Source of the DNA: Aneurinibacillus uraniidurans
GTDB lineage: Bacteria > Bacillota > Bacilli > Aneurinibacillales > Aneurinibacillaceae
Direction: 5' to 3'
Assembly (NCBI RefSeq): GCF_028471905.1
Contig: NZ_CP116902.1
Coordinates: 3,570,001-3,634,000, forward strand
DNA: 64,000 bases
Part shown: positions 1 through 64,000 of the stretch, piece by piece
Layout of the letters: each line of letters begins with the position of its first letter
Position numbering within the stretch: position 1 is the first letter of the stretch
The notes under the pieces: generated by a model
Database searches by the model: none
Seen by the model: the letters and a program-made list of their open reading frames with translations, nothing else
What the model was told of the DNA's origin: nothing
Program-made: the position numbers and the translations under genes

Positions 1-614
1 GTTTGACCGAGATGGAGCGTGAAGCTCTCCCATTCTTCTTCCGCAACTAAATAATTCAGCATCCCTACATCATATGCTTCCTGTCCCGCAAAAGCACGTC
101 CGGTAAAAATTAAATCCTTCGTACGGCTTGGGCCAATTACATGCACAAGGCGTTGCGAAAAACGCTGGCTGATCGTAATGCCTAACTTGCCAATCGGAAT
201 CCCCATCAGCGCATTCGGCGTACCAACCCGAATGTCACAGGCCAGGGCCAGTTCTAAACCCGCTCCCATCGCAGGGCCGTTAATCGCTGCAATCGTCGGA
301 ATGCGGATGTACTCAAATGCCGTAATGGCTTCTTCCATTGTTACAAATGCCTCATTCGCTTCTTCCAGCGACATCTGATGAAACGCCTTAATATCAGATC
401 CTACTGTGAACTGCGAACCTTCCCCACGCAAAATGACGGTCTTAATTTTCGGGTTCTTTTCAATGCTGCGGGCAATGTCGGCCAATGCCTTCCACATCTC
501 CGGTGTCATCGCGTTTTTCACTTCTGGGCGCTTAATCGTTACAATCGCCAACCCACCTGTTTCCTGCCAGACAAGCTTGGCCCCATTATCAAATCTCGTG
601 ATGTCCACTTTCAT
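1..614 (-). CDS. Enoyl-CoA hydratase/isomerase family protein (3' end outside window)
   Basis: Open frame from an ATG at 614 running off the window start; about 204 residues are visible. The start is fixed by GGAGG 8 nt upstream. Crotonase-fold features are visible: an early IVTIKRPEVKNAM strand-turn, GSDIKAF near residue 73, and the oxyanion-hole segment AAINGPAMGAGLELALACDI around residues 107-126. Family members hydrate or isomerise enoyl-CoA thioesters in fatty-acid or amino-acid degradation; the substrate cannot be told. The gene follows the carbonic anhydrase gene by 21 bp on the same strand, so the two are probably co-transcribed. The C-terminus, which would help subtype it, is missing. 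Confidence 0.9.
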   Translation of the reverse strand, partial: MKVDITRFDNGAKLVWQETGGLAIVTIKRPEVKNAMTPEMWKALADIARSIEKNPKIKTVILRGEGSQFTVGSDIKAFHQMSLEEANEAFVTMEEAITAFEYIRIPTIAAINGPAMGAGLELALACDIRVGTPNALMGIPIGKLGITISQRFSQRLVHVIGPSRTKDLIFTGRAFAGQEAYDVGMLNYLVAEEEWESFTLHLGQ

Positions 615-635
615 TGCTCTATCCTCCGCTGCTGT

Positions 636-1190
636 TTATCCTTCTACTACCACATCCAACTTTCCTGTCTCTGGATGAATAACTAATCCATGAACCGCAA
701 TGTTAGGTGGGAACAACGGATGCTTCTTAACATTTCGCACCGTCTCCTTCACACTTTCTTCTACACAACTAAATCCCGTCAGCCACTCATCGAGTTCAAT
801 CCCAGCGTCCTGCAGGGTATCTATTTTCTCTTGTTTAACTCCATATTCCCGTGCTTTTTCCAATATAGAATTCGGCTTCAGACCTGTCATCCCACAGTCG
901 TGATGCCCGACAACAAACACTTCCTTAGCCTTTAATTCATAGACTGCGACTAGAATGCTGCGCATAATACTTCCAAATGGATGTGTAACCATTGCCCCGG
1001 CATTTTTGATAATCTTTGCATCTCCATTATGCAGATTCATCGCATGCGGCAGAAGTGCCAACAGGCGGGTATCCATACAAGTAAGAATTACGATTCCTTT
1101 ATCAGGAAATTTCGTCGTACGAAACTCTTCATACTTCTCGTCAGCCACAAATTTTTGATTATAGTCCATGATTTCTTTTAGTACAGACAT
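636..1190 (-). CDS. Beta-carbonic anhydrase (YtiB-like)
   Basis: 184 residues, typical for the small Bacillus YtiB-type beta class. It catalyses CO2 hydration to bicarbonate in the cytosol. The signature CMDTR places zinc ligand Cys38 and the Asp40/Arg42 dyad; GHHDCGM supplies His96 and Cys99. The start is supported by TTAGGAGGG just upstream. It is followed at 21 bp by the enoyl-CoA hydratase gene on the same strand. The family assignment is firm from the ligand pattern; the physiological role (carboxylation supply, pH) is inferred. Confidence 0.93.
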   Translation of the reverse strand: MSVLKEIMDYNQKFVADEKYEEFRTTKFPDKGIVILTCMDTRLLALLPHAMNLHNGDAKIIKNAGAMVTHPFGSIMRSILVAVYELKAKEVFVVGHHDCGMTGLKPNSILEKAREYGVKQEKIDTLQDAGIELDEWLTGFSCVEESVKETVRNVKKHPLFPPNIAVHGLVIHPETGKLDVVVEG

Positions 1191-1361
1191 GATTGTCCCT
1201 CCTAAATTCCATTCCTGAAAAATTTTTATTTTCTTTTTATTGTATCCTACTGTTCATAATTCCACCACTAGCCCATCGGCACATGATGTGTAAAAAGAGA
1301 ACTAGCTAACAAAAAAATCGCCTATCGGCTACAATAAAAGGTACGGAAAGGAGTGGCTGAC

Positions 1362-1709
1362 ATGACTACGATTTACTGCCTTACCCCTGCCTCTTACTGG
1401 GCCACATTCGCGGATAAAAGTGAATATGTGCCACGCGACTATAAAGAGGAAGGTTTTATTCATGCTACCAAAGGAGACGATCTGCTTTATAAAGTAGCAA
1501 ACCGGGTTTATCATAATTTTGATGCAGAATTATTGCTTCTTGTTATCGATGAAGAACTTGTTACATCCACCATCAAATATGAGCAAGCAAAAGACGGGAA
1601 TTTATACCCGCATATTTACGGACCATTAAACATGGATGCCATTATCGAAATCAAAACAATGCATCGGACCAAGGAAGGCTGGACGCTCCCTCACTCCCAT
1701 CGGATATAA
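1362..1709 (+). CDS. DUF952 family protein
   Basis: 115 residues from the ATG at 1362; an in-frame GTG at 1353 is open too, but GGAAAGGAG ends at 1353, so the ATG has the correct spacing. The sequence carries the DUF952 pattern: an N-terminal IYCLTPASYW, EEGFIHATKGDD near residue 33, a LLLLVIDEE strand, and the C-terminal PHIYGPLNMDAI block. The family has no established reaction. It is monocistronic, with a strong terminator directly after its stop, and lies divergent from the carbonic anhydrase gene. Confidence 0.85.
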   Translation: MTTIYCLTPASYWATFADKSEYVPRDYKEEGFIHATKGDDLLYKVANRVYHNFDAELLLLVIDEELVTSTIKYEQAKDGNLYPHIYGPLNMDAIIEIKTMHRTKEGWTLPHSHRI

Positions 1710-1760
1710 AAAGACGGAACCCTTTGCCGGGCCATTGCCGGGTCAAGGGTTCCGTCTTTT
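1710..1760. terminator. Bidirectional rho-independent terminator
   Basis: GACGGAACCCTTTG pairs with CAAGGGTTCCGTC around a GC-rich loop, with A and T runs on both sides. It separates the convergent DUF952 gene and the sensor-kinase gene. Confidence 0.9.
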
Positions 1761-1776
1761 TCTCTTAAACGGTTGT

Positions 1777-3786
1777 TTAAACCGCATATCGAACAGGAAG
1801 CAAGATATCTACTGTCGTTCCACGACCTACCTGGCTTGAAAATAGAAGCTCTCCACCGTGTTCCTTTATAAACTTAAAGCAAATCATCAAGCCAAGCCCC
1901 GTTCCTTTTTCTTTTAATGTATAAAACGGTTCACCAAGTCTGGCGATTCGCTCGACTGGTATCCCGCAGCCGCTGTCTGTAATGCTAATCTTCACTCGTT
2001 CTCCAGCCATGCCAACCCTTATATTCACACACCCTCCATCCGGCATAGCTTCCATGGCATTTTTAATAATATTAATAAACACCTGTTTAAGCTGATTTTC
2101 TTCACATGTAACCATAGGAACACTCGCATATTCCGTCTTAATTTCAATCTGATTGAGCGCAGCCTGTGCCCCCAAAAGCATCGTAACGCTAGTCAAAAGC
2201 TGCTGTATATCACACTCCCGGAAGCTCCGAGCTTGCGGCTTGGCTAATCCCAAAAATTCATTCGTAATCATTTCAATTCGCTCCAACTCTGAAAACATCA
2301 AGTCAAAATAACGAGCATGCTTCGTATCCTTACCAAAAAACTGAATAAAACCCTTTAATGTTGTTAATGGATTTCGAATTTCATGAGCAATTCCTGCCGC
2401 CAGCTCGCCAATAATGGACAACTTCTCTGATTTTTGCAGCAGTTCTTCCGTTCGTTTTCGCTCGCTTACATCCCGGCAAACAATCAACAGCGATTCTACT
2501 TCCCCATGGTCATCAAGCACTGGCTGAATGCGCGCATCTAGGCATATCCAGACCCCAGTTTTATGCTGGATGCGAAATTCAACTTCTCCTTGTCGCTTTG
2601 CTGTAATACAAGACCGAAATGTGTGTTGCACCACAAACAAATCATCCGGATGCACAAGCATTCGGAATTCATCTACCCCTATTCGATCAACTTCCTCCTC
2701 ACTATATCCGAGTATTACTTGATGCGAGGGCGAAGCATACTTGATTTGACCATTCGGCTTACTCACAACAATTAAATCGGTTGTATTTTCTGCGATGTAT
2801 CTGTATTTAGCTTCACTAAGACGTAACGCCTCTTCCTGTTTTTTTCGATTTGTAATATCTAAGGATACAATCGAAAAGCTCGAAATTCGCTTTTCTTCAT
2901 CCCAAATAGGCGAGATCGTAACAGCCACATACCGAAAATGTCCATTTTTACATTGGGCAACTGTCTCCAACCCAATCACAGATTCTCCACTCGCTACCCG
3001 ATCAAACACACCCTTCATCATCTCTTCTTTCCCCGATGGAATGACCGGAAGCGGCTTTCCTTTGATCTCCTTCTCTGTCCAGCCGTATAACGTTTCGAAT
3101 GCACGATTTACCTGCTGTACATTCCGATTTGCATCGAGAATCATAATTGCATCTGCGCTGTACAGAAGAAAGGCTTCCATCTGATCCTTGGCATTCTGCA
3201 GCAGTGTAAGCAAATCATTCGAGCGTCGCAAATATTCAGCCGCATACAAAACAAGAACGCCACCACTCAGAAAAATTAACGCAAAATCAATCCAGATGCG
3301 AAAAAACAGTTCCGTATCTTTGATAATGGGCAAAAAGATCAGACCATTTTGTATGGTCATGTAGACTAACATAAGGAGACCAGCCATCCAGCGAACAGAC
3401 AAATGTCGCCTAATAAACAGGCAGACAACAGCCATCACCAACACACTTCCCATTCCAAGTAACGCCATAGAATCGACGCCTGTCACCATCAGGCGAAACA
3501 ATCCAATGAGCAAGCCAGCTACAATAGGTGCCTGCCATCCTCCACCATACAAAGCTGCTAGCATGAGCGGAAGCTGACGCATATCCACAAAAATATGAGG
3601 GCCAATTGCAATTGTAAATTGCATCATCACGCCCCCCATTATCCCGTACACAATTCCTGCCTGACACGAGAATCTGACACTTTTTCGTGCATATAGCTTG
3701 CTGAAAATATAATTAGAAATAAACAAAAGACTAATGAATACTGCGATATGAATAAACAGTTCACGCAACATTTGCTTTACGCTCAA
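1777..3786 (-). CDS. Orphan membrane sensor histidine kinase with 5TM-LYT and two PAS domains
   Basis: 669 residues if the TTG at 3786 is used; an ATG five codons later is an alternative, since the Shine-Dalgarno (AAGGA) is close to the TTG. The N-terminal 190 residues hold about five to six hydrophobic segments with the GxxxGxxM pattern of the LytS-type 5TM sensor. Two PAS domains follow (about 205-315 and 325-450; IMILDANRNVQQVNRAFETL, LIVVSKPNGQIKYASPSHQV). The HisKA block GELAAGIAHEIRNPLTTLKGF gives the phospho-acceptor His, and the ATPase domain has DSGCGIP and GTGLGL. No response regulator adjoins it. This architecture matches the orphan kinases that feed the Bacillales sporulation phosphorelay (inference). 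Confidence 0.9.
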   Translation of the reverse strand: MSVKQMLRELFIHIAVFISLLFISNYIFSKLYARKSVRFSCQAGIVYGIMGGVMMQFTIAIGPHIFVDMRQLPLMLAALYGGGWQAPIVAGLLIGLFRLMVTGVDSMALLGMGSVLVMAVVCLFIRRHLSVRWMAGLLMLVYMTIQNGLIFLPIIKDTELFFRIWIDFALIFLSGGVLVLYAAEYLRRSNDLLTLLQNAKDQMEAFLLYSADAIMILDANRNVQQVNRAFETLYGWTEKEIKGKPLPVIPSGKEEMMKGVFDRVASGESVIGLETVAQCKNGHFRYVAVTISPIWDEEKRISSFSIVSLDITNRKKQEEALRLSEAKYRYIAENTTDLIVVSKPNGQIKYASPSHQVILGYSEEEVDRIGVDEFRMLVHPDDLFVVQHTFRSCITAKRQGEVEFRIQHKTGVWICLDARIQPVLDDHGEVESLLIVCRDVSERKRTEELLQKSEKLSIIGELAAGIAHEIRNPLTTLKGFIQFFGKDTKHARYFDLMFSELERIEMITNEFLGLAKPQARSFRECDIQQLLTSVTMLLGAQAALNQIEIKTEYASVPMVTCEENQLKQVFINIIKNAMEAMPDGGCVNIRVGMAGERVKISITDSGCGIPVERIARLGEPFYTLKEKGTGLGLMICFKFIKEHGGELLFSSQVGRGTTVDILLPVRYAV

Positions 3787-3863
3787 CTTTCCTTAAAATC
3801 ATAACGTTTTTACGATATCACACCGCAAGCTCCACATCACCCAAAATATCCACAAACGTACAC

Positions 3864-3907
3864 AAAAAACCACCTGCTTCTATTCAGTCAGATGCAGGTG
3901 GTTTTTT
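3864..3907 (-). terminator. Terminator after the nitroreductase gene
   Basis: AAAAAACCACCTGC pairs with GCAGGTGGTTTTTT across a 16-nt loop, immediately after the nitroreductase stop. The symmetric A and T runs make it usable from either side. Confidence 0.9.
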
Positions 3908-3915
3908 CATTTATA

Positions 3916-4545
3916 TTAGAACGTATCGATAACCGTCACTTCAGAAACCGGGAAACGGCTGGAGGCATGGGCCGCTTTTTCTGCCTTACCAACTGTAATC
4001 ATCATAACCGGAATATAACGGTCCGGCACATTGAACGCCTTCTTGCATTGCTGTTTATCAAATCCGCCAATTGGGCATGTATCATACCCCTTCGCCTTTG
4101 CAGCAAGCATCAGCTGCATAGCCGCCAGAGAAGCATTCAAAATCGCTTCATCTCGTGCAATTGTCGGAGAAGATGCGTAGGCATTTTTGATCTGGCCGAC
4201 TAGTGTATTCTTAACATCTTCATTCATAAAGCCATTTTCAACCGCTTCACCGTATACACGCTCTGCATTTTTGTCAGCTTCTAGATCGCCTAATACAACT
4301 ACCGTAAACGAACTATCTACAACCTGCTGCTGATTGTATGCGATTGGAAGCATTTTTTGCTTGGCTTCCTCTGACTTGATGATAAGAAACTTCCAATGCT
4401 GCAGGTTCCAAGAAGACGGAGCCTGAGAAGTTACCGCCAGCATTTCTTCGATTTCGGCATCAGAAATCACATGTCCTTTTTCGTACGCCCGCACGGAATG
4501 GCGTTCGTTCATCACGTGTAATACAGAGTTCTGTGTTGCTTCCAT
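3916..4545 (-). CDS. Nitroreductase family FMN oxidoreductase (MhqN/YdfN-like)
   Basis: 209 residues from the ATG at 4545, which has AAGGAG 9 nt upstream; the open frame extends 22 codons further but lacks a ribosome site. Nitroreductase hallmarks: RHSVRAY near the N-terminus (FMN phosphate binding), QAPSSWNLQHWKF, the DTCPIGGF block and a C-terminal hydrophobic MMITVGKA strand. Relatives reduce quinones and nitro compounds with NAD(P)H and are induced by electrophile stress. A MarR gene lies just upstream on the same strand, separated by a terminator. An inverted repeat identical to the one at the marR promoter sits directly before this ribosome site, so control by that MarR protein is likely. 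Confidence 0.88.
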   Translation of the reverse strand: MEATQNSVLHVMNERHSVRAYEKGHVISDAEIEEMLAVTSQAPSSWNLQHWKFLIIKSEEAKQKMLPIAYNQQQVVDSSFTVVVLGDLEADKNAERVYGEAVENGFMNEDVKNTLVGQIKNAYASSPTIARDEAILNASLAAMQLMLAAKAKGYDTCPIGGFDKQQCKKAFNVPDRYIPVMMITVGKAEKAAHASSRFPVSEVTVIDTF

Positions 4546-4558
4546 AGATTTCGTCTCC

Positions 4559-4572
4559 TTTGTATGTACAAA
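4559..4572. promoter_or_regulatory. Candidate MarR operator before the nitroreductase gene
   Basis: TTTGTA-TG-TACAAA, a perfect 6-bp inverted repeat abutting the nitroreductase ribosome site. The same element with 7-bp arms occurs at 5047-5062 on the marR promoter. Confidence 0.7.
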
Positions 4573-4580
4573 TATCAATG

Positions 4581-4604
4581 AAAAAAGAAGCACATCATGT
4601 GCTT
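4581..4604 (-). terminator. marR terminator overlapping its stop codon
   Basis: On the minus strand AAGCACAT-G-ATGTGCTT is followed by TCTTTTTT. The marR stop codon lies inside the stem, so marR and the nitroreductase gene are separate transcripts, each with its own operator. Confidence 0.75.
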
Positions 4605-5023
4605 TTCTCAAGCTTCTGACAGGCGCATGCTACCTCAACAGCTAAACGCTTCGCTTCATCCTGTCCTAACACTTCTATATACTGTGCATAAAGATTACGC
4701 AAACATTCCTGGATGCGCTCATGTAGTGCTTCGCCTTCTTCCGTCAGCGATAGCTCCACATATTTTCCCTCATTCCTTCGCACAGCATACTTCTGTGTAA
4801 CCAATTTGTCCAAAAAACGTGTGCTCGTTGAGGGCGAAATACGGAGCTGCTCACATAGCTCTTTCTGCGTCAAGCCAGGCTTCTCTTTCAATGCGAGAAT
4901 AACATACGCATATGTGGGCGCAATTCCGAGTGGCGCAAACGCTTCTTCTGCCAGCTTATTCATCGCACGATGCAGACGCCCTGCCACAAAAAACAGACAG
5001 GAATCATAAATACTTCCGGGCAT
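4595..5023 (-). CDS. MarR family transcriptional regulator
   Basis: 142 residues. It has the MarR winged-helix fold: dimerisation helix at residues 1-30, then recognition region LTQKELCEQLRISPSTSTRFLDKLV (about 53-77) and the wing RRNEGKYVELSLTEEG. It probably represses itself and the downstream nitroreductase gene through the two TTTGTA-TG-TACAAA sites. Comparable MarR/nitroreductase pairs in Bacillus (MhqR, YodB) sense quinones and electrophiles; which inducer applies here is inferred. Cysteines at the N-terminus and near the C-terminus (ACACQ) could be thiol sensors, but nothing in the sequence proves it. Confidence 0.88.
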   Translation of the reverse strand: MPGSIYDSCLFFVAGRLHRAMNKLAEEAFAPLGIAPTYAYVILALKEKPGLTQKELCEQLRISPSTSTRFLDKLVTQKYAVRRNEGKYVELSLTEEGEALHERIQECLRNLYAQYIEVLGQDEAKRLAVEVACACQKLEKST

Positions 5024-5046
5024 ATAGCATCCCTACTTCTCTTTTC

Positions 5047-5089
5047 ATTTGTATGTACAAATAATAGTATATAAGTAGATCGGTAGCAA
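5047..5089 (-). promoter_or_regulatory. marR promoter with overlapping operator
   Basis: On the minus strand, -35 TTGCTA (5084-5089) and -10 TATTAT (5061-5066) are 17 bp apart. The operator ATTTGTA-TG-TACAAAT (5047-5062) covers the end of the -10 and the transcription start, the expected place for autorepression. Confidence 0.75.
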
Positions 5090-5113
5090 GCCCTTTTCAT
5101 ATGCCATAACAGA

Positions 5114-5160
5114 CAAAAGCACCCAATCACCTGTTTACAGGCTATCAGATGCTTTTGGTG
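5114..5160 (-). terminator. ilvA terminator
   Basis: CAAAAGCA and TGCTTTTG pair around an inner CCTGT-AA-ACAGG hairpin, 20 nt downstream of the ilvA stop; followed by TTTTG on the minus strand. Confidence 0.65.
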
Positions 5161-5178
5161 CTATTGGTTCTCTAACTG

Positions 5179-6441
5179 TCAAATCAACAAATTGAAGAGG
5201 GACGGATTATGATTGATCTCCATATAGGAGAAGCTTTTCTGCTCCAGTCGCTCGATAAGCGACGTGTAATCTTCTGGCTTTTTCAGCTCAATCCCGACAA
5301 GAGCCGGGCCATTATCTTTGTTTGTTTTCTTCGTATATTCAAATCGCGTAATATCATCGGTCGGTCCAAGCACTTCATCCAGGAATTCACGCAGCGCACC
5401 GGCGCGTTGTGGAAAGTTAATAATGAAGTAATGCTTCAATCCTTCATAGATCAAAGAGCGTTCTTTAATCTCCTGCATCCGGTCAATGTCATTATTACCG
5501 CCACTAATAATACATACAACGGTCTTGCCTGCAATCTGTTCTTTACAGAACTCAAGAGCTGCGATCGACAGAGCTCCCGCCGGCTCTGCGACGATGGCAT
5601 TCTGATTATACAGCTCCAAAATCGTCGTACATACTTTCCCTTCCGGTACGACTACGATGTCGTCAAGAAGCTCCCGGCAGATCTCATACGTCAGCTGCCC
5701 AACCTGCTGAACGGCTGCTCCGTCTACAAACTTGTCAATCTGTCCGAGCGTTACGACTTTATTTTCCGCAAACGACTGCTGCATCGATGGTGCACCCGCC
5801 GGTTCAACTCCAACTACTTTCGTCTGTGGGCTAATGCTTTTCACATATGTTCCGACACCAGCAACCAGTCCACCTCCGCCAATGCCTGCAAACACATAAT
5901 CAACCGGCTCAGGTATTTCGTTCATAATCTCCATCCCGACTGTTCCCTGGCCCGCAATAACCTTCGAATCATCAAATGGATGGATAAATGTCATGCCCTG
6001 TTCTTCACAGTACGCCATCGCTTCTGCAAATGACGCATCGAATGTATCGCCAACCAGAATCACTTCAACGAACTCTCCACCAAACAGCTTCACCTGCGTT
6101 ACTTTTTGACGCGGTGTCGTAGTCGGCATGAAAATCTTGCCTGGAATCTGTAGCTCCTTGCAGGAAAACGCCACTCCCTGTGCATGGTTACCCGCACTCG
6201 CACACACAACCCCGCGCGCGAGTTCCTCATCTGTCAGACTGCGAATTTTATTGTATGCGCCCCGGATTTTGAACGACCGGACCGTTTGTAAATCTTCACG
6301 TTTAAGATACACATTGCAGTTGTACTTTTCTGACAGGACTGCATTGTGCTGCAGCGGTGTTTTGTGTACAACATCTCGCAAAACATGATGGGCAACGATA
6401 ATCTCTTCCATGCTTACCTTCTGTGCTGTTTCGTTCATCAT
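5179..6441 (-). CDS. ilvA: Threonine dehydratase, biosynthetic
   Basis: 420 residues from ATG-ATG at 6441/6438, preceded by AAGGAGG; the open frame extends 19 codons into the leader but without a ribosome site. It deaminates threonine to 2-oxobutanoate, the first committed step to isoleucine, using pyridoxal phosphate. The PLP lysine is Lys58 in RSFKIRGA; the phosphate-binding glycine loop is AGIGGGGLVAG. A single ACT-like regulatory domain occupies roughly the last 90 residues (ITRFEYTKK onwards), as in short Bacillus IlvA. It is preceded by a T-box leader, so transcription should follow uncharged isoleucyl-tRNA. Confidence 0.95.
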   Translation of the reverse strand: MMNETAQKVSMEEIIVAHHVLRDVVHKTPLQHNAVLSEKYNCNVYLKREDLQTVRSFKIRGAYNKIRSLTDEELARGVVCASAGNHAQGVAFSCKELQIPGKIFMPTTTPRQKVTQVKLFGGEFVEVILVGDTFDASFAEAMAYCEEQGMTFIHPFDDSKVIAGQGTVGMEIMNEIPEPVDYVFAGIGGGGLVAGVGTYVKSISPQTKVVGVEPAGAPSMQQSFAENKVVTLGQIDKFVDGAAVQQVGQLTYEICRELLDDIVVVPEGKVCTTILELYNQNAIVAEPAGALSIAALEFCKEQIAGKTVVCIISGGNNDIDRMQEIKERSLIYEGLKHYFIINFPQRAGALREFLDEVLGPTDDITRFEYTKKTNKDNGPALVGIELKKPEDYTSLIERLEQKSFSYMEINHNPSLFNLLI

Positions 6442-6473
6442 ACTTCCTGCCTCCTTCATTTTTTCTAGATCAA

Positions 6474-6770
6474 ATAAAAAACTCCCAGCCTGAAACAATG
6501 CTCAGGCGGGAGTTCGCGGTACCACTCAGCTTCTCTGTTTTCCTCACGGAAAACAGACTCATATAAGTCTCTATCAAGACCCTGCCCAGTAACGTGGGCG
6601 TATCCGTTGCTTCTTATTCCGATGATTATACAGTCGTTTCAGCAGCAAAGCTCAAAGGTGATGTTCAAAGAAAGATGATGTCCGTCCTCTCAGCCTTGGG
6701 ACAGCTCTCTGCGCATCAGCGCTTTCTTCTACTTTTCCTTATCGGCGCTTTTTTATTTTTCTAAACTTTT
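6474..6770 (-). promoter_or_regulatory. T-box leader, probable isoleucine specifier
   Basis: The minus strand carries the T-box core TGGTACCGCG (6515-6524), followed by a terminator stem built from AACTCCC..GCCTGA and TCAGGC..GGGAGTT plus a T run (6476-6514). Upstream lies the long stem I region. The specifier reads GAAC-ATC-ACC, giving ATC (Ile) at 6660-6662 followed by the usual A. This fits ilvA as target. The codon assignment rests on reading the specifier loop by eye; ACC (Thr) in the neighbouring frame is the alternative. Confidence 0.9.
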
Positions 6771-6787
6771 CGTTACTTGTGACATCG

Positions 6788-6816
6788 ATTATAGTGCGTC
6801 TCTACAACGGTGTCAA
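6788..6816 (-). promoter_or_regulatory. Promoter of the ilvA T-box leader
   Basis: Consensus sigma-A promoter: TTGACA (6811-6816), 17-bp spacer, TATAAT (6788-6793). The -35 lies inside the last codons of modC. Confidence 0.9.
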
Positions 6817-7428
6817 CACCCCACGATCAATTGACAGGATGCGGTCACCTAATTTAGCTGCCTCCGCTGTATCATGTGTGACGAGCAAAATCGGAATTTT
6901 CCACATCCGATGAAGCTCTAGCAGTTCATCCTGACAGCGCAATCGTGTCGCTTCATCGAGCGCAGACAGCGGTTCATCGAGTAACAGTACATCCGGCTTC
7001 GTCGCCAGCGCCCGGGCGAGTGCAACGCGCTGCTTCTCCCCACCGGAAATCTCATGCGGATATGCCGTAAATAGATGTTGAATGCCGAGTACATCCAGGA
7101 TGGCCTGCACATCGGACATGTCGTTCGATTGCATGCCATAGCCTATGTTTTCTTTCACAGACATATGCGGAAAAAGCGCATAGTCCTGAAACAAATACCC
7201 AACCTTCCGCTTCCGCGTTGGCATTGGTTTCTGTCCCGTCGCAAAAAACACCGTATCATGCAGTTGAATTCTTCCCGAGTCTGGCCGAACAAGACCTGCA
7301 ACGCTATTAAGCACCGTTGTCTTCCCGGAGCCAGACGGACCGAACAGCACAACAATCTCATCGCGCACGACAAACTGCACATCTAACGTAAAATGCGTCA
7401 ACTTCTTCTTTATTTGTACTTCTAGCAT
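6802..7428 (-). CDS. modC: Molybdate ABC transporter ATP-binding protein
   Basis: 208 residues. ATPase of the molybdate importer at the inner face of the membrane. Walker A GPSGSGKTT begins at Gly30, the signature ISGGEKQRV is at about 127-135, and Walker B VLLLDEP is at 147-153, with the switch His in LVTHD. It is shorter than enterobacterial ModC and ends just after the ATPase domain, so it lacks the C-terminal molybdate-binding TOBE/MOP domain; short forms occur in Bacillus. The start has AAGGAG 11 nt upstream, 13 bp after modB. Last gene of modABC. Confidence 0.9.
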   Translation of the reverse strand: MLEVQIKKKLTHFTLDVQFVVRDEIVVLFGPSGSGKTTVLNSVAGLVRPDSGRIQLHDTVFFATGQKPMPTRKRKVGYLFQDYALFPHMSVKENIGYGMQSNDMSDVQAILDVLGIQHLFTAYPHEISGGEKQRVALARALATKPDVLLLDEPLSALDEATRLRCQDELLELHRMWKIPILLVTHDTAEAAKLGDRILSIDRGVLTPL

Positions 7429-7441
7429 ATACGCTGTCTCC

Positions 7442-8131
7442 TTACTTAGCTCGACTCATATAACGACGCATCGTCTTGCGGCTCCAGTAGTTGAGCCACA
7501 TAAGGGCACTAAAGCCAAGCGCCGCAATTACAATCACCCAGGTCCATGCCGTCTTCATATCCCCGGCTTCTACTGCAAAATAAATCGCCAGCGGTATTGT
7601 ATCGGTCTTACCCGGAATGTAGCCTGCAATCATCAACGTCGCACCGAACTCACCAAGGCCACGAGCAAATGAGAGAACCGAACCAGCCAAAATACCCGGC
7701 CATGCCAGCGGAAACGTAATTGTGCGAAACACCCGCCATTCTGATGCTCCCATCGTACGCGCCGCCTGCTCCAGCCGATCATCCACCGTTTGAAAAGCCG
7801 CTGAAGCCGATTGATACATAAGCGGAAAAGAAACGACAATAGATGCCAACACCGCACCGATCCAGTTAAATACAACCTGGATGTCGAACCAATCCGCAAG
7901 CCATGCACCAATCCATCCATTCTTGCCAAACAAGACGAGCAAGCCAAACCCGACCACAGTTGGCGGCAGCACCATCGGCAGTAAAAACAGCGACTCCACG
8001 ATACTTTTGCCCGGAAACTGGCGGCGAGCAAGAAGGCGGGCGAGCACGGTTCCTGTGAGAAATACGATAATGGTAGAAATGCCCGCTACTTTTATGGATA
8101 AAAGAAGCGGGCCTATGTTTATTTCATTCAT
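7442..8131 (-). CDS. modB: Molybdate ABC transporter permease
   Basis: 229 residues with five to six membrane segments and the EAA-type loop EWRVFRTITFPLAWPGILAG, which contacts ModC. Early residues LLLSIKVAGISTIIVFLTGT form the first membrane helix. It sits between modA (19 bp) and modC (13 bp) in one operon. The permease type (LARGLGEFGATLMIAGYIPGKT motif) is characteristic of ModB. Confidence 0.93.
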   Translation of the reverse strand: MNEINIGPLLLSIKVAGISTIIVFLTGTVLARLLARRQFPGKSIVESLFLLPMVLPPTVVGFGLLVLFGKNGWIGAWLADWFDIQVVFNWIGAVLASIVVSFPLMYQSASAAFQTVDDRLEQAARTMGASEWRVFRTITFPLAWPGILAGSVLSFARGLGEFGATLMIAGYIPGKTDTIPLAIYFAVEAGDMKTAWTWVIVIAALGFSALMWLNYWSRKTMRRYMSRAK

Positions 8132-8150
8132 TTTTTTATCCCTGTTTTAC

Positions 8151-8930
8151 TTATTGGAATCCATATGTTTTTAGCGTAGCTTTTCCTTCTGGACCCGTCA
8201 AGTATGCGAGAAATTCCTGCGCTTGCTCAGCATGGGACGAGCCTGCCAGCACAGCGGCTGGATATACGATTGGCTTATGCCACTTCGGATTCGCCGTTGC
8301 AACAACTTTTACTTTTTTCGATACACGTGCATCTGTCGCGTATACGATCCCCGCTTCCGCACTGCCGGACTCTACATACGACAGCACCTGGCGAACGTCA
8401 CTGCCAAATACCAGCTTATTTTTCACCTTGGCTGATAACCCGAGTGCATTAAACAATTCCTGTGAATAGCGCCCGGCTGGCACACTTTGTGGCTCTCCTA
8501 CCGCAAGATGAGTTAGCGGAGCTGTGCCAAGCTTCTCAAACGAATCAATCGCTCCTGTACTTCCTTCTGGTACAATTAAGACAAGCTCGTTGCGGGCAAA
8601 GTCTGTACGTGTCTGAGCTGCAAGTAATTTCTTATCATTCAGCTTATCCATATCCTTTTTACTGGCAGACAAAAAGACATCGGCCGGCGCGCCCTGTTCA
8701 ATCTGTTGGGCTAGCTTACCTGACCCACCAAAGCTGTACGTCAATGTAATATCAAGATGCCCTTGCTCGAATTTCGGTTTTAACTCCGTAAGTGCATCTT
8801 TAAGACTGGCAGCAGCAGAAATCGTGATTTCCGTCTTTTTCACCGGCTCTGCTTTTTGTTGCGGAGAACACGCTGTTACCATAATGACGAGAGCCACCAT
8901 CATTATGATCGAAATAACCTTTTTGTGCAT
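8151..8930 (-). CDS. modA: Molybdate-binding lipoprotein
   Basis: 259 residues. An N-terminal lipoprotein signal MHKKVISIIMMVALVIMVTAC ends in a lipobox with Cys21 as lipidated residue. The mature part is a periplasmic-type binding protein with ISAAASLKDALTELKP, FGGSGKLAQQI and the GAPADVFLSAS ligand region typical of ModA. It delivers molybdate (or tungstate) to ModB. It opens the modABC operon and is divergent from the regulator gene at 9024; a decamer array fills the space between. Confidence 0.93.
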   Translation of the reverse strand: MHKKVISIIMMVALVIMVTACSPQQKAEPVKKTEITISAAASLKDALTELKPKFEQGHLDITLTYSFGGSGKLAQQIEQGAPADVFLSASKKDMDKLNDKKLLAAQTRTDFARNELVLIVPEGSTGAIDSFEKLGTAPLTHLAVGEPQSVPAGRYSQELFNALGLSAKVKNKLVFGSDVRQVLSYVESGSAEAGIVYATDARVSKKVKVVATANPKWHKPIVYPAAVLAGSSHAEQAQEFLAYLTGPEGKATLKTYGFQ

Positions 8931-8950
8931 TCTTCTACCCCTTTTACTTT

Positions 8951-9000
8951 TTATATCTAAACATAACTAATTATAACTAAATATAACTAATTATAAATAA
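8951..9000. repeat. Tandem 10-bp repeats in the modA/regulator intergenic space
   Basis: Five consecutive decamers ending in CTAA or a near variant: TTATATCTAA, ACATAACTAA, TTATAACTAA, ATATAACTAA, TTATAAATAA. The exact 10-bp period puts all units on one face of the helix. The position between divergent genes suggests an operator array for the regulator. Confidence 0.75.
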
Positions 9001-9023
9001 CGAATTTTAATCAGGAGGGTATT

Positions 9024-9953
9024 ATGAGTGATATTTCGTATACCACAGAAGAAATCGCCTCTCTCTTAAAAGTGTCCAAACTTACCGTATATGATTTGAT
9101 CAAAAAAGGGGATCTGATCGCGTATCGAGTCGGACGACAGATGCGGGTAGATGCAGCTGATCTCGAAGCGTACAAGCAGCGGGCACGGGGCGGAGTCCCA
9201 TCCATCCGATCAGAGCAACCGCCATCGCATTCTAGTGTCAGCACTTCGGATCGCGATGTTGTCATTAGCGGGCAGGATATGGCTCTCGATATTTTGACAC
9301 GCCACCTGGAAGGACATGATGGAATCCGTCCACTTCGCTCTTATACCGGAAGCTTAAATGGCCTGATGGCGATGTACCGGGGAGAAGCTCATATCGTGAG
9401 CACTCATCTGTGGGATGGGGATACAGGCGAATACAACATTCCATATGTACGCAAGATTCTGGTCAGCCACCACTATACTGTTGTCAATCTTGTATCCCGT
9501 CAGGCGGGCCTGTATGTACAAAAAGGGAATCCAAAAAAAATAACTGGGTGGAGTGATCTGGAGCGCGGCGACATCTCGATTGTCAATCGCGAGAAAGGCT
9601 CAGGAGCACGTGTTCTTCTTGATGAGCAGCTGCGTCTGCATCGCATTGCGTCATCTGATGTACACGGCTATCAAAATGAGGAGTCCAGCCATTTAGGAGT
9701 TGCCGGGGCAGTCGCCAGCGGATGCGCGGATACGGGAGTGGGCATTGAAAAAGTAGCGTATGTGGTCGGCGTGGACTTTATCCCTCTCATTCAAGAGCGG
9801 TATGATCTGGTGATACTCAAAACACCGAACAATACGATGCTGCTAGACAATTTGCTTCGGACACTACAAAGTCCCGCTTTTCAGAACGAAATCACAGCAA
9901 TCGGGGGATATGATCTGACCCATACCGGTAAAATATTGTATGAAAACGAGTAA
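9024..9953 (+). CDS. Molybdate-type one-component regulator: HTH plus PBP-like domain (YvgK-like)
   Basis: 309 residues; AGGAGGG lies 6 nt before the ATG. The first 50 residues are an excisionase/MerR-like helix-turn-helix (YTTEEIASLLKVSKLTVYDLIKKGDLIAYRVGRQMRV). After a polar linker, residues about 80-300 form a periplasmic-binding-protein-like domain (SYTGSLNGLMAMYRGEAHIVSTHLWDG, REKGSGARVLLDEQL, VASGCADTGVGIE). B. subtilis has a similar gene beside its modAB homologues. It likely binds molybdate directly and controls modABC from the decamer array between the two start sites (inference). Confidence 0.85.
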   Translation: MSDISYTTEEIASLLKVSKLTVYDLIKKGDLIAYRVGRQMRVDAADLEAYKQRARGGVPSIRSEQPPSHSSVSTSDRDVVISGQDMALDILTRHLEGHDGIRPLRSYTGSLNGLMAMYRGEAHIVSTHLWDGDTGEYNIPYVRKILVSHHYTVVNLVSRQAGLYVQKGNPKKITGWSDLERGDISIVNREKGSGARVLLDEQLRLHRIASSDVHGYQNEESSHLGVAGAVASGCADTGVGIEKVAYVVGVDFIPLIQERYDLVILKTPNNTMLLDNLLRTLQSPAFQNEITAIGGYDLTHTGKILYENE

Positions 9954-9981
9954 AAAGAAACCGTTCAATTCTTCTAACAAA

Positions 9982-10015
9982 CAAGGTCGTAACCTGCTAC
10001 ACAGTTACGACCTTG
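9982..10015. terminator. Bidirectional terminator
   Basis: CAAGGTCGTAAC pairs perfectly with GTTACGACCTTG across a 10-nt loop, between the convergent regulator and ybaK-like genes. Confidence 0.85.
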
Positions 10016-10021
10016 CATTTT

Positions 10022-10492
10022 CTATTCTTCTTTAGCTAATTTCACTGTACTTCCCTGGGTAATCTGCACGAGTTTTTGCGGAGAAATAGGCAAAAGCGAT
10101 TCTGGAATGCCCGCTGCTGTATAAACCACGTCAAAACGATGTAATAATTCATCAATATAAATCGGGATCTCCTGTTGTAAGGCAAACGGACAAACAGCAC
10201 CCGGCTTAAAACCCGTCACCTCTTCTACTTCCTCAGCAGAGGCCATTTTTTGCTTTTTTCCACCAATAAGTGATTTTACCTTTTTGGAGTCGATTCGAAT
10301 ATCACCTGATGCTACAAATAAACCATACGCATCGTCATTCGTTCGAAATAAAATGGACTTGGCAATTTGGCCAATCTCTACTCCTAAAACGCGGGCAGCC
10401 TCTTCCGACGTATGCATTTTCTCCTCATATACAATCGGCTCAATAGCAGCATCATGCTTTTTAAGAAATTCTCGTACTCGCTCAATAGCCAT
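10022..10492 (-). CDS. YbaK/ProX-family aminoacyl-tRNA deacylase
   Basis: 156 residues from the ATG at 10492, which follows GGGAGG; ten additional codons upstream are open but unsupported. The YbaK fold is indicated by TSEEAARVLGVEIGQIAKSILFRT, GDIRIDSKKVKSLIG and the EEVTGFKPGAVCPFAL loop, including the GxxPGAVxPF signature variant. Members hydrolyse mischarged Cys- or Ala-tRNAPro; which of these is edited here cannot be read from the sequence. It is downstream of metC on the same strand with a 45-bp gap. Confidence 0.88.
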   Translation of the reverse strand: MAIERVREFLKKHDAAIEPIVYEEKMHTSEEAARVLGVEIGQIAKSILFRTNDDAYGLFVASGDIRIDSKKVKSLIGGKKQKMASAEEVEEVTGFKPGAVCPFALQQEIPIYIDELLHRFDVVYTAAGIPESLLPISPQKLVQITQGSTVKLAKEE

Positions 10493-10537
10493 ACGACAAT
10501 ACCTCCCCTGTCTCTGTATCATTTCGACATGTCCATT

Positions 10538-11731
10538 TTACCTAAGGGAGGGTGAATTTGATAGAGAAAGCGCCTGAGTAAAATCAGCCTGCAAATCTGC
10601 CGCTTCTTCCAGCCCGACCGAAAGGCGGACAAGCTTACCTGTAATCCCGATCGCACGACGCACTTCTTCCGGAATGCTTGCATGTGACATGCGAATCGGA
10701 TGCGTCAAAATACTCTCCACTGCTCCGAGACTCACCGCAAGTGCCGGGATTTTCGTCCGTTCCAGAAACGATTCCGCCTCTTCCTCTGTACGGAATTCAA
10801 ACGAAACAATCCCGCCAAACCCAGATGCCTGCCGCGTCGCTAACTCATGATCCGGATGATCAGCAAGCCCCGGATAATACACCCGTTCAATTTGCGGCTG
10901 TTCCGAAAGCCAGCGAGCTAGCGCAAGCGCTGTCGCCTGGTGCTGGTCAAGCCGGATTTTTAACGTCTTCAATCCGCGAAGTAAGAGCCATGAATCCTGC
11001 GGGCCAAGAATGGCACCGAACGAATTCTGCACAAAATATATCTCCTCCGCCAGATCTTCCGCAGCTACAACCACAAGACCACCCACCACATCACTGTGCC
11101 CCCCAATGTATTTGGTCGCACTATGCACCACAATATCCGCTCCAAGCGCAAGCGGCTTCTGCAAATACGGGGTCATAAACGTGTTATCCACTACCGTTAG
11201 AATCCCATACTGCCTGGCAATTGCCGATACAGCAGCAATATCGGTAATTTTCATCAGTGGATTGGACGGTGTTTCAATAAAAATCATTCGTGTCTCTGGC
11301 GTGATTGAAGCCGCCACTGCCTCCAGGTCCGTCATATCAACGAACTGCGGCTCAATGCCAAAGCGTGGAAACAACCGAGTCAGCACCCGATACGTACCGC
11401 CATAAATATCACGGGAGATCAGCACCTTATCCCCCTGATTCAACAAACAAAATACAGAGGAGATTGCCGCCATCCCGGATGCGAACGCGAACCCTGCATA
11501 CCCACCTTCCAGCTGCGCAATCGTATTCTCCAATGCTTTGCGAGTCGGGTTGCCGGATCGGGAATAATCAAACGCTCCCTCTCCCGCTAGTGCCCGTTGA
11601 TCAAATGTCGAAACCTGGTACACCGGAACGTTTACCGCACCATACGGCTCCGCAATTCCTGTCTGAGCATGGATGAGCCGTGTGCCAAACGACGAATTTT
11701 CATCATAAGCGTCAACAGTATGAGTAAGCAT
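10538..11731 (-). CDS. metC: Cystathionine beta-lyase
   Basis: 397 residues, Cys/Met-metabolism PLP enzyme. PLP lysine in SATKYIGGHSD, substrate-pocket DYSRSGNPTR and the ETPSNPLMKITDI block are all present. It cleaves cystathionine to homocysteine, pyruvate and ammonia. The start overlaps the last 20 nt of metI and has GGAGG upstream, giving translational coupling. MetC versus cystathionine gamma-lyase is decided here by the metI-metC order under a SAM riboswitch, which matches Bacillus; sequence alone would leave some doubt. Confidence 0.88.
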   Translation of the reverse strand: MLTHTVDAYDENSSFGTRLIHAQTGIAEPYGAVNVPVYQVSTFDQRALAGEGAFDYSRSGNPTRKALENTIAQLEGGYAGFAFASGMAAISSVFCLLNQGDKVLISRDIYGGTYRVLTRLFPRFGIEPQFVDMTDLEAVAASITPETRMIFIETPSNPLMKITDIAAVSAIARQYGILTVVDNTFMTPYLQKPLALGADIVVHSATKYIGGHSDVVGGLVVVAAEDLAEEIYFVQNSFGAILGPQDSWLLLRGLKTLKIRLDQHQATALALARWLSEQPQIERVYYPGLADHPDHELATRQASGFGGIVSFEFRTEEEAESFLERTKIPALAVSLGAVESILTHPIRMSHASIPEEVRRAIGITGKLVRLSVGLEEAADLQADFTQALSLSNSPSLR

Positions 11732-12860
11732 GAAGGACCTCCTTTATATCCGCGAGAATATCGTCTACATTTTCAATACCGACCGACAGACGAAGCAAGC
11801 GGTCTGAGATACCAAGCTGCTTTCTTGTCTCTTCGGGAATGTCTGCATGTGTCTGACGTGCTGGAAATGTAATTAGACTCTCTACACCACCGAGGCTTTC
11901 GGCAAATGTGACAAGCTTCAGATTTTCCAGCAAGTATGAAACAAGTTCCTCTTCCTTCACTGTAAACGACAGCATGCCGCCTGCACCGGATGCCTGCTTC
12001 CGGTTCACTTCATACCCCTCATGATTTTCAAGCCCCGGATAATACACGGCCTCGATCTGCGGTTGTTTACAAAGCCACTCGGCAATCACCTGTGCATTAT
12101 ACTGCTGCCGCTCCATGCGCAGCGCCAGCGTTTTCAATCCGCGCAGCAACAGCCATGAATCCTGCGGACCAAGAATGGCTCCTATCGCATTCTGAATGAA
12201 TCTAATTCGCTCACCTAACTTCTCATCCTTCGTCACGACCAGACCAGCAATCACATCATTATGTCCACCAAGATATTTAGAAGCGCTGTGAATGACAATG
12301 TCTGCACCAAGCTCAAGCGGTTTCTGTAAATACGGCGTCATAAATGTATTGTCTACAATCGTTAACAACCCGTGTGCCTTCGCCAGCGCGACTACACAGG
12401 GAATATCACTTATTTTCATCAATGGATTGGTTGGGGTTTCAATAAAAATCCCTTTTGTGTCTGACTGAATAGCTGCCTCAACCTCTTTCAGGTTACTCGT
12501 ATCAACAAAGCTCGCCTGCACCCCATACACATTCAGCACTTCTCGAAGCACACGATACGTACCCCCGTACAAATCTTCCGTTACGATCAAATGATCACCC
12601 GGCGCAAACAGATGTAGCACAGCCGTTACCGCTGCCATACCGGAAGCAAACGCCGAAGCAACTGCCCCCTTCTCCAATCTGGCCGCTGCATCCTCCAGAA
12701 CAGTTCGGGTCGGATTGGCCGTTCGGGAATAATCATATCCTGTGCTCTCCCCAAGCTTTGGATGAGCAAATGTCGCCACCTGATAAATCGGTGGGCTAAC
12801 CGCCCCTGTCTGCGGATCTCTTCCGATACCTGCTCGCACTAACTCTGTTTCAATATGCAT
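11712..12860 (-). CDS. metI: Cystathionine gamma-synthase / O-acetylhomoserine thiolyase
   Basis: 382 residues from the ATG at 12860, which has GGGGAG 9 nt upstream; the longer open frame to 12956 runs into the riboswitch terminator and is not translated. PLP lysine in SASKYLGGHND, DYSRTANPTRTVLEDA pocket and IETPTNPLMKISDI are visible. It condenses an activated homoserine with cysteine to form cystathionine, the substrate of the overlapping metC. It is directly controlled by the SAM-I riboswitch ahead of it, so methionine sufficiency shuts it off. Confidence 0.9.
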   Translation of the reverse strand: MHIETELVRAGIGRDPQTGAVSPPIYQVATFAHPKLGESTGYDYSRTANPTRTVLEDAAARLEKGAVASAFASGMAAVTAVLHLFAPGDHLIVTEDLYGGTYRVLREVLNVYGVQASFVDTSNLKEVEAAIQSDTKGIFIETPTNPLMKISDIPCVVALAKAHGLLTIVDNTFMTPYLQKPLELGADIVIHSASKYLGGHNDVIAGLVVTKDEKLGERIRFIQNAIGAILGPQDSWLLLRGLKTLALRMERQQYNAQVIAEWLCKQPQIEAVYYPGLENHEGYEVNRKQASGAGGMLSFTVKEEELVSYLLENLKLVTFAESLGGVESLITFPARQTHADIPEETRKQLGISDRLLRLSVGIENVDDILADIKEVLHAYSYC

Positions 12861-12890
12861 GTTCCTGCTCCCCTCTATAATAAAGTCCAC

Positions 12891-13078
12891 AAAAAAACAC
12901 CCTTCACAGATGGAAGGGTGTTGGATGCAGCGGTCCGCTCGTCTGCTACCTCTCATCTGTTAGAACACGTATGTTCTACAGGAATTAGCACCGTTCACAC
13001 AATTGTCTATACAGACCATTCATGTGATGGTTGCCGGGCATCATCGGGCCAGTCCCTCCGCCTCTCTGGATAAGAGAA
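12891..13078 (-). promoter_or_regulatory. SAM-I (S-box) riboswitch with terminator
   Basis: On the minus strand the conserved S-box blocks appear in order: TCTTATCCAGAGAGGCGGAG, GGACTGGCCCGATGATGCCC, GGCAACC, GGTGCTAATTCC and AGATGAGAGG. A terminator follows (AACACCCTTC / GAAGGGTGTTTTTTT, 12891-12922). SAM binding should promote termination ahead of metI-metC. Confidence 0.97.
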
Positions 13079-13101
13079 TTCAATTTTTTCAATTATCAGC
13101 A

Positions 13102-13130
13102 ATCATAAATCAAAAATGTTCATTTGTAAA
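13102..13130 (-). promoter_or_regulatory. Promoter of the metI S-box leader
   Basis: TTTACA (13125-13130), 17-bp spacer, TATGAT (13102-13107), about 25 bp before the riboswitch P1 stem. Confidence 0.75.
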
Positions 13131-13226
13131 CCGCATTTTCATGGGTAACATTAACAAAATAGATTTTCACCATCAGGGAAGCTTAATAGGTGTAACGCAC
13201 ATTACAAATTTATTGAGGTGACATTC

Positions 13227-13418
13227 ATGAAAAAGGTAATCGCATTTACATTAGCAGCATGTGTTGCCGGTTTTACGCTCCCAGCCTTCGCCGCTACTCC
13301 TGATACAACGCACAAAGCAAAACATCACCATCACCATAAAAAGGTGCATGCTAAGCATCATGGAAAAATGCATATTAAGGGACTGCCTAAGACAGGCTAT
13401 GGCGGCGCAAGCGAATAA
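13227..13418 (+). CDS. Small secreted His-rich protein with C-terminal LPKTG motif
   Basis: 63 residues from the ATG at 13227 (GAGGTGA 5 nt upstream). Residues 1-22 are a signal peptide (MKK, hydrophobic core, AFA cleavage site). The mature 41 residues contain ten histidines, including HHHHH at 33-37, plus many lysines, so metal binding is plausible. Residues 53-57 are LPKTG, followed only by YGGASE: there is no hydrophobic anchor or basic tail as in a classical cell-wall sorting signal. A sortase gene follows 65 bp downstream beyond a strong terminator, which suggests enzyme and substrate. Function unknown. Confidence 0.8.
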   Translation: MKKVIAFTLAACVAGFTLPAFAATPDTTHKAKHHHHHKKVHAKHHGKMHIKGLPKTGYGGASE

Positions 13419-13419
13419 A

Positions 13420-13449
13420 CAAAAAAAAGGGGGGCTTCCCCCTTTTTTG
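13420..13449 (+). terminator. Terminator between the His-rich protein and sortase genes
   Basis: A8-GGGGGG-CTT-CCCCC-T6. It would make the substrate mRNA more abundant than any read-through into the sortase gene. Confidence 0.85.
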
Positions 13450-13483
13450 TACTGTGCACTATTAATTCAGAGGGGAAAATAAC

Positions 13484-14005
13484 ATGAGAATCCTAACCTG
13501 TCTTCTCTTGATCGCTATTTTTTTCTTTCCTTGCTCAACGATTGACGCCCATACTTCAAAAGCATTTGTACCCGTTCGTATCGAAATACCTCAGATTAAA
13601 CTTAAAGCTGCTGTAGAACCTGTCTCCGTACTGGCAAATGGACAAATGGGGGTCCCACCTTCCTTTGAAAAAGTAGGCATTCTCACGCCTTGGACAAAGC
13701 CAGGTGAACCAGGCAATGCTGTGATTGCGGGACACTTCGACCACTATACAGGACCGGCTATATTTTATCGCCTAAGGGAATTAAAACGTGGTGATAAAAT
13801 TTTTTTATACAACAGGAAAAATGACAAGCTTGTTTTTACTGTTAAAAATGTAGAATCATTTATGACCAAAAAAGCACCTTTAGAAAGAATATTCGGGCCC
13901 TCATCCAACGCTCAATTAAATTTAATTACTTGTAGTGGTAAATTTAATAAAAAAACACGTGAACATACCCAACGTCTTGTTGTGTTTGCTGAAATTTCCC
14001 CGTAA
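13484..14005 (+). CDS. Small sortase (class D/F-like)
   Basis: 173 residues; AGAGGGG is 9 nt before the ATG. An N-terminal hydrophobic stretch (residues 3-20) serves as signal or membrane anchor. The sortase catalytic triad is complete: His84 in AGHFDHY, Cys150 in LITCSG, Arg164 in HTQRLVVFA. It lacks a C-terminal membrane segment, as in class D/F enzymes. Sortases cut at LPxTG and join the threonine to an amine acceptor; the neighbouring tiny LPKTG protein is the obvious candidate substrate. The class assignment is by size and motif context, not by alignment. Confidence 0.88.
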   Translation: MRILTCLLLIAIFFFPCSTIDAHTSKAFVPVRIEIPQIKLKAAVEPVSVLANGQMGVPPSFEKVGILTPWTKPGEPGNAVIAGHFDHYTGPAIFYRLRELKRGDKIFLYNRKNDKLVFTVKNVESFMTKKAPLERIFGPSSNAQLNLITCSGKFNKKTREHTQRLVVFAEISP

Positions 14006-14047
14006 CTTCTCCACTCCTTTTGTAACCAATATAAATAATCATCCGAA

Positions 14048-14072
14048 CCTGGCCCTGAGCCGGGATTTTTTT
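14048..14072 (+). terminator. Sortase gene terminator
   Basis: CCTGGC-CCTGA-GCCGGG followed by A-T7, about 40 nt after the sortase stop. Confidence 0.65.
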
Positions 14073-14102
14073 ATGGGATATTTTCACACAAAATCAGCAT
14101 TG

Positions 14103-14138
14103 ATTCATTTTTGCATTAAAATTTATGCACAAATGAAT
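14103..14138. promoter_or_regulatory. Candidate enhancer (UAS) for a sigma-54 activator
   Basis: Inverted repeat of two 14-nt arms, ATTCATTTTTGCAT and ATGCACAAATGAAT, with one mismatch and an 8-nt spacer. Its centre lies about 70 bp upstream of the -24 GG of the sigma-54 promoter, the usual place for a bacterial enhancer-binding protein. Confidence 0.65.
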
Positions 14139-14190
14139 TGTATTTTCGACAAAAGTCCCTATTTTTCTATTATTTTTAACATTTATTTAT

Positions 14191-14206
14191 TGGCATGACC
14201 CTTGCA
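14191..14206 (+). promoter_or_regulatory. Sigma-54 (SigL) promoter
   Basis: TGGCATGACCCTTGCA: -24 GG and -12 GC separated by exactly 10 bp, matching the consensus YTGGCACGN4TTGCW with one change. It lies about 60 bp before the permease start. Confidence 0.85.
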
Positions 14207-14264
14207 TATTACACATAATACAGACACAGTTTTGTAAAAAGTATAAACAAATAGGAGGATGGAT

Positions 14265-15671
14265 ATGGAGAAAACACAACAAGCTCAACTTCAAAAGCAG
14301 CTTAAGACAAGACATATTACGATGATCTCCATCGGGGGCATTATTGGTGCCGGTCTTTTCGTTGGTAGTGGTGCTGTTCTTAACTCAACAGGTCCTGGTG
14401 CAGTTCTTTCTTATGCTGTTGCCGGTTTGCTTGTAGTACTGCTTATGCGCATGCTTGGAGAAATGGCGCTCGTAAACCCGGACAGTGGTTCATTCGCCAC
14501 ATACGCACGACTGGCAATCGGACCGTGGGCTGGCTATACAATCGGATGGCTGTACTGGTTCTTCTGGGTTATTACCATCGCAATTGAAGCAACCGCGGGT
14601 GGCGCAATCGTACACGGCTGGTTCCCAGCTATACCGATCTGGGCCTGGAGTCTAATTCTCACATTCTTGCTAACGCTTACAAATATTTTTTCTGTTAAAT
14701 CATTTGGTGAATTCGAATACTGGTTCTCCATGATTAAAGTTGTTGCTATCATCGCATTCATGGGCATTGGCCTTACCATTATTCTTGGTTTTTTCCCAGG
14801 CGTTCACTCTCCTGGTATGTCGAACTTCACAGGACACGGCGGCTTCATGCCACTTGGAACTAGTTCGATCTTTGTTGGGATCGTAACGGTTGTCTTCTCA
14901 TACTTCGGAGCTGAAATCGCTGCCATCGCGGCAGGCGAGTCCGAAAACCCTGAAAAAGCCGTTGTCGTTGCAATTAAAAGCGTTGTCTGGCGTGTTCTAT
15001 TATTCTATATCGGTTCTGTTACCATCCTTGCGTTCCTGCTTCCGTGGGACTCAACTGAATTGCTGAAAAGCCCATACGTAACGATGCTCGATATGGTAGG
15101 AATTAAGGCGGGCGCTCAAATCATGAACGTCGTTGTTCTAACATCTGTACTATCCTGCCTGAACTCAGCACTGTATTCGAACTCACGTATGCTGTACGCT
15201 CTGGCGAAACGTGGAGATGCTCCACGTGCACTCCTTAAATTGAACAAGCATGGTGTTCCGGTTCTTGCTGTATTTGCCAGCACAGTCGCTGCCTACATCT
15301 GTGCGATCTTCAGTTTTGTGTCACCAGGCAAGCTGTTCCTGTTCCTTGTAAACTCATCAGGTGCGATTGCGCTGCTTGTATACTTAGCTATTGCAATCTC
15401 TCAGCTTCGTCTACGCCGCCAAACAGAACGTGAAAATCCAGAAAAACTGAAAATGAAAATGTGGATGTTCCCATATCTGACTTACGTGGTAATTGTCGCT
15501 GTTGTCGGCATTCTCATTTCCATGGCCTTCATCGAATCTGTACGTTCACAGCTGTACCTGACTTTATTGCTTGCAGCATTTGTAGTACTTTCTTATTTTA
15601 TCACCGGCAAGAAACATTCAGCCCCGGAACCAGCCCTGATCGATGGGGTAGATCCGGCTCAAGATAAATAA
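14265..15671 (+). CDS. APC-family amino acid permease
   Basis: 468 residues from the ATG at 14265, 6 nt after AGGAGG (an ATG two codons earlier overlaps the ribosome site). About twelve membrane helices; the first carries ISIGGIIGAGLFVGSGAVL, the substrate-binding helix 1 motif of the amino-acid transporter (AAT) branch. GEMALVNPDSGSFATYA and EIAAIAAGESENPEKAV are also typical. It imports an amino acid by proton symport; the substrate is not evident. The sigma-54 promoter and upstream palindrome indicate activation by a RocR- or BkdR-like protein when nitrogen or carbon from an amino acid is available, but no such activator gene is in the window. Confidence 0.9.
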   Translation: MEKTQQAQLQKQLKTRHITMISIGGIIGAGLFVGSGAVLNSTGPGAVLSYAVAGLLVVLLMRMLGEMALVNPDSGSFATYARLAIGPWAGYTIGWLYWFFWVITIAIEATAGGAIVHGWFPAIPIWAWSLILTFLLTLTNIFSVKSFGEFEYWFSMIKVVAIIAFMGIGLTIILGFFPGVHSPGMSNFTGHGGFMPLGTSSIFVGIVTVVFSYFGAEIAAIAAGESENPEKAVVVAIKSVVWRVLLFYIGSVTILAFLLPWDSTELLKSPYVTMLDMVGIKAGAQIMNVVVLTSVLSCLNSALYSNSRMLYALAKRGDAPRALLKLNKHGVPVLAVFASTVAAYICAIFSFVSPGKLFLFLVNSSGAIALLVYLAIAISQLRLRRQTERENPEKLKMKMWMFPYLTYVVIVAVVGILISMAFIESVRSQLYLTLLLAAFVVLSYFITGKKHSAPEPALIDGVDPAQDK

Positions 15672-15678
15672 TCCTTCC

Positions 15679-15709
15679 AATCCAGAGGACAAGCTCCTCT
15701 GGATTTTTT
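15679..15709 (+). terminator. Permease terminator
   Basis: AATCCAGAGG-ACAAGCT-CCTCTGGATTTTTTA directly after the permease stop. Confidence 0.9.
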
Positions 15710-15821
15710 ATTGCCTTATTATCATCATAAATTCACAGTTAATACATATCCATTTTTATTCATTTATAGTAAAATATATACAAGATAGATATATAAGGTG
15801 TGAGGGAGGGGATTCATAACT

Positions 15822-16886
15822 ATGATTCGCAAAAAATTATCCTATTCACTAAAAAATGAGGTACTAGCCGAAAATGTGTACACAAATAACGATAAAATAT
15901 TACTAGAAAAAGGAAAAAGACTCACCACATCGGATATCATTCGGCTCATCAACCTAGATATTGATAGCATTTATGTTGAAGAAGAACAAAAAAACATTGC
16001 CATTGAGGTCGTCAGTCAAGTTCGTACGCTTTGGAGCCAGGAAGATAAAGCTTTTACAGAGATGTACGTTCAAAACCTCGATCAAATTAAAAATTTGTTT
16101 ACAGAAATAGCAGAAAACAAAGACATCTCCTTACAGTCTTATTTAAATGGGTATTCGAACATGTTAGAATCGGTGCTTGAGCATACCTCGGTACTGCACA
16201 CTCTCCATAAAATAAAGGGTCACGATGATTACACCTATCGACATAGTTTGAACGTAAGCCTATTGTGTGGTGTGATTGGAAAATTACTCAATCTATCACT
16301 CGAAGAAATTTGGACACTTGGTCAATGCGGACTGCTGCATGATGTCGGTAAGATCAAAATCCCAGTGAATATTTTGCAAAAAAAGGCTCGTTTGACAAAT
16401 GAAGAGTTCAAGCAAATGAAGCAGCATAGCTTATTGGGCTATAAAATTTTATGCAATATCGAAGGAATCGAACGGCACCTTCGTGAGGTTGCCCATTATC
16501 ATCACGAACGCCTCGATGGATCTGGATATCCCGAAGGACGGAGAGGCGATGAAATTCCTTTCTATGCTCAAATCGTTGCTGTTGCTGATACATACGATGC
16601 GCTCTGTTCTGATCGATACTACAATCGGCGGATTTCCCCGTATCAGGCCGTTCGAGAATTATTGGAATCTTCGTTCAAAAACCAACTAAACGCAAATATT
16701 GTAGTTCCATTTGTACAATTTATGCTCTCTGGTTATGCGGGGTATTCCGTTGTGTTAACGGATAAAACGTGCGGCAAGGTTGTATTTATTCCTCCAGATG
16801 AACCGGATCGCCCACTAATTCAAACTGATACAGGATACGTAGATTTACGTCAACGAAGGAACCTGGAGATTGCTGAAATCATATAA
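15822..16886 (+). CDS. HD-GYP domain cyclic-di-GMP phosphodiesterase
   Basis: 354 residues. The N-terminal about 130 residues are a soluble, uncharacterised region rich in charged helices. The HD-GYP domain spans about 140-300: YRHSLNVSLL, CGLLHDVGKIKIP (metal-binding HD), HSLLGYKIL, HYHHERLDGSGYP (the GYP signature is intact) and VAVADTYDALCSDR. It should hydrolyse cyclic-di-GMP in the cytosol; no sensory membrane domain is seen. The last 50 residues follow the pattern of Bacillales HD-GYP proteins with a C-terminal extension. Monocistronic between two terminators. Confidence 0.9.
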   Translation: MIRKKLSYSLKNEVLAENVYTNNDKILLEKGKRLTTSDIIRLINLDIDSIYVEEEQKNIAIEVVSQVRTLWSQEDKAFTEMYVQNLDQIKNLFTEIAENKDISLQSYLNGYSNMLESVLEHTSVLHTLHKIKGHDDYTYRHSLNVSLLCGVIGKLLNLSLEEIWTLGQCGLLHDVGKIKIPVNILQKKARLTNEEFKQMKQHSLLGYKILCNIEGIERHLREVAHYHHERLDGSGYPEGRRGDEIPFYAQIVAVADTYDALCSDRYYNRRISPYQAVRELLESSFKNQLNANIVVPFVQFMLSGYAGYSVVLTDKTCGKVVFIPPDEPDRPLIQTDTGYVDLRQRRNLEIAEII

Positions 16887-16959
16887 CTCTCCCTACACAT
16901 TTGTTATAATTTGTAAAAATATTGCATTTATATTATCAATTACATCACGATTTGCCCAG

Positions 16960-17011
16960 AAATAAGAAGAGGGTATTCCAACATTACTTTTGGAATACCC
17001 TCTTCTTATTT
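16960..17011. terminator. Strong bidirectional terminator
   Basis: Two perfectly complementary 22-nt arms (16960-16981 and 16990-17011; core GAAGAGGGTATTCC) around an 8-nt loop, with A and T at the ends. It separates the convergent HD-GYP and TPM genes. Confidence 0.9.
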
Positions 17012-17015
17012 CTTA

Positions 17016-17801
17016 TTACCATCCACGCCCGGCACCTCCACCTCCGGATGAGCCTCCTCGTCCACCAGCGCTTCCACCACCTCCGCCCCCGCGTCCACGA
17101 AACATTGACAACAGGCCATACGTAATCGCACCGCCAAAATATTTGAAATCAAGAAACAGCAGCATCGCTACGCCAATCCCAATGACAAGCTTGATTCCCC
17201 AGGGCAAACTACTCCACCACGATAACTCCTGTACTTGTCTCTGCTCACTCGGTTCATTTGGCATTGGCTTTGCACCATCGACGCCATACTCTGCTGCGAT
17301 TTCATTTGCCAGCACCTTATAGGTGGTAAGAATCGCAATATCCATCTGATTGTTTTTCAAATATGGAATGGCATACGTATCAAGAATGCGCCCGACTTTT
17401 CCATCTGGAAGCGTTCCTTCCAATCCATACCCAACTTCTACTCGAATTTTCCGGTCCTGTGTGGCGAGAAACAACAGCACCCCGTTATTTTTCTTCGGAT
17501 CTCCCAGGCCAAACTTACGAAAGGCCGCTGTTGCATATTCTTCAGGCGCAGCTCCATGCGTTGTCGGTACAGTTAGAACAGCGAGCTGAGCACTTCCTGT
17601 CTTTTGTTCGAGTTCCCTACCCAAGTTGATCAACTGTGCCCGCTGCTCCGGTGTCAGCACCCCTGCCGTGTCCTGCACATACACGTCTCCACGTACAGCC
17701 GGAATGTCAGCCGGATTGACCTGTGCCTGCACATATCCATCAATCCTTGTAAATAAGGCTAATCCGCATACAATAAGCAGAAATGCTAGCTGCCGAATCA
17801 T
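17016..17801 (-). CDS. TPM-domain membrane protein with Gly-rich tail (YgcG-like)
   Basis: 261 residues. An N-terminal signal segment (IRQLAFLLIVCGLALFTRI) precedes a TPM domain (about 40-165: VYVQDTAGVLTPEQRAQLINLGRELEQKTGSAQLAVLTV, NNGVLLFLATQDRKIRVEVGYGLEG). One or two membrane helices follow (about 195-235), then a 25-residue tail of almost pure Gly/Ser/Arg. The family is widespread and often paired with LemA; the TPM domain has been linked to phosphatase activity in plants and to photosystem repair, but its bacterial role is unsettled. Its start overlaps the lemA stop by 4 nt (ATGA), so the two are co-translated. Confidence 0.88.
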   Translation of the reverse strand: MIRQLAFLLIVCGLALFTRIDGYVQAQVNPADIPAVRGDVYVQDTAGVLTPEQRAQLINLGRELEQKTGSAQLAVLTVPTTHGAAPEEYATAAFRKFGLGDPKKNNGVLLFLATQDRKIRVEVGYGLEGTLPDGKVGRILDTYAIPYLKNNQMDIAILTTYKVLANEIAAEYGVDGAKPMPNEPSEQRQVQELSWWSSLPWGIKLVIGIGVAMLLFLDFKYFGGAITYGLLSMFRGRGGGGGGSAGGRGGSSGGGGAGRGW

Positions 17802-18376
17802 TTTGTTTCACCAAAGTTAACCTGCGGTGCCTGTTTCGCGCGCTCCTCTGCTTTAAAGTAGTCTTTCGCTTTAAATCCACCCATCGAGGCAATGATACTG
17901 CCGGGGAACCGCTTAATTTCCTTATTAAACGTTTCCACCTGCTTGTTGTAATCCATGCGTGCCGTCGCGATGCGATTCTCTGTACCCGCTAGTTCATCCA
18001 TCAACTGCGTAAATTGTTTGTCCGCCTTCAGTTCTGGATAGTTCTCCGAAATAACCAGCAAGCGGCTTAGTGCACCGCTTAGTTCTGCATCTGCATTTGC
18101 CTGATCTGTTTTCGTCTGGGCCCCCGCTAATTTGGCGCGAGCATTGGCAATTTGGGTAAGTACATCTTTTTCATGAATACTATAGCCCTTCACCGTATTC
18201 ACGAGATTCGGGATCAGATCGGCCCGGCGCTGTAGCTGGTTGTCGATCTGAGCCGCGCTCTGATTGACACTCTCTTCTGCATTGACGAAGCTGTTGTATT
18301 TGCCCGCAAAGATCATGCCCAGAACGAGAATGATCCCAACAATTACTGCGATAAAGCCCCAGCTTGTTTTTTTCAT
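17798..18376 (-). CDS. LemA family protein
   Basis: 192 residues from the ATG at 18376 with GGAGTGAG upstream; a TTG two codons earlier is less well placed. One N-terminal membrane helix (FIAVIVGIILVLGMIFAG) with a long helical extracytoplasmic or cytoplasmic domain: YNSFVNAEESVNQSAAQIDNQLQRRADLIPNLVNTVKGYSIHE is the LemA signature, and ARMDYNKQVETFNKEIKRFPGSIIA the second conserved block. Forms a two-gene unit with the TPM gene. Function not established in Bacillales. Confidence 0.93.
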   Translation of the reverse strand: MKKTSWGFIAVIVGIILVLGMIFAGKYNSFVNAEESVNQSAAQIDNQLQRRADLIPNLVNTVKGYSIHEKDVLTQIANARAKLAGAQTKTDQANADAELSGALSRLLVISENYPELKADKQFTQLMDELAGTENRIATARMDYNKQVETFNKEIKRFPGSIIASMGGFKAKDYFKAEERAKQAPQVNFGETK

Positions 18377-18457
18377 GTTCAAATCTCACTCCTGCTTTTT
18401 TCTTCTTCACCCGTTCCCTTCTAAGGTTTATTCTTTCCTACCTACGTATATAACATG

Positions 18458-18491
18458 AAAAAGCCTCCGATCCGTTTCCGAATAGGAGGCA
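18458..18491 (-). terminator. hutG terminator; second copy near 34.85 kb
   Basis: On the minus strand GCCTCC..GGAGGC then TTTTT. The whole element, core AGCCTCCGAT..TTCCGAATAGGAGGC, recurs at 34851-34884 with few changes. Confidence 0.8.
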
Positions 18492-18551
18492 ATGAACGCC
18501 ATAACAAAACTTCAAGATAAAGTAAAGGTTGCTCCCGATACGCTGCAGCAC

Positions 18552-19553
18552 TCACTTTCGATACTGTGCTTTTCGCTGCATAAACCCTGTCAAAAAGGTA
18601 AGCATTACATGAACCCCTGCCTTCACCGTAACCTGAGCTACATCACGATACGGATCAAGGCAGACAATATCCATCGCCTGAACAAGCGGATGGCTTCCAG
18701 CCAGGTAAACCGCTTCAAACAACTCATCCGTACGCATTCCACCAGGAGTGGCAGCCGGAACCCCCGGCGCATAAGCGATATCCAGTACGTCCATATCGAC
18801 CGTGAGATAAATGACATCGACTTTTCCACTCAGATCATCCAATGCAGCTTGAATCGTAGAAACAATGCCCTTCTCTCTCACCTGACGCAGGGTGACATAC
18901 TGAACACCTTTTTTGTCTGCATATTCTTTTAATGATTTCGCATTATAAAAGCCGTGCAGCCCTACATTCCACACGTCCTCACCAAGAATCGTACCGCTTT
19001 CGATCAAATTACGAATTGGCGTTCCATTGCTTGGACCGTTATCTTCAAGACTGCGTAAATCAAAATGAGTATCCAACTGCAAAATTCCAATACGCTGCTC
19101 TGGATGAGCCTGTTTCCAGCCTTTCACAAGCATCGCCGTAATCGAATGATCTCCTCCCAGCATAATAGGAAGTGCATGCGCATGATGCTGGCGCATCGAA
19201 ACCATAGCGTCTGTGATCCACTGATGAGAAAGAGGAATATCGGTTACATGCTGGCGCACGTCTCCTAAATCCAAAACATGCAACGGAGTTAAATCGATAT
19301 CATATTCAAGATGGTATGGATTAAATGCTTTCCATGCCTGACGCATCGCCTCCGGGTTTTCACTCGCCGCTGATGCGCTAATGGATGAACGGGACAGCGG
19401 AACCCCGAGGATGGTTACATCCACGGAGCTAAAATCCACTGTTTGTTCCTCACTAGAGAGAGTACGAATCCATTCGTTTACTTTTGGTTCCGTTCCTTGT
19501 GCGGCGGACCAGCGAAACGAAGGCGGCTTAAGCTGGGGATACGGATACTTCAT
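18552..19553 (-). CDS. hutG: Formimidoylglutamase
   Basis: 333 residues, arginase/ureohydrolase fold. Binuclear Mn ligands are visible in GGDHSIT, QLDTHFDLR and TVDMDVLDIAYAPG. It hydrolyses N-formimino-glutamate to glutamate and formamide, the last step of histidine catabolism. The ATG at 19553 has AAAGGGAG upstream and overlaps the hutI 3' end by 26 nt, so translation is coupled. Arginase or agmatinase activity is excluded mainly by the operon context (hutU-hutI-hutG). Confidence 0.93.
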   Translation of the reverse strand: MKYPYPQLKPPSFRWSAAQGTEPKVNEWIRTLSSEEQTVDFSSVDVTILGVPLSRSSISASAASENPEAMRQAWKAFNPYHLEYDIDLTPLHVLDLGDVRQHVTDIPLSHQWITDAMVSMRQHHAHALPIMLGGDHSITAMLVKGWKQAHPEQRIGILQLDTHFDLRSLEDNGPSNGTPIRNLIESGTILGEDVWNVGLHGFYNAKSLKEYADKKGVQYVTLRQVREKGIVSTIQAALDDLSGKVDVIYLTVDMDVLDIAYAPGVPAATPGGMRTDELFEAVYLAGSHPLVQAMDIVCLDPYRDVAQVTVKAGVHVMLTFLTGFMQRKAQYRK

Positions 19554-20832
19554 GCGTCAAACTCCCTTTCTGCACCACAATCTTCCCTGCTTTAATCACA
19601 GTATCTACAAGATTCACGCCGTAGTTATACTGCATATACGAATAGTTTGGTGCGTCAAATACGACGAGATCCGCTGCTTTTCCTTTTTCGAGGCTTCCTA
19701 CCCGGTGCGCCTGTTTAATCGCATGCGCCGCATTAATGGTAGCGGCAACGAGTACCTCAGCAGGTGTCATTCCCATCGTTAGACAGCCGAGATTCATGAT
19801 GAACGGCATCGATTCACTCGGAGAAGAACCAGGATTCCGGTCTGTAGACAAGGCAACAGCTACGCCAGCGTCAATCATTTTCCGGCCATTGGCAGCCTCT
19901 GCCTTCAAAAAGAAGGCTGTGCCTGGCAGCAAGACCGCAACGACTCCTTTTTCCGCCATCTGCCGGATTCCTTCATCCGATGCCCGCAAAAGGTGATCGG
20001 CCGACACAGCTCCCAGACGCGCAGCCAGTTCCGCCCCCTGATACGGTTCAATCTCATCCGCGTGAATTTTCGGAAGCAGGCCATGTTCCATCCCTGCGCG
20101 CAAAATTCTCTCGGACTGTTCCGGTGTAAACACACCGTGTTCACAAAATACATCATTAAACTGGGCAAGACCGCTTTTAGCCACTTCCGGAATCATCTCA
20201 TTTACGAGAATATCAACAAAACGATCTGGGTCGTGTTTATACTCAGCAGGCACAGCATGTGCGCCCATAAAAGTAGAAACGATATCGATTGGATGCGTAT
20301 CCTGAAGTTGCTTCGCTACATGAAGCTGCTTCATTTCATGTTCTAACGTTAAGCCATATCCACTTTTCGCTTCCACTGTCGTTACACCGTATTGCAAAAA
20401 GCGATTGAGACGCTGGTACGCTTCCTTATATAATTCTTCTTCGCTAGCAGCCTGCGTTGCACGTGTTGTATTATGAATGCCGCCGCCCGCATTCATAATC
20501 TCCATGTATGTTTTGCCAGCGAGCCGCATTTCAAATTCATTTTCCCGGCTTCCGGCAAACACCAGATGAGTATGCGGATCAATTAGCCCAGGTGTCACTA
20601 CTTTTCCTGACGCATCGATCACATCAGCTTCGTGAAGACGATCCTGATAAAAAGCTGTCACGACTTCATCCCGATCTACCATCTGGATAGAGCCGTCTTC
20701 TATCCAGACGGCTCCATCTTCAATAATGTGTAAATTGCTCATGGCTGTTCCTGTTACCGGTTGTGCAGATGTTCCTTGAAGTGTAACAAGCTGTGCTGCA
20801 TGACGAAGCAGAATCGGTTTTTGTTTCATCAT
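19528..20832 (-). CDS. hutI: Imidazolonepropionase
   Basis: 434 residues, amidohydrolase superfamily. Metal ligands appear in LIDPHTHLVFAG, GAHAVPAEY, PKIHADEIEPYQGAELA and STDRNPGSSPSESM. It opens the imidazolone ring to N-formimino-glutamate. Two adjacent ATGs (20832 and 20829) follow AAGGAGG; the second has the better spacing. It starts 9 bp after hutU and overlaps hutG. Confidence 0.95.
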   Translation of the reverse strand: MMKQKPILLRHAAQLVTLQGTSAQPVTGTAMSNLHIIEDGAVWIEDGSIQMVDRDEVVTAFYQDRLHEADVIDASGKVVTPGLIDPHTHLVFAGSRENEFEMRLAGKTYMEIMNAGGGIHNTTRATQAASEEELYKEAYQRLNRFLQYGVTTVEAKSGYGLTLEHEMKQLHVAKQLQDTHPIDIVSTFMGAHAVPAEYKHDPDRFVDILVNEMIPEVAKSGLAQFNDVFCEHGVFTPEQSERILRAGMEHGLLPKIHADEIEPYQGAELAARLGAVSADHLLRASDEGIRQMAEKGVVAVLLPGTAFFLKAEAANGRKMIDAGVAVALSTDRNPGSSPSESMPFIMNLGCLTMGMTPAEVLVAATINAAHAIKQAHRVGSLEKGKAADLVVFDAPNYSYMQYNYGVNLVDTVIKAGKIVVQKGSLTHEVSVSPA

Positions 20833-20840
20833 AACCCTCC

Positions 20841-22511
20841 TTAGCTTCGTAACATCGGAATATGAACGCCTTTATTTTTCGCTGTTTCAATTGCCAGTTC
20901 ATAGCCTGCATCTGCGTGACGAACGACTCCCATACCCGGGTCTGAAGTTAATACACGTTCGAGGCGTTTTTCTGCCGCTTCTGTTCCGTCAGCTACAATA
21001 ACCATTCCGGCATGCAGGGAGTATCCCATACCTACGCCACCGCCATGATGAACAGATACCCAGCTTGCGCCACCTACCGCATTAATCATAGCGTTAAGGA
21101 TCGGCCAGTCAGCTACAGCATCACTGCCATCACGCATTGCTTCTGTTTCCCGGTTTGGCGATGCAACGGACCCGGAATCAAGATGGTCACGTCCAATTAC
21201 AATTGGTGCTTTTAACTCACCATTGCGTACCATATCATTGATGATTTTCGCAAAACGTGCGCGTTCTCCATACCCTAACCAGCAAATGCGAGAAGGAAGC
21301 CCCTGGAATGCGATGCGTTCCTGAGCCATTTTGATCCAACGGCAAAGGTGCTCATTATAAGAGAATTCACGTAAGATCACTTCGTCTGTTTTGTAAATAT
21401 CTTCTGGATCACCGGACAGAGCAACCCAGCGGAATGGTCCTTTACCTTCACAGAATTGCGGGCGAATATACGCCGGTACGAATCCTGGGAATGCAAATGC
21501 ATTTTCTACCCCTTGGTCTAATGCAACCTGACGAATGTTGTTGCCATAGTCAAAGGCAACGGCTCCTCTTGCCTGCATATCTAAAATGGCCTGAACATGC
21601 ACAGCCATGCTCGCTTTCGAACGCTTTACATACTCTTCTGGATCAGCAGCGCGAAGCTTTGCCCCTTCTTCCAGCGTCATGTTGGCAGGCAGGTATCCAT
21701 TTAACGGATCGTGTGCTGATGTCTGATCGGTAATAACATCTGGGATAAAGTTTCGCTGAATCATTTCTGGCAAGATTTCAGCCGCATTTCCTAAGAGACC
21801 AATGGAAAGGGCACGCCCTTCTTGTTTCGCTTTTTCCGCAAGCGCAATCGCTTCGTCCAGCGTTTCCACAAGGATATCGCAATAACGAGTTTCGATACGT
21901 TTTTCGATGCGTGTGCGATCCACGTCGATCCCGATCACAACCCCATCGTTCATTGTAACCGCCAGTGGCTGAGCGCCGCCCATGCCGCCTAAACCGGCTG
22001 TAACCGTGATGGTTCCTTTCAGGCTACCTCCAAAATGCTGTTTCGCACACTCTGCGAATGTTTCGTACGTTCCTTGTACAATTCCTTGACTTCCGATATA
22101 AATCCAGCTGCCAGCTGTCATTTGTCCGTACATCATGAGACCTTTTTTATCAAGCTCATGGAAGTGATCCCAATTTGCCCAGGCTGGAACCAAGTTTGAA
22201 TTTGCAAGCAGCACCCGTGGAGCATCTGGATGAGACTTGAACACAGCAACCGGTTTTCCAGACTGTACGAGCATCGTTTCGTCATCTTCCAGATTTTTCA
22301 GTGTGTGAACAATCGCATCGAAGCTTTCCCAGTTACGAGCCGCTCTTCCAATTCCCCCATATACAACAAGGTCCTCTGGCCATTCTGCAACTTCCGGGTC
22401 AAGGTTGTTGAAAAGCATGCGCAGCGCTGCCTCCTGAACCCACCCTTTTGTATTTAACTCCGTTCCGTGTGGAGCTCGGTATACTCGTTTTTGTCCTGTT
22501 GTTTTTTCCAA
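20841..22511 (-). CDS. hutU: Urocanate hydratase
   Basis: 556 residues. Starts with TTG, preceded by AAAGGAGTGA. Urocanase features: [47 protein letters not shown], the NAD-binding [26 protein letters not shown], and near the C-terminus [17 protein letters not shown]. It converts urocanate to imidazolone propionate with tightly bound NAD. First gene of hutU-hutI-hutG. hutH is not here but about 9 kb upstream on the same strand, unlike the compact B. subtilis hutPHUIGM operon. The AraC-type gene just upstream may control it. Confidence 0.96.
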
Positions 22512-22589
22512 CTTTCGTCACTCCTTTGTTCTTTTCTTACTTTTATTTTATTAAGAACGACGAATAGAAAGTAGAAGAGTGTTTTTGTA

Positions 22590-22603
22590 AATCATGAATG
22601 ATT
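22590..22603. promoter_or_regulatory. Palindrome upstream of hutU
   Basis: AATCAT-GA-ATGATT in the 143-bp gap between the AraC gene and hutU. A TTTACA hexamer lies at its edge on the minus strand. A possible regulator site; no direct proof. Confidence 0.35.
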
Positions 22604-22654
22604 CAGTATATTGATATCGCTTTCTTTTTCTAATTCTGCAGATAAACTGGATTT

Positions 22655-24154
22655 TTATTTGTTTTTCTGGACTATCTTTTTATTTCTCCAGAGACGAGGA
22701 GAACAGCCCGTACACTCCTTGAATAGGCGGCTAAAATAATTAGGGTCATCATATCCGACCGCAAAGGCAATTTCGCGTACGGTCAGCGAAGTGGATGACA
22801 GCAAATGCTTCGCCTGCTTAATGCGCACATCCATTAGATAGTGACGGAACGTTTGCTCTCTTTGGGTCGACAGCACATGGCTGAAATAGCTTGGGCTTCG
22901 TTGAACATGGCTAGCTACTTCCTCCAAACTTAGATTGGAGCGGTGAAAATGCTCATCAATGTAGCGGAGACCTCTCTCAATAAAATCACCATGTGCATTT
23001 TCCTTCTGATTCTGCGCCTGTTGAATAATATCAAAAATAAAAAGCAGCACTTCTTGTACAATTCGAAATAACACGGGCATATGCAAAATGGTTTGGAAAA
23101 TCTCCTGATAGCGAATTTCCATTTGCGATATCTTCTGAAGCTGATACGTTTGCATAAAGCGCCGCAAATGAGCAAGAATGCTCGTCATCCGAATCCGCAG
23201 CAGCTCAGGTTCAGGGAAACCCTGCGGAAATTCAGTGAACTGCTCATACATCCAGCGTTTAATAGCTGCTCTATCCCCTTCTTCAAGCATTGTCATCCAT
23301 GCTCGCTGTTCAGCAGGAGTTAAGAAAGGATCGATTTCAAGGAAAGCAGGCGTGTCCTGAATGTGCACGATTTGCTGGTACCCCTTAAAAAAAATCATGT
23401 TTAAGGCCTGTAATGCTTTTTCGTAGCAATGATGAGCGGTTAAGGAGGAATACCCGACAGATGAAAGAACAATAAACAATCTACTTTCCTGTCTCCTCGA
23501 AGCTTCTCTTTCCATACGCCGCGCTTCCTGATGCAGCATTTCGCTTGTATAAAAAGGTAACAGGCAAACAATATGCTCACGTAATGGCAGGATATACGGT
23601 TGCTGTGCAAATGAATAATTCTCTAACCATTCCGTAAGCTCTTTTAGCTCCTTTTTATCTTCCGGCTGCACGATCATCATGCTGATATCGTTACCCATCG
23701 TTACTTCCATATCAAAAAATAGTGAAGCATACTGCCTTTGCAGCGCTTCCTTCTCTATCTCTACATCCGTTACCATTCGTTCTTTTTTCCGCTGCTTGCG
23801 AACTACCTTTGTAATGAGTGGTCTGATTTGATCAGGTGACAATGGTTTGACCAAAAATCCCGCTGCTTGTAATTGGGTCGCTTGCCAGGCTCTTTCGAAA
23901 ACAGCTTCTGCTGTTACGGCGATAACAGCACCTGCATACTTTTCGATCGCCTGTATAAAAACATCCCAGCCGGTAGAAGGAATCATTTCAAGCTCTACAA
24001 AAAGCACATCCGGCTTGTACTCTTCCAGTTCTTTCATAAGCGATACCATATCTACAGCCTGGCGGATATCCGCAAATCTTATCGAATACGAATTCATCAA
24101 CCATTCAATCCCGGTCCGTTCTGTTGAATCTCTGTCAGCAATAAGCAAACGCAT
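22655..24154 (-). CDS. AraC-type response regulator with degenerate receiver (YesN-like)
   Basis: 499 residues. Residues 1-120 follow the receiver fold, but the position of the phospho-accepting Asp is Glu54 (LFVELEMIP), and the acidic pair is DRD rather than DD. The switch Lys is present in GFLVKPLS. The middle 250 residues have no clear domain. The last 100 residues are an AraC double helix-turn-helix: LSLEEVASHVQRSPSYFSHVL and LTVREIAFAVGYDDPNYFSRLFKE. No histidine kinase gene adjoins, so it may act independent of phosphorylation. Sitting between hutD and hutU, it is a candidate activator of hutUIG. Confidence 0.85.
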   Translation of the reverse strand: MRLLIADRDSTERTGIEWLMNSYSIRFADIRQAVDMVSLMKELEEYKPDVLFVELEMIPSTGWDVFIQAIEKYAGAVIAVTAEAVFERAWQATQLQAAGFLVKPLSPDQIRPLITKVVRKQRKKERMVTDVEIEKEALQRQYASLFFDMEVTMGNDISMMIVQPEDKKELKELTEWLENYSFAQQPYILPLREHIVCLLPFYTSEMLHQEARRMEREASRRQESRLFIVLSSVGYSSLTAHHCYEKALQALNMIFFKGYQQIVHIQDTPAFLEIDPFLTPAEQRAWMTMLEEGDRAAIKRWMYEQFTEFPQGFPEPELLRIRMTSILAHLRRFMQTYQLQKISQMEIRYQEIFQTILHMPVLFRIVQEVLLFIFDIIQQAQNQKENAHGDFIERGLRYIDEHFHRSNLSLEEVASHVQRSPSYFSHVLSTQREQTFRHYLMDVRIKQAKHLLSSTSLTVREIAFAVGYDDPNYFSRLFKECTGCSPRLWRNKKIVQKNK

Positions 24155-24214
24155 AGAATCGTCCTTTCCTCATCTATATCGGAGATTACCATTTTGGAGG
24201 TCTCATTATATTCA

Positions 24215-24835
24215 TTAATAAAAAATGCTTGCTTTTATGATACTAGCAGTTAATTCATCGTGATTACATACCTTTACTTTTATGGTTTTGCGTAAATTTT
24301 CCGCGTTTACAATCATTACGTCACCTTTCTCTAAAACCAAAACCTCATTTTCATCAATGATCGCTCGAACGCTTCCATTGACACAATAAAAAGCCTCAGA
24401 TCTTTTTGCACCTTCCCTACTATATGCAGTATCTAACACTTCATTATGGATCCCTTTTTTGAGATGAATAGCGCGAAGTTCTCCACTGCACCCTTCTGCT
24501 AACATCAAATTAAAGTCCTTTACTCTACCCATACTTCGGGTTGTCCAGTCCCCGCTAAAGCGATCCTGTTCAAATGGCTTTAAAAGCACCTGATGCTTCC
24601 CCTCATGTTGAAGAAACATTTCCCCCTCCATGATCATAATGATTCTTTGGATGCCTGGAAGAGGCGTAAATACGGATTCTTCCACTTCAACATCTGCGGA
24701 ACTAATCCGCCATTTGAAATCACGTTTCGTATAATCCGCATCTTCCGGATAAATTGCAAGTTGGGTTGTGATTCCACCTGACCAAAGGCTTGTTGTTTGT
24801 TCATTTTTTCTCATCATTTTTATTGAATAAGACAA
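24215..24835 (-). CDS. hutD: HutD family cupin protein
   Basis: 206 residues; TTG start at 24835 after AAGGGGG. The HutD signature is clear: WSGGITTQLAIYPEDADYTKRDFKWRISSADVEVEESVFTPLPGIQRIIMIM, PFEQDRFSGDWTTRSMG and DFNLMLAEG. HutD is a bicupin linked to hut operons in proteobacteria and proposed to limit operon output by binding formylglutamate-type intermediates; its role in Firmicutes is not established. It lies on the same strand between two AraC genes. Confidence 0.88.
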   Translation of the reverse strand: MSYSIKMMRKNEQTTSLWSGGITTQLAIYPEDADYTKRDFKWRISSADVEVEESVFTPLPGIQRIIMIMEGEMFLQHEGKHQVLLKPFEQDRFSGDWTTRSMGRVKDFNLMLAEGCSGELRAIHLKKGIHNEVLDTAYSREGAKRSEAFYCVNGSVRAIIDENEVLVLEKGDVMIVNAENLRKTIKVKVCNHDELTASIIKASIFY

Positions 24836-24938
24836 TTTATTATCCCCCTTGATACTTTCTGCATGAATAGTAAGAGGCCAAATCCTTACCTCATAAGGAA
24901 AGATTTGGACCTAAAATTGGTGTGTCGGTGTTTTGGAT

Positions 24939-26174
24939 TCACGTACTTCTTAACTTGTTTGGATCTAGCGCAATATTGCGCGAACGATATTCGGACGGGC
25001 TGAACTGGTGCACTTTCTTGAACATGCGGCTAAAGTAGCTAGCATCCTGAAACCCAACCTGACTCGCGATCTGCTGCACCGTCAAATCAGTTGTCTCCAG
25101 ATAATACTTTGCTTTTTCAAGACGAAGCTTGTTGATGAAATCAATGACGCTCAGCCCCACCTCTCGCTTGAACAAATGGCTGAGGTGATATTTACTCAGA
25201 CAACAATATTGTGCTACTTCTTCCAGCATGATTCTCTCGTTCAACTGTTCCTTGATAAATCGGACGGCCTGACGAATGAGCGGGGAAACATACAGCGTCT
25301 GTGTTAACGCTATCTGTTCCGTCAATTGTCGCACATACGTGCACACCTTCTGAACGAACTTGTCGTAGCGGATCGTCCGATACAATTCCTGAATGAAATG
25401 GGCGTTCTCCGTCAAAATCGTTTCCGCACTGAATCCTGCCTCCAGCACCAGCCTCGATACCATCATCACCAAGTTGACTACTTCTGATTGAAATCGGCTA
25501 ACATTATACTGATTGGCTTGTGCCACCTTTTCCAATAGTGTTGGCAAAACAGTGATGGCTCCCTCGACATCGCCGATATGAACCCTCGCTAGCAGGTCAA
25601 CGCGCTCCCTCTCGATATTTTCTTTATAGGCGGACATCGTCTCGCGTGCTGCCGCTTCCGACTGTTTCTTTTTCATATATGAAAAAATCATACGGTTCCC
25701 CTGAAAAAAGCGGTCGATCATAGAATGCATCGCTTCCTGATATGAACGCTGTAGCATCACCGGATCGCTATAATACGTGCCGATACCGATCGAAACAGAA
25801 ATCCGCTCCGCATCGCTTGCCTTCTGGATCTCGTTGGCGATCCGTATCGCGTTTAGGCTCAGGGGCGTCTGTTCCGTTTGTACAGGCAGTTCTATTAACA
25901 AAGCCACCACCCCTTCTTCAATCCAAAGCCAGGTAAACGGAGCGGTCACCATCTTACAGATCGCCTTCATCAGCGTCTGTCCCAATTCAATCTTCCACTC
26001 AATTTCTTTTCCAATGATCAAGTCTGGATAGCGATCAACAGAAACAAGCATGACGAGTGTAGGGTTAATCGTGACTCCGTATGCCTCCTGCATCTGTTCA
26101 TATGTGTATTCATGCACAAATGTTCCCATAAGCAGCAAATGTGAAAAAGCCGCATGCTGAGGAAGTTGGTTCAT
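24939..26174 (-). CDS. AraC family regulator with GGDEF-like sensor region
   Basis: 411 residues; GGAG 9 nt before the ATG. The N-terminal 170 residues resemble a degenerate GGDEF/YesN-type middle domain, ending in ISVSIGIGTYYSDPVMLQRSYQEAM. A helical linker follows to about 300. The C-terminal AraC domain has IMLEEVAQYCCLSKYHLSHLFKREVG and LTVQQIASQVGFQDASYFSRMFKKV. It is downstream of the MFS and HAL-like genes and separated from them by a hairpin; it is the natural candidate regulator of that pair, or of hutD. Confidence 0.85.
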   Translation of the reverse strand: MNQLPQHAAFSHLLLMGTFVHEYTYEQMQEAYGVTINPTLVMLVSVDRYPDLIIGKEIEWKIELGQTLMKAICKMVTAPFTWLWIEEGVVALLIELPVQTEQTPLSLNAIRIANEIQKASDAERISVSIGIGTYYSDPVMLQRSYQEAMHSMIDRFFQGNRMIFSYMKKKQSEAAARETMSAYKENIERERVDLLARVHIGDVEGAITVLPTLLEKVAQANQYNVSRFQSEVVNLVMMVSRLVLEAGFSAETILTENAHFIQELYRTIRYDKFVQKVCTYVRQLTEQIALTQTLYVSPLIRQAVRFIKEQLNERIMLEEVAQYCCLSKYHLSHLFKREVGLSVIDFINKLRLEKAKYYLETTDLTVQQIASQVGFQDASYFSRMFKKVHQFSPSEYRSRNIALDPNKLRST

Positions 26175-26259
26175 ATATTCAATCTCCTCTATTTGTGATA
26201 TACCCCCTATATTGTAGCTTGTATGGCGTATTCATACCAAATCGAGAATGGGGACGAAG

Positions 26260-26296
26260 AAAGCAGCTTCCCTCTGACAAAAGGAGAAGCTGCTTT
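26260..26296 (-). terminator. Hairpin after the HAL-like gene
   Basis: AAAGCAGCTTC pairs with GAAGCTGCTTT; the following minus-strand tract is only moderately T-rich, so termination may be partial. Confidence 0.55.
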
Positions 26297-26309
26297 GCTG
26301 TATATTTTC

Positions 26310-27869
26310 CTAGAATGACATGCTGCCAATTCTTTCTTCCACAAGCTTGACGAATTCCCCATGATGAAGCTGATCGCGGATGTATTCGATATCTGGATAA
26401 AAATATCGATCCACTTTAACCGTTGGGACCATGCTGCGAATTTTTTGGTAGACGGCCTCCGTGACAGGCGATGGCTTCAACGGCTTGTGAAAATCCAGTG
26501 CCTGCGCCACGGTCATCAATTCAATCGCAAGGATGTACTCCACTTTTTTGGAGATGTGATACGCTTTCTTGGCTGCAAAGTACGCCATGCTCACCTGATC
26601 CTCCTGATTGGCACTCGTTGAAATGTTGTCAACGGTAGAGGGATGTGACAGCACCTTGATTTCCCCGAGAAGCCCTGCTGCCGTATATTGTGGAATCATA
26701 TAACCGTTATTCAACCCTGGATTGGCTACAAGAAAGCTTGGGAGCTCGCTATGATGATGATTCACGAGCCGATCGATTCGCCGCTCTGCCATTTTTGCTA
26801 AATTGGCCATTGCAATACACATGGAATCACTGTACATCCCCACATAGGTCCCATCAAAATTCCCTCCCATCAGGGCGATGCCATCGTCGTCCTCTGGGTA
26901 AATAATCGGATTGTCACCGGTAGATGCCATCTCATTCTCAATCACTTCTCGAGCATCCTTGAGCAGCTTTTTGCAAGCCCCGTGCAGTTGGGGAATACAC
27001 CGCAAGCTAAGCGCATCCTGCAGACGGTGGCTTTTGTATGCCTCTGCGATTTCGCTGCCTTTGAGGATGTGCAGGATCGTTTTTGCCGTCGCGGATTGTT
27101 CGTCGTGTTTCTTCACAGCATGCAATCGCGGATCGCACGCTTTTATTGTTCCTTTTAACGCTTCAAGAGACATCGCCCCCGCCACATCGGCTGTTTTGAC
27201 GGCTTGACTGGCATTGTACAGGGCTAACGCTGCAAAAGCGGTGATCGAGGTGGTTCCGCTGATCAAAGCCAGCCCTTCCTTGCAACCGAGCTCAATCGGC
27301 TGCAATCCCGCTCTGTGCAAAGCCTCTTTTCCTTCCAACAGTTCTCCTTGATACCATGCCTTCCCTTCCCCGATCAGCACAAGCGCCATATGGGCTTCCG
27401 GTGCTAGATAGCCGACAGAGCCTTCGCCCGGTGCAAACGGAGTGATCTCCTCATTGAGTAGGCTGGCGATCAGTTGAAGCGCTTCCAATCGTACGCCCGA
27501 GTAACCTTGTCCAAGACTGACCAGAATCATGAACTGGATGGCCCTTACGATCTCTTTCTCCAGAGGCTCGCCGACGGAAACCGCATGTGAGCGAATAATG
27601 TTATGCTGCAATGTCGTGGCATCTTCCGGGGAAATCACCTCAGTGACGTTTTCACCAAAACCAGTGGTTACGCCATAAATAAGCCGATTCTCCCGCAAAA
27701 ATCGTTCAATCAAGCTTCTCGATGCCACCACCCGATCGCAATACTGTTGTGAGAAAGACACTTTTGCCTTGTAACGGGCCACCGCCACCATTTCTTCAAC
27801 CGTAACAGGACCCGTCCCCAGTACCACGTGTTCAAGTTCGCTTGGATAACGATGCGCTTCTTTTCCCAT
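26310..27869 (-). CDS. HAL/PAL-family protein lacking the MIO Ala-Ser-Gly triad
   Basis: 519 residues; GGAAGGAAGG precedes the ATG. It is homologous to histidine ammonia-lyase throughout: YGVTTGFG (Tyr65 region), IIRSHAVSVGEP, LSLRCIPQLHGA, NEMASTGDNPIIY, SANQEDQVSMA. Where genuine lyases have GS(L/V)G-ASGD-LAP, it reads EGSVG-Y-LAPEAH (residues 150-160): four residues, including the three that cyclise to the MIO electrophile, are replaced by one Tyr. NGT of hutH is SGT here, and DAYSLRC is DALSLRC. The frame is intact, so this is not a decayed gene. Conventional ammonia-lyase chemistry is therefore unlikely; the reaction is unknown. It follows an MFS carrier gene by 55 bp. Confidence 0.9.
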   Translation of the reverse strand: MGKEAHRYPSELEHVVLGTGPVTVEEMVAVARYKAKVSFSQQYCDRVVASRSLIERFLRENRLIYGVTTGFGENVTEVISPEDATTLQHNIIRSHAVSVGEPLEKEIVRAIQFMILVSLGQGYSGVRLEALQLIASLLNEEITPFAPGEGSVGYLAPEAHMALVLIGEGKAWYQGELLEGKEALHRAGLQPIELGCKEGLALISGTTSITAFAALALYNASQAVKTADVAGAMSLEALKGTIKACDPRLHAVKKHDEQSATAKTILHILKGSEIAEAYKSHRLQDALSLRCIPQLHGACKKLLKDAREVIENEMASTGDNPIIYPEDDDGIALMGGNFDGTYVGMYSDSMCIAMANLAKMAERRIDRLVNHHHSELPSFLVANPGLNNGYMIPQYTAAGLLGEIKVLSHPSTVDNISTSANQEDQVSMAYFAAKKAYHISKKVEYILAIELMTVAQALDFHKPLKPSPVTEAVYQKIRSMVPTVKVDRYFYPDIEYIRDQLHHGEFVKLVEERIGSMSF

Positions 27870-27924
27870 ATTAAACCTTCCTTCCCATTGTAACGATCAG
27901 CAGTCCAATGATCCTGACTGCTTT

Positions 27925-29289
27925 TTACACACTCTCTATCTCCTGCACCTGCAGGGTCTGCCCCTCATCGCATAGTAAGTTGCTGGCTTCATTCAAGGCC
28001 AATGATTTGGTTTCCGGAGCCCAGGCAATGGATACAATTAACCCTATAAGTAGTACTCCAGTCATTCCAATCATTGTGAAATTCAATCCAAAAGAGTTGA
28101 GGCTTATCGGTAGAAAGAATGTTCCCGCAGCAGATCCAATCCGGCTAATTGCTGAAACAACTCCCACTCCTGTCGAACGAATTTCAGTTGGGAAAAGCTC
28201 GGCTGGATATACCAACGTAAGATTTCCCGCTGCAGCCATTACAAAAGTAAACACTACAAAGGCTATAATAACTAAGCTTTGTGGTCCATTGTGTAAAATA
28301 CTAAGAATAAACAAAGAGACCGCAAGTATGGCAAAAGTGTTAATGGTAAAACCTCTACGTGAGAACTTCTCTATACACCAAAGACCGGCAATTGTACCAA
28401 TAAGCAAGAATATATTTAATACCATGTCTACAAAGAAGCTTTCCGTAAAACCCATCGCACTTAAAATGACGGGAAGAAATGTATAAATGGCATAGTATGG
28501 AAGAACCTGACATGCATAAAAAAGACCACCAAAAGCTGTGTTTTTCCAAAGCTGTTTACTAAAAAGATCACGAAAACCATGCGTTGTTTCAGTATGATTG
28601 ATAAGTGTTTCATCAATTTCTGCATGAGGACTAACGTATTTTTTTACAATTTGACGTGCTTCATCAATGCGTCCTACACTGACAAGCCATCCCGGTGATT
28701 CAGGCGTCCCGATTCGCAAAAGAAGTACAATAAAAGCAGGAATAGCTGTACTGACAAGCATCCAACGCCAGGATTCAGGACCTGTTTGCTCCAAATAATA
28801 CCCAATAAAATTTGATGCTACATATCCAACTGTCCAAATTACGTTTAAAAAGGCTAATAGGAACCCCCGATATTTTCTAGGGGCAAATTCTGCAAGCAAT
28901 GTCGATCCGACGGTGAAGTCCCCTCCAAGAGCAAATCCTATCAGTAATCGTAGAGCAAATAAAACGGCTGGATCATTGACAAAGAATTGTAAGACTGAAG
29001 CAATGGTAATTACCAAAAAATTTAACTGGAAAATTTTTTGTCTACCTATCCTATCAGCTAGCCTTCCAAGTACTAAACATCCTAGAAATACTCCAATTAA
29101 GGCAGAACTTCCAATCAATCCTTCCCATAGAGGGCTGAGCTTCATTTGAGGACTAAGCAAAGTAAGAGCCATTCCAATAATTCCAAGGGCGTAACCATCA
29201 GAGAAATTCGCTCCAAAAGTAAGTGCAGTAATCTTTAAATGAAACTTATTGAGTGGTACATCATCCATTTTAATCTTTTGTTCGTTCAT
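27925..29289 (-). CDS. MFS transporter (sugar/aromatic-acid porter type)
   Basis: 454 residues from the ATG at 29289, which has GAGGGA upstream; a GTG eight codons earlier is open but unsupported. About twelve membrane helices. GRLADRIGRQK is the MFS loop 2-3 motif; RLLIGFALGGDFTVGSTLLAEFAPRKYRG and the TPESPGWLVSVGRIDEA stretch after helix 6 place it in the broad metabolite:proton symporter group that includes sugar and aromatic-acid porters. The paired HAL-like gene suggests an aromatic or amino-acid-derived substrate (inference). A cre-like site 60 bp upstream points to carbon catabolite repression. Confidence 0.87.
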   Translation of the reverse strand: MNEQKIKMDDVPLNKFHLKITALTFGANFSDGYALGIIGMALTLLSPQMKLSPLWEGLIGSSALIGVFLGCLVLGRLADRIGRQKIFQLNFLVITIASVLQFFVNDPAVLFALRLLIGFALGGDFTVGSTLLAEFAPRKYRGFLLAFLNVIWTVGYVASNFIGYYLEQTGPESWRWMLVSTAIPAFIVLLLRIGTPESPGWLVSVGRIDEARQIVKKYVSPHAEIDETLINHTETTHGFRDLFSKQLWKNTAFGGLFYACQVLPYYAIYTFLPVILSAMGFTESFFVDMVLNIFLLIGTIAGLWCIEKFSRRGFTINTFAILAVSLFILSILHNGPQSLVIIAFVVFTFVMAAAGNLTLVYPAELFPTEIRSTGVGVVSAISRIGSAAGTFFLPISLNSFGLNFTMIGMTGVLLIGLIVSIAWAPETKSLALNEASNLLCDEGQTLQVQEIESV

Positions 29290-29347
29290 CAAAAGATATC
29301 CCTCATTTCTCACTATAATGGTTCACTGTAACTAAAACACTACAAAT

Positions 29348-29361
29348 AGAAACCGCTTTCA
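29348..29361. promoter_or_regulatory. Candidate CcpA cre site before the MFS gene
   Basis: Minus strand TGAAAGCGGTTTCT matches the cre consensus TGWAARCGYTWNCW at 13 of 14 positions. Confidence 0.6.
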
Positions 29362-29544
29362 AAACTTATTTTAATTAATTTATACCTCCTTTTTGATAGA
29401 AATTTAAAATATCTACAAACTAATTTACTGTACATTCACTTTATCAAAGTAAAATATAGATAAATTATAATAATTCGAAAAAAATAAAACTATGGATAAT
29501 AATTTGGATTACTAGCACAATATTGTTTGGATTAATTTTCATAT

Positions 29545-29576
29545 AAAAAAAGAGGGGGATGTCCCCCTCTTTTTTT
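29545..29576 (-). terminator. hutM terminator
   Basis: AAAAAAAGAGGGGGA-TG-TCCCCCTCTTTTTTT, directly after the permease gene; symmetrical. Confidence 0.92.
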
Positions 29577-29586
29577 ACTTAACCAT

Positions 29587-31017
29587 TTATTCAGCATTTC
29601 CAACAAATTGAGTCGTTTCGATTTCGTTCGTTGTCTGCTCGCCTTCTTGTTTCTTTTTGATACGTAAGAAGTAGTAGAGGTAACAGCCAGCCATAAATGG
29701 AAGCCCACAGTATAGAGCCATTCGCTGCTCTGCATCAAATGCCATGCTAACAATCACAATTGAGCATAATACCGTGCAAAGAATAGGTACGAACGGATAA
29801 AGTGGAGTTCGATACTTTAACTCATCTAGTTTCCCCCCCGCTTCAAGAAAGCGCTTACGAAATAGGTATTGCGAAACACCCACTCCCAGCCACACGACAA
29901 TACCCGCCAGACCCGCAACCGAAACAAGCAAGACATAAAGAGTATCTTCCGCTACAAAGCTGGACAAAAGTGACAGACAGGCAACCGCGAGAGTCGTGAT
30001 CAAAGCGTTAAGCGGTATTTGTTTTCTGCTTAGCTTTCCTAAGAAAGGACTTGCCATTCCATCACGAGCTAACCCCCATAACATACGTGAACCCGCATAA
30101 AGCCCCGAATTCCCTACCGAGAGTACAGCAGTAAGAATAACAAAGTTCATAAAATCAGCTGCATACGGAATCCCAACTCCATCGAAAACCATGACAAATG
30201 GACTTTCGATTACACCGGCCTTGCGCCAAGGAATTAAACCAACTAGTACAATCATCGAAATCACATAAAAGAACATCGTGCGCCATGCAGTGGCACGGAT
30301 CGAACGTGGGATCGTTTTTTCCGGCTTTTCACTTTCACCTGCGGCTACACCGATCACTTCAGTCCCTTGGAACGAAAAAGTAACAGCAATCATCGAAAGA
30401 AGTACAGCGCTAATTCCTTTTGGAAATAGCCCACCGTCATTCACAAAGTTGGAAAACATAGGAGCATGCTGTCCTTTTATAGAGATAAAGCCAAACAATA
30501 CGGAACTGCCCACTACGATAAAGAGAATGATCGCAACAACTTTAATACTTGAAAACCAAAATTCTGTTTCCGCAAAACTTTTTGCCGAGAATGCATTCAT
30601 CAAAAATAACGAGACAGCAAACACGATACACCACACCCATACCGGTGTCATCGGAAACCAGCGCTTCATTAACATTCCGGCAGCAGTAAATTCTACGCCC
30701 ACTGTAACCGCCCAATTAAGCCAATACATCCACCCGATCGTAAATCCAGTGGCGGGTCCTATATATTTACTCGCATATGTTTGGAAGGAACCTGCTACTG
30801 GCATAGCAACAGCCAGTTCACCCAGGCAGAGCATGACAAGGTACATGAGGAAGCCTCCCGCGATATACGCGAGAACGGCTCCTCCTGGACCTGCTTGATT
30901 AATTGTATATCCAGCACCAAGGAATAAACCTGTACCGATTACTCCGCCAATCGAAATCATAAATAAATGTCTGCTTTTCATGGTACGCTGTAATTCGTGC
31001 TGATTCCCGTTACCCAT
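29587..31017 (-). CDS. hutM: Histidine permease, APC family
   Basis: 476 residues with about twelve membrane helices. First helix [19 protein letters not shown] is the AAT-branch substrate motif; later [24 protein letters not shown] and [17 protein letters not shown]. It starts 68 bp after hutH on the same strand, and length and position match HutM of the B. subtilis hut operon, so histidine import is the likely job. Substrate specificity itself cannot be read from the sequence. Confidence 0.8.
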
Positions 31018-31085
31018 ATAACTATCATCTCCTTTACCTAATTTTTCTGTATCTATTCCAAAGTGTGCTACTCATTCCGTACGAT

Positions 31086-32609
31086 TTATACAGTGAGTTC
31101 CTTAGGAGTTTGTTTGATTACCTGGTTAACGTCTGTTGCTTTTAAAAATTGGTCAACAGCGTTGATGTCTTTAGAAAAAATACGATCTTTTGTCATCGCC
31201 GGAGTAACGGTCCGCGCCATTGTATGGAATTGTTTTGTGATTGATGCTGTCTTCTCTACACCGCGATACTCAACCGCCTGGAGAGCGCATATTAATTCAA
31301 TCGCCAGCACCTTACGGCAATTGAGAACTACTTGATACGCATGACGTGCACCGATCGTTCCCATACTTACATGATCTTCTTGATTAGCAGATGACGGAAT
31401 CGAATCTACGCTGGCCGGATGGGCAAGTGTTTTGTTTTCAGAAACAAGTGCTGCCGCGCAATATTGCAGAATCATCGCCCCTGACTGTACACCCGGCTGT
31501 GGGCTCAAAAACGGTGGCAGATCATTCAATTGCGGATTCACAAGTCGCTCGATGCGTCGCTCTGAAATATTCGCAAACTCAGCCATGGCAATCGCTAAAA
31601 AGTCCATCGCAAGAGCAATCGGCTGGCCGTGGAAGTTTCCGCCTGAAATAACCTTTTCACCGTCATCAAAAATGAGCGGATTATCCGTTGCGGCGTTGAT
31701 CTCAATTTCCAGCTTTTCTTTCACGTAATTAAGTGCTTGCCAGGATGCCCCATGTACTTGTGGAATGCAACGAAGCGAGTATGCGTCCTGCACACGAAGC
31801 TCCCCTTGTCGAGTAATCAACTTGCTATCAGCTACGTAGCTGCGAATCCGCTCTGCTACCGCGATTTGCTCCGGATAGCCGCGTACGATTTGTACTTCTT
31901 CCGCAAACGCATCGATGATGCCGCGCAATCCTTCCAGCGTCAGCGAAGCGATTAACTCTGATTGATACGCAAGCTGCTCCGCTTCTAAATATGCCACAAC
32001 ACCCATCGCTGTCATAGCCTGCGTTCCGTTAATAAGAGCCAGCCCTTCCTTCGCTGTTAACACAAGAGGTGTAATTCCTTCTTTCTGTAATGCAGTGAGT
32101 GACGGAACGATTTCTCCTTTATAAAACACTTCCCCTTCTCCAATAAGAGCGAGAGTCAAATGAGACAGAGGCGCTAAATCACCACTCGCACCAAGCGATC
32201 CTTGCTGCGGCACTACAGGGTGGATCTGCTTATTTAACAGGGCAAGCAAGCAGTCAACGACCTGACGACGTACACCGGAGTGCCCTTTGAGCAGAGCATT
32301 CGCTCGCAACAGAAGCATTGCCCGCGATACGATTTCCGGAAATGGTTCGCCAACGCCGCAAGCGTGACTGCGAATCAAATTGAGTTGCAAACTTTCTACA
32401 TCTTTTTGATCAATCACAACATCACTTAGTTTGCCAAATCCTGTGTTAATTCCATATGCTACGCGATTTTCTGCCACAATTTTTTCAACGGCTCGCCGAC
32501 TAGCATCTACACGTTCTAAACTTTCTACTGAAGCTACCACCTTTTCATTGTTATACAAAACGGCCTTCACATCCGCCAATGTGAGTGAATGTCCTTTTAC
32601 TGTAATCAT
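31086..32609 (-). CDS. hutH: Histidine ammonia-lyase
   Basis: 507 residues from the ATG at 32609, following AAAGGAGG; the open frame extends 14 codons into the leader hairpin. The MIO triad Ala141-Ser142-Gly143 sits in [14 protein letters not shown]. Other catalytic features: [43 protein letters not shown]. It deaminates histidine to urocanate. It is the canonical enzyme of the window, in contrast to the MIO-less paralog 3 kb downstream. Expression should depend on HutP antitermination at the leader directly ahead. Confidence 0.96.
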
Positions 32610-32635
32610 CTGTTCCAGCCTCCTTTTTTTATACA

Positions 32636-32704
32636 AAAAGGGGGGCTGCATACACTTAAATAGAGCGAAAAAATCGCTTTCTTTAAGAAATATGCAGCCC
32701 CCTG
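32636..32704 (-). terminator. HutP-controlled terminator in the hutH leader
   Basis: Minus strand: GGGGGCTGCATA (32691-32702 complement) pairs with TATGCAGCCCCC, then TTTTT. Inner arms CTTAAA/TTTAAG and AGCGA/TCGCT lengthen the stem. It ends 25 nt before the hutH start and sits where B. subtilis has its HutP-dependent terminator. Confidence 0.85.
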
Positions 32705-32767
32705 ATTTCTACTTACCAACTATGGGCTATTCATATTCAATCGTCATACTGTCTAACACAATACATA

Positions 32768-32781
32768 ATGAAGCGCTTACA
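32768..32781. promoter_or_regulatory. Candidate cre site in the hutH leader
   Basis: Minus strand TGTAAGCGCTTCAT fits the cre consensus at 13 of 14 positions. It lies downstream of the hutH promoter, where CcpA could act as a roadblock. Confidence 0.6.
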
Positions 32782-32818
32782 ATACATAGTATACATCACT
32801 GATTAACCTTTTGCAAAA

Positions 32819-32841
32819 CTAAAACTCTGGACTAACTCCTT
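32819..32841 (-). promoter_or_regulatory. Candidate HutP-binding NAG cluster
   Basis: The leader RNA reads AAGGAG-UUAG-UCCAG-AG-UUUUAG: five NAG triplets in 23 nt, upstream of the terminator. HutP recognises spaced UAG/NAG triplets; exact spacing here is only approximately the known 4-nt type. Confidence 0.5.
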
Positions 32842-32898
32842 ATGCAAACGGCCATCTTTATACTTCGTACTATTCTTCAACTCATTATGATTATTATC

Positions 32899-32927
32899 AA
32901 TATACAGAAGAGTTATAAAACAGTCAA
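32899..32927 (-). promoter_or_regulatory. Promoter between hutP and hutH
   Basis: TTGACT (32922-32927), 17-bp spacer, TATATT (32899-32904), just downstream of the hutP stop. Confidence 0.65.
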
Positions 32928-32938
32928 GTGTTATTTAC

Positions 32939-33394
32939 CTAAATATGATTAATGCCAAGCCCTAATGTTTCGTGCTCCAATCCTCTAACAGGAGCTCCGA
33001 TTGTTCCGTAGAGTGCAACTGCAATCCACTCGTCCTCCCGCTCCTGATCATACGGTCTTCCTCTCACAATCGCAAAGTTTAATCCAACGGTGCGAAGCAC
33101 GGTCCCAAGTTGAACCTGTCCCCTGGTTACCCCTTGCATCGCTTCAAGAATGGCGTGATACAGCGAATGTGTCTCACGGTAAAACGAACCATCAATGATT
33201 GTTTTTTTCGCAGCTGTTTCCACTGCAGCAACGACCTTGTGAGCATCCATCGAGCCTACTTTTCCCTTGCAGAACCGATAACCTACATTTTTCAATTGTG
33301 CAAGCAGAACGCTTTCTGCTTCATGATCGCCTTCTTCCAGAAGAGCCAGCTGCATTGCCATCTTTCCAATTCGACGTTCAATGTATAAAGACAT
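32939..33394 (-). CDS. hutP: Hut operon antiterminator HutP
   Basis: 151 residues, the usual HutP length. In the presence of histidine and Mg2+ the hexameric RNA-binding protein prevents formation of the terminator ahead of hutH. Conserved stretches include [13 protein letters not shown] near the N-terminus, the [25 protein letters not shown] block and the C-terminal [27 protein letters not shown], where the GTIGAPxRGxEHE part forms the ligand site. Its target terminator lies immediately downstream. Confidence 0.95.
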
Positions 33395-33642
33395 ATCTGC
33401 ACACTCCCGCGTTTTGGATTTACTTACTTCTTACTCTATTTCCTCAGCCTTTTTTGATACATCGTATAATGTTTCAGATCCTTTGTATTGTAATCCATCT
33501 CATCACTCCGTTCCATCCAGAATTTATTTCCTATACTCCTTATTTTCATCGTAAAATATTCGATCTGGTCAACTATTTATTCGACTAAAAGGAATAATAA
33601 GTAAAAACAGCTTCAAAATAAAGAAGAATGGGGATTATCATC
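33395..33642. other. Intergenic space between hutP and gerAB
   Basis: Divergent promoter region of hutP and the gerAB transcript. No clear consensus promoter, hairpin or gene could be picked out by eye. Confidence 0.5.
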
Positions 33643-33705
33643 ATGTGGAAAAAATCGCTGACGTACCTTCCTAAACTGAATATAAGGTCACTTACATTAT
33701 GCTAA
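33643..33705 (+). CDS. Short ORF coupled to gerAB start
   Basis: 20 codons starting MWKKSLTYLP with GGGGAT 7 nt upstream. Its stop overlaps the gerAB start in ATGCTAA (33699-33705). gerAB has no good ribosome site of its own, so this ORF may deliver ribosomes by translational coupling, or be the leftover of an upstream ger gene. Not recognised as any family. Confidence 0.4.
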   Translation: MWKKSLTYLPKLNIRSLTLC

Positions 33706-34799
33706 TCAATACAAAAGACCAAATCACAACAACGCAAGCTACTTTGATTGTATGGAATACCATTATTGGGGTAGGAATTCTTATGTCTCCTAGGGAAATC
33801 GCAACAAAAGTCGGTACACCTGATGGGTGGATCTCCGTGCTCCTGGGTGGTTTTATTGCCCTGTTGGCGGGGTATATACTCGCCAAGTTGAGTCAACGCT
33901 TTCCCGGACAGACATTCTACCAATACAGCCAGATCGTAGCCGGAAAATTTTTAGGTAAAGTTCATGGATTCATACTAATTATCTATTACACTTTCTTCGC
34001 TGGATATGAAGTGCGTGGGATGGGCGAGCTGATCCACATGTACTTATTGCAAAATACCCCGATAGAAGTGATTATAATCGCTTTTATAAGTGTAGTAACA
34101 TATATTACGGTGGAAGGAGCAAATCCTATCGCACGTATATGTGAATTTTTTTTCCCGGTTATATTCATCATTATTTTAGTGTTATGTGCATTCAGTTTCG
34201 GGGATTTCGAACTAGATAATGTTCGTCCCGTGCTTGGGGATGGGGTTATGCCTGTATTAAAAGGTGTTCAAAGCACAGCCCTTTCTATGGGTGGCTTTGA
34301 TGTTATGCTACTTTTTACTGCCTTTATGAAAGAGCCAAACAAAGCGGTAAAGGCTACGCTTTTGGGGATTGGTTTGATTATTCCTGTGTATACTCTCATT
34401 GTAGTAGTTTCCTTTGGTGTGTTAACAGTAGATGATATACAGACGCTGACATGGCCTATGGTAGAAGTATCTAAATCCATTGAACTGCCCGGAGGATTTT
34501 TCGAGCGATTTGAATTGTTACTTTTGATTCTCTGGGTCATAACGATATATACAACGGTTATTTGCTATTACTATGTAGCAAGTCTGGGACTCGGACAGCT
34601 GTTTCAGAAAGACCATAAAAAATTTGTTTATGGATTGCTACCTGTTATTTATATCATTGCCATGTATCCAGACAATTTGAACAGCGTATTTAAATTCGGT
34701 AATTATCTTGGCTATGCAGCCATGGGTATTGTAGGAATCATGCCGTCCTATTTCTTGATAATTGCCAAGATAAGAAGGAAAGGACTCGGAAAAAACTAA
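33699..34799 (+). CDS. GerAB/YndE-family spore germination permease
   Basis: 366 residues, about ten membrane helices, APC-superfamily fold. N-terminal QITTTQATLIVWNTIIGVGILMSPREIATKVGTPDGWISVLLGG is the spore permease signature. In germinant receptors the B subunit binds the germinant in the spore inner membrane together with A and C subunits, but neither a gerAA nor a gerAC gene is adjacent, so it is an orphan B subunit. It would be expressed in the forespore under sigma-G; no promoter was assigned. Confidence 0.9.
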   Translation: MLINTKDQITTTQATLIVWNTIIGVGILMSPREIATKVGTPDGWISVLLGGFIALLAGYILAKLSQRFPGQTFYQYSQIVAGKFLGKVHGFILIIYYTFFAGYEVRGMGELIHMYLLQNTPIEVIIIAFISVVTYITVEGANPIARICEFFFPVIFIIILVLCAFSFGDFELDNVRPVLGDGVMPVLKGVQSTALSMGGFDVMLLFTAFMKEPNKAVKATLLGIGLIIPVYTLIVVVSFGVLTVDDIQTLTWPMVEVSKSIELPGGFFERFELLLLILWVITIYTTVICYYYVASLGLGQLFQKDHKKFVYGLLPVIYIIAMYPDNLNSVFKFGNYLGYAAMGIVGIMPSYFLIIAKIRRKGLGKN

Positions 34800-34850
34800 G
34801 CGGATTTTTGATTGTTTTTTCAATCTGGTTAGCTGTTATCTCAAAACACA

Positions 34851-34884
34851 AAAAGCCTCCGATTCGGTTCCGAATAGGAGGCAA
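34851..34884 (-). terminator. dinB-like gene terminator; copy of the element at 18.46 kb
   Basis: Minus strand: GCCTCC-T-ATTCGG-AA-CCGAAT-C-GGAGGC then TTTTT. Near-identical to 18458-18491. Confidence 0.8.
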
Positions 34885-34924
34885 CGAGTACGATAGCAAT
34901 TCGTAACGTATTACTTTTCCTGTA

Positions 34925-35407
34925 TTATCTTTCAACTTGTTCGATTTTCAGACCAAAGATCTGGGGCGGTTCGATTCCGTTCATCTGAAGATATGTGGAC
35001 AGCTGCCCCCGATGATGAATCTCGTGTTCTGTCAGTGCCATCATAATTCTCCAGGAGCTTACTTCATGTCCATGTAAAGTTGGAACCTTTTTTTCCAGGA
35101 GATCATTTCCTAAGCTCAATAAGCCCTCCATTAACCTTGTATGACAGGCTTCCATGTACGGAATAATTTCCTCGATAGTTTCCCCTTTGCTGCTTTCATG
35201 ACCGGGGTAACTCCATTTCCCATGCTCGAATACGCTCAAAAACATAAGCTCAGAGGAAGCAAGATGGCGCAGTATATCTCCCGTTGAAAATTTATCCTCC
35301 GCCGGTTTCCATTCCAGGATTGAATTCGGTACAGCCTTTACATAGTTCATGGTACGCTTGCGCAATCCGCCTAGAAACTCTACAAATTCCTCTACATTAT
35401 GGATCAT
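34925..35407 (-). CDS. DinB superfamily protein
   Basis: 160 residues from the ATG at 35407 with GGGAGGG upstream; the open frame reaches 35449 but the first 14 codons precede the ribosome site. Four-helix DinB/YfiT fold: RTMNYVKAVPNSILEWKPAEDKFSTGDILRHLASSE, and MMALTEHEIHHRGQLSTYLQMNG. Putative metal-ligating histidines are in RHLAS and EHEIHHRGQ. Members are metal-dependent thiol transferases or hydrolases of mostly unknown substrate. Adjacent but divergent to the MocR gene. Confidence 0.85.
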   Translation of the reverse strand: MIHNVEEFVEFLGGLRKRTMNYVKAVPNSILEWKPAEDKFSTGDILRHLASSELMFLSVFEHGKWSYPGHESSKGETIEEIIPYMEACHTRLMEGLLSLGNDLLEKKVPTLHGHEVSSWRIMMALTEHEIHHRGQLSTYLQMNGIEPPQIFGLKIEQVER

Positions 35408-35578
35408 ACATACCCTCCCTGTTATAAGGTTGATGACACGTACATTCATATTTCATGCTTTATATCGCAAATCCTTTTTTTGTACAGGAAAAAATCGGTT
35501 CTTGTTCGATGTATAAATCTTGATTGTTGGACAATTATTGATAAACTTAATTTTAATTTTGAAGAAACGAGGAATAAA

Positions 35579-36964
35579 ATGCGTGAGTTTTCTTTAAATC
35601 TTTTGTCCAATCCAAAGCCTTTATTTTTTCAAATTTATAGCTATTTTAAAGATGAAATATTACAAGGCCAATTACAATATGACGCTTTTCTTCCCTCCAT
35701 ACGAAGCTGTGCACAATCACTTAAAGTTAGTAAAAATACGGTAGAGAATGCCTATCACCTTTTAGTGTCAGAAGGATACATATGCAATATCCCCAAAAAA
35801 GGGTATAAGGTAGTGCATCAAGGCGAAAAGAGCATTCATGATCACTTATCTATTTCAAATGACTCATATAACCAACATATACATCTCGATTTTCGTTATG
35901 GAAATATTGAACTTGCTGCATTCCCTTTTAACCAGTGGAACAAAGTGCGTAACACCTTTATAGCTAATAATCAAAGTGATTATAGGGTAGAAGGGAAATC
36001 ACAAGGGGAATACGTCTTACGGAAAGAACTATCAAGATTACTGTACGAATCGAGAGGAGTAGTATCTAATCCCGAACAAATTATTATTGGTTCTACTCCT
36101 CAGCAACTTGTATCTTTTTTATGCCAGCTCCTAGCAGTGGATAAACATATCATTGGGGTAGAAGATCCCGGATACGATGGGGCAAGGAACACTTTTTTAA
36201 ACCACGGTTTCCAAGTGTGTGCGATTCCTTTAACCGCAGACGGAGTTTCGATAGAAGAACTTGAGAAAAGTCATGCCGATGTTATGTATGTAAGCCCTTC
36301 TCAGCAATTTATGAATAAGATGGCTATGTCTCAAGACAAAAGACAACAACTGATTCAGTGGGTCTATTCGAATCAATACATTATAGAGGATGACTACGAA
36401 TGGGAATTTAAAGATGGAGACGGTTATTTACCTTCTATTCAAAGTCTATATCCCGAAAAGGTAATTTATATTGGCAGAATTTCAAAAGCGTTATTACCAG
36501 TCTCCAATATAAGCTACCTGGTACTTCCTTACGATGTACTCTCTTTATTTTACGCAAAAGTGCCAGAATATGATCAGCCTGTTCCGAGGCTTGATCAATT
36601 AACTTTTTCACAATATTTATCTGACGGCTATTGGTATAAGCATTTACAAAAGATGCGAAAAAAATATGAAGAGAAGCGGAAAGCCTTTTTTGAAGCTATA
36701 TCACACAATATGAGGAGTTTAGTAGAAATCGAAGGGAAAGATATAGGCCTACACGTTTTCTTAACTGTCAAAACAGATAAAACAGAATCTGAGTTAATTG
36801 GGCTGGGTTTAAAAAAAGGCGTTAAAGTTTATGGAACATCTAGATATTGGTTTCATCGGGCAGATAAGTATCCAACTGTACTGCTCGGTTACGGAGCTTT
36901 AGATTGTAGTCAGATTTATACCGGCATAAAATTACTGGCTGAAGCTTGGTTTGAATCCGTTTAA
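35579..36964 (+). CDS. MocR/PdxR-type GntR regulator with aminotransferase-like domain
   Basis: 461 residues from the ATG at 35579, which follows GAGGAA; the 60 upstream open codons cross the dinB promoter region and are unlikely to be translated. Residues 1-75 are a GntR winged helix (PLFFQIYSYFKDEILQGQLQYDAFLPSIRSCAQSLKVSKNTVENAYHLLVSEGYI). The remainder is a fold-type I aminotransferase domain: SQGEYVLRKELSRLLYESRGV, VEDPGYDGARNTF, IIEDDYEWEF and GRISKALLP with the PLP-binding lysine. MocR proteins sense PLP or PLP-amino-acid adducts. Likely controls the HAD and M24 genes that follow on the same strand (inference). Confidence 0.9.
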   Translation: MREFSLNLLSNPKPLFFQIYSYFKDEILQGQLQYDAFLPSIRSCAQSLKVSKNTVENAYHLLVSEGYICNIPKKGYKVVHQGEKSIHDHLSISNDSYNQHIHLDFRYGNIELAAFPFNQWNKVRNTFIANNQSDYRVEGKSQGEYVLRKELSRLLYESRGVVSNPEQIIIGSTPQQLVSFLCQLLAVDKHIIGVEDPGYDGARNTFLNHGFQVCAIPLTADGVSIEELEKSHADVMYVSPSQQFMNKMAMSQDKRQQLIQWVYSNQYIIEDDYEWEFKDGDGYLPSIQSLYPEKVIYIGRISKALLPVSNISYLVLPYDVLSLFYAKVPEYDQPVPRLDQLTFSQYLSDGYWYKHLQKMRKKYEEKRKAFFEAISHNMRSLVEIEGKDIGLHVFLTVKTDKTESELIGLGLKKGVKVYGTSRYWFHRADKYPTVLLGYGALDCSQIYTGIKLLAEAWFESV

Positions 36965-37065
36965 TCTCAGCTTGTCCTACCCACTTTATCCGTTCTGTCC
37001 CTTTAACCGTAAAGAAGTTCTGTTTACTATGTATGTACATCATACTTATTAAGGTGGGTATATAC

Positions 37066-37827
37066 ATGAACTTTATTTTTGATATGGATGGAACCATTTG
37101 CTTTAAGGGACAACCCATTTCGAAGAACATTTTAGATCTTTTATTGGAGTTACAGGAATCCGGTCATTTTGTTGGATTTGCTTCTGCACGACCTTGTCGT
37201 GACATGCTGCCGGTTTTAGATGACCGATTTAACAACCATCTTTTAATCGGAGCTAACGGGGCGATGACGTACTACCAAGGAAAGCCCCGCTTCTTTACTC
37301 CGATTCCGACTACATTAGCTGAAGAAATCGTTACTATACTGGATGATTATCATGCTGAATATCTCATTGATGATAAGTGGAACTATGCTTTCAATTTGAA
37401 ACCGCAGCATCCTTTTCTTATGAATGTAGATCCACATAAGTTGGCTACTCATATAGCAATTGATCAAATTGAGTCTTTCATTAAAATTGTTGTGTTATCT
37501 TGCACTAACTTTGAAGAATTATCGCGGAGAATGGCACAGTTAGATGTCACCATTCATTATCATTCTGCTGAAGGTATTTTAGATATCACATATAAAGATG
37601 TGAATAAAATGGCCGCCCTGGAGCAATCAGGTCTCTCTCTAGAGCCGTTTGTTTGCTTTGGAAATGACATGAACGATCTCCCGTTATTTAAAAAGGCTCA
37701 CCACTCCGTCGTAATCGGTGAATATGAACCTCTTCTTATGATAGCGAAAGACCAAATTTTGGTTGATGAAAAAACCGAACAAAATATTATCTCGAAACTA
37801 CATGAGCTTAGTACCGTATTTGTTTAA
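37066..37827 (+). CDS. HAD superfamily (Cof-like, type IIB) phosphatase
   Basis: 253 residues from the ATG at 37066 with AAGGTGGG upstream. HAD motif I FDMDGTI (nucleophile Asp and acid/base Asp), motif II GFASARP, motif III Lys in TYKDVNKMAAL, and motif IV CFGNDMNDLPLFKKA are all present, with a type IIB cap between I and III (about 80-180). Such enzymes dephosphorylate sugar phosphates, PLP or flavin precursors. Downstream of the PLP-type regulator gene by about 100 bp; a PLP-phosphatase role is a tempting but unproven link. Confidence 0.88.
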   Translation: MNFIFDMDGTICFKGQPISKNILDLLLELQESGHFVGFASARPCRDMLPVLDDRFNNHLLIGANGAMTYYQGKPRFFTPIPTTLAEEIVTILDDYHAEYLIDDKWNYAFNLKPQHPFLMNVDPHKLATHIAIDQIESFIKIVVLSCTNFEELSRRMAQLDVTIHYHSAEGILDITYKDVNKMAALEQSGLSLEPFVCFGNDMNDLPLFKKAHHSVVIGEYEPLLMIAKDQILVDEKTEQNIISKLHELSTVFV

Positions 37828-37855
37828 CAGAATAATTTACGAGAGGTGAGAGGAA

Positions 37856-38551
37856 ATGATGAATCAGTCCCTGGAGAAAAAGCACGTATCTCTGCGCGAT
37901 GCTGAAAAGAAGGCTGAAGATCTATTTAAAGCGATCGAAGAAAAAGGCATCCTACGTGGCGGTGTAACGGAAAAACAAATCAATCAAGAAATTTATGAGT
38001 TAGCCTTCCAAATGTTCGGTATTAAGAAATATTGGCATAAACGTATTGTGCGAGCTGGAAGGAACACCTTATATCCTTATCGTGAAAATCCACCAGATTT
38101 AACTGTGTCGGAGGAAGACATTATCTTTCTTGACTTCGGCCCCATCTTTGAAGACTGGGAAGCTGATTTCGGTCGGACATACGTTCTTGGAGAAGATCCA
38201 ATGAAAATAAAGCTGCGTAATGATCTTGAACAAGCTTGGGAAGAGGGAAAAGCCTTCTTTCAATCCAATCCAACTATTACAGGCAGTGAACTTTTCGCAT
38301 TTGCTTGTGATCTTGCGAAAAAGTATGGATGGGAATTCGGAAGCCCAATTGCAGGTCACCTCATTGGTGAATTCCCTCATGAACAAATTCAAGGAGATGA
38401 AGTTGAAAACTATATTCATCCCGATAATCCAGTTCCCATGAGAGAACCTGATCAGAACGGCCAGACACGAGACTGGATTCTAGAGATACACTTTATTGAT
38501 CGGGAACTGAAAATCGGCGGCTTCTTCGAGCAGTTATTAACAGTTGAATAG
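37856..38551 (+). CDS. M24 family metallopeptidase-like protein
   Basis: 231 residues with pita-bread fold. Metal ligands appear in order: LDFGPIF (Asp), ADFGRTYVLG (Asp), AGHLIGEFPHE (His), ILEIHFID (Glu), GFFEQLL (Glu). It belongs to the short M24 group with no N-terminal creatinase domain; substrates may be Xaa-Pro peptides or non-peptide amidines. ATG-ATG start after GAGAGGTGAGAGG, 29 bp behind the HAD gene, so both are probably in one transcript. Confidence 0.87.
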   Translation: MMNQSLEKKHVSLRDAEKKAEDLFKAIEEKGILRGGVTEKQINQEIYELAFQMFGIKKYWHKRIVRAGRNTLYPYRENPPDLTVSEEDIIFLDFGPIFEDWEADFGRTYVLGEDPMKIKLRNDLEQAWEEGKAFFQSNPTITGSELFAFACDLAKKYGWEFGSPIAGHLIGEFPHEQIQGDEVENYIHPDNPVPMREPDQNGQTRDWILEIHFIDRELKIGGFFEQLLTVE

Positions 38552-38604
38552 ATTGTTAAGATAAGAAATAACGCAGGAGAGTCCTATTCACTCTGTAACG
38601 TAGA

Positions 38605-38641
38605 CAACGGTAGACCGGGAAAAGTGGCTGGTCTACCGTTG
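38605..38641. terminator. Bidirectional hairpin; copied at 47.47 kb
   Basis: CAACGGTAGACC pairs with GGTCTACCGTTG. A degenerate copy, CAACGGTAGACCGG / CCGGTGTACCGTTG, occurs at 47466-47502. Confidence 0.75.
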
Positions 38642-38655
38642 TGCCGTCATACTCT

Positions 38656-39021
38656 TCATTTTTTTACAAAACGATAGACTATGTATACAATCAGACCGAT
38701 AAAAACAATTCCCCCGACCTGAAATAATGCTGTCATCGGCTCAAAGCTTCTTCCCATTATTCTCTCCCCCTCACTTTGCTTCGGCATGTGAATGGTTTCA
38801 GTTTTCTTATCCCACGTAATCGTAAGCATCCATTCATCATCTTCCAAAGCTTCTAGTGGACATTTACTACAGCTTCCTCCAGCACTGATTTGATGATCAG
38901 GACCCAGTGTTGCAAGTCCACTATTTGATAAAGGAACTTTGTCATTGTTCTTAATTTCATATTGAACCCTACCAACCTTTTCAGGACTTTGTCCTTTGAG
39001 TGTCCAATCATACAGTAAGGG
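38656..39021 (-). pseudogene. 5'-truncated gene for a small membrane-anchored protein
   Basis: One frame stays open for 121 codons but contains no usable start: an in-frame TAG precedes it and the first codons are CCC-TTA-CTG. The product would read YDWTLKGQSPEKVGRVQYEI, then a CSKCPLEALEDDEW segment, and end in a membrane helix (GGIVFIGLIVYIVYRFVKK). An internal ATG at 38754 with GGGGGAG upstream could still give a 33-residue single-helix peptide. Family not recognised. It lies between ctaB and the M24 gene; part of it (RSFEPMT) recurs in the relic at 47.5 kb. Confidence 0.55.
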
Positions 39022-39046
39022 CTATGCTGAAACATCCTTTTTTGCA

Positions 39047-39073
39047 CAAAAAATACCCGTTATTTTAACGGGT
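39047..39073 (-). terminator. ctaB terminator containing its stop codon
   Basis: ACCCGTTA and TAACGGGT pair on the minus strand, followed by ATTTTTTG; the ctaB stop codon is in the stem. Confidence 0.8.
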
Positions 39074-40009
39074 AAAAAGAATGCCAATAAGCGAGTAAAT
39101 AATAACTGTCGAAAATAAAATGGTCATATGGAAAAGCGAAAAAACAAACAGAGCCTTTGCCCATTTCTCCGGGTCCATCCTTTTATAACCGACAACACTT
39201 AAGACAAGCCATGCCACACTTAAAAGAAGTGCAACTAACATAATCCCAACACTTAAAGACCCAAAAAGAAAACTGACTGCAACTAACACCACTAAATAGA
39301 TATTCGTTTGTATATATGTTCGCTTCACACCTTTAACAACTGGAAGCATAGGGATATTTGCCGCCTCATATTCAGTGTGTTTACGAATCGCGATCGCATA
39401 AAAGTGAGGCATTTGCCAGATAATCATAATCAAAAAAAGTCCCAGAATTGCAGGATGCGTAACGTCTGGATGAATCGCCGCCCATCCTATAAGAGGTGGC
39501 ATGGCTCCAGAAATACTTCCCACCTCCGTATTATAAATCGTTCGCCGTTTACTCCACATCGTGTATGGGACTACATAAAAAAACAAACCCAGAAATCCTA
39601 AGAATGCCGCTAGCGGCGTTGCTAGTGCCAGTACCGCTAGTCCAAGAATGCTCATCACAATTCCAAGCCATAATACAGACTTTGGCTTTATTGCACCGGT
39701 CACAGTCGGTCTATGTTTTGTTCTCTCCATAACCGCATCAATATCACGATCATACAAGTTATTAAACGCACCTGCGGCACCCATTACCAAAGTCGAGCCA
39801 ATCAAAGCACATAGTATTTCGGGAAGTTTAGCAGACAAGCTAATCTGATATGTATATAAGGCCAATGTCAATCCTGCAAACATCGGAATCAGATTTGATT
39901 TAATAATCCCGGTTTTAACGGTTTGTGCCAAAATGTTTGATAAAGTCTGTTTCGACGTTGTGCGAGAGGCTTTTAGAACATCTGTATCTTTCCTTACAAC
40001 ACTTCGCAA
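39065..40009 (-). CDS. ctaB: Protoheme IX farnesyltransferase
   Basis: 314 residues if the TTG at 40009 is used (GAGGG 5 nt upstream); an ATG at 40060 is in frame but has no ribosome site. UbiA-type prenyltransferase with about nine membrane helices. The Asp-rich motifs NNLYDRDIDAVMERTKHRP (about residue 100) and the MPHFYAIAIRKHTEYEAANIPML loop mark heme O synthases. It adds farnesyl to heme b for heme a-type oxidases. No ctaA or cox genes are near, so this is an isolated copy. It is divergent from a TetR gene across 18-bp repeats. Confidence 0.92.
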   Translation of the reverse strand: MRSVVRKDTDVLKASRTTSKQTLSNILAQTVKTGIIKSNLIPMFAGLTLALYTYQISLSAKLPEILCALIGSTLVMGAAGAFNNLYDRDIDAVMERTKHRPTVTGAIKPKSVLWLGIVMSILGLAVLALATPLAAFLGFLGLFFYVVPYTMWSKRRTIYNTEVGSISGAMPPLIGWAAIHPDVTHPAILGLFLIMIIWQMPHFYAIAIRKHTEYEAANIPMLPVVKGVKRTYIQTNIYLVVLVAVSFLFGSLSVGIMLVALLLSVAWLVLSVVGYKRMDPEKWAKALFVFSLFHMTILFSTVIIYSLIGILFTR

Positions 40010-40085
40010 TGTTACCCTCTTTCCTTTATCTTTATTTTTAGATTCACATGAATTGTACATAATCCTCAGAACTTATATACTTATT

Positions 40086-40129
40086 GGTATATATATTCTA
40101 AGTGGTATATTAATTCTATATGGTACAAT
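40086..40129. repeat. 18-bp direct repeats between ctaB and the TetR gene
   Basis: GGTATATATATTCTAAGT, GGTATATTAATTCTATAT and the start of a third unit GGTACAAT begin at 40086, 40104 and 40122, an exact 18-bp period. GTGGTA/TACAAT and TTGGTA/TATATT pairs inside could act as promoters for the TetR gene. Confidence 0.6.
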
Positions 40130-40152
40130 TGTCAAGAAAAGGAGGCGCGATA

Positions 40153-40761
40153 GTGGCCAAACGAAGATTAACTCAAAAAGAGCGCAAACAGGAAACACGA
40201 CAAATGCTCCTCGAATCCGCTGCGGAAACTTTTGCGCAACTTGGTTTTCATGGAGCCTCTGTCGATAAAATTGCGGAGTTTGCCGGATTTAGTAAAGGGG
40301 CTGTTTATGCCCATTTCGAATCCAAAGAAGAGTTGTTTCTCGCTTTACTAGAGCAACAAATTCAATCACATGTAAATCTCATTCATGAAGTGTGGAGCGA
40401 ACAGCAATCATTCGATCATGTAATCGAAAACATAGATGATTATTTCCATTTAGTTAGCAAAAAAAGCCGCGTATGGAGCATCCTGAGCATGGAATTTCTC
40501 TTATACGCAATGCGTGATGAATCTGTACGCAAGAAATGGGCGGCTCTGATTATAGAATCCGTAGACAAAATTTCTAAAATCATTGGGAAGATGATGTCAG
40601 AAAAAAATCATGAATGCACTTTATCTTCAGAAGAACTAGCCTGGACAATTCTGTCACTAGAGAACGGCATGACCATATTTTCTCATATTACCGGAGAACG
40701 TACGCCTCCAAACCTATATGGAAAAGCACTACAAAACATACTCCGCCAAGATATATCATGA
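40153..40761 (+). CDS. TetR family regulator
   Basis: 202 residues from GTG at 40153, 8 nt after AAGGAGG; an ATG eleven codons earlier overlaps the repeat array and lacks a ribosome site. N-terminal TetR helix-turn-helix: MLLESAAETFAQLGFHGASVDKIAEFAGFSKGAVYAHFESKEELFLALL. The C-terminal ligand domain is unassigned. Its position suggests control of itself and possibly ctaB through the 18-bp repeats. Ends overlap the convergent staygreen gene by 6 nt. Confidence 0.88.
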   Translation: MAKRRLTQKERKQETRQMLLESAAETFAQLGFHGASVDKIAEFAGFSKGAVYAHFESKEELFLALLEQQIQSHVNLIHEVWSEQQSFDHVIENIDDYFHLVSKKSRVWSILSMEFLLYAMRDESVRKKWAALIIESVDKISKIIGKMMSEKNHECTLSSEELAWTILSLENGMTIFSHITGERTPPNLYGKALQNILRQDIS

Positions 40762-41232
40762 ACCTTGGTAGATTTGTTTTAAGTATTGACGTGGTGTACC
40801 GTAATAAAAAACATTCCTATACTCTGGATAAACAGATTCATAGGAAAGGTAGATGGGGGCATCAAGCAGGACGGGATAAGTAGAATAAAACGGTATGTCT
40901 CCATATATAATTCCTTTTAGTGCAGTGTCCATTTCTTTTTTGAATACGTTAAAACGGATGCCTGAAACATTTTTGTCGAATTCTCCACCGTCTACATATG
41001 CCTTTCCCATTAAAATTAAAAGACCCTGCTGATTTTTCACCCATTCTGCCAGTACTTCATCTCGCATTTTCCAGTTAATAGCCTCATAATTGTACACACA
41101 TCCAATATCCAGAAATAATTCAGCGGTAATGTCAGAATGGGTAAGCGTATATTTCCTTCCTTCAATCGGGTGGTAAAAAGTGGCGGGTGGAATAAATTTC
41201 ACAAATAATTTCTGTGGGTTAAAAACAGACAT
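40756..41232 (-). CDS. Staygreen-domain protein
   Basis: 158 residues; GGGGGAG before the ATG. The N-terminal FNPQKLFVKFIPPATFYHPIEGRKYTLTHSDITAELFLDIG and MRDEVLAEW blocks match the staygreen family, known in plants as the magnesium dechelatase of chlorophyll breakdown and present without chlorophyll in Bacillales and Clostridia. The bacterial role is unknown. Monocistronic and convergent with the TetR gene. Confidence 0.8.
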   Translation of the reverse strand: MSVFNPQKLFVKFIPPATFYHPIEGRKYTLTHSDITAELFLDIGCVYNYEAINWKMRDEVLAEWVKNQQGLLILMGKAYVDGGEFDKNVSGIRFNVFKKEMDTALKGIIYGDIPFYSTYPVLLDAPIYLSYESVYPEYRNVFYYGTPRQYLKQIYQGS

Positions 41233-41350
41233 ATATTTCTCCCCCTGTAAGCAAGCATAGTAGTTTAGGAACTTCAGAAGTCAATTACTATACATTTACA
41301 ATATGTGGGTCATTAACTATATGACTGTGTTCATGCCCATGAAGGATATA

Positions 41351-41390
41351 AGCAAAGGCTGTACCCTTTATATCGAGTACAGCCTTTGCT
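41351..41390. terminator. Hairpin downstream of the chemoreceptor gene
   Basis: AGCAAAGGCTGTAC pairs perfectly with GTACAGCCTTTGCT; T/A tracts flank it. Confidence 0.8.
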
Positions 41391-41406
41391 TATTGACGCT
41401 TCTTTT

Positions 41407-43101
41407 TTAGGCTAATTTAAAAATGGACACTTCCTGTTTCAGGCGTGCAGCAATCGTAGATAACTCTGTAGAGCTGGCTGCGATTTCTTGTACCGTAGCA
41501 GACTGTTCTTCGGCTACTGCAGCCACCTCCTGGGAAGATGCCGCAGCTTCTTCAATGACGTGCGAGATTCCCTGGATAGAGGTAAATACTTCGTGCGAGT
41601 TCTGATTTATTTCTTTAAAAATCTCTTGTACGTGTTTTGTATCTTTTTCAGTTTCTTCTACATTTTTTACAATCCGATCTAATGCGTCTCCGCCCCGCTC
41701 TATAATGTGTACCTGATGATGAACCGCTTCTAGGTTCTTCTCCATTGTTTCGATTGTCGTAAATGTTTCAGATTGAATATGGTGAATCAATTCTGTAATT
41801 TGTCCCGCAGCTTTACTTGATTCTTCCGCTAGCTTTCGTACCTCATCTGCAACAACAGCAAATCCCTTACCTTGTTCCCCAGCACGTGCAGCCTCGATCG
41901 CCGCATTTAGTGCCAGGAGATTCGTTTGGCTTGAGATGTCTGTAATAACGGTAATAATATTTCCGATTTCTTCTGATCGCTTCCCTAGTTTTTGAATAGA
42001 ATCTGTGGCGAGTTCCACCGTTTCTTTGACCGTATCCAAATGTTCAACCGCATCACGAATAGCTGTATTCCCCTCATGCGAAAGCGTAGTAGAAGCGTTG
42101 GCGTTTTGTAAGGTTTTTACGGCCTGCTGATTCCCGATGTCTACTTTTTCCTTTGTAGTATTCATTATTCTTAGAATCATACCAGCTTGATCTGCTTGTC
42201 GGGAAGCTCCTTCGGCAACGTCGTTAATCGTAGCAGCTACTTGCGCAGAACTTTCCCCTGATTGTTGAGCCGCTTCCGAAAGCTGAAAAGACGTTTCAGC
42301 CACTTGTTCGGCACTCGTATTAATGGAGGTAACAACATGACGTAGTTTCACGACCATATCGTTAAAATGTGCAGCTAATTCACCGATTTCATCACGATTA
42401 GCGACCTGGACAGCTTCTAAACTTAAATCCCCTTCCGACACAAGCTTTACGTTTTCTGTGACTAATTTAAGTGGACGAGTAATGTTACGAGCCAGCAGTA
42501 AAGAAATAGCAAGGCTACTCACAATGGCAACGATCTCTAGAATGATAATGAGCCATTTCCCATTTGTATAAATATCATTTGCCTCTGTCGCTGCTTTATC
42601 AGAACCATCGTTATTCAGTTTCACAAGCGCATCAAGATAGTTTTGCATCGCAGAGAATGAGGCAGCAGATTGCTCTCTTAGTTGTAAAAACAGCTTGGTA
42701 TCCCCTATTTTTGAGTTTACGATCTGTTGATGAATATCTTGATAAGCTGCCCATTCTTTTTTTAAGCCTTCGAAGTTTTTTCGATCTTCATCTAAAAAAA
42801 TGGTTTTTTCATAACTAGCTAATGTGTCCTGGACTTTAGCCAAGGTTTTATTCATTTGTTCTGCTAGATTTTTTCTTTCCTCAGGTTTCGTAGAGTCCAT
42901 AAACTTTAGTTCCTGTGTGAGTACATGCTCCGTTAAAAAGTTAATATTATTTATAGAAGCAACTCCAGGCAGCCAGCTTGTGTTAATTTCATCAGCTTTT
43001 TTGTTAATGTCATTCATTCGGAGCAAAGCGTTTACCCCTAAAAATAAAATGATTAAAAAAATAGCCATTGACGATAAGAGTAGTTTTTTCCCAACCGACA
43101 T
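41407..43101 (-). CDS. Methyl-accepting chemotaxis protein
   Basis: 564 residues. Membrane helix 1 ([21 protein letters not shown]), a four-helix-bundle ligand domain (about 30-185), membrane helix 2 ([22 protein letters not shown]), HAMP (about 205-260, [23 protein letters not shown]) and the signalling domain with the hairpin tip [43 protein letters not shown]. It lacks a C-terminal CheR-docking pentapeptide. The ligand is not predictable. Monocistronic; the 230 bp upstream is very AT-rich with no clear promoter seen. Confidence 0.93.
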
Positions 43102-43263
43102 TTCCCTTCTCCCTCTCTCTTGTAAATTGATTAGTTAATATTTTCTGTTTATTTGGCATGAATCTTATTACTTAAGATAAAAGTACCATAAACATGAAGG
43201 TTAATCTTTATTTTTTATTCATTTTTTTGTTTTTTTATATTTTCTTAATAATATTTTATAAAA

Positions 43264-43298
43264 TTAAAGACTATTCCTATACAAGGAATAGTCTTTAA
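43264..43298 (-). terminator. Terminator after the XRE/MmyB gene
   Basis: TTAAAGACTATTCC and GGAATAGTCTTTAA pair across a 7-nt loop. Confidence 0.75.
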
Positions 43299-43331
43299 GT
43301 CACATACTCATTGCCAAGTATGGTTAGATTT

Positions 43332-44165
43332 TCAACGAAGAAGTTGCCATAACTTCTCCAACGTTTCCTCAGTTTCCGACATATGCACCGTAACTATTAA
43401 ATCAGGCGCATCACTTACCTGAAATGAGAGATGACCGAGAACTAGTTCTCCTACTTGCGGATGGTGAAGCACCTTTCTTCCTTCCGGTGTATCTAGGACA
43501 TCATGCCGCAACCACCATTCTCGAAACTCTTCGCTCTCTTTCGTTAGTTTATCGATCATTTCCCCCCACCATGGCTCATCGATATACCTTCCGTAACCAG
43601 CACGAAACTGGGCTAGCCGTCTTTGAGCATGCGCCTCCCAATCATCCTCCAGAAGCTTCCTCATGTACGGTGATGTAAACGCTCTCCATAGGGAATTTCG
43701 CTCTAACTCCGACATCGTATTATAATCTCCAAAAACTTTGCACGCCGCCTGATTCCAGGCTACAAAATCCCACTTAAGATTCGTCACATAGGCCGGATTT
43801 GGATCCTGATGGTTCAAAAACTTTTGTAAAGCTGGACTTACTTTGCCTGAGGTGTCCGTTTTTTCAAAAGGCATTTGCTGCCTAGCTAGCAGGAACAGAT
43901 GTCGTCTTTCACTGCTGCTCAGTTTTAGTACCCTCGCCAATTCCTCTAAAAAATGTGCGGATACATTGATATCCCGCCCCTGTTCTAACCTGGTGTACCA
44001 ATCTACGCTAACTCTTGCTAACTGCGCTACTTCTTCGCGTCTTAAACCTGTTGTACGCCTCCGACTTCCCGAGGGTAATCCAACCTGTTCAGGAAGAAGC
44101 CGGGCGCGTCTTGTTTTAAGAAATTCGCCTAACTCTTTGTGACGCACCTCATCAGGATTTTTCAT
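43332..44165 (-). CDS. XRE family regulator with MmyB-like ligand domain (copy 1)
   Basis: 277 residues from the ATG at 44165 with GGAGG 5 nt upstream. Residues about 5-80: XRE helix-turn-helix, with the MmyB marker LPSGSRRRTTGLRREEVAQLARVSVDWYTRLEQGRD. Residues about 105-270: MmyB/MltR-type ligand-binding domain (NPAYVTNLKWDFVAWNQAACKVFGDY, LVLGHLSFQVSDAPDLIVTVH). A structurally studied relative carried a fatty acid in this domain. Divergent from an alpha/beta-hydrolase gene, which is the probable target. A paralog is at 58.9 kb. Confidence 0.9.
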   Translation of the reverse strand: MKNPDEVRHKELGEFLKTRRARLLPEQVGLPSGSRRRTTGLRREEVAQLARVSVDWYTRLEQGRDINVSAHFLEELARVLKLSSSERRHLFLLARQQMPFEKTDTSGKVSPALQKFLNHQDPNPAYVTNLKWDFVAWNQAACKVFGDYNTMSELERNSLWRAFTSPYMRKLLEDDWEAHAQRRLAQFRAGYGRYIDEPWWGEMIDKLTKESEEFREWWLRHDVLDTPEGRKVLHHPQVGELVLGHLSFQVSDAPDLIVTVHMSETEETLEKLWQLLR

Positions 44166-44187
44166 TACAGCCTCCATGTTGATGTAC

Positions 44188-44211
44188 ATCCTAGGAGTAA
44201 TAATCCTAGGA
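44188..44211. promoter_or_regulatory. Candidate operator: two ATCCTAGGA repeats
   Basis: ATCCTAGGA at 44188-44196 and 44203-44211, 15 bp apart; each contains the palindrome CCTAGG. Located just upstream of the regulator gene in the divergent intergenic space. Confidence 0.55.
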
Positions 44212-44311
44212 TAAGTCCTTTTCTAGCTACCCTTCTATTGTCATTTTATATTATACATGCTCCTACTAAGTGGGCGAAAAAAATCAATCTTCGTAAAAGG
44301 ACGGTAATAAC

Positions 44312-45220
44312 ATGCAAAGGAATTTTACTAGACGAGATATTGAATTCGATGCAGATGGTATCACTCTTCGCGGGTGGCTCTATGTACCCGAATCCAATGG
44401 TCATCAAGTTCCTGCCATCGTAATGGCACATGGCTATTCTGCTGTGAAAGAAATGTATCTTGACCGTTATGCAGAAGTATTTGCCCAAGCTGGGCTTGCA
44501 GCATTAGTTTTTGATTATCGCGGTTTTGGCGCAAGTGATGGCATGCCTCGTCAAGAAGTTAATCCTTGGCAACAAATTGAAGACTATCGTCATGCTATCA
44601 CATACGCGAGCATGATGCCTGAAGTAGATAACAACAGAATTGGCGTGTGGGGATCAAGTTATAGTGGAGGACATGTTTTGGTTGTAGCTGCCACAGACCG
44701 ACGTGTGAAATGTGTAGTTTCTCAAGTACCTACGATAAGTGGGTATCAAAGTGCTCTACGTCGTGTACCTGGGGAAGCAGTAGAAAAATTGTTACATTCA
44801 TTTGCGGAAGACCGTGTTCGTCGTATGAAAGGCGAGGAGCCACAAATGCTTTCTGTAATCCCTCATGAAGCGGATGGAAACGCGATTTACACGATGCCAG
44901 ATGCTGTAAAATGGTATTCCGAAGGTGGAGCACTCGCTCCGGGTTGGCGCAATGAAGTGACATTACGTTCTGTAGAGTTTTCAAGATCTTATGAACCTGG
45001 TATCTATGTTTCCAGAATCAGTCCAACACCGTTACTTATGATCGTTGGCGAAAACGATTATGTTACGCCTACTGATCTGGCCCTCGAAGCTTATGAAAAT
45101 GCGTTACAGCCAAAAAGATTAGCATTGTTGTCAGGTGGACACTTTGATCCGTATCTCAATCATTTTGAACAATCAAGTACAGAAGCCGTCAAATGGTTTA
45201 GTCAACACTTGTTGAAGTAA
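44312..45220 (+). CDS. Alpha/beta hydrolase
   Basis: 302 residues. Oxyanion region VMAHGYSAVKEMYL, DYRGFGASDG, nucleophile Ser in GVWGSSYSGGHVLV, acid in IVGENDYVTPTD and His in SGGHFDPY form a complete triad. The N-terminal DIEFDADGITLRGWLYVPE is typical of the dienelactone-hydrolase/xaa-Pro-peptidase-like branch. Probably an esterase or acylase for a small substrate; natural substrate unknown. Divergent from the MmyB-type regulator. Confidence 0.87.
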   Translation: MQRNFTRRDIEFDADGITLRGWLYVPESNGHQVPAIVMAHGYSAVKEMYLDRYAEVFAQAGLAALVFDYRGFGASDGMPRQEVNPWQQIEDYRHAITYASMMPEVDNNRIGVWGSSYSGGHVLVVAATDRRVKCVVSQVPTISGYQSALRRVPGEAVEKLLHSFAEDRVRRMKGEEPQMLSVIPHEADGNAIYTMPDAVKWYSEGGALAPGWRNEVTLRSVEFSRSYEPGIYVSRISPTPLLMIVGENDYVTPTDLALEAYENALQPKRLALLSGGHFDPYLNHFEQSSTEAVKWFSQHLLK

Positions 45221-45254
45221 TCATTTACAACTTGAAGACGTGTTAAAAAATGTA

Positions 45255-45288
45255 TTGACACAAAAATAATTAGGATCCATACTATATG
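45255..45288 (+). promoter_or_regulatory. marR (copy 2) promoter and operator
   Basis: TTGACA at 45255-45260; ATACTA/TACTAT 18-19 bp downstream. Between them AATTAGGATCC with flanks matches the 44-bp palindrome at 45.9 kb at about 21 of 25 positions. Confidence 0.65.
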
Positions 45289-45289
45289 C

Positions 45290-45838
45290 ATGACCAAGGA
45301 TACTAAAGTAATAAATGACAGTACCGCTATTCCCTCGCTTATACAATCCAAGCGCCAGATTGAACGCTATAACCTCGATGTAGATGCACAGGCTATACTC
45401 GTCGCGTCTAGGCTAATGGCAGCGGGAGCCAAGCTTGGACATGCTGCGGAAATTCATTTCTCCAGATTCGATTTATCAACGGGTCGTTATCGTTTACTTG
45501 CAGACCTTGAAGATAACGAAGGAGAAGAATTACCCTCGCAATTGGCGGAGCATCTAGGTGTTACACGTGCTACAGTGACAGGTCTTATCGACACGCTTGA
45601 GCGAGATGGCCTCGTATCCCGGCGACCAAGTTCACACGATGGCCGTCAGAAATCGGTCATTTTAACGGAGGAAGGAAGAAAGAAGCTCCGTGAAATGGCT
45701 CCTGAGCATTTCGCTCGACTGGAAGCAATGGTGGGCTCACTCAGTATCGAGGAGCGTAGTGTATTTCTCGACCTGCTCGGCCGGGTTACACAAGGCATCT
45801 CAGCGCTAACGGATGAATCAGGCAAACCAAATGAATAA
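45290..45838 (+). CDS. MarR family regulator (copy 2)
   Basis: 182 residues. After a 30-residue polar N-terminus it shows the MarR core: LVASRLMAAGAKLGHAAEIHFSRFDLSTGRYRLLADLE, recognition region LPSQLAEHLGVTRATVTGLIDTLERDGLVSRRPSSHDGRQKSVILTEEG. The ATG at 45290 has no ribosome site because the promoter/operator abuts it, so translation may be leaderless; no better in-frame start is apparent before residue 40. It probably represses itself and the operon at 45.97-47.33 kb through matching operators. Confidence 0.87.
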   Translation: MTKDTKVINDSTAIPSLIQSKRQIERYNLDVDAQAILVASRLMAAGAKLGHAAEIHFSRFDLSTGRYRLLADLEDNEGEELPSQLAEHLGVTRATVTGLIDTLERDGLVSRRPSSHDGRQKSVILTEEGRKKLREMAPEHFARLEAMVGSLSIEERSVFLDLLGRVTQGISALTDESGKPNE

Positions 45839-45855
45839 TCAGTAAAGTGTGAAAC

Positions 45856-45879
45856 GGGCTAGTAAAGCTAGCCCATTTT
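45856..45879 (+). terminator. marR terminator
   Basis: GGGCTAG-TAAAG-CTAGCCC followed by ATTTT, directly upstream of the operator palindrome. Confidence 0.7.
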
Positions 45880-45920
45880 CACCACCATATAGTTAGGATC
45901 CTAATTATATGGTGGTGAAA
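45877..45920. promoter_or_regulatory. 44-bp near-perfect palindrome, probable MarR operator
   Basis: Two 22-nt arms with a single mismatch, centred on TTAGGATCCTAA; outer arms TTTCACCACCATATA and TATATGGTGGTGAAA. It lies between marR and the next gene and resembles the marR promoter site. Confidence 0.8.
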
Positions 45921-45965
45921 GCAACCGCTGAACTACTTAAAGGAAGGAGTGACGAAACAGCCAAG

Positions 45966-46466
45966 ATGAGCTACCAGAATAATACGGAAGGTATTTATGA
46001 CGTCAAAGCTGCTGGTTCTAGTTCCAAAAACTTTGTGCTGTGGCGTGAAGTTGTAACCGCTTATGCTGCTCCTGCCATCATGGCAGGAATCGGGGGATTG
46101 GTCACCTCCGACAGGGGTCTTCAAATAGGAGCATTGACTACGATCGGAGGATCATCGGCTCTAGTAGCCTGGATGATTGGCCTTTGGTTGCGTAGTCGAG
46201 GAGGACATAAACAATGGATCATCAGCACACCTCGCTTGATTGTAGTAGGAATGTTCGCATTGACCGGGGCCTTGTTTGGCTTATTCGCGGCATGGGTAAC
46301 ATCCGGTTTACTAGAAATTCTTAATCCGAGCAATCACTTGGCCTGGTTCAGTCGTGTCTGGACTGATTTCCCGCTATCTGCAACGATCGCCAGCACGACA
46401 GTAACATGGCGATGGCGTCTTACTGTCACAAAAAATTTTTCAGCTAACGGAGGAGATAGAAGATGA
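45966..46466 (+). CDS. Membrane protein of unknown function
   Basis: 166 residues from the ATG at 45966; the frame is open from an ATG at 45909 inside the palindrome, but a strong Shine-Dalgarno (AAGGAAGGAG) lies between the two, 15 nt from the second, so the true start is uncertain. Three to four membrane segments are visible (TAYAAPAIMAGIGGLV, GGSSALVAWMIGLWL, RLIVVGMFALTGALFGLFAAWV). Arg-rich C-terminus. I do not recognise the family. It overlaps the following dehydrogenase gene by 4 nt and is under the palindrome operator. Confidence 0.7.
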   Translation: MSYQNNTEGIYDVKAAGSSSKNFVLWREVVTAYAAPAIMAGIGGLVTSDRGLQIGALTTIGGSSALVAWMIGLWLRSRGGHKQWIISTPRLIVVGMFALTGALFGLFAAWVTSGLLEILNPSNHLAWFSRVWTDFPLSATIASTTVTWRWRLTVTKNFSANGGDRR

Positions 46467-47329
46467 TCGTTATAATGGGAGCAACAAGTATAATCGGCAG
46501 TGCACTTTTGAAACGTTTGATTGATCTTGGCGTACCTGCGCGAGCGCTAAGTAGAGAGCCTGAGAAATTACGGAGTCAGATCGCGGATTTAGGTCAGTCG
46601 ACTATCGAGGTCGCAGCGGCTGATGCTTCCGATCCTGAATCATTGCGCCGGGCGTTTACAGGAGCTACCCAGCTCTTCCTTACAATGTCCAACAGTCCAA
46701 GACAGATCGAATTGGAGACTTCAATCATTCATATTGCCGCCGAAGCTGGAATCGAGCACATCGTAAAGATATCCAGTCCTGCCTTCGAGAAAAGCTCTCC
46801 AGTGACAGTGGCAGGTTGGCATAGCGAAATTGAGAAAGCTCTATGCGAATCTGGTCTCACTCACACGGTGTTACGCCCGTATGCGTTCATGCAAAACTTG
46901 CTGCGTTTTGCCCCAACGATCGTAACACAAGATGCTTTTTTCGGCTCCATGGGTGATTCACCATGTAACTTCATTGACTGTCGAGATATTGCGGATGTTG
47001 CCGCAGAGGTCCTGACCAACCGGGAGGTATCAGGACAAATCTATACGCTTACCGGTTCGGAGGTTTTTAGCTATCCCCAGATCGCGAATAAACTATCCGC
47101 CCTGCTTAATCGACCGATACACTACATAGACATGGACCGCCACGTACTGCTCCGAAGTCTAATGGAGCACGAGCACATGCCTGCTTGGCTCGCGAACCAC
47201 GTTGTGGAGATTCAAGCCATGTCTACGGTGGTGCCGGAAAAACCTACGGACACTGTAAAGCGCTTGCTCGGTAGAGAGCCTCGCACTCTAGACGCTTTTC
47301 TGTATGAATATGTAGAAAGTTTCCGATAG
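46463..47329 (+). CDS. NmrA-like/atypical SDR NAD(P)-binding protein
   Basis: 288 residues; GGAGGAG before the ATG, start overlapping the preceding stop (ATGA). The Rossmann glycine motif is MGATSIIGSALLKRL at residues 5-19. IEVAAADASDPESLRRAF and LFLTMSNS follow the NmrA/TMR-like layout, and TVLRPYAFMQNLL is the usual substrate-side motif. The Tyr-x-x-x-Lys catalytic pair of classical SDRs is absent, as in NmrA and QOR2-type proteins. Likely a quinone or NADPH-responsive oxidoreductase. MarR control fits a redox or drug stress operon (inference). Confidence 0.85.
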   Translation: MIVIMGATSIIGSALLKRLIDLGVPARALSREPEKLRSQIADLGQSTIEVAAADASDPESLRRAFTGATQLFLTMSNSPRQIELETSIIHIAAEAGIEHIVKISSPAFEKSSPVTVAGWHSEIEKALCESGLTHTVLRPYAFMQNLLRFAPTIVTQDAFFGSMGDSPCNFIDCRDIADVAAEVLTNREVSGQIYTLTGSEVFSYPQIANKLSALLNRPIHYIDMDRHVLLRSLMEHEHMPAWLANHVVEIQAMSTVVPEKPTDTVKRLLGREPRTLDAFLYEYVESFR

Positions 47330-47463
47330 TAACGGACCCCGAGAACTGGTTACTGTAACAGATAGAGGAGTCATTCGATTTCGTAAAGGAAAGCCAATCG
47401 AGGTAGCGTTGTGTAAAAACAGCTGGTGCTCAGCTCAGATAAAAATATTTGCTCCATAACGTC

Positions 47464-47625
47464 AACAACGGTAGACCGGAAAGACTCGCCGGTGTACCGT
47501 TGTTCTGTCATCAGTTCAAAGCTTCTTCTCTCTTTTTGAACCTGTTCGATTTTTAGATTAGAAATCTTTGCCGCCTTATATTCATAATCGCTATCGTATA
47601 AAAGTGAAGCATTTGCGAGAATTTC
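47464..47625. pseudogene. Collapsed relic of the 38.6-39.4 kb region (ctaB fragment)
   Basis: Three blocks match the ctaB 3' neighbourhood in the same order: the hairpin CAACGGTAGACCGG (versus 38605-38641), CATCAGTTCAAAGCTTCTTC (versus 38735-38754), and a 59-nt stretch from 47567 aligning to ctaB 39358-39426 with one 10-nt deletion. Between the last two lies a piece resembling the dinB 3' end at 34.93 kb (LKIEQV). The 91-codon open frame over this area is a chance product. Confidence 0.7.
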
Positions 47626-48145
47626 ATTCCCACCCTTTGCGTTCAAGTAAACGTTGAATATGCGCTAAATGGTGTTTGCCATGCCAAGCATAAATACCGA
47701 TATTTCTCTCAACTGTTATAACACCTGAATCTGGATGTATAAATTCTTTTTTCAAATCCGATTCTGTTAAATTTGATAAAAGTGCTGCCCATTTAGTATG
47801 TAAAGCTTCAATTAGTTTCAGGGATATTGCTACTGGCAATTTTGAATCGGACAGTTCTGCCCATAGCCCTTCATCGTATGGTTTGATTGTTGGTCGATTT
47901 TCTGTCAAAGCTAGCTTAAATCGGATATAAGCATTCATATGACTGTCTGCAACGTGATGAACGACTTGCCGAATCGTCCACCCACCATCTCTATAAGGCG
48001 TATCTAATTGTACATCATCTAAACCTTCTACTGTGTTATGAAGCTCTGCTGGTAAAACACGAATTTCTTCAATCCACTTATTAACTTGTGCAAAGCTAAT
48101 TTCTTCCTCACACTGAAATTGTCCTATCGGAAACTTTACATTCAT
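47624..48145 (-). CDS. YfiT/DinB-like putative metal-dependent hydrolase
   Basis: 173 residues; GGGGGGGAA before the ATG. The signature YRDGGWTIRQVVHHVADSHMNAYIRFKLALTE gives one histidine ligand, and IGIYAWHGKHHLAHIQRL provides the paired histidines. It matches the B. subtilis YfiT group (bacillithiol-transferase/DinB_2 superfamily). Substrate unknown. It lies beside the ctaB relic. Confidence 0.88.
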   Translation of the reverse strand: MNVKFPIGQFQCEEEISFAQVNKWIEEIRVLPAELHNTVEGLDDVQLDTPYRDGGWTIRQVVHHVADSHMNAYIRFKLALTENRPTIKPYDEGLWAELSDSKLPVAISLKLIEALHTKWAALLSNLTESDLKKEFIHPDSGVITVERNIGIYAWHGKHHLAHIQRLLERKGWE

Positions 48146-48284
48146 TCTATTCCCCCCCCTTTTTCTTCAAATATATGATTAGATCTTATCATAAGTGGCT
48201 AATTGACTTTATATCATCTCTAATCATTCAATCGCGAAATCATGTAGCTTCAAGTTTTTCAATTCTTTCTTTGAACGATACTGT

Positions 48285-48345
48285 CACATCTCATCTATTC
48301 CTTGCGAACCATCAATATTACATCTTCCACATGTGACGAGTAGAC
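48285..48345. repeat. Left copy of a direct repeat bounding the TetR/MFS/MBL block
   Basis: CACATCTCA, CGAACCATCAATATTAC and TTCCACATGTG occur in order here (48285-48335) and again at 52677-52720, in the same orientation 4.4 kb away. Confidence 0.7.
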
Positions 48346-48358
48346 AGTGACAACACAA

Positions 48359-48720
48359 TCATGTACTTGTCCGAAGGAATAGAGTTTGCTCTGATTTGTT
48401 CTCAACCTTCAGTTCCACCTGAGAAAACATCTGTTTCAATTCAAACGGGAGGTATCTTCGCTCCTTAACCTCAACCTGCTTTTTTTCCTTCAGGCAAATC
48501 CCATTCATCCGTATAATGTTTAATGTTCTGATGATATATCGACTCCTGTGACCTTGTATCCACGCTTTGCTAGTTCGATGGAATGTCTTCCTGTGCCACA
48601 CCCTACATCAAGGATGGTACTTCCTTCCGAAATGGTGTTCTTGGTAAAACCATTATTCATGTAGTGAGGTGCATGTGCATCAAAAAAAGATTCCCAATTA
48701 TTTTTATTTAACTTGTTGGT
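48359..48720 (-). pseudogene. Class I SAM methyltransferase remnant
   Basis: In the 737-bp gap before the TetR gene. The minus strand encodes [19 protein letters not shown] and then the SAM-binding motif [30 protein letters not shown], after which the frame is lost. A C-terminal part resumes in another frame as KKQVEVKERRYLPFELKQMF to the stop at 48359. The central catalytic region is missing, so an internal deletion with frameshift is inferred. Confidence 0.75.
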
Positions 48721-48820
48721 TATACTTCCGTGTTATGTGAACCCCGGAAGCTCATCGATATCTCAACGTATAAATGTAACTTCCGTTAAAGATTATCGAC
48801 ATATATTTTTCAGAACATCA

Positions 48821-48850
48821 TTGACCGGTGGTCGGTCGGTGAGTTATAAT
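48821..48850 (+). promoter_or_regulatory. Promoter and operator of the TetR gene
   Basis: TTGACC (48821-48826), 18-bp spacer, TATAAT (48845-48850). The spacer is GGTGGTCGGTCGGTGAGT, with repeated GGT/CGGT units typical of TetR operators. Confidence 0.75.
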
Positions 48851-48882
48851 TTGAAAAAAATTGGAAAGAGATGTGATGATCG

Positions 48883-49488
48883 ATGGTCAGGACACGTGAC
48901 GAAGGGTTTAACGAAATTATACAAACGGCCGAATGTCTGTTTTTGGAAAAAGGCTTCGAAAAAACAACGGTTCAGGATATTGTGCAACGAATGGGCATTG
49001 CAAAAGGAACGTTTTATCATTATTTCAAATCGAAAGATGAGTTAGTTGATCACCTGCTTGAGCGTTACTCTGATCGCCTTATTCATGTAATGGAAATGAC
49101 TGCGCGTAACAGTCAAATAGATGCGATTCATAAATTTGAACAGATGGCCAAATCTTTTATTTATTTTGAAGGTTGGAATAGCGACCTCATGAGTTACATC
49201 CATCAAAATGAAAGTTTAGTGCTGAATCATTTGTTTGAAATTCGATGTAATAACGAAATTAAGCCACTTGTACAATCTGTTATCGAAGAAGGTGTTGAGG
49301 CTGGTTTGTTCAATGTGGAATTTCCAAAGCAAACTGCTTTTATGATCGTAGCGGTATTTGACTGCATTTTTGACGACGACTGTATACGATCGGGTATTAT
49401 TGAACCAGAGGTTCTTGCTGCGATGGAAGATTTTTCAAATCGATTGCTAGGGGCGAAACAAAAATTTAAATTTTCTAAGGATGAATGA
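48883..49488 (+). CDS. TetR family regulator of efflux
   Basis: 201 residues. N-terminal helix-turn-helix IIQTAECLFLEKGFEKTTVQDIVQRMGIAKGTFYHYFKSKDELVDHLLE; a divergent ligand domain follows. It precedes a DHA2-type efflux gene by 79 bp on the same strand and its own promoter carries the GGTCGGTCGGT operator, so it likely represses both genes and is released by a drug-like inducer. Confidence 0.9.
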   Translation: MVRTRDEGFNEIIQTAECLFLEKGFEKTTVQDIVQRMGIAKGTFYHYFKSKDELVDHLLERYSDRLIHVMEMTARNSQIDAIHKFEQMAKSFIYFEGWNSDLMSYIHQNESLVLNHLFEIRCNNEIKPLVQSVIEEGVEAGLFNVEFPKQTAFMIVAVFDCIFDDDCIRSGIIEPEVLAAMEDFSNRLLGAKQKFKFSKDE

Positions 49489-49567
49489 CAGTGGTTACAG
49501 GCAACCGAGATTGCAGGACAACAATGGTTGCAAAATAACAATATTATAGAGAGGGAGATGGCGGCGA

Positions 49568-51271
49568 GTGAACAATTTGAGTAGGGGTAGAACAATACTA
49601 ACATTTATTGGAATTATTTTAGGATATTTTATCGCACTGCTGGATACAACGATTGTGAATATTGCATTGCCGAAAACGGCTGAATATTTTAATCGTGATG
49701 TGAGAGATATTAGTTGGATCATAAATGGATACAATATAGCATTTGCGGTATTGATGTTAACAGCTTCGCGCATAGCGGATCAATTTGGTCGCAAAAAACT
49801 TTTTCTCATCGGACTAATTTTGTTTACGTTAACTTCTTTTTTGTGCGGAATTGCATCAACACTTGATTTACTCATTTTGTTTCGTGTGTTGCAAGGCTTA
49901 AGTGCGGCCATTATTGTACCCGTCACCATTCCGCTTGCCATTCAACTTTTTCCGAAAGAAAAACATGGCGCTGTTCTAGGGATCTGGGGAGCAATAGCAG
50001 GCGTGGCTAGTGCAAGTGGGCCAGCACTAGGAGGAATTTTGACCGAGTACTTCAATTGGCAGTCTGTATATTTCGTAAATCTTCCGATTGCTATCATTTC
50101 GTTTATCGTTTCTTACATATTAATAAAAGAGTCTTACGACAAAACCGCTAGCAAAAACATAGATATTGCAGGAATGTTAACGATTTCAGCCGCCATTTTT
50201 TGCTTCACATTAGGATTAATAGAGACATCGGATTATGGTTGGAGTTCCTTCTACGTCTTATCGTTATTCGCAGGATCATTATTGTCACTTACATTGTTTA
50301 TAGTTGTTGAAAGAAGATCAAAAGATCCGATGCTCCCCTTGTCATTGATGCGCATTTCAACCTTTAATGCTTCTTCTATTTCACTATTATTTACTTCGAT
50401 TGGAACGTCTGCTGGAAGTTTTTTAATCGCCTTTTACTTAACGAGTTTACGTAATATGTCTGTGCTTGAAGCGGGAATGACGATCATTGCAAGCTCTTTG
50501 ACTGCAACGGTATTTTCGGTAGTTTCCGGGCCGGTGTCTGAAAAAATAGGTGGCCGCTTCTTGGCAAGTTTCGGTTTGACCATTATCACTGTAGCGGTTT
50601 ATTTATTTGGCAGCCTAGATGCGGATTCGTCTCGCTTTGACGCGTTGTGGCGACTTTCTCTGTTAGGTGCAGGGCTTGGTATATCGGTTGTGCCGCTTTT
50701 TGGTTCAGCTGTTAACAACATTCCTGCCGACAAGCTTGGGATCGTTTCAGGAGTTACCAATGTGGCACGTACACTCGGGATGGTAGTAGGTGTCGCTTTA
50801 TTAGCTACGATGCTGAGCAGTAATATGAAGAACGAACTTTCAACTGCTCGTGACAAAGCTATACAAACGATTCAAGCTTCCGAACTTGATGCGTCTATGA
50901 AAGACGGAATGATTACAAGTATTCAATCAATGAACATTGAATCGCTACAAGAAGGAAACGCCCAGCAAAAGATGACATTAGAGAAAGTTTTGGAACAGGT
51001 GGATCAACGTGAAAAGGAAGCATTTCTTCAAGCACCAAGTCAAAAGCAGGAAACGATTAAAGTAGCTTTTGATCATAATCGAGAACAGATTAAACAGTTG
51101 TGGCCAAGTATCAATGCTGAAATACGATCGGATATGGCAAAGGGATTTAGCTCAACTTTTCATTTGGTTAGTTTCTTACTTATTCCAAGCATATTCATCG
51201 CTTTCTTCTCGGATAAACGAAGACAAAAGGTCAATGGTGAAACCAAGAGAACGGCTGTCAGTTCACATTAA
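49568..51271 (+). CDS. DHA2-family (14-TM) drug efflux MFS transporter
   Basis: 567 residues, GTG start after GAGGGAG. Fourteen hydrophobic segments. Motif LDTTIVNIALPKTAEYF (helix 1) and ASRIADQFGRKKLF (loop 2-3) mark the EmrB/QacA group; motif C GIWGAIAGVASASGPALGGILTEYFNWQSVYFVNLPIA is complete. A long charged cytoplasmic or extracytoplasmic loop (about 415-510) precedes the last helix. It exports cationic or lipophilic drugs by proton antiport; real substrates unknown. Under the upstream TetR gene. Confidence 0.92.
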   Translation: MNNLSRGRTILTFIGIILGYFIALLDTTIVNIALPKTAEYFNRDVRDISWIINGYNIAFAVLMLTASRIADQFGRKKLFLIGLILFTLTSFLCGIASTLDLLILFRVLQGLSAAIIVPVTIPLAIQLFPKEKHGAVLGIWGAIAGVASASGPALGGILTEYFNWQSVYFVNLPIAIISFIVSYILIKESYDKTASKNIDIAGMLTISAAIFCFTLGLIETSDYGWSSFYVLSLFAGSLLSLTLFIVVERRSKDPMLPLSLMRISTFNASSISLLFTSIGTSAGSFLIAFYLTSLRNMSVLEAGMTIIASSLTATVFSVVSGPVSEKIGGRFLASFGLTIITVAVYLFGSLDADSSRFDALWRLSLLGAGLGISVVPLFGSAVNNIPADKLGIVSGVTNVARTLGMVVGVALLATMLSSNMKNELSTARDKAIQTIQASELDASMKDGMITSIQSMNIESLQEGNAQQKMTLEKVLEQVDQREKEAFLQAPSQKQETIKVAFDHNREQIKQLWPSINAEIRSDMAKGFSSTFHLVSFLLIPSIFIAFFSDKRRQKVNGETKRTAVSSH

Positions 51272-51368
51272 ATTAAACATGAAACGACGCCAGGGCTGAA
51301 AGTCGTTAAAAGTTTATTCAAAGCTCGCGTTTACCGACGCGCAAAATGAATATGAGGAGAGTAAACAG

Positions 51369-52405
51369 ATGGACGATTGGAATCGATCGAGGCGAGCCAA
51401 GAACGGCAAATTCCAGAACGAAATCCCCGTGATCGTGAAATTTAGTGCAGGAGACATTGTATCCATGCTTCGTGAATTTCTATCCGCTAAGACTCAGAGA
51501 AGGCCGAAGCAGCCGCTTCCTATCGTCCCCCTTCAGCGTGGCACGCTAAGCGACGGAAAAGACAAGATCTTTTGGTTCGGACATTCGGCGTCCTTGCTGC
51601 AGATTGGAGGCAAAACGATCCTGCTTGATCCGATGCTTGGCAAGAACCCGACGCCGTTTCCTTTCTCCCGCAATCGCAGATTCAGCGTCAAGCTGCCAAT
51701 TACAATTGAGGAACTTCCTCCGATCGATATCGTTGTTCTGTCTCACGATCACTACGATCATCTGGATTCTTCCTCTATCCGCAAGCTTATTCCGAAAACT
51801 GGCACTTTCCTCGTTCCGCTCGGAGTCGGCAAGCGAATCCGGAAAAGAGGAGCGTCGCCCGATACCGTCATCGAGCTGGACTGGGGAGAAGAACGGAGCG
51901 TTCAGGGCATTCGCTTCACTTGCACTCCGGCGAGACATTTCTCGGGAAGAGGGCTGTTCGATCAGGATTCCACCCTATGGTGCTCGTGGGTAATCAAGAC
52001 AGAGAAGAGAAGTCTCTTCTACAGTGGGGACGGGGGTTACGGTCCTCACTTTAAGCGAATAGGTCGTCAGCACGGACCGTTCGAACTGGCCTTTATGGAA
52101 TGCGGGCAATATATGGAATGCGGGCAATATGACAAACGGTGGAGCGGCGTGCATATGCTTCCGGAGGAGACGGTACAAGCTCATCGTGACGTCCAGGGAG
52201 GAGTTCTGCTGCCCGTACACTGGGGGGGTTCGCTTTGGCGCTGCATGATTGGAACGACCCTGTAAGAAGGTTATCGGCCGCAGCCGAAGAGCAGAGCATC
52301 CCATACCATATACCTAGAATCGGCGAAGCGGTCTATCTGGAACAGATTCCGCAATCTCCACAGCGGGAAGTCTGGTGGCAGGATCTGGGGAGAAGAACAG
52401 AATAA
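51369..52405 (+). pseudogene. Metallo-beta-lactamase-fold hydrolase (NAPE-PLD/UlaG-like), frameshifted
   Basis: GAGGAGAG before the ATG at 51369. Metal site LSHDHYDHLD, then FTPARHFSGRG-like and SGDGGYGPHF motifs, and PVHWGG. The reading frame shifts in a run of seven G at about 52224-52230: the frame continues as FALALHDWNDPVRRLSAAAEE and ends with TAA at 52403. With eight G the product would be a normal full-length enzyme of about 345 residues. A perfect 18-bp duplication (52095-52130) doubles MECGQY just before the GxHM motif. Base composition looks higher in GC than its neighbours. A sequencing error in the G run cannot be excluded. Confidence 0.8.
52095..52130. repeat. In-frame 18-bp tandem duplication in the MBL-fold gene
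   Basis: TATGGAATGCGGGCAATA twice in direct succession, adding six residues to the conserved ECGQY region. Confidence 0.95.
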
Positions 52406-52836
52406 GGATTCCATAAGCGGGCGATGCTGACTAAAAAACGATTTTGTTGAGCTCCATAGCTTGAGAGGTTTAGAGGTCAGCTCACCACAAAAAACACTTA
52501 TAATTCATACAAGTTATATAGCATCATTATCTCTTATGCAGATGTTATTGAGTAGGGTAGAAGTATTACGAGGAAGTCGACATCACCTTTAGATACACGA
52601 AATCAGAACAACAAAAAGTCCAAGTAGCATGTTTCCTTGGACTTTTGAAGACTTAATTTAAGTTCAGCGAACTTGCCACATCTCAATTACGAACCATCAA
52701 TATTACCGTTTCCACATGTGTTGAGTGTGTATACTTGAACTCCAATCTGCAGATTTAGCATTGCAAGATCAACGCTCAATTCAATTTTCTGCTATTTGTG
52801 ACACGGTTCAGCGTAGTGTCGGTAACGGCAAGTTTT
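52406..52836. other. Intergenic stretch with hairpin and right repeat copy
   Basis: No gene. A hairpin AAAAAGTCCAAG / CTTGGACTTTT (52613-52646) probably terminates the efflux/MBL transcript. The right copy of the direct repeat follows at 52677-52720, and a copy of the ATTTGTGAYACGGTTC motif is at 52794-52809. Confidence 0.7.
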
Positions 52837-53538
52837 TTAATTGCATTTTTCCATCGCTCTTAAAATGCGTTCCGGGTGTACAGATAACGGACTTCGTAAG
52901 CCTATTTTGCTTATCAGACCTTCAGAAACAAAATTGCTTAATTGTTCCGTCACTGTCTCACGAATGCTCCCCGTCATACTAGCTAATTCTTGATGAGTGA
53001 GCTTGACCTCCAACTGAACCCACTCCTGGTCTGAATCTTCCTTTTGCCCAAACTTTTGGGATAATTTATAGAGCATGTAGAGGAGCCTTTTTCGTACGCT
53101 TCCATAGGCTATTAGTTCGAGCATTTCCTCCACTTCTTTTAAACGTGAAGAAACGATCTCAATCAACCTAAGCCCTATCTCTGGGTGTGACTTTACAATT
53201 GTTTCAAACTTGTCCTTGTCCAGTGTACAAATGATTGAGTCATCTATTGTTTCCGCATACAAACTTTCTGAACCCGTCGTAAAAGATCCAACTTCACCGA
53301 AAATGTGTCCATCCCCTATTATGTCAACGGTTAATTCTTTCCCCGATTTTAATATCCTGTATAATCGAACCTTTCCGGATTTTACTAGAAACAAACACTT
53401 TTGTGGCATATGGGGAGAAGCTATTATTGTTTTTCTTTTAACGGCATTCGCTGGGGTAACATGATCAAGATTTTGTAATTGTTCCAGACCCAACTCGTCA
53501 AATAATTGAATTCGGGATAAATATTTTATTTTATCCAG
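52837..53538 (-). CDS. Crp/Fnr family regulator, probable CTG start
   Basis: A TTG at 53493 opens a 218-residue frame, but it has no ribosome site and would cut the family's usual N-terminus. Fifteen codons upstream a CTG (53538) lies 8 nt after AGGAGGGGG and adds DKIKYLSRIQLFDEL, which is the standard first helix of Crp proteins; a TAG blocks any longer start. The cyclic-nucleotide-binding fold (about 15-125: FLVKSGKVRLYRI, GHIFGEVGSF) lacks a clear Arg/Ser phosphate cassette and has no Cys cluster. The C-terminal helix-turn-helix is LTHQELASMTGSIRETVTEQLSNF. Divergent from the doxX-like gene. Confidence 0.82.
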   Translation of the reverse strand: MDKIKYLSRIQLFDELGLEQLQNLDHVTPANAVKRKTIIASPHMPQKCLFLVKSGKVRLYRILKSGKELTVDIIGDGHIFGEVGSFTTGSESLYAETIDDSIICTLDKDKFETIVKSHPEIGLRLIEIVSSRLKEVEEMLELIAYGSVRKRLLYMLYKLSQKFGQKEDSDQEWVQLEVKLTHQELASMTGSIRETVTEQLSNFVSEGLISKIGLRSPLSVHPERILRAMEKCN

Positions 53539-53563
53539 GTAAGCCCCCTCCTAGCATCGACTT

Positions 53564-53606
53564 TGTAGTCTACCCTACATTCGAAATGACAATCCCACTT
53601 TATACT
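53564..53606 (+). promoter_or_regulatory. Candidate Crp-type site and promoter of the doxX-like gene
   Basis: TGTAG-N6-CTACA (53564-53579) has the 5-6-5 symmetry of Crp/Fnr sites. A -10 TATACT is at 53601-53606, placing the site centre about 41.5 bp upstream of the expected start, the class II activator position. Confidence 0.55.
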
Positions 53607-53658
53607 GTACTACAGAAGGGGATGACCCTGCAGAATATCATAAGGGAGAGGTGTTTGT

Positions 53659-54000
53659 TTGAATATGGTTACCTTAATCATTCAAATGATTTTAGTTATT
53701 ATGTTTACATTCTCTGCTGCCATCAAATTTCTCCGAACAAAAACAATGGTTCAGCACTGGAATGAATATCGTTACCCGTTCTGGTTTATGTATGTAGTCG
53801 CAACCCTGGAGACGATTGGAGTGATAGGAATACTGGCAGGATTCTGGTACTCCGAACTTTTAAAATACGCTGCTGCATTAATCTCGGTTCTTATGCTTGG
53901 TGCCATTCACGCACATCTATTCAGGGCCAAGCATAACCCCTATATGGCAATCAATGCATTTCTAATGTTGGGCTTGTCCATCTTACTTATTATGATGTAA
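53659..54000 (+). CDS. DoxX-like small membrane protein
   Basis: 113 residues; TTG start with GGGAGAGG upstream (an ATG two codons later is less well spaced). Four membrane helices (VTLIIQMILVIMFTFSAAIKFL, VVATLETIGVIGILAGFW, ALISVLMLGAIHAHLF, AINAFLMLGLSILLIMM) with the DoxX-type HWNEYRYPFWFMY loop. Relatives act in oxidative or thiol stress but the activity is unknown. The divergent Crp-family gene is the likely regulator. Confidence 0.8.
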   Translation: MNMVTLIIQMILVIMFTFSAAIKFLRTKTMVQHWNEYRYPFWFMYVVATLETIGVIGILAGFWYSELLKYAAALISVLMLGAIHAHLFRAKHNPYMAINAFLMLGLSILLIMM

Positions 54001-54470
54001 CAGCAAACTTACCGTTACTTATTTTGGAAGTAAATTGAATAAGGAAAATTGCTGGGGTCAACCGGCTGACATCATACCGTGGTGGCGAGCAAAAGAAACA
54101 TACGTAAAGTAGCCCTTTGCGTATGTTTGATTGTTGTGCTAACGGAGACGTTAGTTTAAATATCACTATCGTTTTAATCTGCTGATATAACTACTATCAA
54201 GTGCTATTTCTTTTCTGATCGTGTATACCATCACTTGTGATACGGTTCTCCGCAATGTATTTAAGCACAATGTACAATTTGACCATAACCTTTACATCTG
54301 TATATAAAGATAAAGCCACTCCGAACAATGGAGTGGCTTCTTTGAACAGACTTCTCTTTATTAAACTCTCGTGTCCCGTAATGCCTTGTGATACGGTTTC
54401 CCCACGCTATCTGTAACGATAAGTTTTCATGTAAGTTACTTACAATTCAAAATAGGCAGGAGAAATCAAA
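54001..54470. other. Gene-free stretch with hairpins and short repeats
   Basis: Hairpin AAACATACG..CGTATGTTT (about 54094-54130) and AAGCCACTCC / GGAGTGGCTT (54313-54339). Copies of the TTGTGATACGGTT motif at 54233-54248 and 54385-54398. No coding sequence recognised. Confidence 0.6.
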
Positions 54471-55001
54471 TCAATCCGATATTAATTTTGAATAGATATT
54501 GAGATCGTTAAACTTTCCGTCTACTCTTTCATATTGTCTTAGTGTTCCTTCAAACGTAAAGTTTAGCTTTTGTAAAAGCTTTATTGAATTCACGTTTTCG
54601 GGTTCAACTTTTGCCTCGATTCGATTCATCTTTAAAGATGAGAATGCGTAATCTAACAAAGAATAGATAGCTTCTGAAGCATATCCTTTTCCCCAAAATG
54701 ATTTAGCAATATCATATCCAATTTCTGCTTTTTCATTTTCAAAATCCAAGGAATTATAACCACAGGAACCTATGATTTCATTGGTTTCTATTCTAATTAT
54801 GGAGAAACGGATAGCCTTTCTTTCTTGAGAAAGGTCATCAAGAAGAGCGATCATTTCTTTTGCTTGATTTTCATTAGTAAAACAACTAACATTCATAAAT
54901 TTAGTAACATCTGGATCAGACCAAATTTTAAACAAGCTAGACGAATCCGATACCTTCATTTTTCTCAAATGTAAACGTTCTGTGTGTAACTCTGTAATCA
55001 A
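54471..55001 (-). CDS. GNAT (RimJ/RimL-type) acetyltransferase
   Basis: 176 residues. An ATG at 55016 is open, but its GGAGG lies inside and is correctly spaced for the TTG at 55001, giving the usual start ITELHTERLHLRKM. The acetyl-CoA-binding motif is FWGKGYASEAIYSLLDYAF; the C-terminal NVNSIKLLQKLNFTFEGTLRQYERVDGKFNDLNIYS matches RimJ/RimL relatives that acetylate ribosomal N-termini or antibiotics. Isolated gene. Confidence 0.88.
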   Translation of the reverse strand: MITELHTERLHLRKMKVSDSSSLFKIWSDPDVTKFMNVSCFTNENQAKEMIALLDDLSQERKAIRFSIIRIETNEIIGSCGYNSLDFENEKAEIGYDIAKSFWGKGYASEAIYSLLDYAFSSLKMNRIEAKVEPENVNSIKLLQKLNFTFEGTLRQYERVDGKFNDLNIYSKLISD

Positions 55002-55016
55002 TACTTTTACCTCCAT

Positions 55017-55493
55017 TATATTTTAATAGTTAGGTTGAAAATATTGACATCTGTGCATAGTTCAGTCCCTTCATATTTGAAATAGTTTCATTATATAAGA
55101 AGTTATAAGCTTTATCTACGCTTAATCCCCCAAAAGCCTATTTATCAATGCCGCTTCAACCTTTATCATCATTTTCTTCTTTGCCACTATTTGTGGTACG
55201 GTTCACTACAATTAATCTCAAAATATTTTTGTTACGCAATTTTCGACTTATCCAACAATCTGGTCCTTTTACTGAACAAGAAAAAATCCTGCATTTTCAA
55301 AACAGGATTTTTGATCAACCTTCGTTAAAAATTATCGAACTTAATTTTTAATCCGCATTGATTCCTTTTAATCTAGTAGACCTATCCTTCGAAGGTACAT
55401 CTTGAGTTTATAATCTACTCCCATTCCACTTCCTCAGCCTCCTTTTATACCCTTCTCAATCTCAAATATTCTTTCTCTTTTAACCATAAAAAA
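55017..55493. other. Gene-free stretch
   Basis: Contains a motif copy ATTTGTGGTACGGTTC (55189-55204) and a hairpin AAAAATCCTG / CAGGATTTTT (55282-55312). A 67-codon open frame over it has no ribosome site and no recognisable family. Confidence 0.6.
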
Positions 55494-55525
55494 CACCCCT
55501 TTAGATAATCAGATCTAAAGGGGTG
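55494..55525 (-). terminator. ABC-F gene terminator
   Basis: CACCCCTTTAGAT-AATCAG-ATCTAAAGGGGTG, 14 nt after the stop; followed by TTTTTTATGG on the minus strand. Confidence 0.85.
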
Positions 55526-55538
55526 AAACAGTACAGCT

Positions 55539-57023
55539 TTATTTCGAAATAGATATAGTTTTTGTTACAACTGTTTGTTGAAATGCCTGATCATGCTCAA
55601 CAATAACCATTGTGGGATTAAATTGTTGAATAAGCTCTTCAATCTGCATACGCGAATAAATATCAACAAAATTTAATGGTTCATCCCATATATATAAATG
55701 AGCTTTTTCACATAAACTTTTAGCGATAAGCAGCTTTTTCTTTTGTCCACCAGAATAATGAGATATATCTTTCTCAAATTGAATTCGGTCAAAATCCATC
55801 TTACGTAGAATGGATTTAAATAACGTCTCATCAATCTCGTGCTCTTCAATAAAGTCCGATAACGACCCCTTCAAATGAGAAGTATCTTGTTGGACATAGG
55901 AAATGATGAGTCCTGAACCTACATTAACTGAGCCTGTATGCTGTATTAGATGTCCTAGAATTAGTTTTAGGATACTACTTTTCCCGCTTCCATTCTTTCC
56001 ATCAAGTACAATTCGGTCCCCTTGTTCAACTATGAAGCTAATTGGTTCATTTACTATTTGGTCATCATACTTAACAGACACATCAGCCAAAACAACCAAT
56101 TCATTTGACTGAAATTTCAATTGTTCTAATTTTAACGACTCCGTTTTCTCCACATTTTTTAGTAATTTTGACTTTTCTTCAATAGCTTTTTGTTGCCTTG
56201 ATTCAAGGTTCTTCGCTCTCTTCATCATCTTGGCCGCTTTATGTCCTACAAAACCCTTATCTAACTTAGATCCCGAATTCCTTGTTCCATTTTTGGAAGC
56301 TTCCACTTGATGAGACCAACCTGCTGAACGTTGTGAAGACTGTTTTAATCTTCCTATGTCTTTTTGTAGACGCTCATTTGTAGCCTCTTCGTGTTCTTGC
56401 TGTCTATCAAAATTTACCTTCCAAGAAGAATAGTTACCACTTTGAACTTCAATATTTGCTCTATTTATAGATAAGATATGGTCAACGCATCCATCTAAAA
56501 AGATTCTGTCATGTGAAATCAAAACAAACCCTTTTTTCTTCCTTAGATAATCAGAGACCGTCTTTCGTGCATCAGTGTCTAGATGATTGGTTGGCTCATC
56601 AATTAATAGAAATTGACCCTCATTCAAAAACAGTGCAGCAAGCAACACCTTTGTTTGTTCTCCATTTGATAATGTTTTAAATGGTCGATACATGGCCTCG
56701 GCATCAACATTTAAATAGGATATTTCACGCAGAAATTCCCAATCTTCTGCTTGGGGACAAATTTCTTCAAGGATTTCATGAGTGAACTTGTTCTTATCCG
56801 AAACTGGGTAAGGGAAATAATTAAATTCTACCGAAGAAGTGATTTTCCCACTATACTCATAATTACCTAATAATAAATTAAAGAATGTCGTTTTACCTCG
56901 TCCGTTCCTACCAATAAACCCCAGCTTCCAATCCGTATCTATTTGAAAATTTACATCTTCAAAAATATTATCAAAGCTACCTGGGTATGAAAAAGTTAAG
57001 TCTTGAACTTTTATCATTGACAT
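55539..57023 (-). CDS. Lsa-type ABC-F ribosomal protection protein
   Basis: 494 residues from the ATG at 57023, 7 nt after AAAGGAGG. Two ATPase domains without membrane segments: Walker A GRNGRGKT (38-45), signature LSNGEQ (about 118-123), Walker B FLLIDEPTNHLD; linker 190-300 rich in Arg, Lys, Gln, the antibiotic-resistance-domain arm; second Walker A GKNGSGKSS, signature YSGGQKKK, Walker B LYIWDEPLNFVD. Sequence style (DTDWKLGFIGRNGRGKTT, start MSMIKVQDLTFSYPG) fits the Lsa/Vga group protecting against lincosamides, streptogramin A and pleuromutilins. Preceded by a leader-peptide attenuator. Spectrum inferred, not shown. Confidence 0.87.
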   Translation of the reverse strand: MSMIKVQDLTFSYPGSFDNIFEDVNFQIDTDWKLGFIGRNGRGKTTFFNLLLGNYEYSGKITSSVEFNYFPYPVSDKNKFTHEILEEICPQAEDWEFLREISYLNVDAEAMYRPFKTLSNGEQTKVLLAALFLNEGQFLLIDEPTNHLDTDARKTVSDYLRKKKGFVLISHDRIFLDGCVDHILSINRANIEVQSGNYSSWKVNFDRQQEHEEATNERLQKDIGRLKQSSQRSAGWSHQVEASKNGTRNSGSKLDKGFVGHKAAKMMKRAKNLESRQQKAIEEKSKLLKNVEKTESLKLEQLKFQSNELVVLADVSVKYDDQIVNEPISFIVEQGDRIVLDGKNGSGKSSILKLILGHLIQHTGSVNVGSGLIISYVQQDTSHLKGSLSDFIEEHEIDETLFKSILRKMDFDRIQFEKDISHYSGGQKKKLLIAKSLCEKAHLYIWDEPLNFVDIYSRMQIEELIQQFNPTMVIVEHDQAFQQTVVTKTISISK

Positions 57024-57061
57024 AATAATTCCTCCTTTATATATCAACACTTTTCACATAA

Positions 57062-57130
57062 AGTCGGAATATCCATCAATTTTTAAATTCCTCTATATAA
57101 GTTTGATGGATATTAACGACTTATATAGAG
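57062..57130 (-). promoter_or_regulatory. Attenuator with alternative stems before the ABC-F gene
   Basis: On the transcript four segments follow: 1 CTCTATATAAGT (inside the leader ORF, 57119-57130), 2 AATATCCATCAA (57103-57114), 3 ACTTATATAGAG (57091-57102), 4 TTGATGGATATT (57068-57079). 1 pairs perfectly with 3, 2 perfectly with 4, extended by AGTCG/CGACT. The pairings are mutually exclusive or pseudoknotted. Free segment 4 (ATTCC) could pair with GGAAT of the Shine-Dalgarno. Confidence 0.75.
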
Positions 57131-57166
57131 CATTACATGTGTAACGATAGTGTCTGAATTACTCAT
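57113..57166 (-). CDS. Leader peptide of the ABC-F gene
   Basis: 17 codons, MSNSDTIVTHVMLYISR, preceded by AAAGGAGGGAGAAAA. Its last codons form attenuator segment 1, so a ribosome stalled here would remove that strand from pairing. Length, position and hairpin arrangement match antibiotic-sensing leaders of erm and ABC-F resistance genes (known principle; the inducer is unknown). Confidence 0.75.
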   Translation of the reverse strand: MSNSDTIVTHVMLYISR

Positions 57167-57234
57167 TTTTCTCCCTCCTTTATTTGTTAGGTTACAGTTA
57201 CGGATTAATAAATATCAACTTACCTATAAGAGAA

Positions 57235-57269
57235 TAAAAAAATCCTCCCAATTTGTAATCGGAAGGATT
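57235..57269 (-). terminator. Terminator upstream of the ABC-F leader
   Basis: Minus strand AATCCTTCC..GGGAGGATT then TTTTTTT. It may end fabF transcripts or act as an upstream attenuator; the leader ORF begins 70 nt beyond. Confidence 0.7.
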
Positions 57270-57350
57270 AGTATTTCACACTTAATAAGTTCTTATTAAT
57301 CATTGGAATCATGACAAATAAAGTATGAACTGATTTATAAAGATGGATAG

Positions 57351-57408
57351 ACTAACCCTATATTTTGTAGTTTGAAGTTATTAATTTCAAAGTAAAATAT
57401 AGATTAGT
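57351..57408. repeat. Long imperfect inverted repeat between fabF and the ABC-F leader
   Basis: Arms of about 25 nt share ACTAA, TATATTTT and TTTGAA blocks in mirrored order, with small offsets. No T run follows, so it is not a plain terminator. Confidence 0.6.
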
Positions 57409-57516
57409 TAATCATTATTCATCCATCAGTCCTCTCATCATTCTATTTTTAGAGTAACATCCTTTTTTATGGAATGCAATATCACAATCCATTTAAAGTT
57501 AACACAACAACTTATT

Positions 57517-58752
57517 TTATTCGTACTTTTTCAGAACAATGACCGCATTGTGCCCACCGAAACCAAAAGAATTGGATAGCCCTATCTTAAGATCTGCTTT
57601 ACGTGCAACATTCGGCACATAGTCTAAATCACATAATGGGTCACGTTGTTCTTGATTAACGGTTGGAGGAATAATACCTTCTTGAAGAACTTTGGCTAAT
57701 GCAATGGCTTCCGCTCCCCCTGACGCTCCTAACATATGCCCTGTCACAGACTTATTAGCTGTTATTGGAATCTGGTATGCTTGTGTTCCAAACAGTTTTT
57801 TTATAGCCATTGTCTCAGATATATCCCCTACTGCTGTACTCGTTGCATGAGCGCTAATAATATTGATTTGCTCCGTAGAAATATTGGCATCCTTTAAAGC
57901 CATTTTCATAGCAAGATAGGCTCCCTTTCCTTCTGGATGTGTAGCTACCATGTGATGGGCATCTGAACTCGCACCGTATCCTATAACCTCCGCATAAATA
58001 TGTGCATTTCTGCGTTTTGCGTGGGATAGTGATTCAAGAATTAAAATACCTGCTCCTTCTGACATAACGAATCCATCTCGATTGGCATCAAATGGACGAC
58101 TTGCTTTTGTAGGGTCATCGTTCCTTGTAGATAAAGCGGTCGCATTACCAAAGCTAGCTAAAGACAAGTCGGTTACAGCTGCTTCCGTCCCACCTGCAAA
58201 AATGATATCAGCCCCTCCATGACGAATCACTTTTAACGCCTCACCAATGGCTGTATTTCCAATAGCGCAAGCAGAAACAGGTGACATCGTAGGCCCCATT
58301 GCACCCCATTTAATACTGATTTGTGCTGAAGCCGCATTTGAAATCATTGCGGGTACGAGAGCTGGACTAACCCTGCCCGGTCCCTTCTCTCGAAAAATAT
58401 CAACGTTTTGAATTAAAGTCTCTATTCCGCCTATACCTGAGCCAACATAGACTCCAAAACGTTCCGGGTCGATATCATGAATATTTAGATTAGCATCTGC
58501 CCATGCTTGTTCAGCAGCAACTAAAGCGAATTGACAAAATCTATCTAAACGCTTGGCATCCTTACGTCCTAGAAGTTCGTCAGCATTAAAATCTTTCACA
58601 ATTCCTGCAATTTTGGTCTTATGATTACTTACATCAAATGTATCAATGGAAGAAATACCCGACTTACCTTCAACTAGATTTCTCCAAAACTTTTCCACAT
58701 CATTTCCTAGCGGTGAGACTACTCCCATTCCCGTGATTACCACTTTTTCCAA
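57517..58752 (-). CDS. fabF: 3-oxoacyl-ACP synthase II
   Basis: 411 residues, thiolase fold. Catalytic Cys in VSACAIGNTAIG, His in SAHATSTAVGD and His in NKSVTGHMLGASGG; C-terminal NSFGFGGHNAVIVLKKYE. It elongates acyl-ACP by two carbons in fatty-acid synthesis. It stands alone, without fabH or acpP, and HATSTAVGD departs slightly from the usual HGTSTPLGD, so it may be a second, specialised FabF. The divergent MmyB-type regulator, a family with a fatty-acid-sized pocket, may control it. Confidence 0.93.
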   Translation of the reverse strand: MEKVVITGMGVVSPLGNDVEKFWRNLVEGKSGISSIDTFDVSNHKTKIAGIVKDFNADELLGRKDAKRLDRFCQFALVAAEQAWADANLNIHDIDPERFGVYVGSGIGGIETLIQNVDIFREKGPGRVSPALVPAMISNAASAQISIKWGAMGPTMSPVSACAIGNTAIGEALKVIRHGGADIIFAGGTEAAVTDLSLASFGNATALSTRNDDPTKASRPFDANRDGFVMSEGAGILILESLSHAKRRNAHIYAEVIGYGASSDAHHMVATHPEGKGAYLAMKMALKDANISTEQINIISAHATSTAVGDISETMAIKKLFGTQAYQIPITANKSVTGHMLGASGGAEAIALAKVLQEGIIPPTVNQEQRDPLCDLDYVPNVARKADLKIGLSNSFGFGGHNAVIVLKKYE

Positions 58753-58880
58753 CTCTGGTTCCTCCTAACACAGTAGATTCTTTCTATATTTTCACACGCT
58801 AATTATCCTATTACAAGTTGTTGGTTATCCTAGTATAATTGCTACTATGATGATTCTTACCATGATAGGAGATTAGAACT

Positions 58881-59726
58881 TTGAATAAGCAAACCAGATA
58901 TGAAGCACTATCTGCATTTTTAAAGTCAAAACGTGCGAACATTAACCCTCAATCTGTTGGATTGCCAATGGGGAGTAGGAGAAGAACTCCAGGCTTGCGA
59001 AGAGAGGAAGTAGCACAAATCGCAGGAGTCAGTACCACTTGGTATACTTGGTTAGAACAAGGACGAGACATTAAAGTTTCTTCGTCCGTGTTAGAATCCA
59101 TTGCAACAGCCCTACAGTTAAATAATGATGAAAGGAAGTACCTATTTGACTTAGCGATAGAAGTAAATCCAAACGTCTCCAAACAGGTAGTTCAACAAAT
59201 AAAAATCCCTCCTTCTTTAGAGAAAATACTATCCGAACTGAAACATTGTCCTACCTATATTACAGATCGACATTTTCAAATTGTCGGTTGGAACCGTGCA
59301 GCAGCCCATGTTTTTTTGGATTTTGAACAAATTCCTTGGGAGCAACGTAACTTGATTCGCTTAGTATTTACAAGAAAAGAGTTAAGGTCACTAGCTGTTA
59401 ATTGGGAGCATTTTGTAAAAGGGTTTCTTGCTATTTTTCGTGCTTACTACGGTCAATATGTGGGTGATGAATGGTACAACCAATTCCTTGAAGAAATGAC
59501 CAATCTTCACCCAGAGTTTCAATCTCTCTGGCAAGAAAGTCAAGTAAGTATTGCCCCAGAGGTTCAGATCGAATTTAGACATGCTAAAGCAGGAAAAATG
59601 CTTTTTAACCTAACATCCCTACAGGTACAAGGTGATATGGATTTACGGTGCAGTGTGTATACCCCGGTAGAGGAATCCTCTACTGAACTGAAACTAAAAC
59701 GATTGATGAAAAAAAGCGAAGACTAG
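58881..59726 (+). CDS. XRE family regulator with MmyB-like ligand domain (copy 2)
   Basis: 281 residues; TTG start with AGGAGA 8 nt upstream. Same architecture as the 43.3 kb gene: LPMGSRRRTPGLRREEVAQIAGVSTTWYTWLEQGRD in the helix-turn-helix region, then the ligand domain (CPTYITDRHFQIVGWNRAAAHVFLDFEQ, AGKMLFNLTSLQVQGDMDLRCSVYTPVEE). Starts 128 bp from fabF in divergent orientation. A role as fatty-acid or acyl-derivative sensor for fabF is inferred from family and position. Confidence 0.9.
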   Translation: MNKQTRYEALSAFLKSKRANINPQSVGLPMGSRRRTPGLRREEVAQIAGVSTTWYTWLEQGRDIKVSSSVLESIATALQLNNDERKYLFDLAIEVNPNVSKQVVQQIKIPPSLEKILSELKHCPTYITDRHFQIVGWNRAAAHVFLDFEQIPWEQRNLIRLVFTRKELRSLAVNWEHFVKGFLAIFRAYYGQYVGDEWYNQFLEEMTNLHPEFQSLWQESQVSIAPEVQIEFRHAKAGKMLFNLTSLQVQGDMDLRCSVYTPVEESSTELKLKRLMKKSED

Positions 59727-59807
59727 ATTAACAATTGCTAATTTTTTTATCAAGTACAATTAAAGGGATTATAATCAATCCTTGAAATGATCTGCCTGGT
59801 AGTTAAA

Positions 59808-59859
59808 TAAAAAACACACGTTAGGAGTTTTTTCATTGTACTCCTGTCACGTGTGTTTC
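59808..59859. terminator. Bidirectional terminator between the XRE and glmS genes
   Basis: AAACACACGT pairs with ACGTGTGTTT, with an inner AGGAG/CTCCT stem. Confidence 0.8.
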
Positions 59860-59910
59860 TTAAACAATTTTATTTTCACTCTACAAAATCATTGTTACCC
59901 TACATCTATC

Positions 59911-61713
59911 CTACTCAACTGTAACTGATTTGGCCAAATTGCGCGGCTTATCAACGTCACAACCACGGTGCAGCGCTGCATAATACGAAATCAACTGCAA
60001 TGGAATAACCGATACAAGCGGCGTCAGCATCTCATGAACAGCCGGAAGCACGAAACGGTCGCCTTCCTCCTCTATACCTGCCATACTAATCAAGCACGGA
60101 TTCGCACCGCGTGCCACTACTTCCTTCACATTGCCGCGAATATTCAAGCTCACACTTTTCTGAGTCGCAAGCGCCACAACCGGCGTATCCGTCTCAATCA
60201 ACGCGATCGGGCCGTGCTTCAGCTCGCCACCTGCGAACCCTTCCGCCTGAATGTAAGAGATCTCTTTCAGCTTCAGCGCGCCTTCTAGGCATACATAATA
60301 GTCTACGCCTCGACCAAGGAAGAATGCATTACGATGCGTGCCTAGGAACTCATCTGCGATCTTCTTCATCTCATCCTTGCTATCACACAACGTCTCAATC
60401 GCACTCGCTACGATGCCCATTTCCTGCATCAGATCAAAGCCAATATCAAGCCCTTTTGCTTTGGCTGTATCCGCTGCGAGAATCGCCAGCACCGCAATCT
60501 GTGCGATGTATGCTTTCGTTGATGCAACCGCGATCTCTGGGCCTGCATACAGCGCCAGCGTGTAATCCGCTTCACGCGACAGGGTAGAGCCTGGAACATT
60601 CGTCAGTGTCAGAGCTTTATGTCCCATCTCTTTCACTTTTACAAGCACAGCGCGGCTGTCAGCAGTCTCACCGCTCTGCGAGATAAAGATAAACAGCGGC
60701 TTTGCACTGAGAAGCGGCATATTGTAGCCGAACTCGCTCGCAATGTGTACTTCTACCGGAATCCCAGCCATTTTCTCGATGAACTGCTTCCCTACAAGCC
60801 CTGCATGATAACTTGTTCCACAGGCTACAATATAAATACGATCTGTTTCTTTCATCGCACGACGAATATCGTCAGCAAGCTTCAGGTCGCCATTTTCTTG
60901 TTGATACTTCTGAATGATATTACGAATGACGAACGGCTGCTCGTCGATTTCTTTAAGCATATAGTGTGGGTATGTACCCTTTTCGATGTCGCTTGCATCG
61001 ATTTCAGCCGTAAATGGCTTGCGGGTAATCACATTCCCTTCCAGGTCTTTAATCGTTACACTGTCTTTTGTGAGAATGACCATTTCTTGATCCATCAGTT
61101 CAAGGAATTGGTCTGTGACTTGTAGCATTGCCATCGCGTCACTTGCGACTACGTTACAATCTGAGCCAAGCCCAACTAGAAGTGGACTTTTGTTTTTCGC
61201 TACATAGATGACATGCGGGTTCTCCTGATCAATCAATGCCAGCGCATACGAACCTTTCAGCTCTTGCAGTGTTTTGCGGAAAGCCTCTTCTACAGGTAGA
61301 CCTGTCTCTACGAACTTCTCGATAAGCTGTACAATTACTTCTGTATCTGTATCACTTACGAAAGAAAGGCCCGATAACAAACTGCGTTTTACTTGTTCAT
61401 AGTTTTCAATCACACCATTATGCACAAGAGTAAAACGTGCTGAACGGCTCTGGTGTGGGTGTGCATTCACACGGTTTGGAATACCATGTGTCGCCCAGCG
61501 TGTATGACCGATCCCCACTGTTGCTTTTGCCTGTTCATCTACGATCTCACGAAGTGCTGCGATGCGTCCTTTTTCTTTAAATACTTGCACACCCTCATCG
61601 TTGACAACCGCGATCCCGGCTGAATCATAGCCACGATATTCGAGCTTTTCTAAGCCTCGTAGCAAAATTTCTTTCGTATCTTGACTGCCAACATATCCTA
61701 CGATTCCACACAT
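59911..61713 (-). CDS. glmS: Glutamine-fructose-6-phosphate aminotransferase
   Basis: 600 residues. N-terminal nucleophile Cys2 in MCGIVGYVG; glutaminase domain residues 1-230 with HTRWATHG and the NGVIENY loop. Two SIS isomerase domains follow ([19 protein letters not shown]) and the C-terminal [12 protein letters not shown] carries the conserved Lys. It makes glucosamine-6-phosphate for cell-wall precursors. Under a self-cleaving ribozyme, so product feedback acts on its mRNA. Confidence 0.97.
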
Positions 61714-61831
61714 AATCCGTATATTCCCCTCTCGATTTTACAAAGAAGACGTAGCTGCTTCCATCAGAAACAAGACAGAGCAAACCCCCGCCTCCCATCG
61801 TCCCATATTCAACTATCGTATAGACTGTACC

Positions 61832-62017
61832 TCATTTGGTTTTGACACCAAAATGAGTCGACCGTACTGTCCGTTTGTCCGTTCAGTTTCCTGAGCGTTT
61901 TGTCAGACAGCCCTGCGGCGTCGGTCGTTCACCGGGAGGCATCCGCCGAGTCATTCGATAAACCTCCACCTCGTCAACCGCTTCTCTTTTCCCCGTCCAT
62001 GAAGCGGTCCTGGCGCT
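61832..62017 (-). ncRNA. glmS self-cleaving ribozyme
   Basis: Minus strand matches the catalytic core: AGCGCCAGGACC at the cleavage site (GGCGCT on the plus strand, 62012-62017), GACGAGGTGGAGGTTTATCG, and CGGCGGATGCCTCCCGG. P1 is extended (ACCGCTTC / GAAGCGGT). P3-P4 reach about 61832. Glucosamine-6-phosphate acts as cofactor for cleavage. Ends are approximate. The remaining bases up to 62128 hold the promoter region (TTGACT seen at about 62115-62120). Confidence 0.95.
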
Positions 62018-62128
62018 TTCCGATTCATTCATTATCCTATGCAGCGAAGCTTGTTTATGGTTTCCTTCTCCTTCCACCCCCTTCTTCAATATTGATACAT
62101 TACCACAAACATTCTAAGTCAACAATAG

Positions 62129-62171
62129 AAAAAATAAGGATGCGCAAGAAGTCCTTGCACACCCTTATTTC
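62129..62171 (-). terminator. glmM terminator
   Basis: AAATAAGG..GCGCAAG pairs with CTTGC..CCTTATTT, directly after glmM; glmS is thus a separate transcript. Confidence 0.85.
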
Positions 62172-62179
62172 ATCAGTAT

Positions 62180-63529
62180 TTATGAGAGTTCTTTTTCCAC
62201 TACACTCACGATATGATCAACGTACTGTTTAAGCTCCACTTCATCAGGACCTTCCGCCATCACGCGAACGATCGGTTCGGTTCCAGACGGACGAACGAGC
62301 ACACGTCCGTTCGTTCCGAGCTTCTCTTCAATCGATTGTACAGCTGTTTGAATCTCGATATTACCTGTGAGTTTGGATTTATCCGCTACCCGCACATTGA
62401 TCAGAATCTGTGGGAACTGACGCATCGTTTCTGCCGCAATTTCAGACAGCGGCTTTTTCAATTCTGCCACAACATCAAGCAGTTGTAGCCCACTCAGCAG
62501 ACCATCGCCTGTCGTATTGTAATCGAGGAAAATAATATGACCGGACTGTTCCCCACCAAGGTTATAGCCGCCACGGCGCATCTCTTCCATCACATAGCGA
62601 TCGCCAACAGCAGTCTGACGCGTTTCAATGCCTGCTGCTTCAAGTGCTTTGTAGAATCCGATATTGCTCATTACAGTGGAGACTACCGTATCGTTTTTCA
62701 ATTTGCCACGGCGCTTCCAGGCCATCCCGCAGATTGCCATAATGAAATCACCATCTACGAGTTGACCTTTCTCATCTACCGCAATCAGACGGTCCGCATC
62801 CCCGTCAAACGCCAGGCCAAGAATAGCCCCCTGTTCCACAACTGTTTGTTGCAGGACTTCCGGGTGAGTCGATCCACAATTTTCATTAATGTTCAATCCG
62901 TCCGGGTTGCAAGCAATCGTTACGACATCCGCTTCCATATCAGCAAACAATTGGGCAGCCAGTGCAGATGCTGCACCATTCGCGCAGTCTACCACGATTT
63001 TCAGACCATCAAAGCGATGAGTGACGGTACTTTTAAGGAACTGCAAGTATTTCTGGGCTCCTTCTTTATAATTGAGAACCGTGCCGATGTCACCGCCAAT
63101 CGGACGTGGCAGCTCGTCGATCTCAGCGTCAAGCAGACGTTCGATCTCAGCTTCCTTCTCATCAAGCAACTTGAACCCATCGCCACCGAAAAACTTAATG
63201 CCGTTATCCTGCACCGGGTTGTGTGATGCAGAAATCATAATGCCTGCATCAGCTTCCAATGTACGCGTTAAATAAGCGACACCAGGTGTAGAGATTACGC
63301 CTAAACGCATAACTTCTGCGCCAATCGATTGCAGGCCTGCGATCAACGCACGCTCCAGCATCGGGCCGGAGATACGTGTATCCCGTCCTACAACTACTTT
63401 TGGACGCTCGTTCTTGCTATTCTGTGTGACAACATATCCACCGAAGCGACCTAATTTAAATGCCAGTTCCGGGGTCAATTGTTGATTGGCGATCCCGCGT
63501 ACACCATCTGTTCCGAAATACTTACCCAT
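62180..63529 (-). CDS. glmM: Phosphoglucosamine mutase
   Basis: 449 residues from the ATG at 63529 (GAGGAGAGG upstream); the 25 codons ahead of it overlap cdaR and are not translated. Phosphoserine loop [21 protein letters not shown], Mg loop [16 protein letters not shown], sugar loop GGEQSGHI and phosphate loop [15 protein letters not shown] are intact. It converts glucosamine-6-phosphate to the 1-phosphate. Follows cdaR by 16 bp, as in B. subtilis, where GlmM also interacts with the diadenylate cyclase. Confidence 0.97.
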
Positions 63530-63545
63530 ACTTTTACCTCTCCTC

Positions 63546-64000
63546 TCACGACTTCGCAGCCCGGTCATGAATGACGACCGTTGCCTGCAGATCAGTCGTA
63601 TCACTTGCTAGTGACACGCCAGACGGAAGATTAACCTGTACCGGAGCGGTATATTCGCCCGGTGGTTTATTGCTCATATCGACAGAAGCAGACAACTTGG
63701 ATTGATCTACTTGCGCAATGGCTTCTTTTGTCCCGACCACGTTACAGTTGATGCGACCTGATTCTGGCTTCACAATCTCAGATGTTTGGCCATCTGCCAC
63801 ACCTTTTATAAATACCGGAATTTCTAGTGACTTACTTACGCGTTGTTCAGAAGCCGGTGTTGTTGCTGATGGCTCCTCCTGCTTCATACTTTCTTTCCCT
63901 GCTGTAATTGTCACCGCTACGGTCACACTCGGGCTATCAACACGCGTGACGCCTTTTAGAAGGGGAAGCGGTACTTGAATCGTTTTGGATTCCGTTAGTC
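63546..64000 (-). CDS. cdaR: CdaR (YbbR) cyclase regulator, N-terminus outside window
   Basis: C-terminal 151 residues of a gene entering from the right edge. It contains a partial and a full YbbR beta-domain ([35 protein letters not shown] to [17 protein letters not shown]). CdaR is a membrane-anchored extracellular regulator of the diadenylate cyclase CdaA. Identification rests on domain repeats plus the fixed order cdaA-cdaR-glmM. The membrane anchor is not in the window. Confidence 0.88.

Follow-up and report, generated by a model that had tools for sequence, protein, structure and literature searches.

The 64,000-nucleotide stretch of DNA analysed here (the window) carries a two-gene unit in which a very small secreted protein, ending in a sortase-type pentapeptide without the hydrophobic tail, is encoded directly upstream of a class F-like sortase, and this pair recurs among Bacilli behind a promoter that resembles those of the forespore sigma factors. 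We judge the chances to be even that the pair is a sortase unit of the developing spore, in which the substrate is produced in the forespore, exported to the closed gap that separates it from the mother cell and attached there to the nascent spore wall, the compartment taking the place of the tail. The sequence features, the pairing and the promoter are computed, and from them we infer expression, location, chemistry, anchoring and purpose. If true, this reading would establish sortase substrates of a tail-less kind. It would also provide class F sortases with their first role in endospore formers, a testable one in the making of the spore, and pose the wider question of whether retention signals are relaxed in closed compartments.

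The small protein, a putative sortase substrate rich in Lys and His, has 63 residues and is encoded on the plus strand at 13227-13418 (ATG at 13227, stop codon at 13416-13418), with the ribosome-binding site GAGGTGA readable in the sequence at 13215-13221. Its Sec-type signal peptide, MKKVIAFTLAACVAGFTLPAFA (13227-13292), ends in an AFA cleavage site of the AxA type common to the homologues and leaves a mature part of 41 residues, with 10 His, 8 Lys/Arg and 2 Asp/Glu, whose C-terminal end is GLPKTGYGGASE. The region at 13383-13415 holds an LPXTG-type pentapeptide, LPKTG (13383-13397), followed by YGGASE only and then the stop codon; a hydrophobic segment after LPKTG is absent from the window protein, as are basic residues at its extreme C-terminus, which is Ser-Glu. 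The first-pass annotation had described a tiny His-rich LPKTG protein without a membrane tail beside its own sortase, and this description is confirmed.

Because a terminator-like hairpin followed by a T run (computed; stem at 13423-13448, plus strand) lies directly 3' of the substrate stop codon, between the two genes, no hydrophobic segment follows. Similar G+C-rich hairpins were seen by eye between the genes in most homologous loci, and another terminator-like hairpin lies 3' of the sortase gene (14048-14064, plus strand). A frameshift or read-through into a tail was rejected, given the terminator right after the stop codon and the conservation of tail-lessness. Genome annotation picks out sorting signals through the hydrophobic tail, and if the tail-less substrates are real, it would miss the whole class, since PF00746, the classical anchor domain, has no match in the window genome, and none of five small proteins scanned against NCBIfam and Pfam scored above the cut-off of any family.

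Also rejected was a lipidated substrate, in which Cys12 of the signal peptide would serve as a lipobox replacing the tail. Four sequence features count against it: the Lys3-Cys12 spacing is only 8 residues, Val, Leu or Ile frequently occupies the position preceding the Cys (-1), a cleavage site of the AxA type is usual near residue 22, and Cys12 is absent in 5 of 57 substrates. The other 52 do have this Cys (codon 13260-13262 in the window). Upstream of the pair and not part of it, a SAM riboswitch on the minus strand (RF00162, 87.6 bits; 12950-13076, or 1068-1194 of locus L038) precedes divergent minus-strand genes (11712-12956) that resemble sulfur amino acid genes; a search for Rfam elements upstream in 15 loci returned none except the SAM riboswitch of the divergent genes.

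The second gene (13484-14005, plus strand) encodes a sortase of 173 residues, which matches Pfam PF04203 (E 9.9e-24) and for which class F is the best of seven NCBIfam sortase models (128.8 bits, E 1.3e-37, against E 0.001 for the class D model). Because this score lies under the curated class F cut-off of 166 bits, we call the enzyme class F-like, a label drawn from the profile matches, the predicted structure and the class F annotation carried by relatives at 43-51% identity on Bacilli plasmids. When the class F model (NF033748) was run on 41 genomes, the Bacilli enzymes scored up to 131.9 bits and none of the 41 reached 166, and it seems that the cut-off misses this Bacilli branch. Catalytic His84, Cys150 and Arg164 (codons 13733-13735, 13931-13933 and 13973-13975, plus strand; assigned from sequence and alignment) are where the first-pass annotation had placed them, and the triad is identical in 86 of 86 aligned sortase loci. 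An AlphaFold2 model made with 47 homologues (mean pLDDT 89.5) matched solved sortases of classes C, A and E in Foldseek (best E 1.2e-10), and the window enzyme combines the sortase fold with the His-Cys-Arg triad. It is the only sortase found in its 3.85-Mb genome. A strict lipobox pattern, which undercounts the sortase lipoboxes visible by eye, occurs in 31 of 61 partner sortases; the window sortase has a degenerate lipobox only, and may instead be held by a signal anchor or even not be membrane-bound at all.

A tail-less [LM]P[KRS]TGxGG[AT]S protein lies directly upstream of a homologous sortase in 61 genomes from four families of Bacilli, 6 of them in the window's own family (f1), 18 in f23, 36 in f5 and 1 in f52. 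The first-pass annotation had suggested looking for other small proteins of the LPKTGxGG type near sortases as a check on whether the two genes are conserved together; they are, and this supports its idea of a minimal, putative substrate that has no membrane tail and comes with a sortase of its own. A sortase search of 101 related genomes found a tail-less small protein adjoining the sortase in the window and its six closest relatives. Among the 11 genomes of f1, those with the tail-less motif protein are the same 6 that carry the sortase, and the 5 without a sortase lack the protein too, so that the pairing is not due to chance. Two FPGTG pattern matches in this family (G004 and G006) were dismissed as lying inside an unrelated long frame. 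G007 has in addition a second tail-less MPKTGLGGASEIEE protein, L039 (C7:148534), unlinked to the sortase.

In f23 (39 genomes), the sortase was found at E < 1e-50 in 18 genomes, each of which encodes a tail-less substrate next to it; three pattern matches in sortase-less genomes of this family (L062, L076 and L077) were judged to be chance frames. The motif search of 295 genomes of f5 matched 36, with the protein tail-less in 36/36 and a sortase in the locus in 36/36, f5 having been tested in the direction from motif to sortase only, as the pattern search came first. In the f52 genome (G299), a tail-less substrate of another protein type stands beside the sortase. A scan of the genome contigs yielded two poor loci only. 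The class F-like enzyme is the sole sortase, and PF00746 is without a match, in G000, G005, G010, G117, G284 and G299. In the 14 genomes searched for both, 6 of 7 PF00746 matches lie at most 6 kb from a different sortase, one not of class F; ordinary tailed substrates thus accompany the ordinary sortase.

The C-terminal ends of 57 substrates with a clear start conform to [LM]P[KRS]TGxGG[AT]S[EDN], with 6 to 9 residues after the TG and no hydrophobic run in all 57, and the last residues are acidic or polar in nearly all. The set leaves out L067 (G035; neither start codon nor signal peptide clear), L126 and L135 (no clear MKK start), L125 (which runs off its first locus, its start having been found later) and L050, and takes in the unlinked L039 of G007. 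Part of the uniformity of the motif follows from the search pattern itself; the 18 f23 loci depend on it less, because they came from a whole-family sortase search in which no f23 sortase was without such a partner.

Upstream of the window gene, on the plus strand, a de novo motif places a -10-like element, GGGAAGCTTA, at 13176-13185, 51 nt before the start codon, and a position weight matrix places a -35-like element, AAATAG, at 13157-13162, 13 nt before the -10 element. The motif came from a Gibbs sampler run on 42 non-redundant upstream regions with ribosome sites excluded, which found GGAnATnaTA in most of them, mostly 45-61 nt before the start codon, with a log-likelihood of 406.6 (best of 25 starts) as against 240.1-263.9 for four shuffled sets (best of 8). 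Bases resembling nHATR lie 13 to 16 nt upstream of it, with one T constant in the 37 aligned rows that make up the matrix, five of the 42 regions having been left out as without a placed site. The window promoter, AAATAG-N13-GGGAAGCTTA, has a middling pair score of 10.5, or 9.3 with f1 held out of training.

A site of at least 10 bits at 44-63 nt upstream was found for 49 of the 57 substrates, a count that includes the training rows, as against 5 of 343 controls, these being the upstream regions of other frames of at least 150 codons, taken mechanically and with non-genes included. With the matrix cross-trained between two groups, sites of at least 8 bits in place were found for 16/24 and 13/33 substrates, against 8/343 and 3/343 controls. 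The eight substrates below 10 bits are L042, L040, L069, L152, L123, L130, L131 and L173. In L042 and L040 (G007 and G010), CCTAC...GTAGG-type inverted repeats overlap the promoter region and are possibly a regulator site. No forespore-type site was found for L123 or L125, the two long tail-less proteins of f5 (345 residues and a 612-codon open frame, respectively). L050, a different tail-less protein that was outside training, has a 12.9-bit site whose distance of 42 nt falls slightly short of the 44-63 nt range, and L039 has one of 12.1 bits with its family held out of training.

The gene spoIIR is transcribed by sigma-F and the SASP genes by sigma-G. The substrate matrix, applied to spoIIR, found sites at 9 bits in 12 of 29 (GTTTA..GGACATACTG or GGACATAATG) where shuffles gave an expectation of 2.9, the strong matches being nearly all in f5 and the scores in f1 low; applied to SASP genes, it found CATAATA-type sites in 8 of 30, against 1.9 expected. 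The first scan, which used a fixed sigma-F consensus, had shown a modest enrichment (29 of 57 with at least 10 matches, against about 9.8 expected from shuffles). Comparison with alternative sigma factors (sigma-B, sigma-A) was limited to one sigma-70 scan, in which the window had no sigma-70-like site upstream on the plus strand. In the accessible text of a study of C. difficile, sigma-F promoters are told from sigma-G promoters by a conserved G on the upstream margin of the -10, and the C. difficile consensus is described as closely resembling the B. subtilis one (PMC3789822). The substrate promoter resembles forespore (sigma-F/G-like) promoters, and these statistics, which fit sigma-F/G, may reflect sigma-F-dependent expression in the forespore. 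Between the two locations named in the first-pass annotation, the wall and the spore surface, the promoter statistics point to the spore. The gene spoIIR is present in all 30 tail-less genomes tested and in G299, and in G568 it is split in two pieces.

In B. anthracis, as far as the accessible parts of the two papers go, sigma-F polymerase directs expression of the BasH precursor in the forespore, secretion takes the precursor to the compartment enclosed by the two membranes, and SrtC anchors BasH to m-Dpm there (PMC3297441); in vegetative cells, a reporter ending in a tail-less LPHTG was released to the medium only (PMC3208642). Taken with the spoIIR and promoter data, these reports suggest that containment in a closed compartment takes over the role of the tail. 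Sigma-F, alone or together with sigma-G, would transcribe the pair in the forespore, and the precursor would be exported across the forespore membrane to the sealed gap facing the mother cell, signal peptidase cutting it at the AxA-type site. As the substrate could not diffuse out of this sealed space, a hydrophobic retention tail would be dispensable and would have been lost. A sortase held in the forespore membrane would recognise LPKT-G together with GxGGAS, cleave between Thr and Gly with release of GYGGASE, and attach the basic peptide to the newly forming spore peptidoglycan through an amine, probably that of meso-diaminopimelate. The germ cell wall or the cortex would thereby acquire a layer of positively charged peptide held by covalent bonds. 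Polyanions, metals and coat proteins are possible partners of such a basic, disordered layer, and we make no strong choice among them. To the more specific proposal, that a class F-like sortase confined to the forespore couples soluble peptides rich in Lys and His to the spore wall as it forms, the signal being the pentapeptide plus GxGGAS and the compartment replacing the membrane anchor, we give slightly less than even credence.

Some observations run against a strict exchange of tail for compartment. In 28 genomes searched because of tailed-type pattern matches, spoIIR scored above the cut-off in 8, and all 8 are among the 19 of the 28 in which tails were read; the tailed-substrate genomes thus include 8 spore formers, which we counted against the compartment explanation. 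In favour of the compartment explanation, on the other hand, none of 10 tailed-substrate promoters of spore formers has a site of at least 10 bits at 44-63 nt. L123 and L125, tail-less and without a forespore-type site, break the rule, and BasH itself retains a sorting signal of the usual kind, so that a compartment does not force the loss of a tail. Also counted against the spore reading were the eight substrates below 10 bits, the middling score of the window promoter, the low spoIIR scores in f1 and the class F score of the enzyme, which is under the cut-off.

An alternative, much as the first-pass annotation had proposed, is that growing cells secrete the peptide and that a sortase on the outer face of the membrane captures it while it is translocated or shortly afterwards and joins it to the wall or to lipid II. 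The strict pairing and the motif conservation would fit any sortase model, and this one is further favoured by the membrane-held sortase that the lipobox of 31 of the 61 partners implies and by the tail-less L123 and L125; however, the forespore-type promoter in 49 of 57 substrates and the want of a plus-strand sigma-70-like site upstream in the window argue against it, as does the loss of the tail-less LPXTG reporter to the medium of vegetative B. anthracis, although that experiment, as far as the accessible text goes, concerned other sortases (PMC3208642). On balance, we regard attachment in growing cells as unlikely.

The cores of 56 small substrates are 30-75 residues long (median 51), with 0-13 His (median 9) and a net charge, counted from Lys, Arg, Asp and Glu, of +4 to +19 (median +12); their overall composition is 26.7% Lys and 16.6% His, and the mature small protein is probably a disordered peptide. 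Pilus-type class C sortases join substrates to lysines. Their presence among the fold matches, and the Lys content of the cores, would suit a reaction in which the Thr end is joined to Lys of other copies, or of coat or cortex proteins, to give a branched basic polymer around the spore; this is improbable, in that no conserved pilin-like acceptor motif was noted and the Foldseek matches to classes A and E are about equally good.

The ten His among 41 residues in the window protein, together with the median of 9 in the cores, might instead mean that His-based metal binding on the wall is the main purpose and basicity incidental, as the first-pass annotation had supposed in proposing a metal-binding tag. 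The sortase-linked homologues of G007 and G010 have 0 and 2 His, the lowest numbers among the substrates, and they keep the same sortase type and motif; basicity (Lys/Arg charge), and not His, is on this evidence the constant feature of the small substrates. Metal binding through His is thus not a conserved property, positive charge being what the cores have in common, and a metal tag as the main purpose is quite improbable.

In other Bacilli, homologous sortases adjoin larger proteins in which MPxTGxGG is followed by a hydrophobic segment and a basic end. These proteins share with the window pair the extended motif and the homologous adjacent sortase, but they differ in size and in having the tail, no forespore-type promoter was found for them, and many of their hosts are without spoIIR. 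Because homologous sortases elsewhere are paired with tailed MPxTGxGG proteins, the hydrophobic tail was, to judge from sequence, probably lost in the small substrates. In a maximum-likelihood tree of 86 sortases, one clade (support 100/98) holds 58 of the 61 partners of tail-less proteins, the exceptions being those of L123, L125 and L050, and the tail-less label changes three times on the tree, against a shuffled mean of 21.7; the L050 sortase is on a very long branch and its position is unsure. It is very improbable that the sortase merely cuts the tag, freeing the heptapeptide GYGGASE or the basic peptide as a free product or signal. The piece that would be cut off, GxGG[AT]S[EDN], is indeed short and hardly varies, but the same GxGG opens the tails of the large membrane-tailed partners and is better read as part of the recognition motif.

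The proposed spore unit resembles B. anthracis sortase C with BasH and BasI in that a sortase is at work during sporulation and, in the case of BasH, the substrate is forespore-made (PMC3297441 and PMC3208642, accessible parts). It differs in that sortase C is placed in class D in the available portion of PMC13251363 and goes with LPNTA, whereas the window enzyme is nearest class F and goes with [LM]PKTGxGG and a tail-less substrate; the window pair has neither the LPNTA motif nor the class D enzyme of the SrtC/BasH type. BasO of B. anthracis likewise has an LPXTG-like motif, LPHTG, without a hydrophobic tail, but it is treated, in the text available, as a protein without a sorting signal, and its end failed to anchor the vegetative reporter (PMC3208642). 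Class F, the best profile match of the window sortase, is the class of known enzymes of actinobacteria (Propionibacterium acnes, Actinoplanes missouriensis); in the accessible sections of PMC13251363 the physiological roles of class F sortases are described as unknown, deletion of four of them together in A. missouriensis gave no phenotype, and no tail-less partner of the actinobacterial enzymes is described. Our search of the literature for class F sortases in Bacillus or spores, forespore sigma-F sortases, Paenibacillus and MPKTG found no such protein, which is weak evidence, most subscription journals lying outside the search.

Two profile matches of the small proteins concern their composition. 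Asr-type acid-shock basic proteins (NF033636) are alike in having a signal peptide and Lys/His-rich repeats, but they are not known to have a sorting motif; the matches are weak and sub-threshold (E 6.7 and E 0.023), and the likeness is likely one of composition only. L132 (1273-1542) gave a sub-threshold match to NF053514 (BLB8/JUQZ-1 family; E 4.5e-4, 20.5 of 40 bits) that covers the signal peptide and the basic core and probably reflects composition as well.

Follow-up and report, generated by a model that had tools for sequence, protein, structure and literature searches.

The gene at positions 26310 to 27869 (minus strand) of the window, the whole 64,000-nucleotide stretch of Aneurinibacillus uraniidurans DNA analysed here, encodes HALx, a paralogue of histidine ammonia-lyase (HAL) that has lost the residues from which HAL builds its MIO electrophile. 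HALx is probably a hercynine trimethylammonia-lyase, which would convert hercynine to trans-urocanate and trimethylamine. Hercynine, also called N-alpha-trimethylhistidine or histidine betaine, is a precursor of ergothioneine. HAL requires MIO since ammonia leaves poorly; a quaternary trimethylammonium leaves well by itself, and for this reason MIO is proposed to be dispensable in HALx. MIO-free trimethylamine-lyases of the HAL fold are already known in the form of ergothionase, which lacks MIO (PMC13405746), and HALx adds a new putative variant. Searches of the open-access literature found no description of a hercynine lyase, subscription journals being outside their scope.

The evidence is read from sequence: the MIO-less form itself, its conservation, the pattern of residues around it, the operon context, and a link to transporters. 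From these, we infer the substrate and product, the catalytic base, and the parts played by Tyr154 and Asp339. In the proposed reaction, the betaine would be taken up by a transporter, which is the MFS protein in the window operon and BCCT or OpuAC elsewhere. Its carboxylate would be held by the retained Arg283 and Gln277 and its imidazole by His83, Met382, and Glu414, as in HAL. The N(CH3)3+ group would sit in the space freed by the MIO-loop deletion and the replacement of Tyr280 by Leu, where Tyr154 and the position-330 acid would also help to receive it. Tyr53 of the mobile loop would take the beta-proton, trimethylamine would depart without help from MIO, and urocanate would pass to HutU, HutI, and HutG.

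Loss of the cofactor triad in HALx

HALx is an intact reading frame for 519 amino acids with an ATG start and zero internal stops, as expected from the initial annotation, which had described a full-length, intact HAL homologue. The genome contains exactly two PF00221 proteins, HALx (584.7 bits) and HutH (664.7 bits). HALx also passes the curated NCBIfam hutH rule, TIGR01225, with 569 bits against a cut-off of 539. This rule is blind to the missing triad, and because it lets HALx through, HALx is misannotated as hutH. The NCBIfam 20.0 matches include neither an ergothionase model nor a HALx model.

The lesion lies within GSVGYLAPEAH (residues 150 to 160; 27390 to 27422, minus strand), which matches the HAL site GS(V/L)G-ASGD-LAP. 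In the alignment, A142-S143-G144-D145 of P. putida HAL is replaced by the single residue Tyr154, leaving HALx with a net three residues fewer. Thus, the loss of Ala-Ser-Gly described earlier is correct as to the three missing residues, but the actual change is ASGD to Y rather than a clean removal of the triad. As read, the site is unable to form MIO. A search for homologues with the GYLAPEAH form, which the initial annotation had proposed as a check, reveals that the form is widespread and that ASGD to Y is invariant in 86 of 86 aligned family members, which come from Bacilli, Clostridia, Burkholderiaceae, and Actinomycetota. Between the window HALx and that of a sister species, dN/dS is 0.015/0.147 (about 0.10), resembling the neighbouring hut genes, and HALx is under purifying selection. 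Because of the invariant lesion and the low dN/dS, HALx is neither an error nor a relic. The shared lesion rules out a sequencing or assembly error, the refutation that had been envisaged; together with the intact reading frame and the dN/dS, it also rules out decay to a pseudogene, in agreement with the earlier opinion that this is not a decayed lyase.

Structure prediction, the other proposed check, also places HALx firmly in the HAL fold. The AlphaFold2 model, built from an alignment of 47 locus-derived sequences, has a pLDDT of 92.2 and a pTM of 0.93. Its best fold matches in the PDB are HAL structures (TM 0.91), and 6s7j, the Treponema denticola ergothionase, which releases trimethylamine from ergothioneine, is also close (TM 0.86). 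As a solved MIO-less member of the fold, 6s7j contradicts the earlier statement that the HAL relatives all need MIO. The suggestion of a conserved enzyme with a chemistry unlike that of HAL is supported.

Active-site residues of HutH, HALx, and ergothionase

The HAL pocket for imidazole and carboxylate (His83, Gln277, Arg283, Met382, and Glu414 in HAL numbering) is present in the window HALx, as are Tyr53 and, in the alignment to P. putida HAL, the surrounding loop. This loop, YGVTTGFG (residues 65 to 72; 27654 to 27677, minus strand, as for all of the following residues), carries Tyr65, the equivalent of HAL Tyr53 and a candidate catalytic base. His95 (27585 to 27587) corresponds to the imidazole-binding His83. 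Within QDALSLR (residues 284 to 290; 27000 to 27020), Leu287 replaces HAL Tyr280, and Arg290 is the carboxylate-binding Arg283. Asp339 (26853 to 26855) occupies HAL position 330 and is a candidate partner of the trimethylammonium group. Met391 (26697 to 26699) is Met382 of the imidazole pocket, and QED (residues 422 to 424; 26598 to 26606) contains Glu423, the equivalent of the imidazole-binding Glu414. The initial annotation had noted changes at the DAYSLRC and NGT positions, which indeed read DALSLRC (Tyr280 to Leu287) and SGT (Asn195 to Ser204), and it had correctly listed Arg (Arg283), Gln (Gln277), Glu (Glu414), and the YGxxTGFG loop as kept. Across the family, Tyr53, His83, Gln277, Arg283, Met382, Gln385, and Glu414 are invariant (86/86); Tyr280 is kept in 12 of the 86 members and Asn195 in 33.

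Comparison of 16 HutH, 86 HALx, and 11 ergothionase sequences, the last without the aberrant HAL homologue of a Brevibacillus locus (L170), reveals three patterns. HutH contains ASGD, Tyr280 (16/16), His330 (16/16), and Met382; neither Leu280 nor an acid at 330 is present in any of the 16. HALx contains a lone Tyr in place of ASGD, Leu280 (73/86), Asp330 (82/86), and Met382 (86/86). In ergothionases two residues precede a retained Asp145, Leu280 and a Glu or Asp at 330 are each found in 11/11, and Met382 is lost, position 382 being Gly, Ser, Asp, and others. The window HALx is MIO-less and has both Leu at 280 and an acid at 330. By this alignment, HALx mostly shares the changes on the leaving-group side with ergothionase and the whole imidazole pocket with HutH. 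This mixed pattern therefore predicts a trimethylammonium group on an ordinary imidazole, that is, hercynine as the substrate. The Leu280 and acid-330 marks are not universal in HALx, because the deepest-branching subclade (L052 to L055) has His at 330 and, as noted, 12 members retain Tyr280.

These patterns set HALx apart from each of its known relatives. Like HutH (EC 4.3.1.3; 1b8f and 1gkm), with which it shares the fold, 38% identity, the imidazole and carboxylate residues, an operon, and the predicted product urocanate, HALx would act on an imidazole; unlike HutH, it has no Ala-Ser-Gly or MIO, has Leu for Tyr280 and Asp for His330, has a dedicated transporter, and is predicted to release trimethylamine rather than ammonia. 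Like ergothionase, HALx is a MIO-less superfamily member, mostly has Leu280 and the acid at 330, is proposed to expel trimethylamine from a histidine betaine, and often has a BCCT carrier. However, the two are only 27% identical in the fold comparison and form separate clades, and HALx has ASGD to Y where ergothionase keeps Asp145, retains Met382, and adjoins an ordinary urocanate hydratase rather than a thiourocanate hydratase. PAL, TAL, and TAM share the superfamily, the fold, and the Tyr53 loop with HALx but are MIO-dependent, and their pocket is aromatic in place of the His83, Met382, and Glu414 of HAL and HALx.

The hut operon in the window

The initial annotation did not draw on the operon, whose gene context points to the HALx substrate. 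On the minus strand, the operon begins with the antiterminator HutP (32939 to 33394; NF002838, 229 bits), followed by the canonical, GASGD-containing HutH (31086 to 32651; TIGR01225, 725.5 bits), an amino-acid permease (29587 to 31017; NCBIfam search), and an MFS transporter (27925 to 29313) that, by the neighbour counts below, travels with HALx and is a candidate hercynine importer. The nearest NCBIfam models for this transporter, an aromatic acid/H+ symport and a "cation transport protein" subfamily, are both below cut-off. After HALx come an AraC-type regulator (24939 to 26174), which also recurs in the neighbour counts, a Ves/HutD-like protein (24215 to 24835) named by context since its NF008488 match is weak (40.4 bits; cut-off 292), and a response-regulator/AraC fusion (22655 to 24154; NCBIfam search). 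Next in order are the urocanate hydratase HutU (20841 to 22511; TIGR01228, 1002 bits against a cut-off of 375), the imidazolonepropionase HutI (19528 to 20832; TIGR01224, 501.5 bits), and the formimidoylglutamase HutG (18552 to 19553), which is barely at the TIGR01227 cut-off (229.4 versus 229.15 bits). This HutU is not a thiourocanate hydratase, scoring 707 bits with NF058530 against a cut-off of 930. No EgtD over cut-off was found in the window genome, and therefore hercynine would be scavenged.

The sister species has its MFS-HALx pair at the opposite end of the hut operon. The HALx proteins of the two species are 97% identical, and the adjacent MFS carrier (L044:11663-13003 in the sister species) is only 70% identical. 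Together, the low identity of the carrier and the different operon ends suggest either transporter exchange or a separate insertion.

Neighbours of HALx in other genomes

Genes within 6 kb of 91 HALx loci were counted and compared with those near 20 true HutH genes from these genomes; relatedness among the loci was ignored in these counts and in the p values. An MFS transporter of the window type is beside HALx in 37/91 loci and beside HutH in 0/20 (p 1e-4), and BCCT in 31/91 and 0/20 (Fisher p 8e-4). Two of the 91 loci have OpuAC-type binding proteins, so that 33 have a quaternary-amine carrier of the BCCT or OpuAC type, the window HALx itself adjoining MFS instead. The MFS, BCCT, and OpuAC sets are disjoint, and 70 of the 91 loci carry one of them, which favours hercynine. 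A Pfam check on representatives confirmed BCCT and OpuAC, with PF02028 on three BCCT proteins. On the other hand, the MFS protein, the commonest HALx neighbour, is outside the known betaine carrier families.

HutU is near HALx in 27/91 loci and HutI in 28/91, compared with 5/20 each for HutH. Thus, HALx adjoins ordinary HutU and HutI about as often as true HutH does, again in favour of hercynine, although the presence of HutU within 6 kb in only about 30% of HALx loci counts against it. All seven scored hydratases adjoining HALx outside the window pass TIGR01228 and fall under the NF058530 cut-off. HutG is within 6 kb in 13/91 loci, and AraC is beside HALx in 25/91 and HutH in 0/20.

Particular genomes also argue for hercynine. 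The Paenibacillus alginolyticus cluster reads MFS-HALx-AraC-HutG-HutU-HutI-glutamate dehydrogenase-malic enzyme-HutD-like, and in this draft assembly no HutH was found, HALx being the sole hutH-family protein. Paenibacillus agri was dropped as a second genome of this kind, a homologue there with Ala-Cys-Gly being one that could still form the cofactor. In Acidaminococcus massiliensis, the neighbours of HALx are HutD-like, FtcD, and formate-THF ligase genes; a separate ergothionase, 80% identical to 6s7j and with its own BCCT, lies 4 kb beyond this cluster. C. symbiosum likewise carries one BCCT-HALx pair and a separate BCCT-ergothionase pair; ergothionase activity has been reported for this species (PMC13405746).

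Two neighbourhoods hold further genes. In A. massiliensis, a xanthine-dehydrogenase-like molybdenum hydroxylase (L239:6720-9802) is immediately 5' of the ergothionase and BCCT genes, where anaerobic thiourocanate processing is a possible role. Downstream of HALx in Alicyclobacillus shizuokensis (L048:16798-17865) are two genes of the S-Me-thiohydantoin-desulfurase family (DUF917), both scoring under the curated cut-offs, and a cytosine-type permease.

Alternative activities

The resemblance to ergothionase raises the question of whether HALx simply converts ergothioneine to thiourocanate and trimethylamine. HALx matches 6s7j in a PDB search (E 5e-52), the two folds are similar, both are MIO-less with mostly Leu280 and an acid at 330, and HALx adjoins ergothionases in several gut genomes. 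In a phmmer search of the PDB with fragments, HALs ranked above 6s7j, and ergothionases from loci with thiourocanate hydratase (NF058530), which catalyses the following step of the ergothioneine pathway, were used for comparison instead. Two HAL homologues from such loci have 6s7j as their top PDB match (505 and 258 bits). These loci usually hold genes for thiohydantoin-desulfurase-like proteins, OpuAC, or ErtD/ErtE. Bona fide ergothionases, at 47 to 80% identity to 6s7j, are encoded by genes of their own, which often have thiourocanate hydratase and thiohydantoin desulfurase as neighbours. Thiourocanate hydratase is over cut-off in 4 of 39 HALx genomes, with a near-miss at a contig end in a fifth; in all five it lies at another locus than HALx, beside a different HAL homologue, and none over cut-off was found in the window genome. 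HALx also falls in another clade, with Met382 kept and Asp145 deleted in 86/86 and a lesion unlike the replacement of ASG by two residues. An ergothionase activity is thus distinctly unlikely for the family, and for the window HALx it is rejected on the tests of clade, lesion, pocket, and thiourocanate hydratase. The Ert pathway (NF058530, the NF058529 thiohydantoin desulfurase, ErtD, and ErtE) is better seen as a parallel, running from a betaine lyase through a hydratase and an amidohydrolase to glutamate; HALx differs in pairing with the standard HutU, HutI, and HutG, and the Ert set is at a separate locus even where both exist.

Another N-methylated imidazole amino acid, such as N-alpha,N-alpha-dimethylhistidine or a ring-methylated histidine betaine, is an unlikely substrate, though it draws on the DAO oxidases (N-methyltryptophan-oxidase- or sarcosine-oxidase-like) that are beside HALx in 23/91 loci and HutH in 0/20 and point to N-methylated amino acids in general. 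A DAO neighbour scores 446.7 bits with NF008425 (cut-off 257); examples of these FAD enzymes are L114:817-1965 and L238:1005-2135. They may demethylate mono- or dimethyl-histidine, and their recurrence, which weighs against the hercynine reading, could mean that these compounds are targets as well. As the HALx substrate, however, a tertiary amine leaves less readily than a quaternary one, the presence of BCCT and OpuAC carriers indicates a quaternary substrate, and the adjoining hydratase is of the ordinary urocanate type. A non-imidazole betaine (of tyrosine, phenylalanine, or tryptophan), at least in some subclades, is a little more doubtful than an ergothionase activity. The HALx genes of Burkholderiaceae and Actinomycetota are without nearby hut genes, have SBP_bac_3, LysR, and FMN monooxygenase neighbours, and may use other substrates; yet His83, Met382, and Glu414 are invariant in these proteins too, and the window HALx is inside a complete hut operon. 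That HALx is non-catalytic, as a histidine or urocanate sensor or a regulatory subunit of HutH, is very improbable. The missing triad, the operon shared with an active-looking HutH, and the adjoining AraC regulator would fit, but the catalytic-site residues are conserved to the level of an enzyme, the P. alginolyticus draft has HALx but no HutH, as do loci with their own transporter and downstream hut genes, and the transporter-lyase module shifts to different hut-operon positions between sister species. The invariant pocket residues and mobile Tyr53 loop likewise make the binding protein that the initial annotation offered as an alternative unlikely. Hardly credible is an ammonia-lyase with a MIO-like electrophile made from other residues: the triad does vary, with Cys-Ser-Gly in Streptomyces HutH and Ala-Cys-Gly in a Paenibacillus homologue, but in HALx three backbone positions are gone, a single Tyr before Leu taking the place of four residues in 86/86.

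Implications of the proposed hercynine lyase

On balance, we lean toward the view that an unrecognised hercynine trimethylammonia-lyase is carried by a MIO-free and widely distributed branch of HAL relatives. Such an enzyme would connect hercynine directly with the hut pathway of soil and gut bacteria, and the trimethylamine that it releases would so far have gone uncounted. If so, several hundred bacterial genes labelled hutH (at least 585 homologous stretches) do not act on histidine, and they would define the missing catabolic route for hercynine. Gut Clostridia and Acidaminococcus would gain a second, unrecognised route to trimethylamine, from dietary histidine betaine, which would bear on the trimethylamine N-oxide debate. 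Divergent homologues were left out of account in that context, as stated in PMC13405746. HALx and HutH also offer a test of when MIO is needed, with one imidazole pocket, with or without MIO, and two leaving groups.

Distribution and phylogeny of HALx and its relatives

A class-wide search of 399 Bacilli genomes found the MIO-less HALx form down to 46% identity. When an alignment of the 58-residue motif was searched against the genomes of 84,980 species, at least 585 relatives or homologous stretches were confirmed, of which 80 were kept for further work; these are from Bacilli, Clostridia, Acidaminococcus, Paraburkholderia/Trinickia, Streptomyces, and Mycobacterium. A degenerate DNA pattern for the motif, run over 398 genomes of the phylum, was too strict, its sole match being the window.

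HALx forms a single clade (support 99/98) and the ergothionases a separate one (100/100). A careful tree rooted with tyrosine aminomutase joins HALx with the ergothionases (100/100), and in a broader, quick tree its partner is HutH; the AU test does not reject a constraint grouping HALx with HutH (p 0.43). Since the relation of HALx and ergothionase to HutH varies with rooting, one loss of MIO or two are both possible on these trees. The differing lesions of HALx and ergothionase favour two separate losses, without proving them.

Other members of the superfamily depart from the triad in their own ways. The Streptomyces relatives L202, L203, and L204 are further HAL homologues without it (GSIGTGDLTAL; GSAGEILALAHL), which suggests MIO loss in yet further branches. 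A homologue in Paenibacillus agri (L236:9033-10649) has Ala-Cys-Gly (GSVGACGDLAP) and adjoins an ABC transporter and a DAO oxidase, and the L170 homologue (L170:3520-5100), in a thiourocanate-hydratase locus, reads GSLGVGDLQP. Other, divergent proteins resembling HALx read GSVGYISLEAH or GSVGYLGVEGH (L240:5981-7534, L242:8144-9721, and L076:7734-9287), and some of them are tandem second copies beside HALx. Finally, a HALx subclade from Burkholderiaceae (L068 to L094), Mycobacterium (L102 and L123), and Streptomyces (L105 and L117) keeps Tyr280 and possibly has another substrate or assay condition. The Burkholderiaceae members adjoin a LysR regulator and a binding protein of the SBP_bac_3 type, and that of M. 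aquaticum is near an NtaA-type FMN monooxygenase.

Follow-up and report, generated by a model that had tools for sequence, protein, structure and literature searches.

An lsa resistance gene of Aneurinibacillus uraniidurans appears to lie behind a transcription attenuator and a translation attenuator in tandem

The 64,000-nucleotide stretch of Aneurinibacillus uraniidurans DNA analysed here (the window) carries an lsa gene, for an Lsa-family ABC-F ribosomal protection protein, that is preceded by two short upstream open reading frames (uORFs). This raises the question of how translation of the uORFs could govern lsa, and at which codon a stalled ribosome would have to stand. On the minus strand an ncr1575 element, the 17-codon uORF2 and the lsa start codon follow one another, and lsa appears to lie behind two uORF switches in tandem, a transcription attenuator and then a translation attenuator (Table 1).

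The lsa gene and a predicted transcription attenuator upstream

The lsa product scored 806.9 bits against NCBIfam NF000167 (cut-off 750), as a member of the Lsa family of ABC-F proteins, and its closest solved structure was Lsa(A) (7nhk, E = 5e-124). Given that a close lsa was present in one of the 11 genomes of its own family, the gene looks acquired. Other Rfam matches on the minus strand of the window were a glmS ribozyme before a GlmS-like gene (61856-62028), a SAM riboswitch (12950-13076) and a T-box (6499-6754).

Table 1. Features of the lsa upstream region, listed in the direction of transcription; positions are those of the window
Feature	Position	Strand	Basis
Rfam RF02452 'ncr1575', vmlR-type transcription attenuator	57236..57448	-	140.7 bits, gathering 60
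uORF1, Met-Ile-Asn-stop	57404..57415	-	sequence; same tripeptide as vmlR uORF(MIN) in the available part of PMC9226507
GGGUUAGU, proposed antiterminator 5' arm	57351..57358	-	complementary to 57265-57272; role inferred from the vmlR model
ACUAAUCC, proposed antiterminator 3' arm, overlaps terminator	57265..57272	-	complementarity; role inferred
Intrinsic terminator AUCCUUCC...GGGAGGAUUUUUUU (CCUUCC)	57236..57268	-	sole terminator-like site in 57020-57560
Shine-Dalgarno of uORF2, AAAGGAGGGAG	57171..57181	-	sequence
uORF2, 17 codons, MSNSDTIVTHVMLYISR then stop	57113..57166	-	sequence
Codons 8-10, Val-Thr-His, proposed stall motif, His10 (57139-57137) in P site	57137..57145	-	peptide-level selection and masking interval
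Segment 1, partner of 3	57119..57130	-	covariation
AAGUCG, open-form partner of CGACUU (57061-57066)	57117..57122	-	pairing 99.7%, masking block
Segment 2, partner of 4	57103..57114	-	4 of 7 scored pairs covary
Segment 3, partner of 1	57091..57102	-	covariation
Segment 4, partner of 2	57068..57079	-	covariation
Segment 5, arm sequestering lsa Shine-Dalgarno	57058..57067	-	98.3% paired with 57031-57040 family-wide
Segment 6, AUAAAGGAGG, lsa Shine-Dalgarno	57031..57040	-	covariation and sequence
lsa, Lsa-family ABC-F ribosomal protection protein gene	55539..57023	-	NF000167, nearest structure Lsa(A) 7nhk

An earlier sequence-only reading of the locus overlooked the complete vmlR-type attenuator that lies just upstream. 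This element exceeds the Rfam threshold, with a Met-Ile-Asn uORF in its first stem and a terminator before an ABC-F gene, and it folded at z -4.62, none of 200 shuffles being equally stable. An M-x-[N/Q/Y]-stop ORF was found at the matching place in all 29 tandem loci examined, and an alternative Met-Asp-Glu uORF1 was rejected because Met-Ile-Asn is the ORF retained in these loci. As described in the available part of PMC9226507, the vmlR leader of Bacillus subtilis shares the Met-Ile-Asn uORF, the large first stem, the CCUUCC terminator and the ABC-F target. The same source gives vmlR one uORF, with a Shine-Dalgarno hairpin that follows the same event, whereas here a second uORF and a switch are placed between the terminator and the gene.

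Rfam lists RF02452 as an sRNA, whereas in each of the 30 loci examined it precedes a resistance gene, the context of a cis-acting attenuator. These loci were the best per genome in the 30 genomes over the cut-off, from 299 searched; the gene that followed was an ABC-F gene in 29, and in the remaining one (L093, G174:C2 66682-66904) it was lnu(G), for a lincosamide nucleotidyltransferase. A second ncr1575 in the A. uraniidurans genome (L087, contig C1 2025901-2026099) stands before another, VmlR-like ABC-F gene.

Peptide and RNA constraints on the uORF2 leader

The 17-codon ORF with a strong ribosome site noted in the sequence-only reading was confirmed, and it follows ncr1575. Folded as a single sequence, the window leader alone gave z -1.96, with 10 of 200 shuffles at least as good; given this modest stability, the case for the leader rests on comparison. 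To this end 80 lsa relatives were taken from named genomes. A leader covariance model, built mostly from the same lsa loci that were then searched, matched 54 of the 80 at E 6e-9 or better, always directly ahead of lsa. Among plasmid loci, L113 and L116, both with lsa(B), and L114 from Priestia also carry the leader; weak remnants of it score 32.5 bits in the lsa(E) locus L115 and 28.1 bits in L041. In the lsa(E) copy, from an Enterococcus faecium plasmid (L115 1870-2010), the Shine-Dalgarno hairpin is kept and the Val-Thr-His peptide is gone. A sample of 398 genomes from the class gave 13 with a match (E 0.01 or better); 12 of these matches have an Lsa gene directly behind them and one (L127, 33.7 bits) does not. 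In a sample from the phylum, also of 398 genomes, the leader was matched in its own genome only. One weak match outside the counted set, L126, has Val-Thr-Tyr in place of Val-Thr-His, and its stem is decayed.

We counted codon changes in 55 leaders on the Lsa protein tree. At Val8-Thr9-His10, 16 of 19 changes were synonymous (0.32 expected, P = 5e-6); at the flanking codons 4, 6, 7 and 12 the count was 20 of 72 (0.29 expected, P = 0.64). Asp or Glu was retained at codon 5 in 12 of 12 changes, all 43 distinct rows have His at codon 10, and codon 11 was Val, Asp or Glu throughout. Exceptions to the motif were Ile-Thr-His in L003 and L042 and Val-Val-His in L031. This pattern of substitution indicates that the codons selected at the peptide level are 5 and 8-10. 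An RNA hairpin was dropped as the cause of Val-Thr-His conservation: only 15 of the 48 leaders have it fully paired, so it does not explain these codons.

The stall had earlier been placed at codons 12-17, and here the comparison speaks against that reading: codon 12 is free, and codons 13-17 are frame-shifted in two species and altered by stem compensation in the window and L114. In L032 and L039 the loss of one base after VTHx yields VTHEDSV and VTHVDSV, each followed by a stop, so that VTH is kept and LRISR lost. Stem 1:3 of the window leader departs from the consensus by two compensated changes, which turn Arg14 into Tyr (R14Y), and that of L114 by one, which turns it into Cys (R14C). Such compensated changes alter residue 14, so here the pairing takes precedence over the peptide sequence. 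Only one of 18 changes at codons 13-16 was synonymous, which fits an RNA-level constraint, and the position of the stop is variable, falling directly after codon 17 in 26 of 48 leaders. The Tyr14 variant is shared by a leader from another family (G143, L122), with a G.U step in the stem.

Covariation was scored on 48 distinct leaders, with three minimal forms and exact duplicates excluded. Pairing across this set was 98.6% for 1:3, 95.7% for 2:4 and 98.3% for 5:6, and dropped to 35-56% when the partners were slid out of register. Changes on both sides were seen in 8 of 29 pairs, and none of 500 shuffles reached the observed covariation score. Pairings 1:3 and 2:4, proposed as 12-bp helices, each consist of 12 complementary bases, and segments 1-4 lie where the sequence-only reading had placed them. 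They had also been thought hardly able to coexist; covariation backs both, but because the two cross, they might coexist as a pseudoknot. Segment 4 had been said to touch the lsa Shine-Dalgarno, which proved inexact, as the main holder is segment 5, just 3' of segment 4. Its hairpin with segment 6 (CCGACUUUGUAU with AUACAAAGGAGG), absent from the earlier list of elements, holds the Shine-Dalgarno, and one of its pairs covaries in 8 sequences. AAGUCG and CGACUU were 99.7% paired in the 48 leaders and nearly invariant, so that covariation lends this pairing no separate support. A segment 3:5 antisequestor was dropped, since it pairs without covariation clearly beyond shuffles. On this comparison, the evidence indicates that the leader upstream of lsa is a genuine translation attenuator.

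Predicted opening of the lsa Shine-Dalgarno by a ribosome on uORF2

We evaluated the effect of ribosome position in the 48 leaders by blocking the RNA up to the ribosome leading edge, in single-nucleotide steps, and computing the accessibility of the lsa Shine-Dalgarno. Median log10 accessibility was about -4.2 at edge 0 and about -4.3 just before the opening interval. It was -1.1 to -1.6 when the first unmasked nucleotide lay within +3 to +10 of the L13 codon; at +11 it was back to -3.6, and beyond that it sank to about -5.2. The peak lay inside this 8-nt interval in 42 of 48 leaders. Langdon and Andronescu parameters gave the same shape of curve, and with 60 nt of lsa appended (Andronescu parameters) the family rise in accessibility was smaller. 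On the vmlR uORF, the available part of PMC9226507 places the 30S toeprint 16 nt downstream of the first base in the P site; taken with an edge at +16 nt, the opening interval puts the P site on Thr9, His10 or codon 11. The interval coincides with the selected codons 8-10, and the separate peptide and RNA analyses converge on the same codons. In the minimal leaders L013, L016 and L020, segment 3 is the Shine-Dalgarno itself, and opening occurred at the same ribosome positions. A stall at the start codon of uORF2 was rejected as inducer, as the lsa site stays shut at that ribosome position.

Folding with segment 1 masked, suggested as a check by the sequence-only reading, was predicted to open the lsa site in the 48-leader family, only within the 8-nt interval. 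The mechanism put forward there, in which a stall masks segment 1, frees segment 2 to bind segment 4 and exposes the ribosome site, is predicted by the family masked folding but needs a further pairing. When segment 2 or AAGUCG was blocked at +6, the median log10 accessibility went from -1.2 to -4.1 or -5.2, respectively. This abolishes opening, so 2:4 alone is insufficient and AAGUCG:CGACUU is also needed.

The window's own leader has A/U-rich stems, and its full-length minimum-energy fold is already antisequestor-like. Followed by 36 nt of lsa, it gave an accessibility of 0.01 as free leader and 0.09-0.18 for ribosomes short of codon 8; values were 0.80-0.83 over codons 8-11 and did not exceed 0.03 afterwards. 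In RNA ending at the AUG, some early positions gave high accessibility, with 0.66 at -30, and the opening interval only 0.003-0.25. The result depends on the RNA end, so the one firm result for this leader is the fall beyond codon 11. In these folding models the window leader is a weak, context-dependent switch, and it may be a leaky copy.

These data allow us to propose, with good though not full confidence, that lsa is under two stacked uORF switches and that uORF2 opens at a Val-Thr-His stall. At the first switch, a drug-stalled ribosome on uORF1 would favour the antiterminator and RNA polymerase would pass the terminator. At the second, when no ribosome stalls, 1:3 would form and segment 5 would hold the lsa Shine-Dalgarno. 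A halt after Val-Thr-His, with about His10 in the P site, would cover the 5' half of segment 1 and leave AAGUCG free; AAGUCG and segment 2 could then pair with segment 4 and CGACUU, drawing off segment 5 and freeing the lsa Shine-Dalgarno. We infer that ribosomes stall at Val-Thr-His and that a drug directed at the peptidyl transferase centre (PTC) would be the cause. Both switches would be carried on one transcript, with the first working as in vmlR. In the 29 tandem loci, ncr1575 and the Shine-Dalgarno of uORF2 are 17-59 nt apart, which leaves scant room for a promoter between the switches; a consensus promoter scan of the terminator-uORF2 interval found none, but scans of this kind are uninformative, with 2 sites against 4.0 expected for the region.

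The masking model requires only a ribosome position, and it could be argued that any slow or stalled ribosome in mid-uORF2, under starvation or generic inhibition, opens the site, Val-Thr-His being a convenient pause. A single His codon sensing charged His-tRNA would be an example, and one His codon does stand at the right place in all 43 distinct rows. We regard this as unlikely. Neither the peptide-level conservation of Val8 and Thr9, with free synonymous change, nor the acidic codon 5 is needed by a codon-level pause, there is no run of His codons, and 12 of the 13 model matches stand before a PTC-antibiotic resistance gene, the remaining one being weak.

Two separable modules and their relation to known attenuators

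The Rfam scan covered 50 genome loci of the 80 lsa loci, 46 of them with the translation leader; ncr1575 was found at the curated cut-off in 26 of these 46 and not in the other 20. Three loci (L041, L045, L059) have ncr1575 without the leader. In L027, L030 and L037 the leader directly follows an ORF with a Cfr-type C-terminus, without a gathering-level ncr1575; the assignment was tested for L027 and L037 of these three cfr-lsa operons, and both were Cfr. Clostridial loci have, by eye, a different terminator upstream of the leader. The placing of the leader behind cfr, and behind other terminators in Clostridia, makes the modules separable.

It is improbable, in our estimate, that the translation leader is a relic, with control wholly by the vmlR-type attenuator and uORF2 mainly coupling or insulating: ncr1575 here is strong and complete, the three loci above lack the leader and the window leader is the weaker switch in silico, but in the window and in L114 the leader is preserved, its stem changes being compensated, and in L027, L030 and L037 it lies directly behind cfr without a gathering-level ncr1575.

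Translation attenuators of the erm and cat genes (ermC, cat-86) combine a leader peptide, alternative stems and a sequestered Shine-Dalgarno that is freed by a stalled ribosome. The two-switch reading gives the uORF2 leader the same parts: a translatable leader ORF with peptide-level conservation, seen in the selection on VTH; mutually exclusive pairings, one hiding the Shine-Dalgarno, seen by covariation in 48 leaders; and a predicted opening at the selected peptide motif in the 48-leader family. It differs from the erm and cat attenuators in its motif, [D/E]xx[V/I]TH followed by V, D or E, in an opening interval of about 8 nt, in its ABC-F target and in being stacked behind a transcription attenuator. 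The available part of PMC10201436 describes other uORFs ahead of resistance ABC-F genes, namely CplR MR[I/M], VmlR2 MK[L/Q] and LsaA MAGN, the last derived from an 80%-identity set around LsaA and different from uORF2. These have 3-4 codons and are likely to stall near initiation, whereas uORF2, likewise ahead of such a gene, is longer and has an internal peptide motif.

If His10 occupies the P site, Thr9 is the penultimate residue; chloramphenicol and linezolid prefer a penultimate Ala and, less so, Ser or Thr, according to the available part of PMC8987054. The accessible text of PMC8116656 reports that one Paenibacillus lsaB-like gene expressed in P. larvae gave no lincosamide resistance. 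We found no description of this leader in a literature search on the peptide, ncr1575 and Lsa leaders that was largely confined to non-subscription journals, and a stalling peptide ending in Val-Thr-His seems previously undescribed. Only tentatively do we suggest that [D/E]xx[V/I]TH defines a new class of arrest peptides whose action depends on a PTC drug, with lsa under a two-input gate, a proposal we find possible but on balance doubtful. If true, uORF1 would report ribosomes blocked soon after initiation and uORF2 those that go on elongating under drug and halt at Val-Thr-His, and the resistance factor would be made only when both signals are present.

The two-switch reading would add a new arrest-peptide motif, with the stall site predicted to codon level, and recast the Rfam 'sRNA' ncr1575 as a cis-acting antibiotic-response leader. 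It would also show stacking and evolutionary re-assortment of two ribosome-sensing switches, with ncr1575 and leader together, the leader alone behind cfr, or other terminators in Clostridia. Mobile lsa(B), which lies beside cfr on staphylococcal plasmids, may be inducible, and this the leader would explain.

Further observations concern cfr. In L016 the sequence just ahead of the leader (3860-3890) resembles, by eye, the last Cfr codons, which suggests a decayed cfr-lsa operon. Just downstream of cfr, an extra ncr1575 was found in L113 (1593-1810; Staphylococcus aureus plasmid NZ_CP028164.1) and L116 (5807-6024), and no resistance gene is annotated close behind it on the same strand. The cfr-like genes before lsa in L037 (about 2578-2803) and L027 (about 2573-2793) have a putative leader of their own: a terminator, a uORF that starts MMFEVVNVHVSRSLS (L037) and a hairpin that covers the Shine-Dalgarno of cfr.
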